Part shown: positions 1-64,000 of the stretch, piece after piece | How positions within the stretch are numbered: the stretch's first letter is position 1 | How the letters are laid out: every line of letters starts with the position of its first letter | DNA from: Ischnura elegans | Taxonomy: Eukaryota > Arthropoda > Insecta > Odonata > Coenagrionidae | Direction: 5' to 3' | Length of the DNA stretch: 64,000 bases | Assembly (NCBI RefSeq): GCF_921293095.1 | Contig: NC_060252.1 | Span: 7,998,001-8,062,000 of the forward strand | Made by a program: the position numbers and the translations under genes | Notes under the pieces: generated by a model | The model's input: the letters and a program-made list of their open reading frames with translations, nothing else | The model's database searches: none | What the model was told of the DNA's origin: nothing

Positions 1-269
1 TTAGCATAAAAAGGTGAATGAAAAAAATATTTTAAGAAAATTATAACAGCGCATTATTAGTTTCTGATATCATTTCATAGAAAAAATATTTTTATTTTAG
101 TTAAGTACATATCTTATACCTACTAATGCATATCATTTTTCGTGGGTTTAAAGGAAATTTGTTGAATACTTTCGTTTCAATTCAGTACCGATTTTGCTTA
201 AGGACTTCTGCGATTTTTGCTTCTGGAGGGGGTGCAATTGCCCCCCCCTGCCCCTCGCCTATGATGTAA
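1..269. other. AT-rich DNA with a hAT-type MITE fragment
   Basis: The first 200 bases are AT-rich without a recognisable feature. Around 220-264 there is a G-run, a C-run and a terminal-looking GCCTATG, which resembles one end of the CAG(G/T)GGCG family of short hAT-type elements found elsewhere in the window. No second end or target duplication is visible, so this is at most a fragment. It directly abuts the C-terminal side of the piggyBac fossil. Confidence 0.4.
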
Positions 270-1050
270 GGTTCTATTTTTTCTTGGGGGAGATTCAGGA
301 GGAACGTCTGCTTTGTTCTTACTCATCGTCCTTACCATATTCAATCTTTTTTTGATAAAGGTCTACTGTTAAAGGCATGCTGGTACACCAACTGTCACTG
401 GTAATATTTCTTCCTCTGCAGTCAATGTGCTCTGCTAAGCGTTTGACAATTTCATGAGGTGAATTGGATCCTTTGAAAGGGCATCTGGCTACGTGCCCAT
501 ATAAATTTCAATTTTTAGGTAAAATTTCCTAGCATCCACCGCAGCAATGACTTCAATACCATATTTCTTTGGCTTTTGGATAGATACTGCGTTAGAGGAC
601 ATCGTCCTCGAAATGATATAAGTTGCTCAAGGATCGTGATGTACTCTGATGGTGTTTTTGAAAATTCAAATTTGTTGGATATTTTATTAATGAACTCAGT
701 AACTGCAGCTTACTAGTCAATTTTCTTACTTTCTAGTCTAGTGCTGAGGTCATAAAAACTAATGCACCGTAGAAAAAAAATCCGATAGCTCAGTGTACGG
801 GAAAAAATTTGATAGACTTCTTTGCTCCAAATCTCCCTAATATCAACATGGGAAATTTCATACGCACCTGAGAGAAAAAGGAGACTAATAAGAGCCAGTT
901 ATTCATCTTCACTCAACTGCCAAGTATCACGATCCTTTGCATAATTTCCAGAAACAGAATTAAAGTAGAAATTAGTGATTTTAACAATTATGTAATAATG
1001 CTGTGCAAAAAGAGGCGAAATGCTGATGATTCTTCACACAAACTTTTAGC
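270..1050 (-). pseudogene. piggyBac-family transposase fossil, frameshifted
   Basis: Read on the minus strand, this stretch translates in shifting frames into the core of a piggyBac (DDE_Tnp_1_7) transposase. From high to low coordinates one sees an N-terminal stretch (YAKDRDTWQLSEDE, then SGAYEISHVDIREIWSKE), LEQLISFRGRCPLTQYL near 590-640, and KKYGIEVIAAVDARKFYL near 505-570 with the first catalytic Asp. Next come GRNITSDSWCTSMPL near 385-430 with the second Asp, and MSKNKADVPPE near 295-330. At least two frameshifts and several in-frame stops break it, so it is dead. The family is a cut-and-paste nuclease that inserts at TTAA. No flanking TTAA ends could be fixed. The call rests on motif order and remembered family features, not on a search. 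Confidence 0.8.
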
Positions 1051-1167
1051 ACATGGGTGTATTCCAGGAAGATGAGTCATCGGCGATTTCATTAAGCCAA
1101 ATGCGATGGAATGAATTTTAATCGCCTTCACGATGGATCGGAAGCGAGAATAAATTGTAACACTTTT

Positions 1168-1339
1168 GATCGCATCGGGTCAAAACTTCGGTTGCAGCAA
1201 AACTAGGGAACACCTTGAATATTAAGCGTTACTTATGGTTAGAATTACAAGAAATTAGAGACCAGAAAAACTCTAGTTCGAACGGCATCATTTTATTAAA
1301 AAAACATCGAAGAAAAAGTCAATATGACCCGATGCGATC
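1168..1339. repeat. Spaced 15-bp perfect inverted repeat
   Basis: GATCGCATCGGGTCA at 1168-1182 is exactly inverted at 1325-1339 with a spacer of about 142 bases. It lies upstream of the piggyBac fossil in that gene's orientation. It could be a subterminal repeat of the dead element or an independent small foldback; the sequence does not decide. Confidence 0.55.
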
Positions 1340-2126
1340 TATTCAGATTTATTGGCCTTATTAAAGCTGTATGTGATGTCTGATGCAATATGCAATTTAT
1401 GATGTTCTTACCATATAAATCAATAAATATTAAAGATAATAGAAAATCAATTTTCGTTCATTCATTATTTGTCATATGTCTCATTAGTGTTCTCCCTGCA
1501 GCGCTATGATTACTGAATAAACATGTTTCGGAAAGTAACTGTATTGAATACAAGTTTTCAAATGGACGTGGGTGATTACTATTTCATTCATACTGAAGAA
1601 TAACGTAAAAATGTAAAGTTGTACTTTTAAAAAAAGTTTCACGAAGTACGCGCATTTCGGCTAGCGTAATTGACTTTTACGATGCTTTAATTTTGTGATA
1701 TGAACGTTGACCAGCTCTCCCCTTCGAGGAGAGTCGAATAAGGAGAGAACGATACAAGTAATCGTCTTTCTTCATTGAAGCCGGCCGTACTTCCCAGCCT
1801 CGTCGAGAGCGTGCGTATTTGGATTCTTCCAAGAAACGGCAACCGAGTGGCTGAGGTGGGACTAATGCCGCCAGAGAGCAAAAATCAACCTCCGAATCCC
1901 GACCACTCTCAATATCGACCCTCCGCAGTGAAACTTGATACAGCGACGGGTGTTTTTTTCGGTCGGAGCGAAGCTCGACCCCTCCTCCTTTCCTTTTTTT
2001 TTCCTTCGATCAGCGACTACTCCCCTCCGCCCAAGGAGGCTTCCCATTCCACTGGCCGTAGCGGCCGACTTCGCAACTAAAATCCGGCGACGGTTGAATT
2101 TGGATTTTTGAATTAGGATAGAACAC
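1340..2126. other. Unassigned DNA with a CpG-rich block
   Basis: The stretch is AT-rich up to about 1690. From about 1700 to 2095 composition changes to GC- and CpG-rich, with open frames on both strands (for example a 101-residue frame at 1775-2080) that resemble no family I know and have no visible splice or start context. It could be the edge of a host promoter or 5' exon, or just another repeat. Confidence 0.35.
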
Positions 2127-2414
2127 CCTTAAGACATGTTTCCCTGAGCTCTGTGCCTCATGCATGCATTGGTAATCTCAGACGATGTAAAACTCCTATC
2201 TACTCGTATAGAAACTAGGTCCCTGTGACGTCACGTGGAGTGGCATCGCATGGGCGCCAATCTGGCCTTTTTCAAATACAGTTAAAATTGACCATTGCCA
2301 TTCGTCTAAACCGGTATTTCTAAAACCAAATAATTTGTATATTATGGATACACTAATGGTGGGTAACGAATCGCAATCAATGCCTTTCGTTTTCTTTGAT
2401 GAAGGAAACTATCC
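2127..2414 (+). mobile_element. MITE-A copy 1, half element
   Basis: This is the right-hand half of a 0.66-kb repeat present as near-complete copies at 8141-8809, 33193-33844 and 59634-60289. It begins abruptly and ends in GGAAACTATCC, matching the terminal repeat of the other copies. It carries the TGACGTCA palindrome conserved in the family. The left half is missing. Short open frames here are shared by all copies and are not evidence of a protein. Confidence 0.8.
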
Positions 2415-3170
2415 TATTGGGCAAAGTGGCAGGAATAGCAGCGCCACAAATCACCGCTGACTTTTAAGAGTTATTCTCCTCGGTGATCGCAATCACAGTT
2501 AAGAATCACCGTTACTGATGAGTAGCGGTCACAGGTATCGAAGTGATCCGAAAATCACAGTTCCGCTCATCTCTAGATATACTCGCTTGATTTCGATGGC
2601 TTGCGTCGCCGGACAGACCACTGTCCGTCGTCCTACCGAGTACCTCATCTCGTGTGCCTCCCTCCTTTCTTCTCGACCTTAACCCATGTACCACTATCTT
2701 TTCATTTCGCTTCCTCGGCACTCTCTTCCTTCTGCCGCTCAAATGTCTTCATCCTCCTGGGATTACGAAACCTAACCTTACTGAGCTATATCTTCACAGT
2801 GGAGCCGAGTCATCTGTGGTCAGCCAAGAGGCAGCCGTCGAATTACATTCGCTCAAGTTCCCTCCCATTCATCTCGTCGGAGTCAACATAAACAGCGGCG
2901 TTTTTTGCTTACACCTGCCTGAAACACACGATCATTTTTTTCGTCCCTTTCTAAGGATAGCTCCAGCTATCGCTCCAATGATGGCCGAGGAATGACCGTT
3001 TCATGCATTCATTTTTCGCGCTGGCTCCAAAGGGATGGCGATCCCGTCTCATACTTATGATTCTTATCGTAATTATATCTCCTGCATGTTGAATGCATCG
3101 TGAAAAAAATTGTTGAAGATGCTCATGTAATAGTTTTCGGCAAAAGGCAAATTTATGAAAATAATACGAG
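2415..3170. other. Unassigned intergenic DNA
   Basis: Mixed composition with a C/T-rich, CpG-containing block near 2600-2900. Overlapping short open frames occur on both strands but none resembles a protein family. Confidence 0.35.
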
Positions 3171-3333
3171 ACAAAAATGAAAATTTGTTCTGACACAAAC
3201 AACTAAGATTAATCGAGGAAATTTATTATGAATTGTTAACATGATCATGTAGTTTCGGAGAGAATGTTTTGTTACAACAGATTTTTTTAAATTGTCGTCA
3301 TCTCTAAGCACAGCAGACGGAATACATTTTCCG
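3171..3333 (+). repeat. Direct duplicate of the interior of the 3393-3793 element
   Basis: About 163 bases here are repeated with few differences at 3483-3644, an offset of about 312. The second copy lies inside the short inverted-repeat element at 3393-3793. The simplest reading is that this copy is the decayed remnant of a second element of the same family. The alternative is that the element picked up neighbouring DNA. Confidence 0.75.
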
Positions 3334-3392
3334 TCTCCCATGAAAGATATAACGTATCGGCAGAAATGGTTCGCAAGTTATATCACCTGTTA

Positions 3393-3793
3393 AGGCCGTT
3401 TTACACGGGGCACGGAATTGCGCAGGTTAGAACTGCATTAATTTCTAAAGTGGCGTGTAATTGCGCGAATGCAAGAACGAAACAAAAATGAAAATTTGTT
3501 CTAGCACAAACAACTAAGATTAATCGAGGAAATTTATTATGAATTGTTAACATGACCATGTAGTTTCGGAGAGAAAGGCTTGTTACAACAGATTTTTTTA
3601 AATTGCCGTCATGTCAAAGCACAGCAGACGGAATACATTTGCCGCCTTCAAGAACAGGGGCTATTTCGCCATCTCACGTCCACGCATTCTCGCATGTGTT
3701 CTAGCAAATTCGCCGCTTTACACGACGCAATTATGATTGCGCCTTCGTACATACGTCAGATAGTTCAAGTACGTGCCCCGTGTAAAACGGCCT
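3393..3793. mobile_element. Harbinger-like MITE with TTA duplication
   Basis: The 401-bp element starts AGGCCGTTTTACACGGGGC and ends with its inverse, and both sides are flanked by TTA (3390-3392 and 3794-3796). A 3-bp TTA duplication (TWA type) fits the PIF/Harbinger superfamily. No coding capacity is seen. A second, shorter element with closely related ends lies at 31382-31594. Confidence 0.82.
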
Positions 3794-3796
3794 TTA

Positions 3797-4118
3797 AGCA
3801 TTGTGACTATGCAATACGTGATTTATTTGAAATCAATTTTTCAAATTTTGATCTATGAAATGCTGTACTTTAAATGTTCGTTCAGAAATCCCCCCACACC
3901 ACCTTCCCCTCTTCATATCTCCTCCCCTCATCCCAGAAGCGATTTGCTGAGTCGCACTATGTGAGCGGCTCTCTGGCGTGTGCTCTGAGCGGTGAGCCAG
4001 CTCCACAAAAAGATTCGTTTATGCCATCACTATCTGAGGGACTACTTCCAACGATTGCGAGTGTTTACATTTTATTAATACAACCACTCAGTGATACAAC
4101 CCATACTAAGGACTTGAA
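3797..4118. other. Unassigned intergenic DNA
   Basis: No feature recognised. The stretch contains a C-rich run near 3890-3950 and short unconvincing open frames. Confidence 0.35.
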
Positions 4119-4290
4119 TATATGAGAGGGTAGAGCGCACCATGGACTAATCCTCAATCGCGTGAATGTCACACATTCAAGGTAGAGCTCACTTTCCTTT
4201 CCCTTGGGCACCTCTTGCTTCTAGGAACTTATTTTAAGGTGCCCCTGTATCAGTGGGTCTGTGAGCTCTTTCTAACCAGTAGACTAACAC
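4119..4290 (-). repeat. SINE-like dispersed repeat, copy 1
   Basis: The reverse complement of this stretch shares blocks with 11895-12065, notably TTGAATGTGTGA, TTAGTCCA and GAGCTCTA in the same order. Two diverged copies in opposite orientation indicate a dispersed repeat. The other copy has a tRNA B-box-like GGTTCTTATCC, so a tRNA-derived SINE is possible but not shown. Confidence 0.45.
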
Positions 4291-5860
4291 ACTCCTCACA
4301 TTTTACTAATTACGATTGGAAATTTAATCTCCAATGACATTAAATATTCACGTACCCGTAGCAGTATCAGTATTTTATAGAATATATGAAAAATAATGTA
4401 ATTCGCTAACTTTTTTCCATTTTTCAAATTAATATTGAAGTTGAAGCGATGAGGGTTTCATTGGTGGCAGGCACATTACCAGGGGTATTTCAGGAGCTTC
4501 AGCCATCCCCCCTGAAATTTTTTTCCCTTATGGCGAATACCGGCCATACTTACATCGCATATGGGGACAAACAGTCCAGGGGCGCTTATTTTATCTTTCT
4601 TAATCTCAACTATTAGAATTTGTGAACTGAGGCCAGTGTCTACAAGAGGATCAGTCTCAAGATGGCCTCCTAATGTGTTGCCACCCAGCGCGCATTTAAA
4701 TGGTTTACAGAAGTCGCCACTCGTGTCGCTTACGGACAAATTTATGCGAGTTTCACACGGAAATAAGGTATGATTGGGGATATTAATCGAAATTTATACA
4801 CACGGTGATGTGATCTATAAAATTAATGACCTTTCAATGCTAATCCTTGTAATTGCAAACATTTTACTGCGAAATATTGTCAAAAATTGGACCGCATAGC
4901 ACTCATCACCGCGCCGCGGACATTTTTGAAAACCGATTAAAATGCGATCGAAGTGCGAGAAGAGAATTCATCCTTTTTTGGGATGCAATTTGGCCTCCTC
5001 TATGCAGACCTCTTGGAAAAATCAATCGGATATCAGAAACAAACGCCTGCGGAGACCAGACCATGATAACAATGGGCATATCTAAAAAAAAACATCCATG
5101 GATATGAATTTCAGCAATATGAAAACGAAATTTATAGCATATTTAACGAAAATTTTGATTTTCTAATGCCTATTATTGAAGAAAATTAGAAAAAGGAATA
5201 TCGGTAACCGGCCCCCCAAAGCAATTTTATGGCTACGCGTCTGATTGTTGTCTTCGGATTTTGTTTACTGCGCAGACGCCACGCAGGTAAAAATGGATTG
5301 GGGCTTCAGCCTGCTCTCATGAAAAGTTTGCAGCTGCTCCAAGCGGTGAGAGATAAGACACGAATCGTCGGCAGGAAGTCGCCAGTCCATCGGCCTACAC
5401 ATATGGCATGCAGACCACGAGCTGGGCGTTCAAACGAATTGGGATACTAGATACTCCAACAGTATGGAGCTCAGTGGTGAAGCTTTGATGCCTCAGGAAA
5501 ATCCTCGAAATGAGAGGTGACTCCAGGAACGGGAATGCATAAAAAACTCAGAAATGTTAGACCCTGTAGGAGATAATATAAAAACCTAGCTTTTTGCCGT
5601 ATTTCTGAGAGGAAAAAAACCCAGGGGATTGAAGGAGATAATACCCCACTGTAGGAGTTCGGCGGATCTCCAATGCAGCGGCACAACGATTCGGGTTTTA
5701 CCAGAACCGCTGCACCCACACCGATTTGACTGGTTTTTTTAATCGTGCCCCTAAGTATCGGTTCTCAAGTGATGCAGAAAGGAGGCGGTCCCCCGCCGTG
5801 GAACCATTAAGAAGAGGCGGATCACAATCGTAACGGGGAGAATTGCTAAATCATAGAAAT
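4291..5860. other. Unassigned intergenic DNA
   Basis: AT-rich at first, more balanced from 4450 to 5860. A minus-strand open frame of 87 codons at 4476-4739 and others are present, but I recognise no domain, splice structure or repeat family. Confidence 0.35.
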
Positions 5861-5996
5861 CAGGGGCGGATCCAGGATTTCTTTCTGGGGGGGGGGGGCA
5901 AAACGAACGCAATGATAATGGGACCGTATTGCATATTTTATAAGGGTCTGGGGGGTGCGTGCCCCCGCGCACCCCCCCTCCCTAGATCCGCCTATG
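5861..5996. mobile_element. Short hAT-type MITE (family E)
   Basis: The 136-bp element starts CAGGGGCGGATCCAGG and ends in the inverse of CATAGGCGGATCTAGG, with runs of G and C just inside the ends. Flanks are ATAGAAAT (5853-5860) and ATTGAAAT (5997-6004), an 8-bp duplication with one mismatch, as expected for hAT elements. Related copies are at 20847-20965 and 21092-21375. Confidence 0.8.
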
Positions 5997-6004
5997 ATTG
6001 AAAT

Positions 6005-8138
6005 GCTATGATGAGAAACGAGACGAAGATTTAAAACTCTGGTGAACGATTATGTGCGTATGGAAAAAGCTAGCCATTTGTGCAAATTGCATGACGGATG
6101 AAAATATCAATTTAAAAGAAAGACCTTAGGTTTAAGACACAAAAACATTGGATACCGCAAACATGTCATATTTCCGATCAATTTACAGCTGTATTCCCAC
6201 GATTAAAGAAAAAAAGCAAGTCTTCAAAAATGAAGGTTTTACAAAAAATTAAGCGAAGAAATCTCTTCGTGGAAAAAACCGATCCTTTAAGGAGAAGTAT
6301 AACGAATACGTCCAGTATAAACAAATGTGGTAGAATAGGTTCCATTAAAAAATTCTAATCAGTATGAAAAAAAAGTCGCTTACTTGAAAAAAAAATCCGT
6401 TTGGAAGAGACCGGTCCAGAATAAAATACCAATGCAAAAGAAAAAACCGGTTCACTACATACGATAACGGTTTTTTCATGAACCAAGAAACAGATTAGGA
6501 AATCCTGAACCGTCCAGCCCTACTCCAGTCGGTCCCGTAGAGGCATGATATATACGTCCAATGCCAATCATCCCTCTTTTCCATCGTTTTTCAAAAATTT
6601 CCGCAATTTAAGTTGTGTTCAGAAGCCGAACGTCGTTCTGTGATTTTGTCAAATATAATCAAAATGCCTTGTGTTGCATCAAAATGGAGCCACATTTTAC
6701 CCAACCCACAGAAATATATTTACTGAGACAATCATAAATTGAATTATCTTCATTCCCTATTGTCATATTTCTAACATCGACATCAATGGATGTCACGTGT
6801 AAAAATTACAATTTTAAAATACGATTTACTTACAGTAAGTTGAAAATAAGCAGACATTCATTTTGAGCATCACAGTTTCGGTGAATGGATGGTTTTGTTT
6901 CTTACTTGCTCATGTTTTTTTTAAAGGGAGTTCGTTATCCCAGAAATGCATGTTTCTGTACAAACGCTTAGTCAAATGGGGCCGGACCTACTTTCTGCCG
7001 TACGCCGTAAATTAATTTAATTGTTCGACTTTCTATCGAGGTAGTTGAATGGGTGACAAAGGTGAAAAGTGCTCACAGTGGCGTTTGTATAAAAATACAC
7101 AGCTTATTTTGCGATAACATTTTAAAACCAGAGACAGGCCGTCGTTTTTCCGATATTATTAAGATGAATTTGTTGTAAAAAAGCAAATATTTGCTAACTT
7201 CGAAAAAATGGGTCAGTTTAAAATTGATTGGTACTTTTTTGTGCCGTAGAATGCAAATAACGCATACGTAGATTATAGACGTTAAAAGTAAGCAGTATAA
7301 TCAATATTGTTTGATGTTTATTCTTGTTTTGAGCTCTTGATTGTCGCTTTTTCCCTACCTACAGAGGCAGACCAAAACAAAGCAACAGAAAAGAAAAAGC
7401 CGTGCGCAGTTGCCATATCGTGCATCGTGACGCACAGCACCGTGGCAGTTTATGAATCATCCGAACTTTTGATTTAAGGCATGATTATAGAATTTTAACG
7501 GCAAATTCCTTCGGTGGACCAAGCATCCAAGAACGGGTTTTCGGAGACGGAATCCAAATGATTTCGAGTGCTATTGCTTTTAACGGTGCGAAGCAGAAAG
7601 AAGTACGTAGAAACGTTATCCCGTGTAAAAGACTGTATCTGATTGCTTTGGTATCATCTTGACATCGGCGAAAAGAGTCACCGTGAAGCAAAAGGTTTGT
7701 GACAAGAATAATGAAAGTAGAGACCATCCTACGGTACAGCAGAGGCTACTTGTGTTGAGAGGACCGAAGATCTTCATCGACGATCTCACGATTGGTGCAA
7801 TAAGGTCAGTGCAGAGGTTATATTTGAGGAATATGGTTGACACATTATGCAGGTTGATGGATAACTCGCCATACAACCCCAACCTAACATCCTGAAGTTC
7901 ACCTGAAGAGAGCAACAGGGATTCTTTTACCGCACGGGCCGGTCGTTTAAAGGAAGCGCGCCGACTACCGAATCGGTGAGCCTTTTTTCTCCTCCCTCTC
8001 CCACGACAGAGCAGCCGGTACGCGTATAGAAACATCTAGATAAATAATAAGCGACATAGACCTTATTAGTGATATTTTAGTAAATTTTATACGTACCAGC
8101 CTTGCATTCATCGTACAGAATAAATCAGCACCAATCGA
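6005..8138. other. Unassigned AT-rich DNA
   Basis: Mostly AT-rich, with repeated AAAAACCGGT-like words around 6240-6500. Overlapping open frames at 7485-8035 include one of 139 codons on the minus strand; none shows a recognisable motif. Confidence 0.35.
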
Positions 8139-8140
8139 TA

Positions 8141-8809
8141 GGGTAGTTTCCTTCATCAAAGAAAATGAAAGGCAATGATTGCGATTTGTTACCCACCATT
8201 GGTGTATTCATAATATACAAATTATTTCGTTTTAGAAATACCGGTTTAGACGAATGGCAATGGTCCATTTTTATCCTCATTTGAAAAGGGCCAGATTGGC
8301 GCCCATGCGATGCCACTCCACCTGACGTCACAGAGACCTAGTTTCTATACGAGTTTTACATCGTCTGAGATTACCAATGCATGCACGAGGCACAGAGCTC
8401 AGGGGAACATCTCTTAATAATCACCTATTAAAACTGCCTATGGTCGGAAAGTTTCCTCCGGTTGATAAGGTATTAATAATCCTTATTTAAGCCAAGCGCC
8501 TAGCAGAGTACTCAGCTACCTGCTAGCAGGGTACATTGCCACCTGCTAGCAGACTGCATCGCAGCGGCGCACAATATCCTCGCCCCAAGGTCACCTCACA
8601 CGGCGACAGCGGGAACCAGAATGACGTCACACGGGATTTTCCCAGCATTCATACTTAGCCGTCGCGTTTTCGCGCGCTTCAAAATTTTCACTTTTCATTT
8701 AATCGCGAAAAATAGATATCGTCATTTAAAAACCTAAAAGCGTGAAATGCGTACTCCAGGAGTAATAATTTTTCGATTTAGGCAATAAAAAAATAATAGG
8801 AAACCACCC
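8141..8809 (-). mobile_element. MITE-A copy 2, full length
   Basis: The 669-bp element has ends GGGTAGTTTCCT and the inverse of GGGTGGTTTCCT, each bordered by TA inside an ATA...TAT context, so a TA target is the likely reading. The interior has repeated CTGCTAGCAG-type words and two TGACGTCA palindromes. No protein is encoded. It is in the opposite orientation to the copies at 2127 and 33193. It is non-autonomous; the superfamily is uncertain, with Tc1/mariner-like as one option. Confidence 0.85.
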
Positions 8810-8811
8810 TA

Positions 8812-9408
8812 TTGTCAATTGACCAATTTATTTCGAATTTGGCAGAGATTTGCGTAGTGTACGACAAATCCATCAATTTGAATTATATAAAAATTAGTTT
8901 TCTACCAACTATTAATAATGGGCTTTCTTATATCAAAACATAAACTTACTTCTTACGTACTAAAAATTCTTATATCAAACTTTAAAATTAAAACTACGGG
9001 AGTACCCAACGTTTGAAGTTAGGAAACTTGATTTTACGCGCATAAAACGGTACTTTTTTGATAAAATTAACTGCAGGAAATACTATGGAGACTAAGTTTT
9101 TTAAAGTAAATGTTTCGACGTAGAAATAAATTCTCTATCGAATGATTTATGTTGCATTGAATTTGATTGCTCCGTTTAGACGATAGAGCTCCTCAAACTT
9201 AGGTGCCTTGCTTCTTTTTTAAAGACAGCAGTTCATACACTCGCTCGGGGAATATGCAGCTTTCCTAGAGGGAAGGAATTTCTCGCGAGAGAATAATACA
9301 TCAGCGAACCACGCGAGTGTCATGGATAAGGCCGCGGAGTATCTGAGCTAAGCATCCACGTGCTCGGCAGGAGTTCGTGACGTCATCAACTTATCTACGG
9401 AAGGGTAA
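8812..9408. other. Unassigned AT-rich DNA
   Basis: Nothing recognisable is seen. A more GC-balanced stretch at 9230-9400 has no convincing open frame. Confidence 0.35.
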
Positions 9409-9416
9409 AGGCTATC

Positions 9417-9714
9417 CAGTGCTATAGTTGGGAAAAAAATTTAGGCGGTACTCATTAAAATTTGCCAACAGCTGAACATGTGTTATACGTCAGGCCGCGA
9501 TTGAAATGTCAAACTGCAACCCTTATATTACTTAAAAGTTTTGCCACGAGAAAACTGAACAAGCAGATGATCATTTCCAATTTTTCTTTCCGAAATCCAT
9601 AGAAAAATTTACAGCAGGGCTATTTCTTTACAGATTGAAAAAGGTAGTTTAACCGGTACGCTTATAACGAGTTTGGATTTAAGGGGGTACCGTACCGGCC
9701 CAACTACAGCACTG
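9417..9714 (+). mobile_element. hAT-type MITE (CAGTGCT family)
   Basis: The 298-bp element begins CAGTGCTATAGTTGGG and ends in the inverse of CAGTGCTGTAGTTGGG. It is flanked by a perfect 8-bp duplication AGGCTATC (9409-9416 and 9715-9722), the hAT signature. It is non-coding. A shorter copy in opposite orientation lies at 24718-24879. Confidence 0.9.
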
Positions 9715-9722
9715 AGGCTATC

Positions 9723-10236
9723 GACTTATCGCCACGAATAGCTCGGGCAGTGAGCGACGGAACGAAAAATGGAAAAATAAGAGTCAACCTCCTTTTGATA
9801 CCCAATCGCAATGAACGGTGGAAGAAAGTGTATAAGCGAGCCCATTGCGATAAGTGCGACTACTGCGTTCGGTGGAACAACTTGATGAATGTAATTATGA
9901 AATAAAACTTTTCGTGATATCCACTTTTTAATGGCTGGAATGCGTCATTTAAAACACGTTTCGACGCATGTCATCGTCATCAACTAGTCAATTAAATATA
10001 AAAGAGGATGACTGTTTGTCTGTCCGCTATGCATTTCCATAGGGCTGCACGGGTTACTACCAAAGTTAGTGCAATGGTGCATCATATACTCCTAAATTCT
10101 ATAGTGCTACTTCGGGTAATGTCCGACGCGTCGTTTTCTCATTATCATTTGTTACGTCACGTCATACAACTTCTGTGGTTTTTATATCCTGCCGGGTAGG
10201 CACACCTCTTGACACTCTCCAAGAGAAAACATGACT
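9723..10236. other. Unassigned DNA with a possible retroelement tail
   Basis: No gene recognised. At 9955-9995, read on the minus strand, GATGACGATGACATGCG followed by TCGAAACGTG resembles the tail of the Penelope-like element at 45102-46897 (GATGATGAC followed by TTGAAACC). The similarity is short and could be chance. Confidence 0.3.
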
Positions 10237-10244
10237 CAAAGGGT

Positions 10245-10534
10245 CAGGGGCGCAGCTAGGAATTAAGGCTGGGGGGGTTTTAGGCGCAACTAGACCTGAG
10301 GTATACCCGCCAGAATAAGCGGAAGGTGTAGGGGCCCTACCTCAGAAATTTCTTAAAATAAATGGCTCAAAATGGTGAGCTATATGGCTTTTTGAGGGAT
10401 ATTTTATTAATCCTTACACTCTTCTATAAGTACATTAATGACATTAAGTAAAATGGATTAAACATCAAAGTTTCTCTCAGCTCTGGGGGGAGGGGGAGTT
10501 TATCCCCCAAAACCTCCCCCTCGCTGCGCCACTG
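10245..10534 (+). mobile_element. hAT-type MITE (family B), copy 1
   Basis: The 290-bp element begins CAGGGGCGCAGCTAGG and ends in the inverse of CAGTGGCGCAGCGAGG. It is flanked by a perfect 8-bp duplication CAAAGGGT (10237-10244 and 10535-10542). The interior has no coding potential. Two more copies lie at 12671-12971 and 17655-17911. Confidence 0.92.
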
Positions 10535-10542
10535 CAAAGGGT

Positions 10543-11409
10543 GCTACATTTAACTATTAAACATCTTTGCGCAAACCTATTGGCTGGTGAATGCATTATC
10601 ACGGGGTTATTGGACTTAGCACATTCAAACGCACGGCCTCAAATGCACGAACGGATACAATGATCAACGGTGTGGAACAGGGTATAAGCTGATCCCATCG
10701 GAAATATATGGAAATCATTTTTTCCATTGTTTGCTGTTACATACATGTGCATCATAATCATGCCAGCTTTGTTCCTTTACCTAAAATCCCGCCATGTGAC
10801 CATGAATTCCAAGTTTCCCCCTTTTATGGGCATTATCCTTCCCGAGTAACACCAGGTGACCTGCTAGTTAAATAATAAATCATCTTATCGTCTATTCACA
10901 GGAAACTAGATGAGAAATTATGGTTGAGGGAGTATCTTTGGTACCAACACATATCCTTGGAAAATTACCACTTACTCTTAAAAGTTATTAGTTTATTTTA
11001 AACAATTGTTGCAAGTTGGATGTTTGTTATGGCCCAATTATGGCGTTATCGGATGGCCATCAATTTTTTCAATTTGTCAAATGAGTTTTAAAAAATACAG
11101 AAACTTATGTTTTTCTATGAACGCCCTACGAAACTGTTACTCTAATTCTGTCTTTTTTTTAATTTAATAATTTTCTTTATTTTAATCTCAATTTAAACTT
11201 ATTGCTAATTGCTTCCGTAAACTGGCATTACATTCTGAAAACAAACTCTCCCCACGAAAGGTTGAAGGTCGCCGTCAGCCCCAAAATCGCAGTTCATAGA
11301 GAGAGAATTGCGAAGATCGAAGGGAAAGATAAATTTAAGTCTTATATAAATATTTCAACCCACTAACATCAACTTACGCATTGAACATTGATGACTTAGG
11401 CATCTAATA
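10543..11409. other. Unassigned AT-rich DNA
   Basis: No feature is recognised in this stretch; the last 150 bases run into a retrotransposon 3' fragment. Confidence 0.35.
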
Positions 11410-11815
11410 CTGCCACTTAGGGAAGTGAGGTAAGGTCAACGACAGCAGCACAGAAATCAAAGGTGGAGGCATTCGGAATGAGATGCGATGAAAGAATGCA
11501 GAGGATCAAATGGATCGACCGAGTAAGTAATGAGGAAATCCTAAGAAGAGCTGGAGGGAAGAGAAGCCTCGTGGAAACCTTGACAAGAAGACGGAACAAC
11601 CTTACGGGCTACATCTTGAGACATGATGGCCTGATGAAGACAATCGTCGAGGGACGATTAAATGGCAAGAACGGAAAAGGAAGACCTCGAATAGAATATG
11701 TGGAACAGGTAAAGAAGGATGTGAAAGAGAAGAAATTCGTCGGAGTGAAAAGATTAGCAGATAGGACTATGGAGTGGAGATCTTTGTCAAACCAACCGTA
11801 GGATTGTTGACCAGT
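11410..11815 (+). pseudogene. 3' end of a non-LTR retrotransposon reverse transcriptase ORF
   Basis: The open frame 11463-11801 and its flanks encode the C-terminal tail typical of endonuclease/reverse-transcriptase proteins of insect non-LTR elements. Visible pieces include RMQRIKWIDRVSNEEILRR, RRRNNLTGYILRHDGLM, GRPRIEYVEQ and RLADRTMEWR. The frame ends with a stop at about 11802 and is followed by a short GATGATGAT tract, as often seen at such 3' ends. The catalytic polymerase core is absent, so this is a 5'-truncated dead copy. The clade is not resolved from this tail. A related but more broken fragment is at 24600-25660. Confidence 0.8.
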
Positions 11816-11894
11816 GATGATGATAAGCGTTAACTATGGATAAGATTGATTATTGACATCCTAATAAAGTTAAAACCACCATGATGAATGTTTC

Positions 11895-12065
11895 ATGGCT
11901 CTTGATCTAAGGGTACCGGGTTCTTATCCTAGGTGAAGCTCTTCCCCAAAAAAAATCTTCAAAGGGCAAGGCGGTCCAGGGAAAAGAACTGGCCCTCATA
12001 ACCCTGAATGTGTGAACATCACATGCCCTTGCTTAGTCCAGGGTGAGCTCTAACCTCACCAATCC
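11895..12065 (+). repeat. SINE-like dispersed repeat, copy 2
   Basis: The stretch contains GGGTTCTTATCCTAGG, similar to a Pol III B box, then blocks shared with the reverse complement of 4119-4290 (CTGAATGTGTGA, TTAGTCCAGG, GAGCTCTAACC). Two copies support a dispersed repeat. A clear A box is not visible. Confidence 0.45.
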
Positions 12066-12069
12066 AAAC

Positions 12070-12662
12070 CAACCTCAAGGTTAAATCACTGAGTGAGAAA
12101 GTCATGAAGAATTTCATTTCAATTTTGGTTATGTAGAGGTTAAAGTTATATACCCAATTAGGTGAAAGAGGTAATTATTTAAAATATTTAACAAACATTA
12201 CAGGCATATATCACCTCCATTTAGTCAAGATATATTTTGTCAACTCATTTCAACTCCTTAGAACCAACTTCAGATCAGCCTCATTTTGACCGTCAATGCA
12301 CTTTAACCTATACAAAGAGTTTCATTTTAAATCTGGTATTGTTAAAGTTCCCCTAGTAAATCCATTTATGCAGAAGATCAGAAGATATAGCTAAAAAGAT
12401 TTTATACCGTGGGCATATGATGGATCATATGGTGGATTATTCAGCAGAATTACTTTATATTTATCAATAACCGTTGTGGCCACTTTCTCGGCATTATTAA
12501 TTCTCAATTAGGAAGTATAACCACAGGTGACAGAATTGTAACCAAATTTATACCTGATGCCTTATGCTACGGCTAAGGTTTCAGGTATACATTTGGTAAA
12601 TGCACTGGTTAGAATCGAATCTCACTGCTGAACTTAAAGCCACCGAGTGTGTCTACTGTGCT
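12070..12662. other. Unassigned AT-rich DNA
   Basis: No gene or repeat recognised. Confidence 0.35.
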
Positions 12663-12670
12663 GTGGATGG

Positions 12671-12971
12671 CAGTGGCGCAGCAAGGGGAGGGTTTTGGGG
12701 GATAAAACCCCCCTGGGAGCTCAGAGAAATTTTTAAGTTTAATCCATATTACTTAATTGGATTGATAATACTAATAGAATAGTTTAAGGATTAATAAAAT
12801 ATCCCTCAGAGAGCCGTAAAACTCAACATTTTGAACCATTTAACTTAAAATTCCACAATTTATTAATCTCGCACCTACCGCTTATCCTGGTGGGTATTCC
12901 ATACCCCCACACACCCCGGTATTATTTGCACCTACACATCCCCGCAGCCTTAATTCCTGGCTGCACCCCTG
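12671..12971 (-). mobile_element. hAT-type MITE (family B), copy 2
   Basis: The 301-bp copy is in reverse orientation to 10245-10534. It starts CAGTGGCGCAGCAAGG and ends GGCTGCACCCCTG. It is flanked by a perfect 8-bp duplication GTGGATGG (12663-12670 and 12972-12979). Confidence 0.92.
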
Positions 12972-12979
12972 GTGGATGG

Positions 12980-14172
12980 TGAGTCGATTTCTACATATAG
13001 AGGTAAGCGAGTTCACTCACGGAATATGTAGTCATGAACAAAAAGTGACAAGAGTTTTGAGGGGGTATTACGGTAACTCAAGCCATGTACATGTCACCAA
13101 AACTTGTGAGAATGTGGTGAGCTGGCGACTGGTGGCCACCAACAATATTCCGCTCATCACCCAGGTTAATGAAATGCAAAAAATTTATAATTCCACATAA
13201 AATAATATTGAATTATATAGTTTTTGCATTTCATTATCATAAGTTGACTCCATGAAGTCACGCCCAAAGCAATAAATTATATCACCCAATATTTTACTTT
13301 TTCTTTTACAGAGACCTACAACTCACTACAGGTACATCCATGATTTTCACTGAACATTTTACTTTTATCGGAGGTAATTATTTTGTGCACATGAAGGGCC
13401 AAATGTTTAGCTATTTCTTCTCTTGGAAGTCTCCTTGTTTCATCAATTAGGGGAATTTCAAAACTTGAATTAGCATAGGAACTCAATCTATTGAGATTGA
13501 AAACAGTTATTGATGTTTTAAGTTTTGTGAAAGGCCAAAGGCAAAGAAAAAGTTTTGGATAGACCATCTGGAGCCATTATAAACACAAAATTATTGAACT
13601 CATGGACCAATTGGGTATCTCTCATGTGCAAGTGAATTTATATATCTTTAAAAGTTAAATATTACCTTTTGTTTAAATAAGTGGGACTTTAGCCCTCAAA
13701 CTCAGAAGACATGCATGAGGAAGTTGGAGAGCAAGAGCCAACTGCTTCTGGAAACAGTATGTACTTTTCAAAATGTTTCTCAAAATATATATTTAGAGAT
13801 GAAAGACTTTAGTGAAGAACACATTGCAACATAAAGGATTTTCTAGAAGTGTTTAAAAGACTTGTTGTACCTCCTCAAAGTGTGCTGGCTATGAATTGTA
13901 AGGGCTATAGAGGTCAAGTATGGTGAAACCAATTAAGTATTTTTTTGTGCAATTCCAGAAGTTTTCAGTAAGTGCATTTCAATGAGGAATAAAAACATTG
14001 CACAAAAACTTTACAGTCTCCTTAAACAAGTCTTCAAGAGGAATTTTATGAAAAACACTCGCAATCCCCTTGAAAACAGAACCAAAGTCTCTAATTGGCT
14101 GATGATTTTTATCGCAAAACATTATTGGACAAAGAAAGGAGCAAGGTAATAATAAGAAGAGAGTAACATTGA
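12980..14172. other. Unassigned DNA, possible small exon
   Basis: Mostly AT-rich. A minus-strand frame at 13316-13567 has no recognised motif. At 13693-13757 a short open stretch is preceded by TTTAG and followed by GTATGT, which could be an exon, but one short exon is not evidence of a gene. Confidence 0.3.
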
Positions 14173-14174
14173 TA

Positions 14175-16050
14175 CAGTGGAACCTCGTTAAAGCGAGTAC
14201 GGGCTATAGCGACACTCCCGCTATAACGAGAGATAGCCGATGCACCGTCAATTGACCCTATAATAAGCGTGTTAAAAAAATCGTTTTAACGACACCCTTT
14301 TGGTGCTGCCTCTCGCCATAGCGAGGGTTTCACCGCCGGAAGACTTTCATCAAGACTCCTTAACCTCTATAATTTCTAGCGATCTGTTAGATATGAAGTT
14401 AATGGAGTGCTCAGTCTCAAATTTATGTGGTTAACTGTCGTTCGATAAATAAGTAGTTAATTTTGGTGAAAATATTGTGGCATTAGCATTCGCGAATGCT
14501 TCATCTTCTTTTGTTCCTCGGACGGCAGAAAGCAGTCGGCAGCATACCCGCACGTCCGTGAGTTGCGTGAATAGAAAGCATTTGATGGCAGTCACCATGG
14601 CCAAAAAAACACCAAACACGTCTAAGTGAGAAAATAAAAATAAAGGAGTAATATGAGAGTGTCGAAATTAATTTATCTTCCTATTCGCTCTGCAAAATTA
14701 TAAAAACACAGAAGCGCCCAAGGAATGCAGACGATGAATAGTTATAAGTAGCTTTGTTCGGGTGGTTTTGCCCATTCCAATCTGCGGGAACTTCTGAGAA
14801 AGGGGCTACGCCCAAGCCTAAAGCGGAACATTTCAGGGATAGATTGCGAATCGATAATTTTAAGAGTGCAGAAGGTTGATTATACTAATGCGAAGCACCA
14901 AAGCGTTATCTCCCCTCATAATTGCTGGTCATGCCTGCGGTGTAAACCCGAAGTCGTGGAAGAAAGGACTCCGATCGTAAGTATCTTTAGAAGTATTCCC
15001 CGCGTCATATAACATAGACGAAACGGAACTTTTTTACATACAACTCCCCGACAAAACCCTTGCAGTATGAGGTATTTCTTGCAATGATGCCTCTAAAGGT
15101 AGGTAGTGCGCCTTAGCGATGATGTAGGATGTACGAAGCAATGATACTCAGCGTAAATTGCCCGGATGGACGTATTTATTCTCCGTTGCGGATTTACAAG
15201 GGTGAACTATTCGCGTCAGTGGTCGGAGTCGTACTGGCGCTCTCTTTTGTCACGTGGGTAGCCGAGCATCCCCTGGTGGCCGCTGGAAGAACTCGCAGAA
15301 CAACTAACTCGTTTGCAGTGCCGTGGTAAACTCGGTGTATTACTTCAAATACGTCGCGAGCGTAACACTCAAAAAGAAACTTTTTTTCAACAACGGCAAT
15401 TTTAATCACATCATTTTTCAAGCTTAGCAAATTTTTTACCGTAGATTGTGTAGGTATTACATTATTTGATAGAAAAAGTCTTCCTAGGCGGGAACGTTAT
15501 ACAACCTTCCACCGTTTTCGCCTGTAGAAACAAATGTAACGCGTTATTTCACTTCACTGCCGCATAACGTACAGAAGCAATAAACATACACCAATGGAAA
15601 CATTTGAGGCATTAAATAACCGCGATACTGTTTTATCAATTAATTTTTGAATTTTCAGTGGAAAATACCAAAATAATAGAATGATCACGTAAATGAACTA
15701 ATTAAGTGCATAGAAAAATGGCTTCGTCGGTTGTGCATTGGCATAATGATTGACGAAACAATGCTTTCCATGATTTTTATTCAGTGCGGCGCTTATAAAT
15801 TGTTTGAATAGTTAGTCATTGTTTGAGTTAGGAAATTTAGTGATGCAAAAAAAACATCGCCTTTCGTCTGGATTTATGCTTACGTTTATCGGATAGATGT
15901 TTATCTGTCGCCGCACCACTCCTGTTCCTGTATATCTGTTCGCAAAAGGTATATTGGCTATTATTTACTCCACCTCCGGTAAAGCGACAATTCGCTATAG
16001 CGAGTGTTTATTAGTACACCGTGGGGTGTCGTTATATCGAGGTTGCACTG
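14175..16050. mobile_element. pogo/Tigger-like non-autonomous element
   Basis: The element begins CAGTGGAACCTCGTT and ends CGAGGTTGCACTG, with TA on both outer sides (14173-14174 and 16051-16052). Subterminal GCTATAGCGA and CGTTATA-type words near both ends are typical of Tigger/pogo families of the Tc1/mariner superfamily. At 1876 bp it is much longer than a usual MITE, yet I find no DDE transposase, CENP-B-type DNA-binding domain or long open frame inside. The interior is therefore either a very decayed transposase or unrelated DNA carried between the ends. Confidence 0.82.
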
Positions 16051-16118
16051 TACATTCCTAATCAGTGGATTTGTCAGAGGAAAGTGGAATGGAATGAGCG
16101 AATTGACAGAATGGACCG

Positions 16119-16472
16119 CAGGGGCGCCGACTTATAAAAAATATTGGGGGGGCCCATATCGGAGGTCTTTCCCCGGGAAGAGGTTAAATCCAAAGTGTGT
16201 CGCAGCACCAAAACATTACCATGATTCACACTACTTGATTCAGTTAACCTGCTTAACCTTATAATTATTTGTTTAAACACACATTGTTGAATTTATTTAA
16301 AAGGTAACTATCGTCAAACATGGGAAATAAAAATTAACAATATATTTTTGTGATTTCACAAAGCATAATATAACTTAATTATTTTCTTGAATTATTGAGG
16401 GGGCTCCGCCCCCCCAAACGAATCTTTGAGGGGGCTCGGGCCCCCTCAAGCCCCATGGAGTCGGCGCCACTG
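16119..16472 (-). mobile_element. hAT-type MITE (family C), copy 1
   Basis: The 354-bp copy begins CAGGGGCGCCGACTTAT and ends in the inverse of CAGTGGCGCCGACTCC. Flanks are ATGGACCG (16111-16118) and ATTGACCG (16473-16480), seven of eight matching. Interior G- and C-runs are characteristic. Other copies are at 16704, 32818 and 38944. Confidence 0.85.
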
Positions 16473-16695
16473 ATTGACCGACAGCTAATAGTGAAAGTGG
16501 CAAGAGAAAATGTTCCAAAGGGGTAGAGAAGATTAGGCCAACCGTGGGAAAGGTAAAAGCATAACATGGAAGTGGCCTGAGGGAAATGTAATGAAGGAGA
16601 TAACCTTAGGAAGAAAGTTTGAAGAAGAAATTATTACCTTGCATCACTATTGTTGCAATCAGACACATCAATCTCAGATATCTATTCTCATCATG
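16473..16695. other. Short unassigned spacer between two family C MITEs
   Basis: Unique sequence lies between two independently inserted family C elements in opposite orientation. No gene is seen. Confidence 0.4.
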
Positions 16696-16703
16696 CATGT
16701 AAT

Positions 16704-16956
16704 CAGTGGCGCCAACTCCATAAGGCATGAGGGGGCCTGAGCCCCCTCAAAAATTTGTTATGGGTGTGAGGAAAAAATGTGTCAGGCTTGTCAATTTTCC
16801 CCAGAGTGTCCAGATATCGAGATTTGAGTTATCAGGGTTCTAATGTTGATTTTATGACTCTTCTAAAATGCTTAAAAGACTTAAAACTCACAACTTATAA
16901 AATTTCACGGAGCAAGTTTCCCAGTTTGGGCACCCCCAATATTTTTTGAAAGTCGG
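16704..16956 (+). mobile_element. hAT-type MITE (family C), copy 2, clipped right end
   Basis: It begins CAGTGGCGCCAACTCC after CATGTAAT (16696-16703). On the right the sequence stops at AAGTCGG and is followed immediately by CATGTAAT (16957-16964), a perfect duplication. The last seven or so bases expected at this end (compare the start of 16119) are missing, although the target duplication is intact. Confidence 0.82.
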
Positions 16957-16964
16957 CATGTAAT

Positions 16965-17290
16965 CAAATGTGGTATTTTTTCAAGGGAATCACCACTCAC
17001 ATCTCCTTAAACTTTTGATTTCTTTGTTGAAGGTAGTTTTAAGCTGTTTTCAAGACACTCTGCCTCACCTTGCAAACCACTGTAGTTATTATGGATTGGA
17101 CTCCATATGCATTAAATCCTGAAATACTTCCTGTATCACTTTTTGAAAAATTTTAACTTTTAGGGTATGTTAACATTTGTTTATACTTTTCCATTTACAA
17201 ATTAGATATTTGTGCATAGTTTGAATAATAAAATCAGGAGAAATGCACCATCAGGTGAGAAGGTAAGGCCATACATGCGACCAAAATATT
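16965..17290. other. Unassigned AT-rich DNA
   Basis: Nothing recognisable apart from the duplication sites at its edges. Confidence 0.35.
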
Positions 17291-17298
17291 TCAATAGT

Positions 17299-18292
17299 CA
17301 GAGATGGGCAGCAACGAAAATACTTGTATTTGAAATACGTATTTTTGATACTTTTGCACTTTGTAATTTGTATCGGAAATACATTATCTGAGAGTATTTT
17401 GTAACGAAAATATATCTAAAGAGTAGTTTGTATTTTTAAAGTACATTCAAAATCAAAATACATGTAATGTTTTTGTGCATAAGTAGAAAGAGCGTGCGAC
17501 GAGATGGCAGGGATCTCGAATGAGTCGGTATTAGCCAGCCAAGTATGGGACAATAAATTGCCCCTTAATTTACTTCTGTAGCACCCGCAGGCGCTTGTAT
17601 ACTTGCAATACGTAGTCGCGTGTGGAATAGTTTGCGAAACGTAGTTGTGCATTGCAGGGGCGCAGCTAGGAATTAAGGCTGGGGGGGGGGGGGGGAGGGG
17701 TTTAGGTGCAACTAATACCGGGGTGTGTGGGATAAGCAGTAGGTGCGAGATTAATAAATTGCGGAATTTTAAGATAAACGGTTCAAAATGGTGAGTTTTA
17801 CCGCTTTCTGAGGGATATTTTATTCATCCTTACACTATTATATTGGAAATATCAATCCAATTAAATAAAATGGAAATGGATTAAACCCCCCCCCCCCTTG
17901 CTGTGCCACTGGTGCATTGAGTAATTTGTGGAGGGGACTTGTAAAGTCTGACGCTGTTCCAAAAGGTCCAGGAGACATTTTTCTCCATTTTATTTAAGAC
18001 ATTTTGCCATGAATAATGGTCTAATTGCCAGTTTTCCATAAATATGTTGTAAGAATGTTTGAGCCTCTGATTATAAAAATAGTCCATATTTGAATTGATT
18101 TTAATTTTTTTTTAGGTAAGAACTTCGGTGAAGGCATGTATTTTGTATTTTAATAGAGTATTTTGAAATTACATTCGTATTTAGTATTGAAAATACAATT
18201 TTTAGAAGTAATTTGTATTTTGTATTTGAAATACAGATTTTAAAAGTAATTTGTATTTTAAATAAATTTGGCATGTATTTTGCCCATCTCTG
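17299..18292. mobile_element. hAT-type non-autonomous element (CAGAGATGGGCA family)
   Basis: The 994-bp element starts CAGAGATGGGCA and ends TGCCCATCTCTG. It is flanked by a perfect 8-bp duplication TCAATAGT (17291-17298 and 18293-18300). Both subterminal regions are packed with repeated TGTATTT/AAATACA words, a common pattern of transposase-binding repeats. No transposase is encoded. A family B MITE is inserted inside at 17655-17911. Confidence 0.93.
17655..17911 (+). mobile_element. hAT-type MITE (family B), copy 3, nested
   Basis: It starts CAGGGGCGCAGCTAGG and ends CTGTGCCACTG. It is flanked by a perfect duplication GTGCATTG (17647-17654 and 17912-17919). It lies inside the element at 17299-18292 and is therefore the younger of the two. 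It holds a long G-run near the left end and a C-run near the right. Confidence 0.92.
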
Positions 18293-18300
18293 TCAATAGT

Positions 18301-20530
18301 CATCTTCTTACCACACATAATTATTTGCTATTAATGAGTAGCTTTTAAATGAGCAAGCAAATAACTAATTGCATTCAAAGCCGCATCCAATGAAGGAAGC
18401 TACCATTCAACCATATTAATCCATAATCCAAGTGTCCATTATATAAAAATTTAATGATTTCCTGATATTGCCAGGTTTTCCAGGGGAACTGCCTTGCTTT
18501 CTATTGGGTTGCTAATCCCTCCTAAACATGTGCATTTTTTACTAAATATTGCTCATGTAACAAGTGGATATTCCAGACCACAGGATCTGTTTCTACATCA
18601 TATTTATGGCAAGGGTAACATCTAGCTATGATAGAAAATTGTAATGAAATTCATGAGCAAGTTACCCTAATATGAGGTTTAATAAACCTAAAATGACATA
18701 TCCTATAAGAATTTGCCCCTTTAAATACTTGTAATAAATGTACAACGATATAAAGGGTTTTCTATTAACCCGTTAAATAAATAAATATATTATTATTATT
18801 ATATCAGTAAACAAGAAAAAAAGCAAAGACAGCATCATATTATCCCGATCTTTCCATACAAAAACATGATGGACACCTTACAAAGCTTACTCCAGAAAAA
18901 GTTGAATTTATATGGTCTTACAATGACAGTGAATGTATCACCACGAAATATCCCAGATAGAAACTGCAGTCATCATAAACTGAAGTCCAGGGCATACACA
19001 TTTTCAAATATGAGCTGTTTCTGAATTAGTGGAGAATTTCAAGAAACAATATATGATAATAGATAATTCTTGTGATGGAAAATTTTAGGAAGAGTAGCTT
19101 CTGTGAAAAGGATATAATGTTTGGGAAAATTTGAACAAAAATACATATCAAAATTATTTTTTTGCTTTGTTGCTGTTGTGTCTCAAAAATTACTCACCAA
19201 GTATGACTACAGCCACCTTCAACGAGTTTGCACTGTCAACAGGACACTTCACAAAGGTAGATTAAGACTTCCCAGCAGACTCTTGATGACAGAACACTGT
19301 CAAGGGAGAAAACATCAACACATTTTAACCATAAAAATGCATCTCAAGAGCGCTTTAGCATATTAAATTCATTTTAATCACAATACAGATCTGAGAGAGC
19401 CTTTACCCAAATTCCCATTATTCACCCATGTGGGACTTGTAATGGAAACGCTTGGAAATAGGTATCTTCCACATTTTATGAACTTTGAGTAAACCATTAA
19501 GTGATGCGTCATGTTAACTCTTTTCAGATTGGAGCGTAAAGAAGATAAGAATATGGAAAAGTGCAAACGAGCTGTCATGAACGTATAAAGCAGGAAATAG
19601 ATGAATTAAGGATAAAATCTGTTGAAATATGAGCAAGTTTTGGGACAAATTAAAAGGCATGATTAAGTTTAAACCTTCAGTACTCTTGTACTATTGGTAT
19701 AATTTCAAAAGGAGAAATAGTTAAAATCACAGACTGAGGAGTACAACTCAATCAATATGGTCACACAGATCATCTTCCTGCTGCAAAAATGTTTGTAATG
19801 ATATCACAAGTAAATCAAGTTATGCAGATTGTAAGAGGAAAAAGTGGATGAAAATGAAAACCACAGGAAATTTCTGCATGTGATGAGAATTTCAAACCCA
19901 TTTGAGCCAAAGTGAAACATTTTTTTGGGTAATGTCATCATGTAACAACTATGAATAACCAGAGTTGCACTTTCGAGTGGATAAAAAATGAGTCCCTTTG
20001 CCAATTCTCTTTATGCCGAGGGAAAATAAGTTGACTAACATTTAGCTAGAGCCTCATACGATCAGTCTCAATAGAAGAAGCGCCCCAGGGACATAAAAGA
20101 TCAGATGTGGGATAAGGAGAAATATAGAGCTATAATGTACCAATCTTAGGATTGCAATAATATGAGTGAATAAATAACGCAAGACACTTTATACATTACA
20201 GTGGCGGAATAAGGGGAGTAGGCAATAGGCACCCCAACCCACCCCAGTAAAAATTGAAAGGATACCAAGCAATCTCTACAGTGGGCCACAGATGTAAATT
20301 TCCATTACACCAGCTTTACAAGCAATCTTTAAAAATAATTTATGGATATCTAAAATCCAATTACCAGACCAATTGGTGCATATCAGACATCAGATGCACT
20401 ATCGATGAGCATTATTGCATACTAAAAAGGTGTAGTGATAAACAATGAACATATACCTATAAAAAAAAAACATCATAAATAGCCCCTGACAGGTTATTGA
20501 TGGTTACCTTACACATCATTAGTTGATATT
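18301..20530. other. Unassigned AT-rich DNA
   Basis: Long AT-rich stretch with a small ATT microsatellite near 18786-18805. Open frames are short and scattered. It could be intronic or intergenic. Confidence 0.35.
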
Positions 20531-20532
20531 AT

Positions 20533-20723
20533 TTTCTATTTATTTATTTCCGTTAACCCCATGAACAGCACATTTACGGTCTTTACAATGGGGAATTAAG
20601 AAATAACAATGAAGGACATTCACACACGCCCATGCCCTGGATAAGGGTAACTTACCCAGGCAGGACTTCAACCTGCGACCTTCGGTTTGGCAGGCGAGGA
20701 CTTTACCCCGTCGCCGGCAAAAC
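20533..20723 (-). repeat. tRNA-derived SINE
   Basis: Read on the minus strand, the unit starts with a tRNA-like head: GGGGTAAAGTCCTCGCCTG in the A-box/anticodon-arm region and GGTCGCAGGTTGAAGTCC as T-arm and B box. A non-tRNA body of about 110 bases follows, ending in an AAATAAATAAAT tail at about 20540-20552. This is the layout of a Pol III-transcribed SINE moved by a partner LINE. Target-site duplications are not evident, and the cloverleaf is too degraded to be a functional tRNA. Confidence 0.78.
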
Positions 20724-20846
20724 ACATTTCAGTATTTCCACTAATTTCAATTTTGCACGACGCATTACATAGTGATGAAAACATAGTTAAGTGGCTCTGG
20801 TGCAGCCAAGTTAAATGTCTTTTTGCTAAAAGAGAGGGGGTTAGAG

Positions 20847-20965
20847 CAGGGGCACATCCAGGATTTTGTTCTTGGGGGGGCACAGGAATACCTTGCAAAC
20901 GCAATGATAATTGGACTGTATTAAAAATCTTGCATATTTTTTTATGGGTCTGGGGGGAGGGTCTA
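20847..20965 (+). mobile_element. hAT-type MITE (family E), truncated
   Basis: It starts CAGGGGCACATCCAGG and shares the interior AACGCAATGATAATTGGAC block with the element at 5861-5996. The right terminus cannot be found, so it is truncated or internally rearranged. Confidence 0.6.
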
Positions 20966-21091
20966 GAGCAAGGATGGGGTTGTTGGGAATATTGAAGACA
21001 AATGCAGGATATATTGATAATTTTTTAGGGTCTTGGCAAAAGAACTTTCCTATTTTTTCATCCCCACCCAAAGCCCATTCTTCCTCTTGCC

Positions 21092-21375
21092 CATAGGCGA
21101 ATTTCGCGGGGGTGGGGGTGGAGAGCATGGAGGCACAGACGCCCCCAAGACGCTTAAAAAATAGACAAGATTTTTGATACGGTTATCATTACGTTCATTT
21201 ATTATAAGTGTTACGGAGCCTCAACCATTAAATTTAGTATTAATAACTTTCGTATCAAAGTAAAGGGAATATTTTCTACAGTAATTGTCGTATGTTATTA
21301 TTAATCTTAAATATGAGAAGACCTGTCAGACCCTTGTGCCCCCCCCCCCAGAAAAAAACCCTGGCTCCGCCCCTG
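21092..21375 (-). mobile_element. hAT-type MITE (family E), full copy
   Basis: The left end is CATAGGCGAATTTCGC and the right end is the inverse of CAGGGGCGGAGCCAGG. Flanks are CTCTTGCC (21084-21091) and CTCTCGCC (21376-21383), seven of eight matching. It is non-coding, 284 bp. Confidence 0.85.
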
Positions 21376-21383
21376 CTCTCGCC

Positions 21384-24215
21384 CCAACCTCTCTCCTCCA
21401 GCAGTCGGAGACATATTTAAGAAAGAACTTGGCTGACTGTGAGGCACCTGAAAATGTTGTCGTAACAACAAAATAAATTCAGTGAGAATATTTCAATGCC
21501 TTATTTAAATAAAGTTATAAACTTCCACCACACCACTCTGCATACTATCCTAAAAGATCTTTCATTTCAATCATTTGAAGTATTCTCAGTTCTCATAGGC
21601 TACCTACCTCAAGCTTCAACACTTACATTTACTCTAGGTACTTCTAAAAATTAAATTAACTACATCATCATATTTGTAGCTAATTACTTGGCATGCAAGC
21701 TCAAACACCTAAGATAAAGAAGATATTAAAATGATCATATCAAATATAACTGGAAACTAAAGCAAAGTTAGGTTTCTTTTGGCATAAATGGTTTCAAATG
21801 TTTTACTAGTATAGGAATGTGTAATATTCCCCTGAGAAAGTGTGTAGAGAGCTAAATTAGCCGTAATTAGCTTCAGGTTAGGTCATAATTCGGGCACAAA
21901 AGAGGGGATTAATCCTCATAACGCCATCCAGAACCATCCCTTCTTTCTGGAAATAATTACCAGATATCAAATTTTTACTTTCAGCCAAGAATTTCCTATA
22001 ACAGGCGGAGAAAGCAGCTCAAGATTAGGGGTTTTGAACTCAGAAAATCTTGGGCTACGAATGCACTTGTACAGTGCAATCATACAATATTTAAGTAGGT
22101 AAGTCCAATGAAATCGAAATTCCTTGTCCAATAAAGCATCATTGTTTTTTTATGCTACATTGGGCACCTCCTTGCCTTCAAGTTTGGGAAAATATGTGTC
22201 AATGGTACCTACGGGTATTGATTATAAAGTCAAACAATTCGCATTGTTTTCCTATTCAATTGCAATACGCAAAAGTAGTTACAGACGTCATACACGAAAA
22301 CATTGTTACCAAAATAAAGTTACAAATTACATAATTATTATCCCTCCCATAGTAACGCGTCATCATTCAAATTGGGCCGGGTTAAAGTCGAAGTAGAAAT
22401 CTGCGCCCGTAGTAGAAAGATAACTATGAAATTCACCGTTATAAGTCAGCCGAATTACAAGACCCATCGCGCGGGAGGTGATACATACATGATGGCTAGA
22501 TTGATAGCAATGGCGTACTCTATAAAGAGTTATTGTCCATGCTAACAGCTGCAAATATTACGATCTCATAGCATTCTCCATGTCTCGTTCTAACATATAG
22601 TGCAGCTATGATTATTAGAGGTCGCCGGTTATTTGAGTCAAAGCTATAATCACGCGAAATTAAATAGGTACTTCTTTCACATCGATTAAGCGTGAGTGAT
22701 GTATCCGTAGGGTAATATTCGTATAAACAACATCAGACAATCAAATAATAGTAGGTAACTACCATCATGGCCACCAATTAGATGGTACAAAGAAATCCAA
22801 GTGTTCAAAAACAAGTTTCGTGCAGAATGTTGAATACGAAACTAGCCCATTAATTGTAATACAACCATAAAATATATTTATTTAGGAGGCAATGGACAAA
22901 AACTGTTTGAAGTTAATTTTTTTCTCAAATACACTTACCAACCACTTACCTCTCGAAAATATTCGACAGAACAAATTCCTACGACACCAACCTAATGCCA
23001 CCTGGCGGTAAAGTAAAAAAACTGGGGAAACGCGCCATTAGGTTGATACGGCAAGCCCAACCGATATACATATTATAATTATTCAAAATTGATCGAAATA
23101 TTTATCAAAATAATTATTTCACTAGCCATCTTCTGACTAACTATCGGCTTTCGAAGCGTTGCCTTGTGATAGACTTAATAAATTCACTCTGCTGCACACC
23201 ACGAAGGTGGCAGTTGTTTTCGGAAAATGAAACACGAATCTAGCACAGTCTACGACATGGGTAATATTGTATGGGACGAACAACGAAGGGAAGTGGTAGA
23301 TTCTGTATTAAATAAGAAGTGATAAAAACCTTTAAGCCTGCATCCTTAACTGCATGAAAACTTCACAATCCATTTTGGTATGCCCTAAACAGTCCCACCT
23401 AGCATCACCTATCAGTAAATATGGAACGACAGCAGTAGGAATCTGGGTTCAACAGCACGCAGTGAGATAATGCGGAAAAGCATTTAATAATATACAATAA
23501 AATTTTCGTAAGCTCGAATTTTTTTCTTTTAAATCCTAACTCATTTATAAATGGATAAATACCCATGTAATACGTCGCATTTCAAGAAAAGAAATTTTGA
23601 ACAAAACACGCCTCAACCGTTTTATTATACACCAATGGTGATCTCTACATTTCATCAGCTCATAAAATTTGCACCATATCACAAAAAAGTACCTAATTCC
23701 GAGAAAATACCGCAAAAAATGACTTGGTACAGTTCCATAATAGTTATCATCTATTTGTGAGTTCCATACCTGAGAGTAAACTATCGGCTGCCTGTCTACT
23801 CACTTGCAGTCTGGTGGCCGCTGTGGGGACGTTGGTTTTGGGTATGGGCGAATCTATTTTGAAGAAGCACCGTCACGTGTGGGTGTTGGTTAAAATTTCC
23901 AATTTTCCTTGGGACTTGATGAGGTCCGTGCTTAATGTCCGTCAGAAGCGCTTCCCAATGTCCCCCCTTCCACAGCCTTACTTTCCTCGCTACTCGCTGA
24001 ACGTTCATGGGGCTACTAAGTTTCGAAAAGACAGACACACCTACGTTCCGTTCCCGTTTGATTGGTCCCTTCAACCGACCAGTGGCGAAGCTATAACATG
24101 TATAAAGGTTTGGTTACGCGGTAAATTAACCCGTAAGAGTTATTGTCTAAACGCATGAGCGATATTGGCGGACGTTCATTAATTTTTCATCTGGCACAAT
24201 CACCTCTATTGAGAA
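21384..24215. other. Unassigned DNA
   Basis: AT-rich to about 23700 with nothing recognisable. From 23724 to 24158 there is a more balanced stretch with a 144-codon plus-strand frame that matches no family I know, has no visible splice sites and overlaps a minus-strand frame. I leave it unassigned. Confidence 0.35.
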
Positions 24216-24459
24216 AAGTGGCGGACAAAGACGGGGGTCGCCCCCCCTCCCTTTGCGGGGCCACCCGTATTGCCAAACATAGCAGAGCCACACTTGTAAC
24301 TTTTATATCATAAGATGGTATTGTCTTAAATACGAGTACAATTAAAAATTTCTGAATCTCTGCATGTGACTTGATTATTTTTATTACGATAAAAGTAAAG
24401 GTAACTCAAGATATCTTTTGCGCCCCTCCCCCCTTAAGTTTTCTCTGTATCCGCTACTG
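24216..24459. mobile_element. Probable hAT-type MITE, degraded
   Basis: The left part reads AGTGGCGGACAAAGACGGGGG and the right part is the inverse of CAGTAGCGGATACAGAG, with C-runs inside. The ends fit the CAG(G/T)GGCG families, but no 8-bp duplication is found. Confidence 0.5.
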
Positions 24460-24717
24460 AGTGCGTTGGGTATAGCAGACGCCATGGCTGGCCGATGGTA
24501 GGGGGCGAAACAAATATACTTTCAACCGCATAAAGTTAGACCCAGGGAAAAGACGCATAGGATCCATGGGAAAAATATTTTATGACTATTAAGACTGCAC
24601 TCCAACAATAAATCATCACAAGCTAGGAATGTGAGTGTCATGATAAAAGTAAGCGGTCATAAACTTGAACAGGTGGAACAATTCAACTATTTGGGCTTCA
24701 CAATATACTACAACGAA

Positions 24718-24879
24718 CAGTGCTGTAGTTGGGGCGGTACGTTGTGCCCCCTAAAATCCAAACTCGTTATAAGCGTACCGGTTAAAATACCTTCGCGGCC
24801 GGATGCATAATATATGTTCTGTAGCTGTTGGAATTTTTGGTGAGTACCGCCTAATTTTTTTTTTTCAACTATAGCACTG
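24718..24879 (-). mobile_element. hAT-type MITE (CAGTGCT family), short copy
   Basis: The 162-bp element begins CAGTGCTGTAGTTGGG and ends in the inverse of CAGTGCTATAGTTG. Flanks are ACAACGAA (24710-24717) and ACAACGTA (24880-24887), seven of eight. It is a deletion derivative of the 9417-9714 type, inserted into the LINE fragment. Confidence 0.88.
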
Positions 24880-25053
24880 ACAACGTATACAACATTCAGG
24901 ACATCAGGAGGAGAATTGTGTCAGTACAGGAGTCGTTCACGAATAGGAAACATATGATTAGAGGATTGTTACATAAAGTTTAAAGAAAATTCTAGTGGAG
25001 AGTCGGATGTGGAGTCTAGCGCTATATGGTGCGGAAACATGGTCACTAAGGAA

Positions 25054-25480
25054 CATGGGCGTACCTAGCGAGGTGTAGAAGGGGGCAGCTACCCCAGAAG
25101 CAACAGTCGTCAATGTCTTTTAAGGAAAATAATATTTTTTCAAGCAAATAATTTTAAAAACTAATCAAGAGCTGTTACAGTTTCCTTAACATGTTGATTA
25201 CATTAACCTTTTCCATGCATAAATATTACTTTATTATCTTATTCTTTTAACTACTTATTCTACTAAGCTTTTAATTACTTATTCTATTAAACTTAAATCT
25301 TATTTTATTTATTTATATGAGGTGTGAAACATGTAATATATATCAAAGCATGCATGAACCATGCATGATTCATATGCTAATGGTGACTGAATGAATTAAA
25401 TTCAATTACCTACAACTTGAACAACCATGGCTTGCCCCCTCCCCCCCCCCCCCCTAGTTTTGATCCTGGGTACGCCCTTG
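25054..25480. mobile_element. hAT-type MITE (CA(T/A)GGGCGTACC family)
   Basis: The 427-bp element begins CATGGGCGTACCTAGC and ends in the inverse of CAAGGGCGTACCCAGG. Flanks are CTAAGGAA (25046-25053) and TTAAGGAA (25481-25488), seven of eight. An imperfect tandem of about 23 bases occurs near 25255-25295. It splits the LINE fragment. Confidence 0.85.
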
Positions 25481-25774
25481 TTAAGGAAGGAGGACGTGAG
25501 AAGACTGGAAGCTTTTGAAATGTGGGTGTGGCGAAGAATGGAGAAGGTGAAGAGGACGGAGAGGAGGAGGAACGACGAAGTGCTGCAAATGGTGGGAGAG
25601 GAGAGGTCTTGGCGCGAGGCAATCTCGGCGCTGGACTTCTTGGCGGGAAAGTGAGCGCGCTTTCATTACGTTTTCTTTTCGGCGAAATATGATTGTAGTT
25701 TGTAGGTTTGCTTCATAACGCACGATAAAAATATGTTTTCAAATAATTTTAACGTGAATAAATTAATAGTTAAG

Positions 25775-26525
25775 AGGAATAAGGCGGAGGAATTTTTAAA
25801 GTATGCGATCATAAGTAAAAGTATGCATTAAAATTCGGATGTCTTCCTTCTTTCTACTAGGTAGATGAGATAAATCAATATTGATTAAGCCTTTGTGTGG
25901 TGTTGAACCTTCTTTTTTTTTAATACTACCATCAGCTGTATTCTGTCATTGAAGGATTGCAGCATATCAAGCATCCATAATTGATAATTTTCAAATATTA
26001 ATGTATTGAGAACTAGAAATACAGGCATATCCTTTGGTTTTGTTTAACTTTAGATGTATGAGTGACCTGCCACCTTCTCGATTTCAGGGCTTGTGAAATA
26101 GCCGTCATTCATCTTTGTTTTACTGTGCCATGGAAGCACTTCCAAAAAATAATACTGGCAATATCTTCTCACAAATTGTTTTTCAGCCCCAGCTTCATAT
26201 GATAGGAAGGAATAAGTACAGTAGAAGGAATAAGTTCATGTTTATTAAAAGCTTATATCAAATTATAAAAAGTTGGGTTGCAAACTTTGTAAAGTAAAAT
26301 TTTATTTAGTGCCATCTGGTATCGTAATGTGGAACACGTATATTTTGCCTCTATTCATTTTAATGAGCCTCATAATATTTTAAGCGAAATAATTAAGTTT
26401 TGAAGCAAAGTAAGCGAGAGGGAGATTCATTTGTCGTATCTACTTCGTGAAAAAGCAAGACTCTTGAATTTGAATGCATACTTCTGCATATGATCGCATA
26501 CTTTGAAAATTCGTCCACCCATTAC
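25775..26525. mobile_element. Element with ~90-bp imperfect terminal inverted repeats
   Basis: The stretch 25778-25875 is inverted at about 26432-26520. Shared blocks include AAAGTATGCGATCATA and AAGTATGCATT, roughly three quarters identical. The 560-bp interior is AT-rich and non-coding. I could not fix the exact termini or a target duplication, so the superfamily is unknown. Confidence 0.65.
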
Positions 26526-26529
26526 AATT

Positions 26530-27214
26530 TTTGTCACTAGTTAAAAAAATTACCTGTTTTTTGCGCGTAAAATATACTAACAGAAATACGACTCAACAAA
26601 AGGAAAACGGTTGAATTTCAATTCGTACTTGAAAAAATCCTCCGTCCGTTACTATTACTCCTACATGTAAGGCTGAAGATATACATATATGCTCATCGCT
26701 ATCAACGGCTCTCGGGAGCATCTGCGTATTGCGCTTGGTCATGCGAGCCATTACAGGTCGCATCACCAGACGATGAATAAATTGCGCATGTAAATGCGCG
26801 ATGGGTGAAAACATATATTTATAAGTCGCATTTAGGATTTGCATTCGTAAGAGTCGAGGACAGCGCTTACATCACACCCCCAAGAGCTCGTGGAGTTGGA
26901 ATACAAGAAGACAGAGAGCAGCATTATCAAAAACATACCACTAATGCACCAATCATAGTCATGTATGTACACAATGTGCCGTTGATCACAAGTCAATTTT
27001 TACATCTATTTCAAGCTTTAAAAGCTGTGCGATTTTGATGAAATTCGGCACATCTATTGGAAAAGGTTACATATTTTGTTGATTTTAAACCAACTTTTTT
27101 ATATTTTTGACCTTTTGACCCATTGTTTAGGGTCCAAACGTAAAATCTGATATAGCCTTGTGGAATTTCAGTCCTAAAAATTCAAAACTTTAATACTGTA
27201 TGTTGCGGTAAACT
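26530..27214. other. Unassigned DNA
   Basis: No recognised feature; short open frames around 26593-27038 have no motif. Confidence 0.35.
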
Positions 27215-27475
27215 TGGATGAGATGATCGGCGGATACGGTCATCTGTACCATAGGGATGGACGGGTGGACAGAAACACGGCGTCGAGGGGACCACGGCTC
27301 AACGTCCCATCCGACGGACGGAGAGGTGTACTGGAAGCGCCCTCCAAAAAGCACTCTGGTCGAGATAGGGCAGTCTCTGTAGAATATCCGCCATCGCCGG
27401 GATTTGAACCCGAGCCCTCAGAAAAAATCCAACCGCGACCCCTTAAACGTCACAATGATGGTCACCACCGAGGTC
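27215..27475 (-). repeat. SINE-like repeat with a tRNA-type B box
   Basis: On the minus strand CTCGGGTTCAAATCCCGGCG near 27390-27410 is a good T-arm and B box. A CG-rich body of about 180 bases follows, ending near AAGTTTACCGC. The A-box side is unclear. The 162-codon plus-strand open frame across this repeat is the antisense of the repeat and not a gene. Confidence 0.55.
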
Positions 27476-27479
27476 AAAG

Positions 27480-28240
27480 AGGTGGAAAAAGAGATGCTTG
27501 GCTCAAAAGGTGTCAGTCAAACCATTTTAGGTTTCCAAAGGTGCCCGAGTTAATGGCACTGCCCACATACCCGTTTTGTCAACTTATTGATCTCCCGCGA
27601 GTTCATGCGTGGTTAACAATGTCACTGTATGTAACGCAAATCAGATTTATAAGACAAACAGGATGGGAGACTAATACGGCATGTCTCAAGGCACATGTTT
27701 AAACAATCATACGCAAATCCTTTACATTTATGCGACTGCATGGTCTTCCAACAGTCCATGAATAAGGAATTGCATTTCGACGAATTAATTGTCAGCGCTA
27801 TCGACGCAGAGGATAGCTTAAATGTTTGGCGCAAACCTTACAACCCTTCTCTGGACATGAGTTAAGGTAGAGTAAGAGTATAGAGTAATGATTGGTTGAG
27901 GGCGGGTGACGTCCCCACATACTTCGAGCGTCTCAATGGCGACGTAAATATTGTGTCAAAACGTGCGTACGATTATCGAATAGCAGAGCATTGCAGCACA
28001 TTTGGGTGATAAGAAAAATCATTTATGGGAAAGACGGTGATCTTTCATAGGTATATGAAGTATAAAATGTAGTTATATATTTATCGTATTTCATTTTGAT
28101 ATCTGCTTAATTTTTCCTCTCGGGATCATTGTTGCGTACATTTCCCACTTCACGCTATGCATCTGATGGGTACGGGTGTTTAGTGAAGAGGGTGCTAGCT
28201 ACTAATCTACTCTACTAATCCTTACCTACTCTATTGTAAG
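27480..28240. other. Unassigned DNA
   Basis: No feature recognised. Confidence 0.35.
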
Positions 28241-28396
28241 ACATCAACCCACGTCCAGAGTTCAGAACATTTCGTCGACATCGTACGGACCTCGGCGAAG
28301 AAACTTCTCGTCAGATTTGATGTGGCATCTCAATTCAACATAGTTCCGACAGACGAAACCATTGAGGACCTCACCAGGCTCACGAGTATAGGATAG
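28241..28396 (+). pseudogene. Reverse transcriptase scrap around motif A
   Basis: An open stretch ending at a stop at 28394-28396 reads HVQSSEHFVDIVRTSAKKLL followed by VRFDVASQFNIVP. The FDV and NxVP spacing matches motif A of Penelope-type reverse transcriptases; compare SFDVCNLFTCVP in the intact copy at 46898-49435. Only about 50 codons survive, so assignment to Penelope rather than another RT is tentative. Confidence 0.55.
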
Positions 28397-29540
28397 CCGA
28401 AAGACGTACCTGTCAAACCCGTCTTCGACTGCGCTTCCGAGCGGAATCAACTTTAATTCCACCCACCTTCACAACCGATAATAGTCTATACCAATGCATC
28501 TAATCGAAAATCGAAAGCTATCTATAAACTAAATTTACCGTAAGATGTCCCAAAAAATCGAAATTTTGTATCAACATTCTAATAATGTACTTAATTCTGA
28601 AGGACCAATTTTATTGACAATCAAATGGAGCAGCTCTGGGATCACTCCTACCTTCAGTTATAGCAAACAATTTCAAGAAGGATTTTGAAAGGAAGGCTTA
28701 AAAAATAGAGAAATGTCCCACATTTTTATTAGAAAACGTGTTTTTTTTAACTAAAGATGATAAATAAAGCACATTCCTTGGTCCAGTGTTTCAAGCATAA
28801 ACTTTGCAGATAAAGGCCTATATACTCATGATTGACTGAATAAACTTTGTAATTGTAAACTTTAAATATTTGTTTCAGACTCGCATAACGCACATAATTA
28901 TGCCACAATGTGGTGAAACGCGTTGTGCAAAGTCTTGAATAAATTTACAGAAACTACAAAGATTACTTACTCAATCATAAATATCCAATATTTCTTTCAG
29001 GCTAAACTCGAAGCAACTAATTTTAAACGACCACAGAACAACAACAGGTGCATTTTACTTTGTATTTGACTCTGAAGTGATATGAATTCACAATCGAATA
29101 TTTGAGATTTTCATTGTTGTATTAAAATGAATGTTTGCAGAGAGAGGATTTGACAATAGACATTGGCATTCATGCGCTCCGCGTGTCTGTTTCTGAACCA
29201 TCCGTATTCTATCAGTACAATGTAAACGTGAGCCAAGGAAGGGTGTTTTTTTGTCTTCCCTTTATTTCGAATCAAAACTTGGGTTTTTAAATTAATTTTT
29301 TAATATGTTGTCACATTTTCTTATTTTTAGGTTAAATAAAGACGTGGGTTTTAGATCAATTTTTGTGACCTATTGTAATATTATTTTTTCAATTGTTTTA
29401 TAAAAGTTCTACAGGGCTATCAAAGACCTCTACACAAAAAAGTGAGAAACAACAAAGCATAAGCGATGTAAGACACGCAAATCTAACTAGTTACCTCAGT
29501 AAAAAACGCTATAAAGGAAATCAGAATTAAAGGAGAAAGT
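28397..29540. other. Unassigned AT-rich DNA with a possible retroelement tail
   Basis: Mostly AT-rich. Around 28905-28960 a short palindromic GTGGTGAAACGCGTTGTG followed by a CTTGAATAAA-type stretch resembles retroelement 3' tails, in the same orientation as the RT scrap upstream. This is suggestive only. Confidence 0.3.
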
Positions 29541-29902
29541 ATTGTCCCAGCTATCGTCATAACGATAGTTCGCAGAACTAATTGTGAGAATATATACCTG
29601 GACAATAGTTCACGTAGTTCCTAACGTTGCCACTTGCCAACCGGAAGAGGAAGCGAAAAGTTCGTAAAGCTCCCATCGCTCTATTTTTTTCATGGATCTG
29701 TCCGATCAAGGAAGAATACGAGCGGAAGAATACTTATACGTTAAATACTCGTTGAACACGGTAATCTCTTAACCCGCCATACCTCAACAGCTTTGCTAAC
29801 CGTCAGTTTCTCGTTCCTTTTAGATTTCAGCACTGGAGGGCAGCACAGGTTTTAACCATCGTTGTGTAAATGCACGATAGTTACAACGATCGCTGGAACA
29901 AT
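29541..29902. mobile_element. Candidate short inverted-repeat element
   Basis: ATTGTCCCAGCTATCGTC at 29541 is the imperfect inverse of the stretch ending at 29902 (ATTGTTCCAGCGATCGTT when reversed). About 24 of the first 28 bases match. It is 362 bp and non-coding. No convincing target duplication is seen. Confidence 0.55.
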
Positions 29903-30378
29903 CGTAATCTGAACGAGGCATAAGGGATCACCGATCGGAGGAAGGGAATTTTAAAGGATAATCTAGAGATAATGTGGAATAGATGGAAGTAGGTGCGTGA
30001 AGGGCGGGATGGGGAACTCAGGAAATATAGGAGTTAGGAAGATTTTGTGATGGAATGGAGGATGTTGCAGATTAACTTAATGTCACTTTTGAGGCGTAGA
30101 AAAAGAACATGGTGAATGGAGATAGAAGTTAGGATAGTATTAGGGGGCATATCGTGCATGTGCGGGACTCCATATGTTGTTATACTACTTAATGGTATCA
30201 TACTAAATGGTACACATCACATACGTAAATAAATTGGTCATGGATTTAAAAGCAGCGAGATTAGATAGAGTTGAATGGGAGCGCGCGTTTTCAAAAGAAG
30301 GACCATTGTTGAAATTAGCAACGAGGAGCTTTTGGATCTTTAATGTCTTATGGCCGTATTTCAGAACGTTACTCCAAT
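29903..30378. other. Unassigned DNA
   Basis: No feature recognised. Confidence 0.35.
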
Positions 30379-30381
30379 ATA

Positions 30382-31354
30382 GGGCCGTATTCTTAGTCGA
30401 CCCTGTAGGGTCAACCGACCCTGGATACGTCATCAGCCCCTACATAAAGCGATCTCGCCCTACATACGCCACATCAAGCCCTACATATGGCCGTTTTTGG
30501 AACTAAACGGGCCCTACTTGATGTAGGGTACCCGAACCAACCCTACACCCTACAAAAACATGGCGGCCAAATATCGTCTGCTGATCAGTTCGATTAAAGA
30601 ATCTACGATACAATGGATATTAAGGGAGACGACCTCACACAAGCCATTTTAAAATGTACAGTAACACAGCGGAAAGGTAATAATACTACCACTTTATAAC
30701 CACATAGTTAATTAAATTATAAAATTGACTGAACTAATGAGAACGATATAGCGGTATACATCACCTTGTTTCTACGAATATATACTAATATTTTTCACGT
30801 TTGGCACTCGGTATACTTTAGGGAAACCAATACTTCGTTTACGTATATACATAGAAAACGTTTTTTCATGCCACTATTTGGCACATAATAAACTTAACTA
30901 CGGAACGTGAAAACGAATGACGAACCTTGATGATGCAACGTAAGTTCCCACGTCAATGCTCATATTTGCTCCGTACTTATTACTGTCTTGTGCATACCGC
31001 ATTCGAAATAATTTAAAGACAATTAGGAACTACTTTTGGCTCCATATGAGAGTATTCGTAGCGATAATTAAGGTACCGACTCGACCTGGCGGACGACACC
31101 TATTGTTTATTTACCTTGAGCCGTTACCCTAACAATACGCCCGAAAATTATCGGACGTCTTTTCATAGTTTCATAGTTAGTTCCCATTACGCCACCAGAG
31201 TGGAAAATTGGCGCTGCGCCATCATCTACGTCATTTCAGGGAACTTGACGACGGAATTACCCCCCACCACTTATGTAGGGTCGACTGAGAAACGCATGTA
31301 GGGGCCTTTTGTTATGTAGGGACGGATATGTAGGGTCGACTAAGAATACGGCCC
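30382..31354. mobile_element. Element with GGGCCGTATTCTTAG termini and ATA duplication
   Basis: The 973-bp element begins GGGCCGTATTCTTAGTCGAC and ends in its inverse. It is flanked by ATA on both sides (30379-30381 and 31355-31357). Subterminal CCCTACA/TGTAGGG words are repeated many times at both ends. It is non-coding. The outer 12 bases are the same as those of the large element at 44246-56426, which also has a 3-bp duplication, so the two are related at their ends. Confidence 0.85.
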
Positions 31355-31381
31355 ATAGACTCGGTTGCTATGTCAGTATTA

Positions 31382-31594
31382 AGGCCTGTTTACACGAGTT
31401 ACTTTCTGTTTGCGTGAATGATTTTGGTGGACCGGAACGGAACATGTACCATGAACCAAATTAGAACAGGTTCTATTTTCTGTGCATGCATTCGCACAAG
31501 TCGGGTGGTTACACGGTGCATTATGGCGTTTATTCTTGCGTTCATACATTTAGACATTAACCCGTACGTGTTAATGTACCGTGTAAACAGGCCT
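31382..31594. mobile_element. Harbinger-like MITE with TTA duplication, copy 2
   Basis: The 213-bp element begins AGGCCTGTTTACACG and ends in its inverse, flanked by TTA (31379-31381 and 31595-31597). The ends are closely related to 3393-3793. It sits only 27 bp from the element ending at 31354. Confidence 0.85.
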
Positions 31595-31599
31595 TTAAG

Positions 31600-32809
31600 A
31601 GACCTTGCTCGAGTGCAAACTCCAATTGAGTTCCAAGATATCCGCCGCCATCGGCTCACGTTTTTAAATTGAAATATCTCTCATGAACGACCTTCCACGT
31701 GTGATGTTGTACTCCAGTCATGGTATTGTTTGATTAGCAGGAAATCAGGAATGAAAATAATTTAGGTAAATTTAATATTTTGTTTATTTTACCACGATTA
31801 CTGTGAGGTTAGTGCCTAAAATACAAACTCCAAGTCAACTCATCTTGCGTTCGAGAATGAGTGAGGATTCATGATTGAGTAGGATGCTGGAATAAAGCCC
31901 CGAGTAACGTTATAGTAGGCCTAAAAGGGTCATGGCTTTAGATTTAACAGTTTAAATGTTCTCGGAGAAATGAAGTTTATTATCAATTAATACATCAAGA
32001 TCTTTCATTGACGACAGGCGGTTCAGTGGTATTGAATTTAAGGATTTAAGTTAAGTGGGACTTTTCTTCACTGTTATATAATGTGCGAGATTTCAAAGGT
32101 TTTCATGACATTCAGGAATTATACGCGCTTTCTTCTCTTTGAAATACGTTATTTAGACTGTATGATAAACGATATATTAATTTATCATAGGCATACAAAC
32201 TCTCCGGTCGCCATGGTTGTATCATTTCTTTAAATAAAATGTGATAAGGAATTTTAATTTACGGTGAAACTCCTTGGAAAAAAGAAATCTTACAAGATAA
32301 TCACGTGAAATAGCATATAATTGCATAAATTAAAGTTTTTTACGTGATTTATTGTGTTTATATTTAAATTGATTTTTAATAACAGAGTTATATAACACGA
32401 GCGACTGTTTGAATATAAAAGGAGTTTAAAATTAAAACAGACGCAAAATTATTTTTTGGCAATACTCTGAATACATGCATTCACCGTCCCGTACTGTATT
32501 CTAAAAACTAATCAGAAAGGGTATTGCCATTAAGTTCATTTAATTTTAATTCCCAGGTGAATCACCCATGACATTCCCCAAGATTGTAAATATTATATTA
32601 TAAATATTGTATTGTAAATATTGAGAGTGAAAATTGATCGCTCAGAACTCGTCGCCGCGCAGCGGACAATTTTGAAAACAGATTCAAATGCGTCCAAATT
32701 GACATAAATGGATAAAGCTTCAACGGGACGGACTCATTCCTCTTCTATGACATAATAAAGTAGCTCCCTTGCTGGAACACTCGCTCTACCACAAGATAAC
32801 CCGCACGGA
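31600..32809. other. Unassigned AT-rich DNA
   Basis: No gene or repeat recognised; a small ATATTATAAATATTGTA-type internal repeat lies at about 32588-32620. Confidence 0.35.
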
Positions 32810-32817
32810 TAGATATC

Positions 32818-33082
32818 CAGGGATGCCGACTTACAAAAAATATTGGGCGGGAGCCAAACCGGGGATCTTGCCCCGGGAAATTTTATAATTAATGAGTTTT
32901 AAGTTTTTTAAGCATTTTAGAAGTCATATAATCAACATTAGAACCCTGATATCTCGAATCTCGATATCTGGACACTCCGGGGAAAATCTAAAAGCCTGAC
33001 ACATTTTTTCCTTACACCTAAAACGAATTTTGGGGGGAGGGGGGCTCTGGTCCCCTCAGGCCCCATGGAGTCGGCGCCACTG
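32818..33082 (-). mobile_element. hAT-type MITE (family C), copy 3
   Basis: It begins CAGGGATGCCGACTTAC and ends in the inverse of CAGTGGCGCCGACTCC. Flanks are TAGATATC (32810-32817) and TCGATATC (33083-33090), seven of eight matching. It is 265 bp. Confidence 0.85.
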
Positions 33083-33192
33083 TCGATATCTAAACTTTAA
33101 TTTCGATCATCAGCCGAAGCAAGAGACTGGGGCCATTCAAACCACAAAGATTGAGAGTTAAACATCTCTTAATGCGGACAGACAAACAAGAA

Positions 33193-33844
33193 TTCCTATT
33201 ATTTTTTTATTGCCTAAATCGAAAGATTATTACTCCTAGAGTACGTATTTCGCGCTTTTACATTTTTAAATGACGATATCTATTTTTCGCGATTAAATGA
33301 AAAGTGAAAATTTTCAAGCGCGGGAAAACGCGACGGCTAAGTATGAATTCTGGGAAAACTCCGTGTGACGTCATTCTGGTTCCCGCTGCCGCAAGTGAGG
33401 TGACCTTGGGGCGAGGCTTTGAGCGCTGATACGACGCAGGAAGCTCGAAGGTAGCAGAGTAGCCTGCTAGCTGGTAGCGCTTGGCTTGAATAAGGATTAT
33501 TAATACCTTATCAAACGAAGAAAACTTTCCGATCTTAGGCAATTTTAATAGGTGATTATTAAGACATGTTACCCTGAGCTCTGTGCCTCATACATGCATT
33601 GGTAATCTCAGGCGATGTAAAACTCCTATCTACTCGTATAGAAACTAGGTCCCTGTGACGTCACGTGGAGCGGAATCGCATTGGCGCCAATCTGGCCTTT
33701 TTCAAATGAGGTTAAAATTGACCATTGTTATTCGTCTAAACTGGGATTTCTAAAACCAAATAATTTGTATATTATGAATACACTAATGGTGGGTAATGAA
33801 TCGCAATCAATGCCTTTCGTTTTCTTTGATGAAGGAAACTACCC
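33193..33844 (+). mobile_element. MITE-A copy 3
   Basis: Nearly full length. It begins at TTCCTATTATT (the first bases GGGTGG are lost) and ends GGAAACTACCC before TATAG. Two TGACGTCA palindromes are present (near 33366 and 33656). It matches the copies at 8141 (inverted) and 59634 (inverted). Confidence 0.85.
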
Positions 33845-33849
33845 TATAG

Positions 33850-34300
33850 CTAAGATCCCTCCAGCGTAATTGACATGATTGCGAAACCTGATTTTTATAA
33901 TCCCGCCAGAAAATAAGGGACCAAGAGGGAAAAGGCCATAAGAAGGACGGACCTTCAATGCCACCACCCCTGAAGGACCAACAGACTCTCCCTCATTTAT
34001 ACCTTACGCAGCCGGAACATCGAAGACGAGAGCCTGAATAGTAAGCAAAAATGGCGAGGTCACCAGATGCAGGAGTTCGAATAAAAACTGATAATGATTC
34101 GAAAAGTTAGTTTAATAAATTCGGGGGGTTTACAGAAAATAAATGGCGCGACCTTAACGCTATCTACTGTCCTTCGACGGAACTAACAGCAACCCGCCAC
34201 TAGTTTATAAGAGCTTGGCGATTTTCATTTGCACAAAGAAATGGATGGGAGAATAAAATCCGAACATTCAAGCGTGATGGAGTGGAATTTTTCCATATTG
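33850..34300. other. Unassigned DNA
   Basis: No feature recognised. Confidence 0.35.
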
Positions 34301-34304
34301 AAAA

Positions 34305-34413
34305 AAATACTTGCAATTTTCCACGATTATAAAATCCTTGAAGATGATGAAGTATCTAACATTGAAACCCAGGTCGTATTAGATATTGTAATCGTGGAAA
34401 ATTACAAGTATTT
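34305..34413. repeat. 27-bp spaced hairpin
   Basis: The arm at 34305-34331 (core CAATTTTCCACGATTAT) is inverted at 34386-34413 (core ATCGTGGAAAATTAC) with two mismatches and a spacer of about 54 bases. It lies within a 70-codon open frame that is probably not a gene. It could be a tiny foldback element. Confidence 0.6.
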
Positions 34414-37400
34414 GTTTATTTCAAAACGGATCGGATAAAGAATGGTTGAAAAGCGATGAATAATAAGCAAACATGACGTAACAAAGGATGTAATCTTTTT
34501 TAAAAGGCCTATGGTGAATCTGCTATGGTAAAACAAGATTTTCGGAGTGGTAACAAAAATCGCAAATCTCCTTTTCTTAATTTATTGTTGTTTTTTGTGA
34601 GGCTGGAGTCCAAACATCCCCCGCCACACGCCTATTGAAACGTAGGAATTCGTTTTTACCCCGATCAATAAAGGACTTTGATAAATGCTACGCGGAATTC
34701 GGCAGTTAAATACCTCCGACGCGAACATATATCTTTCTTTTTTATTAACGCCTGGTTTCCTAACGACCCCGGCCACACAGCCATTGACTCTGCCAGCGGG
34801 GAAGGCAATACGAAAATGTAGGCTATCCACCCACTACAACACAAACACCATAGAATCGATAAGCAATCGAAAACGCAGAGGTTCGATCGTTGCAACTAAA
34901 GCGATTTACTCAGAGGTTAGCGACAGAAATTATCAACAGTTGATCTCGTTGCCACGGCTTCAGAGCGAGGCATGGCGTAAAGTTACGAATCAAATGAAGA
35001 TCGTCTATGGACAGGGAAGATACGATAGGTACTTGAGCAATCGACCTGGCCCTCAGCGATGTTCCCACCAGCCAACACATTATGCCAACCATCCTTGTAT
35101 CCTCATCACCGCTAAATAACGCCTTTCAGATTGACAGAATCGATTTAAGATGCCGATAAACCTAGAATGAATAAGGATCTACGTAGCGAGAGCGACGCGG
35201 CAAGAGTTGCGAAGAGATTGCGTTTAATTCTTCCGCGATAACCTACACTGCAGAACTCGAAGGTCAAACTTCCTCCCGTAGTTTTACGCAGGGTTGAGGT
35301 TCCACAAGAAACGGTATTTACTATTGTGGATAATTTGCATGCGTTCTTGGACATGAAGTAACAGAGTTTACAATACATGCCTCCTCCGCACAATAACACG
35401 AAAATTAGGTTAGAAACAGTAATCCCGTGAAGATGATGGCTGTTGAAAATTAAAAGCCGTTATTTAACCGAAAAAATCCATCTCTCAGCAGTTTCATTTA
35501 AAGCCTATTTCATATTATAGTATGAAATTGCACGTCGATGGTCAATCTAGGTTCACAGCTCGAAGCATCGAACGCCATGATTGGCTACGAAAACAACAAC
35601 AGTCAACCTATGAACACGGTAAACATAAATAACAAGCCTAAAAATTAAACAACTATTCATTATCCAAATTGTATAAACTTGCACGATACTTTCCTGAATT
35701 AATAGAGCAATAGAATGACAACAAAAACAAGAAGTCATAATAACAATCATAATGCAGGAATATACCGATTATGAGGTCAACCAACGAGTGCAATACTATT
35801 TTGCAAGTACCAAGGAACCAAAAGACTGACTCACACATTTTACAAGAATGGTGGCCTACAACTCAATTCATCAACATCCAAATACAAGCAGGAAAATAAA
35901 GACTCTCATAATAAGAAACAACAAACACTTTTCGTTACTTTTGAGAAATATATAAATAGTTAACGGTGTCAAATATGTTTTCACACTTCAAATTCGCTAT
36001 GCACGGACGGTAAGAATAGTCGCTATCTGCATATACTTCTCACAGAGTAAGAAGACAAGGCAATGTGGTTCGTGAGAAGACGATTTCAATGAAAACATAT
36101 TGAATGCATTACAATTTAAGAGCGCATAGCATCGGCTAATTTGGTTATAATGTGAATAAAAATGTCCTATATCAAAATATCATATTGACAACGACTGACG
36201 TTACCAATAGAAGCGACACCCATTTCACCTTCATGCACGAGAATGAATTAACCACATACCTGCAATATCTTCATTCCCCAAATAATAGGACATCTACAGG
36301 GAATTTTCGGCAGTTATCAAAATGGCGGTAAAAATACTCAATGCCATTCATCGGTAATTTTGAATGCAAGCTTAACAAGTAATTTCGAAATCGCGTTGTT
36401 ATGCGAGGTTTATATGTCAAATTCTACGGACCAGCCTATTTTAACACTCAAGAAAACCTTTTTTCAAAATAATGCGGATGCTATATTTCTCAATACCAAG
36501 CGTCCAATTTTCACGTCCACGATTGTGATGTGCACAGAAAGAATAACTAGGTTTAGCTTATGTGTGCCTTTAAAATATTTTAAAATCTGATCAGAAACCA
36601 AATTAATCCAAATATATTACCTTATGTAACAAAGAATTTACTGAGAGAAGTCGGTATGAGTGATTTAATGATAATATTCATGATCCATGATCCGTTCGTG
36701 AATGCACGAGAGGTTGAGTCACAACTGTGAACGGCTCTCGAGAACCGATACATGAAACTCGTTCACCAGTCACGGCTTCTCTTATTTTCAGGATGTCACC
36801 GTAGGAGCCGCCACTTGCTGGATCCAATGCCACGGAGTTCTCAAATCTACCAGGAGATGACGCTTTCGTCGAACTTCATTTGAAAATATTTGTACGGAGG
36901 GAAATCAACGCGAATAAAGTAACGATTATGAAAAGGAAGTAAAATGTATTAAATATTCAAATTGTATAAGGATAAATAAATTATTCATGGAATTTATATT
37001 ATTTGGATTTATTTGGAAACCATTAAAAAAATCATTGTATCATGCATGCCATGAAGATCAAACCGTCAAGTTGCACAGATAAATTCCCATATCTACACTT
37101 ATTGTCCAAGGAGTCGTATAAAGCAAAATTAAAAAAAGCTTTTATCATAACTAATATTTTGAATGATTTGAAATTCTCAGTGCTTAGAGTGAAGACGTGT
37201 CGCAGGCGTGGTTTAAAATTATGTCGAGAATTCAAATTATTCAAGAAATACGTGGAATATATAAAATAGAGGCACTGTGCAGTGAGCTGTAATAATTCAA
37301 GATTTATTTTTGACCGCGACCTATGCAACAGCTAAAGAATGACATGGAATTTAATGAAAAATTGGATTGATTGTTTGATATTGCCGCGGTAAATGCTCTG

Positions 37401-38943
37401 GAAGTTATTCAAAATGATGCGGATAAAGAACTATTGAAAATACAGAGGCAACCAGGATACCTACCTGCTTCAAAAGATACCTACTAAGTTAGCACTTAAA
37501 GAGTTTTCAAAATATTTTTATTTCTGAAAAACTTCCTTACAATTATTACTTTCAAGTTTCTGCTAGCACCAAAAAACTAATCTCCCACATCATAGACAAA
37601 TGCACATTATATGAATTGCATTGTAAACTGGCTGATTGGGGTGGACTTGGTTTACCGGGACAGCTATAACGCGCCTTTGGCTTGCCAAATAATGAGATCC
37701 TTATCTAGCACTTAATAGAAAGTAAGGAGTAAGAGAAGTCGGCGCATCGAGTGGAGAGGAAGAGAAGATATGACGAGTAGATAGAAGAGAAGATAGATGG
37801 GTAGGAAAATCCTAATTACACCCCAAATTGCCCTGATCTTTGATGACTTGGGCATTAGCGCGAGAGGAGCGGCAACGGTTCTTGTTGCTACTATGTTGTG
37901 GTAACAGGGGTTACTGTCTTCTAAAGGAAATACATATTTACTAATTCGTTGAATCAAGTAAGTAGATATTATTTTGCATATTACGTCATTAAATGGTTCA
38001 ATAAATCTCATGGCCGATTGATGAATTAAAAACAACATTAAAGATTCCACAACTCACCGGATCTGCCAGTGGCCGGGCCACTGCTGAGATTGTTCACGAC
38101 TGCGTTGAAGAGTAGAGATTAGCGAACATAATAAAGCATTTTCAATTGATTCGACAAGCGTAAATAGAGTTAACTAACTACTTTCATATCTTAGGTTCTC
38201 AGTCAATCATATTTTTTTGGATTCTTAACATGAGAAGTTCTTTTTTTATCATTAATTAGGTTCGAAGAACAGTGATGTAGTTATTTTAAAGGATATACTA
38301 CAGCAAACACTCGGTATGAAAAACGCCAACATAGTATTCGACTCCTCCTTTCTTAAGCCGACTTTCGCTAGGGAAGGCGCGAGGGGCGTAAGGCAATGAT
38401 GGTCGCTGACTGAATGCGGCTCGCGAGCGACCAGCTCGCCGTCAGGGATGTGACGCGCTGCTATAGCTCGCGGAAAAGTATTGTATTCCTGGAAAACTGT
38501 TGAGCGTACGTTAAAATGAAGCGAATTTTGGTTTTAAAGGGCTGTAAAATCGTGCGTTACCCCTGAAAATGATGTTACTTCAAAAAATCGGGAAAATTTA
38601 ATGTTATTGCATTTATGCTCTTTGAGCGACCTCTAAATGTTAAACAATTGAGCTGAAATTTTTAGGATATCCATTCTGCACCCAGTAGCATATTTTAAGA
38701 GGTAGAAATCAAAAATCCGAGAAAAAATAAAAAATAAGCAACACCCTAGCAAGCAAGGCTGTCGCCGCGACAGCCTTGTACAAACTGTCCGCATGGAGTT
38801 GTATACTATTTCGAAAATATTCCCTTGACCAACTGCCCGCGAAATGATAAGAGGGATATTTTTTTATACATGTTTTCCCTGTGAATAACGCATGAATGAA
38901 CATGCTGCGGCATTCAATAGTCTCCCAAATAACTACATACACA
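34414..38943. other. Unassigned DNA
   Basis: Mostly AT-rich. A 144-codon frame at 34685-35119 and a 112-codon minus-strand frame at 37712-38050 lack any motif I recognise. A GC-richer stretch at 38330-38480 and an 11-bp-arm hairpin at about 38754-38778 (AAGGCTGTCG with its inverse) have no assigned role. Confidence 0.35.
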
Positions 38944-39175
38944 CAGGGGCGCTAACTCCAACTAATTCGTTATGGGTGTGATGAAAAAATGTGTCAGGCT
39001 TGTTGATTTTCCTAGGAGTGTCCAGATATCGAGATTCGAGTTATCAGGGTTCTAATGTTGATCATATGACTCTTCTAAAATGCTTAAAAAAACTTAAAAC
39101 TCACTGCTTATAAAATTTCCCGGGTCAAGATCCCCGGTTTGGGCCCCCCAATATTTTGTGTAAGTCGGCATCCCT
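38944..39175 (+). mobile_element. hAT-type MITE (family C), copy 4
   Basis: It begins CAGGGGCGCTAACTCC and ends AAGTCGGCATCCCTG. Possible duplications are CATACACA (38936-38943) and CATGCAAA (39176-39183), six of eight, so this insertion is older or damaged. It abuts the C-terminal side of the piggyBac fossil. Confidence 0.75.
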
Positions 39176-39179
39176 GCAT

Positions 39180-39580
39180 GCAAACACAACTTACTATATC
39201 TTTATCTTTCCATCACGTACGAATCCAATGACAGGGCCTTGAGATCCACCCCTCCCATGAATTTATTGTAATATAACACACAAATAGACTTCCGAGTCTC
39301 TTTTTCTCCTTTCAATTTCTCCCATTTCGTCATTGTGGAATGCGGAGATCACGAATAAAACTTTTTTCCCTCCATTTGAGAACAAAAACAGGCCCAGAAT
39401 GTCGCCCACATATTTCGTCCCTTTGCGCGTTCATCTCCTTCGCGTATTTTGGACATCCTTTCGTTTCAACCTCAACGTCACAAGGCATTCAGTCTTGTGT
39501 TTGCTTTTCAGTAGTCTTGCAAGAGCTGGAGAACTATAAAAATTGTCTATTCAAACACAGCGTCCTTGAGGTAGCAGTGT
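39180..39580 (-). pseudogene. piggyBac-family transposase fossil, C-terminal part
   Basis: Minus-strand translation in shifting frames gives IDNFYSSPALARLLKSK near 39515-39555 (second catalytic Asp region) and SGPVFVLKWREKSFIRD near 39365-39415. CVLYYNKFMGGVD near 39253-39285, the conserved YNxxMGGVD signature, follows. These are in piggyBac order but split by at least two frameshifts and stops. Upstream (39585-39821) a Ser/Asp-rich minus-strand frame (GSDESVSSASDGEN) could be the acidic N-terminus, in which case most of the catalytic core has been deleted. It is not an intact gene. It is a different copy from 270-1050. Confidence 0.75.
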
Positions 39581-39584
39581 TTTA

Positions 39585-39821
39585 TTAGTCAATTTCAGCG
39601 CAGTGCGTCAATTTCAGTGTGCTCGTTGATATATTTTCTCCATCACTTGCCGAACTTACACTTTCGTCTGAACCACTTGCTAGTAATACCTTCACGCTTA
39701 GGACTAACGAGGCGAACCAAACACACTTGGGGCTCGAGGTGATGACACACAAGGGAATATCAGAGGGAGGACTGAGAGTTAATAAAGAAGATGTCTCATC
39801 TCGTGCTAAAGGAGTTGACAC
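39585..39821 (-). pseudogene. Possible acidic N-terminus of the piggyBac fossil
   Basis: A 78-codon minus-strand frame is rich in Ser, Asp and Glu near its end and lies directly upstream of the catalytic fragment. piggyBac transposases usually start with such an acidic stretch, but there is no conserved motif here, so this is inference from position and composition. Confidence 0.35.
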
Positions 39822-39829
39822 TTCTTGAC

Positions 39830-40640
39830 GTCTAACAAGCAGAGTAGGCAGCAGTTTTCAAGATGGTGCAGTTGAAGGAAGTCGTTCATTTTTAACACCT
39901 AATTCATCAGCTCGCAAGTTTAAAACGGAATGTCATCGATAAAAAAACTTGCAGACAATTAATCACAAAGAATACTTCATTGAAAAGAATAAAAATTCCT
40001 TTAAAAAAAACAGAGTAATGTGGCTACAGAACTCACTCTCATACATTTAGAATATGAATTTTGATGTCAAAATTGATGACAATATATTTTGCTGAATCCA
40101 TCTATGAAAGTTCTTTCATCACAATATTTTGTGTGCCTGCAAATATAAACCATTTCTTTTAATAATACGTTCAATAAATTACATTCTGCACCTAACATTT
40201 CGGAGAAATTATCATTTTAACTAAATATTATTTTTTAATACAAGACCTGCTTTTGTATTTATTGCACCTGTCGTCTTTTAAGCCTTAAAAATGGAATATA
40301 TTTTAAGATTTCATATTTATGAAATTAAAAAAGAGGCAAATAAAACAAAAAACACAATACAAATAATATGGAATATGGATCAGATTTTTATTGCGCCTAT
40401 CGTCATCTCTGCTACCAGTATTGTCTCCAAACAATTAACATAAAAGTTTTAAATAACCATAAAATTGGGCGATTTGGTCTCAAATTATGGGTTTTATTAA
40501 TACTTGTATAAAATATGATCAGAAAGGCCTTAAATCCTATTATCATACCACTAATATATTTTCCCGTGGAAAAGATGTAGTGCAACGCTGTTAGTCACTT
40601 TTTAAAAATCTTCCTTTATTTCCCTTATTTAAGTATTTAG
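39830..40640. other. Unassigned AT-rich DNA
   Basis: No gene or repeat recognised. Confidence 0.35.
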
Positions 40641-40779
40641 CATTTTTTTAATGGTGGTACAATTTCACCTCGACCTGGTTGGTCCCCGATTCCTCTCACC
40701 CTTATATACGATCACCTGGGGTTTCATGGATGCGTAGGAATTACCCTGATACTTAAGTTTTTTCTCATGCCTTTGCCGA

Positions 40780-40990
40780 ATATGGATGACTACATGGAGG
40801 TAAAAGTGTAGTTAAAACTACCGCACTGGCCCTGGTTCAAACCCTCTAGGGTAAAATGACTTGAATCATGGTTAAAATTACCAGATTCCAATCTCTCGTT
40901 GCCAGACCAAGTTCTGTACTATGATCCAGTATTTGGGGGCTTCATGGCTGCCTATACCAGCCAACGGCACTGCTCCCACGACTTAATTAT
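40780..40990 (+). repeat. Possible SINE-like repeat
   Basis: CCTGGTTCAAACCCTCTAGG at about 40838-40857 resembles a tRNA B box and T arm, with a weak A-box-like GGAGGTAAAAGTG upstream. Only one copy is present in the window, so this is tentative. Confidence 0.35.
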
Positions 40991-40999
40991 CCGTACATT

Positions 41000-42000
41000 T
41001 ATTCATGAAAAAATCAATTACTAGAAAGTATAGTAAATCTAGCCAGAGTGATATCTACTACTACACCGTGTACTAATTTTCACCGTGAATCTAGTTGGTT
41101 AATATTTCACTACATTGTGTTCACTACACCACAATAAATATAACCTGGGTCCTAATTATTCTAAATGTCAATTGTTCCGTATGTTTAACTAAAGACTCCA
41201 GTTGAATTTCATCGGATTTACCATTACGAAGTGGTTTAGTGCCTACAATAGGCAGTGTCACTTCGGTAAATCTTTTGAACGAATGTTTACACATGGTTGC
41301 TACGAATAATTTATATTCTGGAAATAGACGAAAAATGGATAAATTTGTCACAAAAACCACAATCATCGGATGGAAGCGAATTGTACTAAAATACTTAAAG
41401 TGAGTAATCACTCGCAGAAATTCTTCTTTCGCTCAATGATACAAATTTCCAACCAATTACTTGAGAGTAAGCAGCTTAAATATAGGTAAAACAGCGCGAC
41501 AGGGTCAAAATATGTGCGATTGATGGAATATTGCATAGAAGTTGGAAGATTAACATTCCTGGGATGGAGAAAAATGAACAAAATTTTTTTCTCACAAATA
41601 AGCTGAGCTGGTTTGTGCTACGTATTGATGAGTGATTCAGATTTAGGTTAGACAGGACACCTTCTATTATATCAAATATGAATAATTCTACTGATTTTCT
41701 CTAAATTTTGAGCGTGTGATATTATTTTGCCACCTGCAAATTCTGCCGTGGGTACCCCGTCAATATTTTAATTTGTTTTTCTAATCTTATCCCAAATAGA
41801 AAAAACTGCTCCCCTAAAATTCGATCGAATTTGGCATTTTCATCCATGGTAGCGAAACAGTCCCCTTTCCTGACGGGAGAAAAAATGGGAGGCACATAAC
41901 AATGGACAGCAATTCTGGTTGACGACGCGAAAATAAACAAATAGGTGAGTGATGTAATAGAAATAGTGGCGATCGGGCATACGCGTCGTTGCTCCCGATT
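41000..42000. other. Unassigned DNA
   Basis: AT-rich with short open frames on the minus strand (41124-41411, 41722-41940) and no recognised motif. Confidence 0.35.
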
Positions 42001-43639
42001 TTGTCCTGAATACTTATATCAACTGCATTTCCAATTTGTGTGTAGATAATTAGTCCAGGAAATGAAGCATTTTGGCTTGCAATTTTTTCAAACTGAATTG
42101 ATTTTCCTGAAATTTTCACAATAAGTAGGGAATATACCAAGAATCAAAATCTATATCATGCCGACGGGCGCTTTTACCCTGGGGGTGGTTTCCACCCCAT
42201 CTCGGGGGTGGAAAATTTTAATTATATTTTGACCACAGGAATCGATAGGAAAGTAAATCCTAAGAATAAAATGTTCTATCCATTTTTCGTGTCAAATTAA
42301 TATTTTTCGAGTTATTTGCGATTGAAAGTAAAAGTTTTTTGACGAAAAAATCGATGATTTCAAACGGTTATAGGCAAATAACTTGAAAAGTATTAATTTT
42401 ATTAGGAAATTGCCAGTTACACAACTGTAGCTTGTAAGAAATTAAATAAAAATCTTATTTTGTACTTCCTTTACGACCAATTCTGACCGAACTAAAACTT
42501 GTTGATGGTTATCTTGTGTTTGTCATACGCTAAATTTGAAATATTCAATACCAAATAGCGGGAAAACTGTATTTTTTAGGAAAACTGTATTTTTTAGGAA
42601 AACTTATGCAATCTATTTAAAAGTATTTAAAGAAAACCTTCTTTAAATGAGAAAAAAAAATTTTTATCGTGAAATTTGAGCGAGTTTTGATTAAAAATTA
42701 GATCAGTCCCTACTTTTTTCTACGAAAAAATCAGTGAAAACAACTCCTTATTACCACACTAGTCAAAATTGATCAATTCCCTCCAGAGTTTATCTTTATT
42801 TAAGTATTGTTAATTGATTCTAGAAGTTTGTTAAATTTAAAATTCTAAATTTTGAAAAAATTCGAGGTAAGAGTGAAAAGCCATTTTCTACAATTTCGTT
42901 AAAAATGTTCTTTTTGTCAAAATAACTTCAAAAAAACTGGAGATATTAAAAAAATGCTAGAGTAATAAATTGTAGTTTCTTTGTTTTCAAATATTTTTGT
43001 GTGTTTTAATTTTCTGTACAAGAAATATTTGGTGAGATATTGATAATTAAAACATCTATTTACAAGGGAGCTCCACCTTATTTAAACCCTTAAATCCCTC
43101 CCCTTTCAAAATTAAGGGCTCGAAAAAAACTTTAATTCACATGACCTCGTAGTCAGTAAAAACCCAACAAAATAGTATTTAAATGAACTTTCTTTCATCA
43201 AAAATAAAGGAGCTATGTTTGAAATACCAATCAAATTTATTTTCGAAAAATTCGAAATCCACAATTCAGAGCATAACATTCCTCATAACCAGTATATACT
43301 TTGTGTGCTTTACGTTCGAAGCTAACGATACACTCAAATTTGCTACAAAATAAACACAAATACCCATAAGATGTATAAGTACATACACATATGTGAGTAT
43401 GTGTGCTGTCGCTCACATTGACCTGTGTGCAAGCATGTGGTGGGAAGACTGGAAGCCATACAGTCTCCGTTTCATGTAACGTCTACATAAATGTACATTT
43501 ATTTGTTTATGTTACCATGACGAAGTTTGTTCTGTTTATCCTATTGTTATATATTTTCTGTGCTGTGATCATCAGAGAATAAAGTGAATACATAATAAAA
43601 GTAGTAAGAAAGTGAATGAGAAGATACAATGTGATAAAT

Positions 43640-44245
43640 AATTTATATTTTTAGGGTAAATATTTTTTAACATTTACCCCCAATAAGGGCTGAAATATTC
43701 TAAAATTATTTTCAAAACATAAAAAAATTATACAAATAATTTAAACTACATTTTACCCGTATTTAGCTTTAAAATATAACTTTATAAGTTTTAGCTTTTA
43801 GGGGTAGTTTTCACCCCTAAAAAAAACTGCCCTTCGGTATAGTATAGATTTTGAAGAAGGGAGTATGATTAGTCTAATCCCAAATTTTTATGCAAATCGA
43901 TACGGTTTGAAAAAAAATTTTGAAGGGGGTATGATTAGTAAAATCACAATTTTTTATGCAAATCGATTCAGTGTGAAAATTCTTTTTTACAATTACCCAC
44001 ATTAAGGGTTGATTATTATGAGTTGAAACACCTTAAAGTTATTTTACAAACGTAAAAAAATAATTATACAAATAATTTAAACTACATTTTACCCGTATTT
44101 TGCTTTAAAATATAATTTTATAAGTTTTAGCTTTTAGGGGTAGTTTTCACCCCTAAAAAATAAAAAGCGCCCTTCGGCATAATATAGATTTTTAAGTAGG
44201 GGGTTTAATTAGTCCAATCCCAAATTTTTGCGCAAATCGATTCAG
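43640..44245 (+). repeat. ~300-bp tandem duplication
   Basis: Two units (about 43640-43925 and 43985-44245) share long blocks such as ATAATTTAAACTACATTTTA, GCTTTTAGGGGTAGTTTTC and GCAAATCGAT in the same order. Both include a G/C-tract hairpin AGGGGTAGTTTTCACCCCT. The second unit is interrupted by the element starting at 44246. Confidence 0.8.
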
Positions 44246-45058
44246 GGGCCGTATTCTGTATTTCGTCGGTGCCGCACCGGTCGGTTTCCCTTTCAAGCCC
44301 ACCGACTGGACATCAAACCGTACCGACAACGGATTCCGCACCGACGACGACACTTTCAGCGATTCTGTAAGGTCGTCGGTTTCAAACCAGTCGGTACGGT
44401 TCCCCTTCCTTCCCAAACAGGGAAAATCCGAATATATCCGAAGTTTGACGTGTCTCCACCAATGAAAGAAGGGTAAAAACAAGTGAAGACTCATTGGCAC
44501 AGTTTGTTGTCGTCATTCTCAATCTTTTTATTTGCGGAAATTACGACTTATTGCTAGATTAAGATAAACGATATTGGATAAGTTGTTGACAATGCTTATA
44601 TAATGTGTGGTAGTAATGCTGTACCTACAGAATCGAAGGAAACAATATTACAACATCACAATAAAGTTTGTATGTGATGGAGATTGTTGTTGCTGGAATG
44701 AATTATTGAAACTATCCTTGAGATCGTAGTTTCTTTTTTTAAATATTGGTTCCGTATAATGCTATTTATTCATGATTTGGTAATATAGTTGTCATTAAGT
44801 AAGTTCCGTATAAATGTTATCAACGGAATGTTATGCCATTGGCACCGTAGCAGACGAAAATAGCATACTATGGAACGTGAACGTAGGATTCAAATGCAAA
44901 TGTAATATTAGAGGAACAAGTTAGGAAATTGTTATAAAAATATGGAGCTGGGTGCAATTAAAAGAAGTGTAATGACCAGGATGTAAATAAATTGTGATTG
45001 GGTGAAATACATATGTATAAGTTGCGCATTCCAAGTGAGAGAAAATGATAATATTGCG

Positions 45059-45082
45059 AAAATTAATTGTTTGAGGCGTAAC
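45059..45082 (-). repeat. 24-bp inverted repeat flanking the minus Penelope copy, left
   Basis: These 24 bases (core TTGTTTGAGGCGTAAC) are the exact inverse of 46898-46921. They lie just outside the 3' end of the minus-strand Penelope copy, separated from it by about 19 bases. The partner lies at that copy's 5' junction, so the copy sits between the two arms. Confidence 0.85.
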
Positions 45083-45101
45083 TATGTGAAAGCGATTCAT
45101 A

Positions 45102-46897
45102 ATTAAATTAAGAAAGAAGAACTTTGTACTTTCACATTAATATTTAATCACGACCATGGTTTCAACGTTAGACGTCATCATCAGGTGAACTCTACAGAGG
45201 TCCATCACATCCTTTTATAACAGGCTAGGAGGGGGAGGGAGGAAGGTAATTAGGTTGAAAGGATTGGTTAACAGAGAAGAGGGAGGGGGGAAAAAAACCT
45301 TGGTCATGTGGTATGGAAGTTAGGGGGAGGAGGCACCCTTATGGGGGGCACGGCAAGTGGAGGGGGGGGGGGTTCAGGTGAGAGAGAGAGAGAGGCCGAA
45401 GAGTTCGTCATGTCATTAGCCCAGGAATTTAGGAGTGGGAGGCTTAAAAGAGGGGAATGGTAGTCATACAAAAATTCGTTTACAATGTTGTCATTGGAAC
45501 GTACGTGCTGCAAAATTTCCATTTGTTCCAAAGCGTCTAATCTAGGTCCTTTAGGTTCATAATGAAGCACTTCAAACACAAAATCACTTTGATGATTGTT
45601 ATCTAACAAATGTATAGCAAATTGTGAAGTAGTCTTTTTATTTCTCTGGCAGGCTTGATGTTCTTTTACCCGCTCTTGAAATTGTCGCCCCGTTTGCCCA
45701 ACATACACCGCGTTGCATTCACATTTTAGTCTATACACCCCACTCCTTTCTTCTCTTGGGATGTGATCTTTGGTGAGGGAAAGAATGTTCCTGAGGTTGG
45801 ATTTATTGTAAAACGCAACTTTAATTTTATCCTTGGGCACCTTTTTGTATATCTTCGGCCCAATGTCCTTTAAAAAAAAAAGGATTCTACGCCACTTGGC
45901 CGTGGATTCTTGTCGCGTTCGGGATCCATAAATTTCTCCCACTGCTTGTTTTTTTAATTGTTTCCGATATAAGCTATCAATTAACTGTTCGTTGTATCCG
46001 TTATTTTTAGCAATTAGTTTAATTGTGTTTAATTCCTCATTGAACTTGGCAGGGGACATCGGAATATGCAGCAACCTATGTAACATGCTGTGAAAGGCTG
46101 ATAACTTGTGGGAAAAACAATGTCTTGAACTGGAGTGGATCACTTGGTCCGTATAGGAGTTTTTCCGAAAGACTGAAAACTCGAGGTGATTGTTGACCTT
46201 AGTGACTTTAAGATCTAGGAAGTTGAGAGAGTTATTTTCTTCTATTTCGTAAGTGAAATTCAAATTGCGGTCCAAAGAATTCAAAAAAGATAGGAACATT
46301 TTTAGTTGTCTTATTGAGCCAGTCCAAATACAAAACACATCGTCCACATATCGATGCCAGGATAGCACATTTTTGGTCTGTGGATTATTGGGGGAAAACA
46401 GGTTCCTTTCGAAAAAGTCCATATATATGTCCGCCAGGAGAGGGGATAAAGGAGAGCCCATGGCCAATCCATTGGGCTGTTCATAAAATACACCGTTAAA
46501 TTTGAAATAATTTTGAGACACACAAATCTTCAATAGATCACACAAGTCACTTATAATGGGAGCTGCCACACGTTTCTGGACGAGAATAGATTCTGCTATG
46601 TCTACGGCTTCTTTGGGTGGGACACAGGTGAAGAGATTGCACACATCAAAAGACACTAACAAGCACTTATTGGGGATATCAATTTTAGAGACGTGTTGGA
46701 TGAAGTCAATGGCGTTAGTAACTCCATACTTAGGGGTAAACTTTGAGTGGTGTCTTAGTACACAGTTGAGTTTTTTCGCCAAGAGGTAGCTTGGAGCCAT
46801 GACGTTGGAAACAACGGGTCTAATTGGACAATCACTCTTGTGAATTTTAGGAAGCCCAAAAAAACGTGGAGCTGAGGGGTTCATTTGGTGTAACCTA
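45102..46897 (-). mobile_element. Penelope-like retroelement, minus copy, 5'-truncated
   Basis: This is the minus-strand member of a head-to-head pair. It matches the plus copy from about 47866 through the 3' tail (which continues at 55580-55648 beyond the Harbinger insertion) and is cut at its 5' end at TAGGTTACACC. Over the coding part the two copies encode the same residues until a C-run length difference near the end. Its tail contains the unoccupied Harbinger target site (GACGTCTAACGTTG on the minus strand, near 45160-45175). Confidence 0.92.
45304..46884 (-). CDS. Penelope-like RT/GIY-YIG protein, C-terminal 526 residues
   Basis: This is a truncated reading frame of the Penelope-like polyprotein. 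It retains the reverse transcriptase palm (SFDVCNLFTCVP, NGLAMGSPLSPLLAD, RYVDDVFCIW) and the GIY-YIG nuclease (GVYRLKCECNAVYVGQTGR). The N-terminal DKG-containing part is missing because the element is 5'-truncated, so it cannot be a normal full-length product. It equals the C-terminal part of the plus-strand protein except for the last residues, where an 11-base rather than 12-base C-run puts the tail in another frame. The ATG at 46882-46884 is an internal Met of the full protein, not a natural start. Confidence 0.85.
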   Translation of the reverse strand: MNPSAPRFFGLPKIHKSDCPIRPVVSNVMAPSYLLAKKLNCVLRHHSKFTPKYGVTNAIDFIQHVSKIDIPNKCLLVSFDVCNLFTCVPPKEAVDIAESILVQKRVAAPIISDLCDLLKICVSQNYFKFNGVFYEQPNGLAMGSPLSPLLADIYMDFFERNLFSPNNPQTKNVLSWHRYVDDVFCIWTGSIRQLKMFLSFLNSLDRNLNFTYEIEENNSLNFLDLKVTKVNNHLEFSVFRKNSYTDQVIHSSSRHCFSHKLSAFHSMLHRLLHIPMSPAKFNEELNTIKLIAKNNGYNEQLIDSLYRKQLKKQAVGEIYGSRTRQESTAKWRRILFFLKDIGPKIYKKVPKDKIKVAFYNKSNLRNILSLTKDHIPREERSGVYRLKCECNAVYVGQTGRQFQERVKEHQACQRNKKTTSQFAIHLLDNNHQSDFVFEVLHYEPKGPRLDALEQMEILQHVRSNDNIVNEFLYDYHSPLLSLPLLNSWANDMTNSSASLSLSPEPPPPPLAVPPIRVPPPPNFHTT

Positions 46898-46921
46898 GTT
46901 ACGCCTCAAACAATTAATTTT
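46898..46921 (+). repeat. 24-bp inverted repeat at the head-to-head junction
   Basis: The exact inverse of 45059-45082. It starts GTTACGCCTCAAACAATT and follows directly on the truncated 5' end of the minus copy. The junction GGTGTAACCTA/GTTACG has short microhomology (TAGGTTAC against TAGTTAC). Confidence 0.85.
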
Positions 46922-49435
46922 ATCAAGTGCGCTAGTAACGCAGTTAAGGCCAGCCTCTACAGGAGACTTTCCATAAAGTACCGGATCGCAGCCCTAAACA
47001 TCTATTTCAACAGCCAGTGCATCAACCACAACATCATCCCTAATTACATCAACCGCCAGTGGAAGGAACCCCGGTCTTCAGCGGGCTCCTTTGCAGTCAA
47101 CGCAGCCAAGAGGACTTGGCTCAAAAGGGAGTTACATGAGTGGTATGTGAAAAGAGACGCTATTTCCCATTACCTGTTTCTTCTATACGTGGAGCTCACT
47201 CGCGATCTTCACTGGATTGAGTGGTTGATTTTAGATGACTTAGTTCGCCAAAAAAGTAGTGAAATTGCCTTTGAAAAGAGAGCCACCATTCTGCGCAAGT
47301 TGGAGGCCCTTAAGACGAAGCAGACGTCTAGTACCAAACAAACCTTCGCGGATCAACCAGTGGTGGACGCCCATTCTTTCGGACCACGAATCGTAAATCT
47401 GTCTAAACACTCCTTTAAGCCAAATGAAGTGACCTTATTAGAAAAGGGCTTGAAATACGTGCCAAATATCCCCATTTCCGTGAAGGACGTTAAGAATTTA
47501 GCAGTGGATTGTGACATAGCTCTCCAGAAAGACAATATGCATGTGAAGCATTTCATTGCCCAGGAGTTAAATAGGTTTATAGTTCATGAATCAAAGGTGA
47601 AGAGACGATACCCAGAATTTGAAACTCTTAACTCGATTAAGTGTACTCTTAGGTCAGAACAGCTAGTTATTCAGAAAGCTGACAAGGGGAACGCAGTTGT
47701 GATTATGGATAAAGAAGATTACTTAGAGAAATGTGAACAGTTCATACGAGACAATGGGATCAAAGAATTGCCGACAGATCCGACTGCCAAGTTCCAAATA
47801 GAGTGCAAAAGAGCCTTAAAATCAGTTTCAGTGTTATTTAAGTGGAATGAAGTGAATAGGTTACACCAAATGAACCCCTCAGCTCCACGTTTTTTTGGGC
47901 TTCCTAAAATTCACAAGAGTGATTGTCCAATTAGACCCGTTGTTTCCAACGTCATGGCTCCAAGCTACCTCTTGGCGAAAAAACTCAACTGTGTACTAAG
48001 ACACCACTCAAAGTTTACCCCTAAGTATGGAGTTACTAACGCCATTGACTTCATCCAACACGTCTCTAAAATTGATATCCCCAATAAGTGCTTGTTAGTG
48101 TCTTTTGATGTGTGCAATCTCTTCACCTGTGTCCCACCCAAAGAAGCCGTAGACATAGCAGAATCTATTCTCGTCCAGAAACGTGTGGCAGCTCCCATTA
48201 TAAGTGACTTGTGTGATCTATTGAAGATTTGTGTGTCTCAAAATTATTTCAAATTTAACGGTGTATTTTATGAACAGCCCAATGGATTGGCCATGGGCTC
48301 TCCTTTATCCCCTCTCCTGGCGGACATATATATGGACTTTTTCGAAAGGAACCTGTTTTCCCCCAATAATCCACAGACCAAAAATGTGCTATCCTGGCAT
48401 CGATATGTGGACGATGTGTTTTGTATTTGGACTGGCTCAATAAGACAACTAAAAATGTTCCTATCTTTTTTGAATTCTTTGGACCGCAATTTGAATTTCA
48501 CTTACGAAATAGAAGAAAATAACTCTCTCAACTTCCTAGATCTTAAAGTCACTAAGGTCAACAATCACCTCGAGTTTTCAGTCTTTCGGAAAAACTCCTA
48601 TACGGACCAAGTGATCCACTCCAGTTCAAGACATTGTTTTTCCCACAAGTTATCAGCCTTTCACAGCATGTTACATAGGTTGCTGCATATTCCGATGTCC
48701 CCTGCCAAGTTCAATGAGGAATTAAACACAATTAAACTAATTGCTAAAAATAACGGATACAACGAACAGTTAATTGATAGCTTATATCGGAAACAATTAA
48801 AAAAACAAGCAGTGGGAGAAATTTATGGATCCCGAACGCGACAAGAATCCACGGCCAAGTGGCGTAGAATCCTTTTTTTTTTAAAGGACATTGGGCCGAA
48901 GATATACAAAAAGGTGCCCAAGGATAAAATTAAAGTTGCGTTTTACAATAAATCCAACCTCAGGAACATTCTTTCCCTCACCAAAGATCACATCCCAAGA
49001 GAAGAAAGGAGTGGGGTGTATAGACTAAAATGTGAATGCAACGCGGTGTATGTTGGGCAAACGGGGCGACAATTTCAAGAGCGGGTAAAAGAACATCAAG
49101 CCTGCCAGAGAAATAAAAAGACTACTTCACAATTTGCTATACATTTGTTAGATAACAATCATCAAAGTGATTTTGTGTTTGAAGTGCTTCATTATGAACC
49201 TAAAGGACCTAGATTAGACGCTTTGGAACAAATGGAAATTTTGCAGCACGTACGTTCCAATGACAACATTGTAAACGAATTTTTGTATGACTACCATTCC
49301 CCTCTTTTAAGCCTCCCACTCCTAAATTCCTGGGCTAATGACATGACGAACTCTTCGGCCTCTCTCTCTCTCTCACCTGAACCCCCCCCCCCCTCCACTT
49401 GCCGTGCCCCCCATAAGGGTGCCTCCTCCCCCTAA
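46898..49435 (+). CDS. Penelope-like retroelement protein: reverse transcriptase plus GIY-YIG endonuclease
   Basis: This protein would nick target DNA and copy the element RNA there. From the GTG at 47147 it is 762 residues. In that numbering, the N-terminal DKG motif of Penelope-type RTs is at 179-181, motif A Asp at 321 (SFDVCNLFTCVP), motif B NGLAMGSPLSPLLAD near 378-392, and the catalytic YVDD at 420-423. The GIY-YIG nuclease starts GVY at 623-625 with YVGQTGR at 635-641. The frame is open upstream to 46844 without an ATG. Residues from 46922 (YRRLSIKYRIAALNIYFNSQ, then NIIPNYINRQWK) look like genuine N-terminal Penelope sequence, so the true start is upstream of 47147 and either non-ATG or lost at the junction. 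There are no internal stops or frameshifts. The element's tail is broken by the Harbinger insertion 150 bases after the stop. Confidence 0.93.
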   Translation, partial: VTPQTINFIKCASNAVKASLYRRLSIKYRIAALNIYFNSQCINHNIIPNYINRQWKEPRSSAGSFAVNAAKRTWLKRELHEWYVKRDAISHYLFLLYVELTRDLHWIEWLILDDLVRQKSSEIAFEKRATILRKLEALKTKQTSSTKQTFADQPVVDAHSFGPRIVNLSKHSFKPNEVTLLEKGLKYVPNIPISVKDVKNLAVDCDIALQKDNMHVKHFIAQELNRFIVHESKVKRRYPEFETLNSIKCTLRSEQLVIQKADKGNAVVIMDKEDYLEKCEQFIRDNGIKELPTDPTAKFQIECKRALKSVSVLFKWNEVNRLHQMNPSAPRFFGLPKIHKSDCPIRPVVSNVMAPSYLLAKKLNCVLRHHSKFTPKYGVTNAIDFIQHVSKIDIPNKCLLVSFDVCNLFTCVPPKEAVDIAESILVQKRVAAPIISDLCDLLKICVSQNYFKFNGVFYEQPNGLAMGSPLSPLLADIYMDFFERNLFSPNNPQTKNVLSWHRYVDDVFCIWTGSIRQLKMFLSFLNSLDRNLNFTYEIEENNSLNFLDLKVTKVNNHLEFSVFRKNSYTDQVIHSSSRHCFSHKLSAFHSMLHRLLHIPMSPAKFNEELNTIKLIAKNNGYNEQLIDSLYRKQLKKQAVGEIYGSRTRQESTAKWRRILFFLKDIGPKIYKKVPKDKIKVAFYNKSNLRNILSLTKDHIPREERSGVYRLKCECNAVYVGQTGRQFQERVKEHQACQRNKKTTSQFAIHLLDNNHQSDFVFEVLHYEPKGPRLDALEQMEILQHVRSNDNIVNEFLYDYHSPLLSLPLLNSWANDMTNSSASLSLSPEPPPPSTCRAPHKGASSP

Positions 49436-49587
49436 CTTCCATACCACATGACCAAGGTTTTTTTCCCCCCTCCCTCTTCTCTGTTAACCAATCCTTTCAA
49501 CCTAATTACCTTCCTCCCTCCCCCTCCTAGCCTGTTATAAAAGGATGTGATGGACCTCTGTAGAGTTCACCTGATGATGACGTCTAA

Positions 49588-49616
49588 AGGCTGGGACACA
49601 ATCAACGCTAACGTGA
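49588..49616 (+). repeat. Left terminal inverted repeat of the Harbinger element
   Basis: AGGCTGGGACACAATCAACG and the following nine bases are the exact inverse of 55551-55579. They are bordered outside by TAA. Confidence 0.95.
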
Positions 49617-50400
49617 GACGCGAGCCGTTAACGGGAGTCGGTAAAAAGATGGCGGAAGGGAAAGCTTATGGAAGGGACACAACCACCGTTTACGGGGAGT
49701 ACGTAAACGCGAGAGATGGGCAACTTTCATCTCTTCCCGTGTCCCGTACACGGAAAGCCAATCAGAAGAGCCGGAGGAACCCGAAAATGGGAGCCACCTG
49801 TTGGCAGAGAAAGGTATCTACGGCATCACACAGCGATACAGCATTTTTGGCGCCCATTGCTGAATATACCAGTTGTTGTTGTCGTGCAACGTGAGCTGAA
49901 GAGGATTCATTTAAGGTAAGCCATTAATTAATTTAATTTACATGCATACTATCGTCCCCCTCTCGGCAATTATTTACTGAAGAAAATATTAATTCTTTCG
50001 AGATGCTATCTTCCCATGGTGATGTGCCAAACACTCTTAAATTCATCGGCTAAACACATAATTTTAACGCATATCTGGTAGTACTGACGTACGCTAAGTT
50101 TTCATTGTTTTCAGCCCGTAATTAACAGTTTTTACGTTCGAAAATCAAAATTCCTTTCGTTGAGTTTTTTTTTTAGTACATCATTTTGAGTTCCTGTTTG
50201 GCTATTTACAAAATGACGCGTTGATAATGTACTTTTAATGTAATAGCACTTGGATGCTGTTTAATACAACATTTCTTCACAGCTACTTCCTAATGTGTTT
50301 TGCGAGTTTCATGTGAAGTGAGGTTGAAATTTAGTGTATTTATGGATAAAATGGAATTAATGTATCGAAATTTTGCACTACATCCATTTTTATATTTCAG
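49617..50400 (+). promoter_or_regulatory. Leader and promoter region of the MADF-BESS gene
   Basis: This is non-coding left subterminal DNA. A donor AAG/GTAAGC at 49915-49916 and an acceptor TATATTTCAG ending at 50400, directly before the ATG, suggest a 5' untranslated exon and an intron of about 485 bases. The upstream GC-rich 49620-49900 stretch contains open frames that do not splice in phase with the coding exon, so I do not read them as protein. No TATA box is clear. Confidence 0.5.
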
Positions 50401-53152
50401 ATGGAGAATGACGAGTTACTAATTGATCTGGTAAAAAACTACCCGGTGTTGTATGACCGGAGCAGAAAGGAATTCCGGGACACTTCCCTGAAAGACAGGG
50501 TGTGGGCTTCCATAGGTGAAGTCTTGAAAGCAAGTGGTAAGTTAATTTTTGTTTTACTTCTTGGCAGTTTTTCATTTCACTGGAGGATTTTTACCATTGG
50601 AGTCAATGGTCGATTCGCTATCTTTCTTGTAAACAAAAAAACGGATCATTGGTCCTTTTGGGTCGTATAGTTGTTACACGTCCTAGATTTCTCAAATAGC
50701 TGTAATACAGATATATTGAATTGGTAACAATTATCAGCAAAACTTAAATACTTATACATGCTTTGTGTCATAAATGTGTTCGTAGCATAAATAACTTGAA
50801 GCAAATATACCCTAGAATGCATATATGTTTTTTTATCATCACCATGCTCTTTAAGAAGTTAAGAAATGGGCTCAATAGCAAGTGTAAGACTAACAAACAT
50901 TTACAAGTGGGTGTTGATTATATAGCTTATGACGTAGGAAATGACTATCCTTCTCTGACAGTTGTGGTGAGAATGTAGTGACTACATTCTCACCACAACT
51001 AAACATTTGAAGAGAGATCTCATCATTAAATGTTGTCATCAACTGCATCAGGCATGCAAATATGTAGGTTATATTTAGCAAGACTGTGTGATCATCTTCA
51101 TCCTTCCAGCATATTAGCTATCTCATACCCCAATGTGTGACTTTTGTCCCTCCCTTGTCATGAAAATTTCCAAGTCTTTTTGACTTTTTTTCGTCCTGAA
51201 CTTGTATTAATGTGATCTAGTGCAATAAGATTTCGTCGAGTGCTCATCGCATGGTATACAAGCATGAAAATCCTGAAAAAACCTGCTTTACTAGGTACCT
51301 CTGAATGTGTGAATTCTTTTGGTAGATAAATAAAAATAATCAAGTCTGTTGCATGTCAGAGTACTTATTGAGATAGTTGAGCAGGATTTCAGCATATCTC
51401 TCAATGTGATCAAACATCATTGCTGTAGTCAGGAGATGATGTTTTGTTTGGAAATAGAGTGCAACCGACGGATTAAATTTGAATATCTTGAAAACAAACT
51501 ACTGCTATTAAATAATTATACTCCTTTAAGCACTAAGAATTATAAAATCTCCATCTCTGTCCAACAACTAAAACAAAATTCATGGGTCTGATCATTGAAG
51601 ACTGGAACTTGGTCTTTATATGTCAACAATCTATCTGTAAAATTATATGTGGTCCTGTATGGACTAAGGTTTTTAAGAAACTTTCTATCCCATGGGGTAC
51701 TTATGACCTTGTTTAATTTTAACTTCCTGAGTATAGTCAATTATGCCATATATTCTGGGGATCAGCAGTTACTTTCCTAAGCCAAGAGTTTCTCCGGCAG
51801 AAGAGGGCATTAAGAGCAATCATGGGTAAATGAAGAAGATAAGATGCATGTTGACCACTGTTTGTTGAGCTGGAACTTCTCATAGTACCATGCCTATACA
51901 TATTTTTATTGTGTATGTTAACACAGCTCAACCTCCATAGGCTCAGGACAAATCAGGAGATATTCATCAGATATTCATGATAACTTAACCAAGTCACATT
52001 AATATGTGCACGTGACCCTATTATGATGCTATGTACATTTTGGAAATATATATTTTGGTTGCCTAACTTCAATGGCATGTTCTGTATCCATGTTTTGTGG
52101 CACTCTGTAACATGATCTTCTGGATAAAAAATATGATAATTATATTAACCACAATGCAAGGCATTTTCGACCAATTTTACTAGATCTTGAATATTCTAGA
52201 GGGGTTTGATGTTCATTAATTTACTGGAAACTAAATACTCTTCATGTTCTCTTTCCTGGTCCTTTTAATCTAATCAAATCATGCATATCTCTTACAGGTC
52301 AGGATTGCTCTTCACGTTGGGGGACCCTTCGTGATCGCTTTGTCCGCGAGTTAAAGGCGGATTCTAGTGGATTACCCTCTGGCTCTGGTGCAATGCCAAG
52401 AAGGGGATGGCCACTTAAGGAGGCAATGATGTGGTTGCAGCCATTTATCAGGGCTCGGAAGTGAGTGTAATTTAGTAATCTATGACAAATGCCTGTTGTT
52501 ACTGTATTATAATGAATTATGACAAATCATGAATCACATAGCGATATGAGAGCATTATCTATGTCATTTGCTTCAACTTTGCAGGACCTTTGGCAACTGC
52601 AGGGACCCTATTAACTCCCCTCTGCTCACTCTTTCTGATTCCCCAGAACTACCACCTTCTCCTAAACCCTCTTTACCTCTTTCTTCACCCACTTCATTCG
52701 AGCTTACAGAATCTTCTAGTCCCTCATCTGCTTCCTTAACCATCCCTGTCTCCGCACCATCACCTGATACTATTTCAATTGGCTCCCCTTCCCCTGAACA
52801 TACACCTCAGTCTTTTTCTCCCTCCCCCGATACCTTTAGTTTGAGGAAAAGGAAGCAGGGAGCTGACTTGGAGACTGCACTTGTCAGCAGCCTCTCAGGA
52901 TTTTCTAAGTACCTCTCCGAGAAGAAGGCGAAAAAGGATGAGGAAGACGAGAATGACTTGTTTTGCCGTAGCCTTTTGAGCAATTTAAGAAGGCTTTCGA
53001 GCAAGCAGCAGAATCAGGCTAAAAGAAAACTTCTGGAAGTTAGAAAAGTTAGTCTGAGAAAACATTCACATTATTATTTTCAAATGGATACAATGTACCT
53101 TGCTGTGTTAACATTCATCTGTAAAATGAAACGAAAAGCAATGCTACACTAG
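50401..53152 (+). CDS. MADF-BESS DNA-binding protein of the Harbinger transposon
   Basis: Three exons: 50401-50536, 52298-52460 and 52585-53152, giving 288 residues. All introns have GT-AG ends (GTAAGT and GTGAGT donors; CTTACAG and TTTGCAG acceptors), and phases fit. Residues 1-100 form a MADF (Myb/SANT-like) domain: ELLIDLVKNYPVLYDRS, then WASIGEVLK, RWGTLRDRFVRELK, and WPLKEAMMWLQPFI. Residues 101-190 are Ser/Pro-rich. A Lys/Glu-rich segment and a BESS motif (DLFCRSLLSNLRRLSSKQQ) follow near 224-252. Harbinger elements need a Myb-like partner that helps import the transposase and bind the ends; in insects this is often a MADF protein, so the role is inferred from family and position. The last 33 codons and the stop lie inside the first unit of the 164-bp repeat array, so the C-terminus may be a recent extension. 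Confidence 0.9.
50537..52297 (+). other. Long first intron of the MADF-BESS gene
   Basis: The 1761-bp AT-rich intron is unusually long for a transposon gene. It has no recognisable open frame and contains a perfect 20-bp-arm palindrome at 50960-51000. Confidence 0.8.
50960..51000. repeat. Perfect palindrome, 20-bp arms with one-base centre
   Basis: AGTTGTGGTGAGAATGTAGT at 50960-50979 is exactly inverted at 50981-51000 around a single G. It lies in intron 1 of the MADF-BESS gene and would form a tight hairpin in RNA or a cruciform in DNA. Confidence 0.95.
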
Positions 53153-53838
53153 AAAAATTAACCACTGCCTCATAATAGTCAACATAGTAAAATAAATGCA
53201 GGGGATAGTGGGCCACAGTGAGAAAACATTCACATTATTATTTTCAAATGGATACAATGTACCTTGCTGTGTTAACGTTCATCTGTAAAATGAAACGAAA
53301 AGCAATGCTACACTAGAAAAATTAACCACTGCCTCATAATAGTCAACATAGTAAAATAAATGCAGGGGATAGTGGGCCACAGTGAGAAAACATTCACATT
53401 ATTATTTTCAAATGGATACAATGTACCTTGCTGTGTTAACATTCATCTGTAAAATGAAACGAAAAGCAATGCTACACTAGAAAAATTAACCACTGCCTCA
53501 TAATAGTCAACATAGTAAAATAAATGCAGGGGATAGTGGGCCACAGTGAGAAAACATTCACATTATTATTTTCAAATGGATACAATGTACCTTGCTGTGT
53601 TAACATTCATCTATAAAATGAAACGATAAGCAATGCTACACTAGAAAAATTAACCACTGCCTCATAATAGTGAACATAGTAAAATAAATGCAGGGGATAG
53701 TGGGCCACAGTGAGAAAACATTCACATTATTATTTTCCAGTTGATACAATGTACCTTCCTCTGCTACCCTAAATCTAGAACATAAAACGAAAAGCATTGG
53801 CAAACTTGAAAAATCTCATTGTGGCCCACTCTACCCTA
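53054..53838. repeat. 164-bp tandem repeat array (4 units plus a diverged partial)
   Basis: Units start at about 53054, 53217, 53381, 53545 and 53709, the last diverged after about 40 bases. The period is 164. Units 1 to 4 differ by only a few bases. The first unit overlaps the 3' coding end and stop codon of the MADF-BESS gene. Every full unit carries an AATAAA word, so the array supplies several possible polyadenylation signals between the two convergent genes. Confidence 0.95.
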
Positions 53839-53931
53839 CATTTCTTTGACTATGTTGCCTATTTTGAGGCAGAATAAAATAGAAAGTAACTATGATGTGG
53901 GATATGTGGATACATAACATTTTCTACTATA

Positions 53932-55391
53932 TCAGTTTATGCTGGTTACCTTGTGATATTGCCAAGGTACCTCTCCCTCCCTTGTAATGAAATAATTAGC
54001 CAGCATGTCCCTGAGTTCATATGCCACCCTGGTGGCTATATTGGCCCCTAATCTCCCAACACCTCTCAATGCTGCCATCTCCAGTCGCCAGTTTCCCTCA
54101 TTCACCACACCATTATTTTCGGAATCAACATAATTTGGGGGACAATAAAATCTTGAGCCACAAGTTTCACTTTTGATAAAGTTATGAAGGCACACACAAG
54201 CTGACACATATGCCTCCACAGTGTCAGGCTGTGCAACCATAACACTTCTAAGAATTCTCCACCTCGAAGCTAAAATGCCAAAGGCATTTTCTATCGTTCT
54301 CCTGCCCCGAGAGAGCCTGTAGTTGAAAATTGATTTTTGCAGGCTCAGGCTCCTTCCAGGATATGGCCTCATCAACCACTTCCGTTGAGGAAAGGCAGCA
54401 TCTCCCACAAGGTAATATGGCATCTCCTGGGCCATACCTGGAATTACCTCAGGAGGAGGGAAAACAATGTCACCTGTTTCCACAGCTCTACCGATAACCC
54501 TTGAAAATATTCCTCCATCACTTTGGGAACCTGAAATTAACAAATATATTTCAATACCACTGCGGGTGAATGTTGATGATACGGCAACAGGGTCATCTTT
54601 ATAACATTTGGTTCGATCTGAGAAATTACTAACCATATGCTCCAATATCAATGAGCGTGAAGTTGTATTCAGCATCACAGGCAGCCATCAACACTATGCT
54701 ATGCGTTTTTTTATAATTAAAAAATAAACTTCCAGCATTGCTGGGTGCCTGTATGGCAATATGCTTGCCGTCAATAGCACCAACGCAATTGGGGAGGTTC
54801 CATTTTGAATGAAAGCCGTCTGCAATGCGTCGCCAGTCTTCCTCCTGAGGTCTCTTCAAATACTTTGGAGAGAGAGCTCTCCAAATGGCTTGGCATGTCT
54901 CCTTCAGCACCTTTTGTGCAGTCGACTTAGCCACGTAGTACTCCCACCCCAGTGCACTTGTGCTACCTCCATGTGCCAAGTATCTGTCAATGTTAAAATT
55001 AACACGGTATAAATATAAACATCACAATTATAGGTACGAGAAGACTGCCACGTAATAACGCAAATACTTACTTAAGAGTCATCGCCAGTCTCTGACCAAC
55101 GGAAAGAGCTTTCCTCTGGCTTCTTTTCTTGAGCAACGGAGTCAAGAGTTTCACTAATGTGTCGAATTGCCTTCGACTCATCCTTGTGTATTTAAAAAAC
55201 TCCTCCTCGTCCATGGTCCGCATAGCCGCGAAAATGTTGGAATATGCCCCTCGTTGCTCCCGATCTTGATTAATCGGCCTAACCCACCACCTCCTGTTGT
55301 ACCACCGTTTTCTTCTTTTGTACAGCATGTACCCTGATGTCATTAACATGATACCAAGGTACATGGCCGTATCCTCGTCAATTTCGAACAT
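53932..55391 (-). CDS. PIF/Harbinger DDE transposase
   Basis: Three exons on the minus strand: 55391-55072, 54983-54634 and 54530-53932, giving 422 residues. The introns are 88 and 103 bases with GTAAGT/GACAG and GTTAGT/TTCAG borders and consistent phases. The catalytic core is a DDE_Tnp_4 fold. First Asp is 178 (CVGAIDGKHIAIQAP), second Asp 267 (YYLVGDAAFP) and Glu 304 (GRRTIENAFGILASRWRIL). DIGAYGSQSDGGIF is rebuilt across the second splice. The N-terminus (MSRRQFDTLVKLLTPLL) matches the helical region of the family. It would cut and rejoin the element ends in the nucleus with help from the MADF-BESS protein. All catalytic residues are present and there is no stop or frameshift. The ATG is 189 bases inside the right terminus, leaving little room for a promoter outside the inverted repeat. 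Confidence 0.95.
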
Positions 55392-55550
55392 TCTTCAAAA
55401 ACTCTTCCTACACACAAACGAAAAGACTGAAGACCACAAACAAAACCACTGCGCGGGCGTTAGTCAATTTTCTTTCCGGCCACGGGAACGTCAATTGTGA
55501 CCGCTCAGTGGCGTTCCCCGTCTCACGTTCTCCCGGTTCCCGTAACCGTT

Positions 55551-55579
55551 TCACGTTAGCGTTGATTGTGTCCCAGCCT
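55551..55579 (-). repeat. Right terminal inverted repeat of the Harbinger element
   Basis: The exact inverse of 49588-49616, followed by TAA at 55580-55582. Subterminal words ACGGGAAC and GTCTCACGTTCTCCC nearby echo those of the left end. Confidence 0.95.
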
Positions 55580-55648
55580 TAACGTTGAAACCATGGTCGT
55601 GATTAAATATTAATGTGAAAGTACAAAGTTCTTCTTTCTTAATTTAAT
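55580..55648 (+). mobile_element. Penelope plus copy, 3' tail remnant
   Basis: The continuation of the plus-strand Penelope tail after the Harbinger insertion (TAACGTTGAAACCATGGTCG to CTTAATTTAAT). It matches 45102-45170 of the minus copy base for base as far as I can follow. Beyond 55648 the native element DNA resumes. Confidence 0.9.
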
Positions 55649-56155
55649 GATAATATTGCGGTAAACCTCATACTTATTAACAAATATCTTCTTTTATCGT
55701 CAAGGGAATCAATGGCTGACGATGAAATGAAATATAGTTGCCCGTTACAAATGAAAGAAACTGATACCGTTGTGGCAAACTTCATACTTAAATAAAAAGA
55801 TCTTATTTATATGCCGAGAGAAACGCCAAATTGATGATTGAGTGAAATAACAGTCGCCTATTCAGAGTGATATAAAGTGATAACATTGCGGCAAAACTCA
55901 TATTTAATCAAAAATATCTTTTTTATGTCAAAGGAGCAAATAATGATGATAGAGAGAAATAAAGCCTATTACAAGCGAGTGAAAGTGCGGTAACATAAAT
56001 GAGAGAAAGTCATTATATGTTAGCAAACCTCATTTTTATTAACCATTATCTTATATTTCTGTCAAGGTAATTAATATAGATGATGACACAGTGAATTATA
56101 GAGGCGTATTCGAAGGGGCAGAAAAAGATAACATTGGAGAAAACCTCATTATTTA
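55649..56155 (+). repeat. Degenerate ~115-bp tandem repeats in the GGGCC element
   Basis: About five diverged units begin with GATAATATTGCGGTAAACCTCA-like text at 55649, 55762, 55878, about 56010 and 56128. A further unit start (GATAATATTGCG) is seen on the other side of the Penelope pair at 45047. The Penelope pair therefore inserted inside this repeat array. Confidence 0.75.
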
Positions 56156-56559
56156 CTCGGTGATGAGGTAAAAACAAAATAAAACGTACAATGCGCACCG
56201 ATACCGTCATACGCACCGATGGGGAATTCATGAAACCCACCAGTCGGTGTCCGTACCGACACCTCTTTGCTGTCGGTACGGCTACCGACGATCTCCCGTC
56301 CTCTCGTCGGTGCCCCACCGACCGGGTTCGTACAGAATCGCACGACTTCTTACCGGGAGTCGGTGTGACGTCGCACCCGACGAATCGGTGCCGCACCGAT
56401 CGGTTTGGAGTTACAGAATACGGCCCCAGTTTGAAAAAATTGCAAGGTTTTGCACTTTTATGAGCTTCATTTCCTGGACTAAATTTGATTTGTGAAGTAA
56501 TGATGTGTGGCGTTGCTCCAGATTTTTCTTCGTGAGTATCCAGGACAATTGCGTTTGCA

Positions 56560-59500
56560 ATTTGTGCTAATTTTATTTGTGTAACAAAGGAAAGCGTTTT
56601 AGAAGATTTTCATTAATGCCGATGATAGCTCAACTCCTGCCAAATACCGCTACAAGATGGCTGGACCGATATTGTTCTTACGTCGTGGACTGCGACCGCG
56701 GCGAGTAATTCCTTCCCCCAACCTCCGTGTCCCCTGACCCTAGAACATTATCATAATAGCATTGTAGTACGTAGCTGTGGCTAGAAGCTTTGTCGTCTTT
56801 TAAAAGATCATGAAAAAACCATTCTTTTATTATTTCACCACAGTTTGCCACGATACTTATGTCATTATAAACTTCATTTTAACGTAATAAGGGGCGGCCG
56901 CCGCCAACTATAAGCCGTCATTGAAAAATTTCGAGCCAGCAAGGTTCACTGTAATTTTTGAATATACGATTATTTCAGTAACCATGACTCGCATATATCT
57001 GATACGTGGAAGAAAGATCTATTCCTAATAGTTTTGAGGACACAAATAGTTTATGCAACTTAATTTAAAGGAGCTGCTGTAAACAAGGCAAACCCCTGGC
57101 AACGCAGTTTAAACTAGTGTCTCAACTGAAAGAGCATTGGGAATGGTCATTTAGAATTTGGTAGAAATGTTCACCGCTGAAGTTAGAATCGTGAAATTAA
57201 ACAGTCTGCTGTTTGAGGATGTGGTTAGTTTAGGATATAGTTTTATGTGTCGTGAAACTGGATAAATAATGCTCTAATTATGTACTATATTCACTCCTTC
57301 GTTTCATAGCTCCATCAAAAATTCTATTATGATAATTGGAAGTAACGCATTGATTGTTCCTTGGAAAGAAAAATACGTCGAGAAGCATTTTCTTCTTCGT
57401 TACATGAGCATGGTAAAAAATAATATTACCTGTTCCCTGCCGATACATTTTACCAATTCTCATCAACAAACCAAAAGAAATCTCTCGTTATACGAGATAT
57501 TGTCAGCATTGGATATCCAAAATAATTAGCGCAAATATTATGCCGATGCTATATACATGAAGAATCATATTTCTCCTTTAAACTTCGAGTTTGCCACGTA
57601 CGAAATTAAAAATCAGGGCCGTGGAATCATTTGAGATTTCATCCACGCGAAGACGATCAACACAATCACAGCTTTCATTCCATATCATAATTAACATCTT
57701 TCGAAATGCTTTGAAGGAAATGTTTATATATAATCCATCAATAAAATGTAAATAATTGACTTTTCCCCATTTTGAGGTCCTCATTCATCGTATTTCAATC
57801 ATTGTAACACTTGCACAAGGTAAAACTCTGAATCTCAGCTCCTAGCGAAAGTTTACAGCCATTTAAGACATTACAGCCATCTGGAAAAATCAACATCGAT
57901 TATTTATTACTATCTGCCATTTATTGTCACTTATCACTAAAATAAACGAAAACGAGAGTAAAGCCGTCACCGCATACGCATTAAAGTTCAAGGAAAAATC
58001 TATTTACATCGCTAACATCCGGGGTTTTCAAAGAGGAACATCGAATGACCCAGAGAACCGGTTCTATGACTTGGATTGATCCGATTCAAAGATCCGAGTC
58101 GAAACAGAACTTCCCCGCTTCAGTTGAGCAACGACCTCTGTGTGAGGGAGTAGGAACGCGCAGCGGAAGATAGTGGGTGGGAAGGAGAATACAACATCCG
58201 CCGCAGCGATTTCAATGAAGTAAGACGGCGAAGAAGGCTTAGAAATATTTCCTCTTCTTCCCCGCCACGTTCACCTTTGTACTACGTAAAATAATACTAT
58301 GAGACGGGGTGTCAGATAGAAATTCTCTTGCACCTTAACGCAATATACAGGTTAAATTATTTTCATAACACTGCGTACTATTGATTTATTCTTTGTCATT
58401 TTATGATCAAATTATTGAAATAAAGCACGCTAATTCCACACCAGCAGCGAGCAATATTTACTCAACGACCATAATCAACAAGTTAATTTAACTTTCTCTT
58501 GCTAAATTACGTCAACTTGAAATTATCATCTATAATGATGTTATACAAGTTCGAATGTCAAGCAGTAATCAGAATCGAAAAGAGGTAATAACGATGGAAC
58601 GAAAATCGATGATTTTTTCTCCCATTAGCCAAGGTAATCCGTTCGAAAATAACACATCGATGTTATAAATAAAGAGAAAGAGTTATCTTGATGACCACTT
58701 AAAATATTTCTACACTATTTTGTGGAGTATGTGTCCTTTTCTTTCCAATTTCTGGTTTATATGCTATTTGCTTCAATTTGTTTTTCATTTGATTTTCTTG
58801 CATATTTTAGCACTCTTAAGTTATTGTGCGCGACTATTTATTACGACTAATATTATTACATTCAGTAGCCCATACTTGGGACATTTTTAATGTTCAAAAA
58901 TAGATAGAAATACTGTAGAAATTAACCACAAACTTTAAATGTTAACGAAAACTTTGAAGAGGCCCTGCACTTGAAAAAAAAACTCGGAAGATCCCCTGAA
59001 AATAAGGAATTGTTGACCCACCGTTCATTTTTTTGTTTTTTTGCGTTGTCCCAAATGAGGAATCTCCCCCCTATTACTTGGGACACCTTTGTTCTCCAAT
59101 GCCTTTACCGCGCTAAAATTAAAACACTCTTGGGACATATTAGTAGGCTTTTATATACATTTAACAGTGATAAACCTTGCCTGAAAAAAACACACGAGTT
59201 TAAGAATAAATCTAATAAGTCAACAATATTGTTTGGAGACAGTATGACTACGCAACAATAAGAACCACTCTGGGCGCTCACACTGTTTACATCATGGTGC
59301 CAACCTGAAAAAGTAAAAAGTCCCCTTTTTCACCCAAGTTAGATCCCTGTCCCTAGTACTGGCAGCAAGACTTTTTTTTTATTTTTAAGTTAAGTTTATT
59401 CAACCCTTGACAATCGAAAAAAAGTTAGAAAACGTTGGCCCTATAGAAGCACACCTTAACGCTGAAAAACTGTCGTATTCTCCTGAATAAGCTCTTTCAT

Positions 59501-59633
59501 CATCTACACACTCCTGCAGGAGATTTTCTCTCTCCGCACGCTCCCTCGAAGTAATCAACCGAAAAATCCTTCAGAGCACAAATGCAAACCGCATTGACAT
59601 GACAGGGTATGTACCGCATGTTTTAGGGCAATA
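56560..59633. other. Unassigned AT-rich DNA
   Basis: No gene or classifiable repeat. The 96-codon frame at 58971-59261 and smaller ones have no motif. A slightly GC-richer stretch lies at 58030-58260. Confidence 0.35.
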
Positions 59634-60289
59634 GGGTAGTTTCCTTCGTCAAAGAAAACGAAAGGCATTGATTGCGATTTGTTACCCACCGTTAGTGTAT
59701 TCATAATATACAAATTATTTGGTTTTAGAAATCCCCGTTTAAACGAATGGCAATGGTCAATTTTGACCTCATTTGAAAAAGGCCAGATTGGCGCCCATGC
59801 GATTCCACTCCACGTGACGTCACAGGGACCAAGTTTCTTTACGATTAGATAGGAGTTATACATCGTCTCAGGTTACCAATGCATGCATGAGGCGTAGAGC
59901 TAGGGAAACGTCTTAATAATCACTTATTAAAACTGTCTAAGGTCGGAAAGTTTCCTTCGTTTGATAAGGTAGTAATAATCCTTATTTAAGCCAAGCGCTA
60001 CCTGCTAGCAGGGTACTCTGCTACCTGCTAGCAGCCTGCGTCGTATCAGCGCCCAAGCCTCGCCTCAAGGTCACCTCACAGGGCGGTAGCGGGAACCAGA
60101 AATACGTCACACGGACTTTTCCCATCATTCCTACTTAGCCGTCGCGTTTTCGCGCGCTTGAAAATTTTCACTTTTCGTTTAATCGCGAAAAATAGATATC
60201 GTCATTCGTAAATCTAAGAGCGTGAAATGCGTACTCCACGAGTAATGATCTTTCGATTTAAGCAATAAAAAAATAATAGGAAACCACCC
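59634..60289 (-). mobile_element. MITE-A copy 4, full length
   Basis: The 656-bp copy starts GGGTAGTTTCCTTCG and ends AGGAAACCACCC, bordered by TA on both sides in the same ATA...TAT context as copy 2. One TGACGTCA is kept and the second is mutated to ATACGTCA. It is in the same orientation as the copy at 8141. Confidence 0.87.
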
Positions 60290-60291
60290 TA

Positions 60292-61224
60292 TTCTCACTT
60301 TTTTCCAGGAATCGTGGCAATGCTTCGTGATGCCATGTTTTGTCAGGTGCACAATAACCATGAACTCGAACGAAGACTTTTGTGACGATATCTCCATCGA
60401 ATTTCTTTAAAGGAATTTATTCTCATTACTGGTAATAGACACCATGTACACGCCCTCCTGATCTCAGCCCATTTCCGGGAAATAATTCGCAAAAACAGGC
60501 GCATTACACGTGTTATGACTTCAAAAGGTATAAAAAAATTCAGCGAAAATCAGAAAATCATACGTGCTTGATAAAAAGAAACGTGTGCCGACTGACTGAC
60601 GGACTGTTTCTGTCACTCATCTACGCACAGCACAAGTTACTGAAGAGGCAGCCATAATATATTAGTCCATCCTTAGTCAAGACATCTTACTATGATGTTA
60701 GCTATGTATCTCTTTGGAAATATATTTGGTGTACTTCTCATAGCACATTTTTTTATTTGATTCTGCTACAAGTGCATCTGGCACTATCCTTTTAAAATTC
60801 CGGAATTTTGTCATTTTGTTTTGTAATTTGGCCTGTCCTGCAATAATAACCACTCATTCAAAAATCAGTGGAGATACTTGATTGAGTTGTTTTCAGTCTA
60901 CTCTAAAAAACAATGTGTTGGTGGCACTGCTTTCCTTTATCCTATGTATATTTCCCTTTCTCTTTATTCCTCTCTACAGTGTGTTTCAGGATCTGTAGTA
61001 CTTCAGAAGGTATCACATTGTCTCTTTTAATCATCTGTCCCTGCTTTAGTATTTCTCACTCTTTCTCATTCATTACACCCAGTGCTGGAACCAGGACATA
61101 AGGTGGGGGTCCAAACAAAATTGCCATTTTATCTTGTGTAAATTGGACACTCAAGGGGGGCTATATTCCACCTTAGCCCCTCTCTGAATCTGCCGCTGAT
61201 TAAACCTATCCCAATGCTTAGAGC
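60292..61224. other. Unassigned DNA with a possible MITE fragment
   Basis: No gene recognised. At 61080-61200 a CAGTGCTGGAACCAGG start and a TCTGCCGCTG end resemble the hAT-type ends seen elsewhere, but no duplication is found. Confidence 0.35.
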
Positions 61225-61390
61225 ATAAATAATGCACATTCAATGTACCTAAAATGCGCAGACAAAAATGTGAATTTACAATGTACATATAATGTGCCTA
61301 TAAGGTGGGGACTGAAATGTGCTTTCAATGTGCATTTTCTATGTGCATTTAATGCAGAAATGAATGCACATTAAAAGCACATATAATGCA
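61225..61390. repeat. Cluster of AATGTGC/GCACATT short repeats
   Basis: Roughly a dozen related 7-9-base words (AATGTGC, ATGTGCATT, AATGCAC, AATGTAC) occur in both orientations within 165 bases. This is typical of the subterminal part of a small DNA element or a decayed minisatellite. Confidence 0.55.
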
Positions 61391-61736
61391 CTTCGGCTCT
61401 GCTTGGGTATCATCAGGAATTATTCCTTGTGCAATGCTTAGGGATACTAAGGAAGGATGTTTGCGAGAAAAAAATGTTTGTAGCCCAGGCATTGAAGCTG
61501 AAAAACCGCTGCAACCCCTGAATTATTGGAGACATAATTAGAGACTTAAATTTTACTTCAATCGACTTTTATATGTACATGCTCATAAGCACTTTAAAAA
61601 ATTAATTGCTCATATTCCATTTTTCTCTTTCTCCTTTTTCCGTGATATGACCTCGATTAGAGCATTCACCAAAAATATTCCCTTAGACCAACCATTTATT
61701 GCCTTATGTTCTACTTAAGTATATCGATATTAATGA

Positions 61737-61811
61737 CCTTAGTTTTTGGGTGTTTTCCGCGTATTTTTCTATCACTTCCACTGGCTTCCTCAGAGTGTAC
61801 CTATCGGTTAC
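61737..61811. repeat. Direct repeat, left copy
   Basis: Shares CTTAGTTTTTGGGTGTTTTC, CGCGTATTTTT and TTCCTCAGAGTGTA with 62826-62920, about 1.09 kb away. The blocks could be tails of the same retroelement family, since the inverse of the right copy reads GGGGAAACGTC-like text. Confidence 0.6.
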
Positions 61812-62825
61812 GCGACTGTTTTGGTTATTTACAGAGTATGGTACTTCCAAGGTTTACATTTTGAAATCGAGGGTCTTTTTAAGTCCCGCTGTGCACTACT
61901 GCCTACTACATACTTGGCTCAGTTTAAATTATCCCGCACTGTTTTCGGATTTCAATTGTCTCCCTCACCAGAATTAATGGGTTTTATTTTTTTTTACTTC
62001 TGATAAAATATTTATCCTATCCATGTCAAAATCTCGACCTTCATTATCATGTTCAGCGAAGGAGAAGCAATCAATATATTTCAGGCTGATATCCTGTATA
62101 TTGGTATTCGTTCTCCTCATCTGGTTTTGATGGCTCTTCCCGCTTCGCCAATATAACTGCGGTTGCAAGTTCATAACCTGATCCGGTAAAGCCCCTCTTT
62201 TTGTAATTTTCCCTGCTTTTCGCGCTTTTAATTAGATCTTGTATTTCGAGCACCACTACGAAAGCAGTTCTATATTAAATTTTTTTCCGTGGTGCCCTAA
62301 ATATGTGGTAAGTAGTATAACCCTTTTTTTATATCAAATTCACAAATTGGTCGTTTTGATGATATTTCTCAATTGCTTCTGATTGTATCTAACCATGGCA
62401 ACTTTCCCGTAACCATTCTTCGGGAATATATTCCGCAGGGTGTAAACTTTGTTCTTTAGATCAGCTGATCCCAACCGGTAGTGCGCGAACCCGTTTATAG
62501 GGGTAACGCTACGAAGCAGTCGGGGGTACGCCGAAAATAATCGGCAATAGCGAACGTCGGGAACTTCGCATCTCTTAACCAGGAAATATGTATGCATATT
62601 ATATTGGGTATTTAAAACAAAGTCTCTATTTATACAATTTTTAATCTGAAAGTGCCACCTACCCATTGTGAAATTATGTAGTAAAATGCGCACCTGACAT
62701 TTTTAGGGTACAATATTAGTCATATACATATACAGAGGGGTGCGGGAGGAAAAAAGGTTGATAACCGCTGCTTTAGATGATACAAGCTACAAGCTAGATG
62801 GAGCGGACCATTAATAATAAATATA
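61812..62825. other. Unassigned DNA between direct repeats
   Basis: A minus-strand frame (62071-62256: KKRGFTGSGYELATAVILAK) is the only protein-like stretch. I do not recognise the family and it is interrupted downstream. The rest is AT-rich. Confidence 0.35.
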
Positions 62826-62920
62826 CTTAGTTTTTGGGTGTTTTCCGCGTATTTTTGAATCAATTTTTTCTACTGACGTTTCCCCAAGAAGGCTGCAGAT
62901 TTCCTCAGAGTGTAACCGTT
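62826..62920. repeat. Direct repeat, right copy
   Basis: The partner of 61737-61811. It contains an additional stretch GACGTTTCCCCAAGAAGG between the shared blocks, resembling an inverted retroelement 3' tail. Confidence 0.55.
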
Positions 62921-64000
62921 ACTTTGTAGCTGTGGTTACGGGGGGCGGTGTTTCTCTAGGGGTTCATTCATTAGATAAGTGACCGTAGTGACCGTCTGAA
63001 AACTTTTTCATCCAAAATTCCAAGTTTTTAATTTTGAATAGCTCGAAAAGTATCGATTTATAAAAATAACATCATTCCACATTTGTTTTACTTCGTACCT
63101 CTGTCGTTTTTCGCGGTTACTTTGAGAAATAAATTTCCGCTCCCCCAGAGAAGGGGAGAAATCCACCCCCTAGGGGAGGAGGCGGGAAGCGTCAATCGAC
63201 GCCAATGCAACTCATGTTTATTGACACGTTCTTTGTGCAAGGAGTTTCATTTTTATTCGCTTACTTTCACAGAATTCGGAGGTTAAGAGGTTGCTATGGC
63301 TGGACTGTTGCATATGCTACTACAGTTACTATTTACTTATTGACACCCATAACAAAAGCATTGGAATCGCTTTAGACCGCCACTCTCCCGTTCTTTTTGA
63401 TTGCCTCCACGAAATATTCAGTGAAAATGTAAATCTCAGTGTGAGAAAATGAAATTGGATCTTTTGTTCAACATTTCCATAATACTATTCTTTCCATTTG
63501 TATTTTATATACAAATTAAAGTTAGAATCACTCGATCATTTTTCCGCCACTCAGAGCGATTACTCCTGCCAGTGGCGTTACTAGGAATATGCCTTATGAT
63601 GGCAATCTATATATCTGGTAAAATATTTGAAAAATTACATGCCAGGAAATACATTTTACACCATTTTGGCACTAAAAACTGAACTTTAACCAGATGCAGT
63701 TATTATATGTCAAAACTAGTCAATGGTTTTAAATTTTTTTTTTCTCTGAGGCTTTGGGGGGGGGGGATTTATCCCTTCACCCCCTCCCCCCAAGTTACGC
63801 CACCGACACCAGCGATAGGTTTTGAGGGACGAAAAGAAGAGTGATAGCTCAAGCCATCATTTTCTGAATAAAACTGCCGTCTCTAATCCAATCGCATCTT
63901 CAGTCAGTGTTCGTATTCAAAATCGTCATTCAATCAAATGCTAATCGTGGCTTTGAGGTTGATGATAGCGGCCATGCCTTCTGATTGGCTGAAATACAGT
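62921..64000. other. Unassigned DNA with a MITE fragment
   Basis: No gene recognised. At 63745-63815 a G-run, a C-run and GTTACGCCAC resemble the right end of a hAT-type MITE, without a detectable partner or duplication. Confidence 0.35.

Follow-up and report, generated by a model that had tools for sequence, protein, structure and literature searches.

Penelope-like elements (PLEs) are kin of telomerase. How they complete their insertion is poorly understood, and a 2024 biochemical paper described its later steps as “yet to be validated.” The closest described systems are Pen2a of Adineta vaga (PMC3846280) and PAc of Anolis (PMC11167929), PLEs with an inverted pLTR and a tail. Among DNA transposons, the passages of PMC4482050 on which we draw define NuwaI by terminal inverted repeats (TIRs) of 12–61 bp starting with GGG and describe the target site duplications (TSDs) of the PIF/Harbinger group as AT-rich.

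We analysed a window of 64,000 nucleotides of the Ischnura elegans genome (contig NC_060252.1, positions 7,998,001 to 8,062,000), in which N bases are absent. Five repeated elements lie at one locus, each inside the next, with their order of arrival legible (Table 1). The nest is real, and the insertion order read in a preliminary description is right; that description counted four nested transposons, but there are five layers once the older repeat outside them is included. Target duplications flank all four inserted layers (AAT, CAG, 15 bp and TAA), and solo copies or continuous sites were found within the same genome for layers 0 to 2. The preliminary description had held that every level splits the one outside it and had suggested a genome search for solo copies and empty sites. 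That search bore it out: each inserted layer has its own target duplication, and related copies are continuous across the insertion points. The layer 0 flanks, when joined, align through the join in three of four fetched copies, 8 of 12 solo layer 1 copies cross the layer 2 site straight, and all seven solo layer 2 elements cross the PLE site.

Table 1. Elements of the nest and their parts, in window coordinates
Feature	Coordinates	Strand	Description
Layer 0	41861..42050 + 56482..56599 (approximate)	none	old dispersed repeat
Layer 0, left part	41861..42050	none	76–84% identity elsewhere
Layer 0, right part	56482..56599	none	begins with the AAT duplication (3 bases); 71–83% matches starting here
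Layer 1	42051..56481	none	inverted-repeat DNA element, TIR TAGTCCAGGAAATGAAGC; insert-free length ~2.25 kb; AAT TSD at 42048–42050 + 56482–56484
Layer 2	44246..56426	none	NuwaI-like non-autonomous element, TIR GGGCCGTATTCTGTA; insert-free length 1579 bp; CAG TSD at 44243–44245 + 56427–56429
Layer 3, whole	45059..55645	none	one PLE insertion, two head-to-head arms; TSD AATGATAATATTGCG at 45044–45058 + 55646–55660
PLE tailed arm	45059..46897	-	5'-truncated; holds RT part of reading frame (45304–46905 frame)
PLE forward copy, untailed, main part	46898..49587	+	resumes at 55583–55645 beyond Harbinger
PLE reading frame	46898..49435	+	reverse transcriptase and GIY-YIG endonuclease
Putative hammerhead-like motif	45148..45188	-	in tailed arm
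Putative hammerhead-like counterpart	49567–49587 / 55583–55602	forward copy	split by Harbinger
Layer 4	49588..55579	none	PIF/Harbinger transposon, 5992 bp; TSD TAA at 49585–49587 + 55580–55582
Harbinger transposase gene region, in pieces	53932..55394	-	predicted exons
Harbinger Myb/SANT-like (MADF-BESS) gene region	50401..53152	+	predicted exons

The outermost boundary had been drawn too wide. An inverted repeat at 42001–42100 and 56427–56553 was ruled out in those limits, as genome copies end at ~42050 and ~56482; their left matches start at 42041–42051 and their right matches stop at 56481–56497, with a 3-bp AAT duplication around the true element. The stretches beyond it are a fifth, older repeat with direct sub-repeats of its own, which had earlier been counted as part of the inverted repeat. 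A direct repeat at 41987–42041 and 56511–56566 was rejected as a long TSD because it lies inside layer 0, whose other copies share such sub-repeats. Solo layer 1 copies have a perfect 3-bp TSD in 10 of 12 cases, read by eye. Besides the copies that cross the layer 2 site straight, one (L042) continues through it and then into different sequence, and the remaining three lack this stretch in the alignment.

The coordinates given previously for the CAG element proved exact, with CAG on both sides and inverted ends that are perfect over 15 bases, or 16 if one base on the CAG side is counted. A genome count of the 15-base end word gave 796 forward and 797 reverse matches, against 0 and 1 for a reversed-letter control. 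A CWG duplication was present in all eight fetched copies as well as in the window copy, and solo elements measure 1552–1576 bp, close to the length of the window copy without its insert. The ends and the duplication both have the form that defines NuwaI. A 5.2-kb sequence with layer 2 ends (L052) was rejected as an autonomous partner, its longest frame being 148 aa.

Layer 4 was also placed exactly by the preliminary description, with TAA on each side. The target duplication of PIF/Harbinger transposons is 3-bp TWA; the window copy and copy L067 carry TAA, copies L069 and L070 carry TTA on both sides, and L071 shows both TAA and TTA. DDE_Tnp_4 was matched in 53935–54687 and 54632–55021 and MADF in 50401–50667 and 52300–52461, all above curated cut-offs, with BESS in 52550–53149; a profile search matched no family in 55071–55394 of the transposase region. 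Thus layer 4 has the TWA duplication, the DDE transposase and the second protein with a Myb/SANT domain that mark this superfamily. Three copies (L063–L065) share 99.7–99.8% identity over ~3.4 kb, and two of them (L063 and L064) have a different flank at the visible end. We saw no Harbinger-free allelic copy of the PLE region, the empty target being known only from the other PLE arm and from other PLE copies.

What had been called an inverted Penelope pair at 45059–55648 was correct to within 3 bases, its limits being set by the 15-bp direct repeat, but it is a single insertion. Its reading frame, which by eye lacks the first few codons, scored 33.6 bits for RVT_1 and 28.6 bits for GIY-YIG, both above curated cut-offs; a search for related solved structures returned none at E up to 0.01. 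Together with the single RT and GIY-YIG frame, inverted partial copies, a tail and a target duplication are all present, as in a PLE. Over 1798 aligned columns the arms differ by a single mismatch, which falls at the TSD boundary, and by a single gap within a C run. The tail is on the left arm, the right end is tailless, and the forward copy extends 959 nt beyond the left arm in the 5' direction; therefore, neither arm was simply copied from the other. The putative hammerhead was the sole match of a descriptor scan of the window, with none in 20 shuffles that preserved base composition only, the descriptor having been composed after the motif was seen. Rfam gave no match at gathering score in the window and, in 45040–45400, none of relevance with E as high as 5.

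Divergence followed the nesting for the outer layers: layer 1 differs from its consensus at 151 of 2229 bases (6.8%) and layer 2 at 13 of 1556 (0.84%). The PLE arms have zero substitutions away from the TSD boundary, and Harbinger has 3 private substitutions in 3375 columns. The comparison of divergence ages proposed earlier cannot order layers 3 and 4, which are too young for it, so their order comes from nesting only.

The nest was very probably built in four steps. An old dispersed repeat of ~300 bp was split by the 2.25-kb inverted-repeat element, and this by the 1.58-kb NuwaI-like element, which then received a single Penelope-like insertion. Last, an autonomous-looking PIF/Harbinger entered the hammerhead-like motif of the PLE forward copy. 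Each DNA element presumably arrived by cut-and-paste by its own transposase, although none was found for layers 1 and 2.

Head-to-head PLE insertions in the genome follow a strict rule. Exactly one end is tailed in all 26 insertions in which both ends were seen, one of these (C6:8131) being scored from just the final 10 tail bases, which follow an internal deletion. In 11 of 25 pairs no more than 42 nt separate the inner ends of the two arms, where permutation predicts 1.6 such pairs; these 25 include L141, which is excluded from the 26 because its partner's outer end is unseen. Junctions were read against a shortened reference without the tail, and outer ends against the full reference. In the 11 close pairs the untailed arm reaches further 5' in 8, the tailed arm in 2 (C4:5032 and C7:1163) and neither in 1 (sign test P 0.11). 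In the other 14 pairs, whose inner ends lie far apart, it is the tailed arm that extends further in 10 cases and the untailed arm in 4. Most inner junctions have 0–8 filler bases and lack overlap, and five overlap by 1–6 bases.

We are highly confident that the nest arose by successive insertions at a single locus, the PLE being one insertion. Every layer is a repeat and the nest is known here from assembled sequence, which speaks for an assembly artefact that wrongly joined repeats; however, the junctions have proper target duplications and copies elsewhere run unbroken across the insertion points, neither of which is expected from a chimera, and such an artefact is very improbable. Equally improbable is that the inverted pair results from two insertion events or from rearrangement after insertion. 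PLE copies are plentiful (859 candidates in a first look), so chance neighbours could occur, but a single 15-bp duplication surrounds the window pair, and the neighbours listed in that first look included 16 head-to-head and no tail-to-tail arrangements. In addition, a 9–15 bp outer-flank repeat encloses the head-to-head pair in 18 of 18 cases; repeats of at least 11 bp were found in 17 of these 18 pairs and in 2 of 306 cross-pairings, the 9-bp cross-pair control giving 18 of 306.

The one-tail rule and the near-coincident arm ends argue against simple copying of one arm from the other and fit two cDNAs, possibly made on one RNA, that were primed by the two target strands and began at two different start sites. 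Both strands would prime reverse transcription at the PLE target, the cDNAs beginning ~40 nt apart, one at the tail site and the second upstream of it, and the 5'-truncated ends of the two would then be joined. A literature search on twin priming in PLEs found no report, and in vitro work on Anolis PAc, which reports that the strands do not differ in start site, counts against two start sites (PMC11167929). Snap-back, in which a single cDNA folds back and copies itself into the second arm, was proposed from palindromic junctions, there on an antisense template (PMC3846280). Short hairpin loops would yield inner ends as close as those of the 11 pairs, and the five overlapping junctions also suit it; yet a plain copy cannot carry a tail absent from its template, each pair combines a tailed with an untailed end, and the would-be template, the arm further 5', is untailed in 8 of the 11 close pairs (one of these eight being L141, whose partner has an unseen outer end). 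The prevalence of overlap-free junctions with filler also weighs against it. We consider snap-back unlikely in general, and for the window pair its plain form is ruled out by the tail and the extra 5' sequence. A snap-back strand may instead anneal to a separately primed tailed cDNA. With regard to two-strand priming, we tentatively suggest that two reverse transcriptases travel in file along one RNA. The leader would take its primer from one target strand, start at about the start codon and remain untailed; the follower, with the other strand as its primer, would start ~40 nt downstream and be tailed. With the leader at the RNA end, the follower would stop 11–42 nt behind (eight cases fit), and the cDNA ends would be linked head-to-head, in many cases through a few filler bases; in the 14 distant pairs, one enzyme would have stopped early. 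Two enzymes in file would explain the one-tail rule and the excess of close inner ends, and the further reach of the untailed arm in close pairs is suggestive only. They do not predict the further reach of the tailed arm in distant pairs, and the opposite reach in C4:5032 and C7:1163 argues against them.

Nesting in itself is ordinary, and the PLE pattern is the wider result. One tailed and one untailed end in 26 insertions is a sharp rule that any mechanism must meet; sequenced genomes and the in vitro system already available offer ways to check it, and such regularity among PLE relatives hints at how these elements copy themselves into DNA. The nest also serves as a clean internal clock, in which four insertions, made in a known order into an older repeat, give relative ages without a molecular rate.

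As in the nested transposable elements of large genomes (for example PMC6911290), younger elements lie inside older ones; this locus has taken up four different kinds of element one after another, each with its duplication. Layer 2 shares the CWG duplication and short GGG-starting TIR of the NuwaI group of the PHIS superfamily (PMC4482050), but it is non-autonomous, with no transposase found. Layer 4 shares the TAA duplication, DDE_Tnp_4 transposase and separate Myb/SANT-like gene of PIF/Harbinger transposons and is ordinary except for a 164-bp tandem repeat between its two genes. With Pen2a (PMC3846280) and PAc (PMC11167929), the PLE has in common the RT and GIY-YIG frame, the inverted head-to-head layout, one overall TSD and a tail at one end. 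In contrast to them, a long copy truncated at its 5' end often forms the inverted arm here, and exactly one end is tailed in every one of the 26 pairs.

The locus reads, from old to young, as an old repeat (layer 0), an inverted-repeat element (layer 1), the GGGCCGTATTCTGTA element (layer 2), a Penelope-like element (PLE) insertion (layer 3) and a PIF/Harbinger element (layer 4). The preliminary description had read the order of insertion from the nesting, and that order stands, but it had missed the oldest layer. The order is matched by divergence in layers 0, 1 and 2 (roughly 16–29%, 6.8% and 0.84%), and by solo copies of layers 1 and 2; layers 3 and 4 are too young for ordering by divergence, and their order comes from nesting alone. 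The window contains no N, and the genome searched comprised 1.72 Gb in 110 contigs. Transposon nests are common, and the kinds of element that can be named here are already known.

Nested layers and other features (window positions unless another sequence is named)
Feature	Position	Target-site duplication
Layer 0, old repeat (two parts)	41861-42050 and 56482-56599	
Layer 1, inverted-repeat element	42051-56481	AAT
Layer 2, NuwaI-like GGGCCGTATTCTGTA element	44246-56426	CAG
Layer 3, PLE insertion	45059-55645	15 bp
Layer 4, PIF/Harbinger	49588-55579	TAA
First 369 bp of Harbinger	49588-49956	
Perfect 20-bp palindrome, 1-bp spacer	50960-51000	
164-bp unit x 4.6, between two Harbinger genes	53055-53814	
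5.2-kb copy with layer-2 ends	L052 354-5587	CTG
Head-to-head PLE array outside the window	G000:C7:116306513-116312463	

The flanks of layer 1 proved to be parts of an older dispersed repeat, with matches elsewhere in the genome, among those listed, at 71–83% for the right flank and 76–84% for the left. When the flanks were joined, three of four retrieved copies aligned through the join (73–77%); in the fourth, L010, additional sequence separates the two flanks. At C9:34051948 the left-flank and right-flank matches abut. Sub-repeats belonging to layer 0 had made the outer inverted repeat seem longer than it is. Matches to layer 1 started at 42041-42051, mostly 42048-42051, among the 39 others listed, and the same-family matches listed ended at 56481-56497. 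Read by eye, 12 solo copies had a 3-bp duplication and, apart from a few mismatches, the inverted end TAGTCCAGGAAATGAAGC; the duplication was perfect in ten of them and in the window, and failed in L034 and L044. Eight of the 12 were uninterrupted at the layer-2 insertion point; L042 passes this point into different sequence, and in L036, L038 and L039 the stretch is missing from the alignment. The window copy diverged by 6.8% from the consensus of 13 and the solo copies by 1.7–6.5%, figures that are rough because copies were picked as best matches to the window.

The ends and duplication of layer 2 checked out in the window sequence exactly as first described. The 15-base word at its ends was counted 796 times on one genome strand and 797 on the other, versus 0 and 1 for a reversed-word control, and many of the 100 places listed form plus/minus pairs ∼1.55 kb apart. 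The seven solo copies retrieved, L045-L051, were 1552–1576 bp long, all uninterrupted at the PLE insertion point; the window copy minus its insert was 1579 bp, and differed from the consensus of eight at 13 of 1556 bases. CAG or CTG flanked both sides of all eight retrieved copies (L045-L051 and L052). CWG duplications define the NuwaI group, whose ends usually start GGG (PMC4482050), and layer 2, for which no transposase was found, fits as a putative non-autonomous member. No long reading frame was found in the interior of the longer copy, L052, which has similar, repeated short frames instead.

For Harbinger, the 5992-bp extent and the duplication had been given exactly. Its TAA target lies inside a hammerhead-like motif of the PLE forward copy, which the insertion split. 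Three copies, L063, L064 and L065, were 99.7–99.8% identical over ∼3.4 kb; L063 and L064 have a flank other than the window's at their one visible end, and the ends of L065 are out of view. Among the four copies compared, the window copy had three private substitutions in 3375 columns. DDE_Tnp_4, MADF and BESS domains were found, with exons inferred. L063 and L064 (99.7% identical) appear to contain more 164-bp units than the window, so unit copy number seems to change fast. The palindrome recurs in six other copies (95–98%). Many short derivatives, such as L070 and L071 (∼0.5 kb), have the first 369 bp of Harbinger in common and look like MITEs of the same family.

The inverted Penelope pair described inside layer 2 is a single insertion unit, in that one duplication encloses both arms. 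RT and GIY-YIG domains lie in an open frame of the forward copy, and 12 more full or nearly full matches, from 40 of 859 candidates scored, were 99–100% identical to that copy. The left arm is an inverted, 5′-truncated copy; over 1798 columns it departs from the forward copy by a single mismatch, at the duplication boundary, and a single gap, which falls in a C run. The left arm finishes with a tail that spans roughly the first 42 bases of the frame, counted from a start codon assigned by eye, and the right end stops near this codon.

This one-tailed arrangement recurred in other pairs of the family. The first sample (69 matches after scoring of 40 of the 859 candidates, with 13 further loci of the table left out) contained 16 head-to-head neighbours, including the window, and no tail-to-tail ones. 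Retrieved ends added two short-arm pairs (C9:9630 and C2:1440), giving 18. In 17 of 18 the tailed outer end lay at unit position 2791–2801 and the untailed one at 2751–2763; C6:8131 has an internal deletion, and its tailed end was judged on the last 10 bases of the tail. The rule was first read on 13 pairs, including the window, and the next five conformed. Outer flanks shared repeats of 9–15 bp in all 18, and of at least 11 bp in 17, versus 2 of 306 cross-pairings. Eight insertions had no inverted arm in the retrieved stretch, one adjoining N; three were tailed and five untailed.

A second sample, drawn with the pLTR plus tail (43 matches after scoring of 40 of the 1783 candidates), directly showed two new pairs, C6:5437 and C12:6910, both combining a tailed with an untailed match. 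Extending it by eight of 17 further tailed loci gave seven head-to-head pairs and one single insertion (L138); the partner outer end, visible in six, was always untailed (2754–2762). Exactly one tail was thus present in all 26 pairs with both ends seen. Independent ends would give this with a probability of at most 0.5 to the power 26, or 0.004 for the second sample's eight, which, being selected by tailed arms, tests only whether the partner is untailed. We found neither this rule stated as such nor a paper given over to it in the literature searched; early Penelope reviews and subscription papers lay mostly outside it, and the rule may be in print.

Inner ends were compared in 25 pairs, 18 from the first sample and seven from the second. 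In 11 the arms end at most 42 nt apart on the element map, and in the remainder at least 194 nt apart. Permuting partners gave a mean of 1.6 close pairs, and 11 was never reached in 200,000 permutations (first 18, P = 7.5e-5; later seven, P = 0.006). These coordinates disregard whole extra units, which occur in six pairs (in C9:9630 one unit, on one side only); with extra-unit and complex pairs removed, 4 of 11 in the first sample remained close (P = 0.00026). The further-reaching arm was untailed in eight close pairs, tailed in two and equal in one (sign test, 0.11), and tailed in ten of the 14 distant pairs. Junction filler was mostly 0–8 bases (21 in C4:1461 and 38 in L142, with C10:8767 complex); overlaps of 1–6 bases occurred at five junctions. 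The array outside the window is near-symmetric, each side comprising one full and one partial copy; its inner ends fall in a G/C run, differ by 1 nt and have 5 filler bases.

A second arm made as a plain copy of the first does not fit these pairs, because the would-be copy often has a tail that its untailed template lacks. The pair data agree with a model in which priming would occur on both target strands, using one start site on each; a mixed model could also apply. Both cDNAs may derive from one RNA, which the near-coincident inner ends favour. The tail has been described as an optional feature of one inverted pLTR, and self-priming, with an antisense strand as template, has been proposed (PMC3846280). 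For the Anolis PLE protein, PMC11167929 predicts dimerisation and reports having found the two strands alike in start site. The same study reports that this protein cuts both target strands and extends them, with reverse transcription beginning at two adjacent start sites whose spacing corresponds to the tail.
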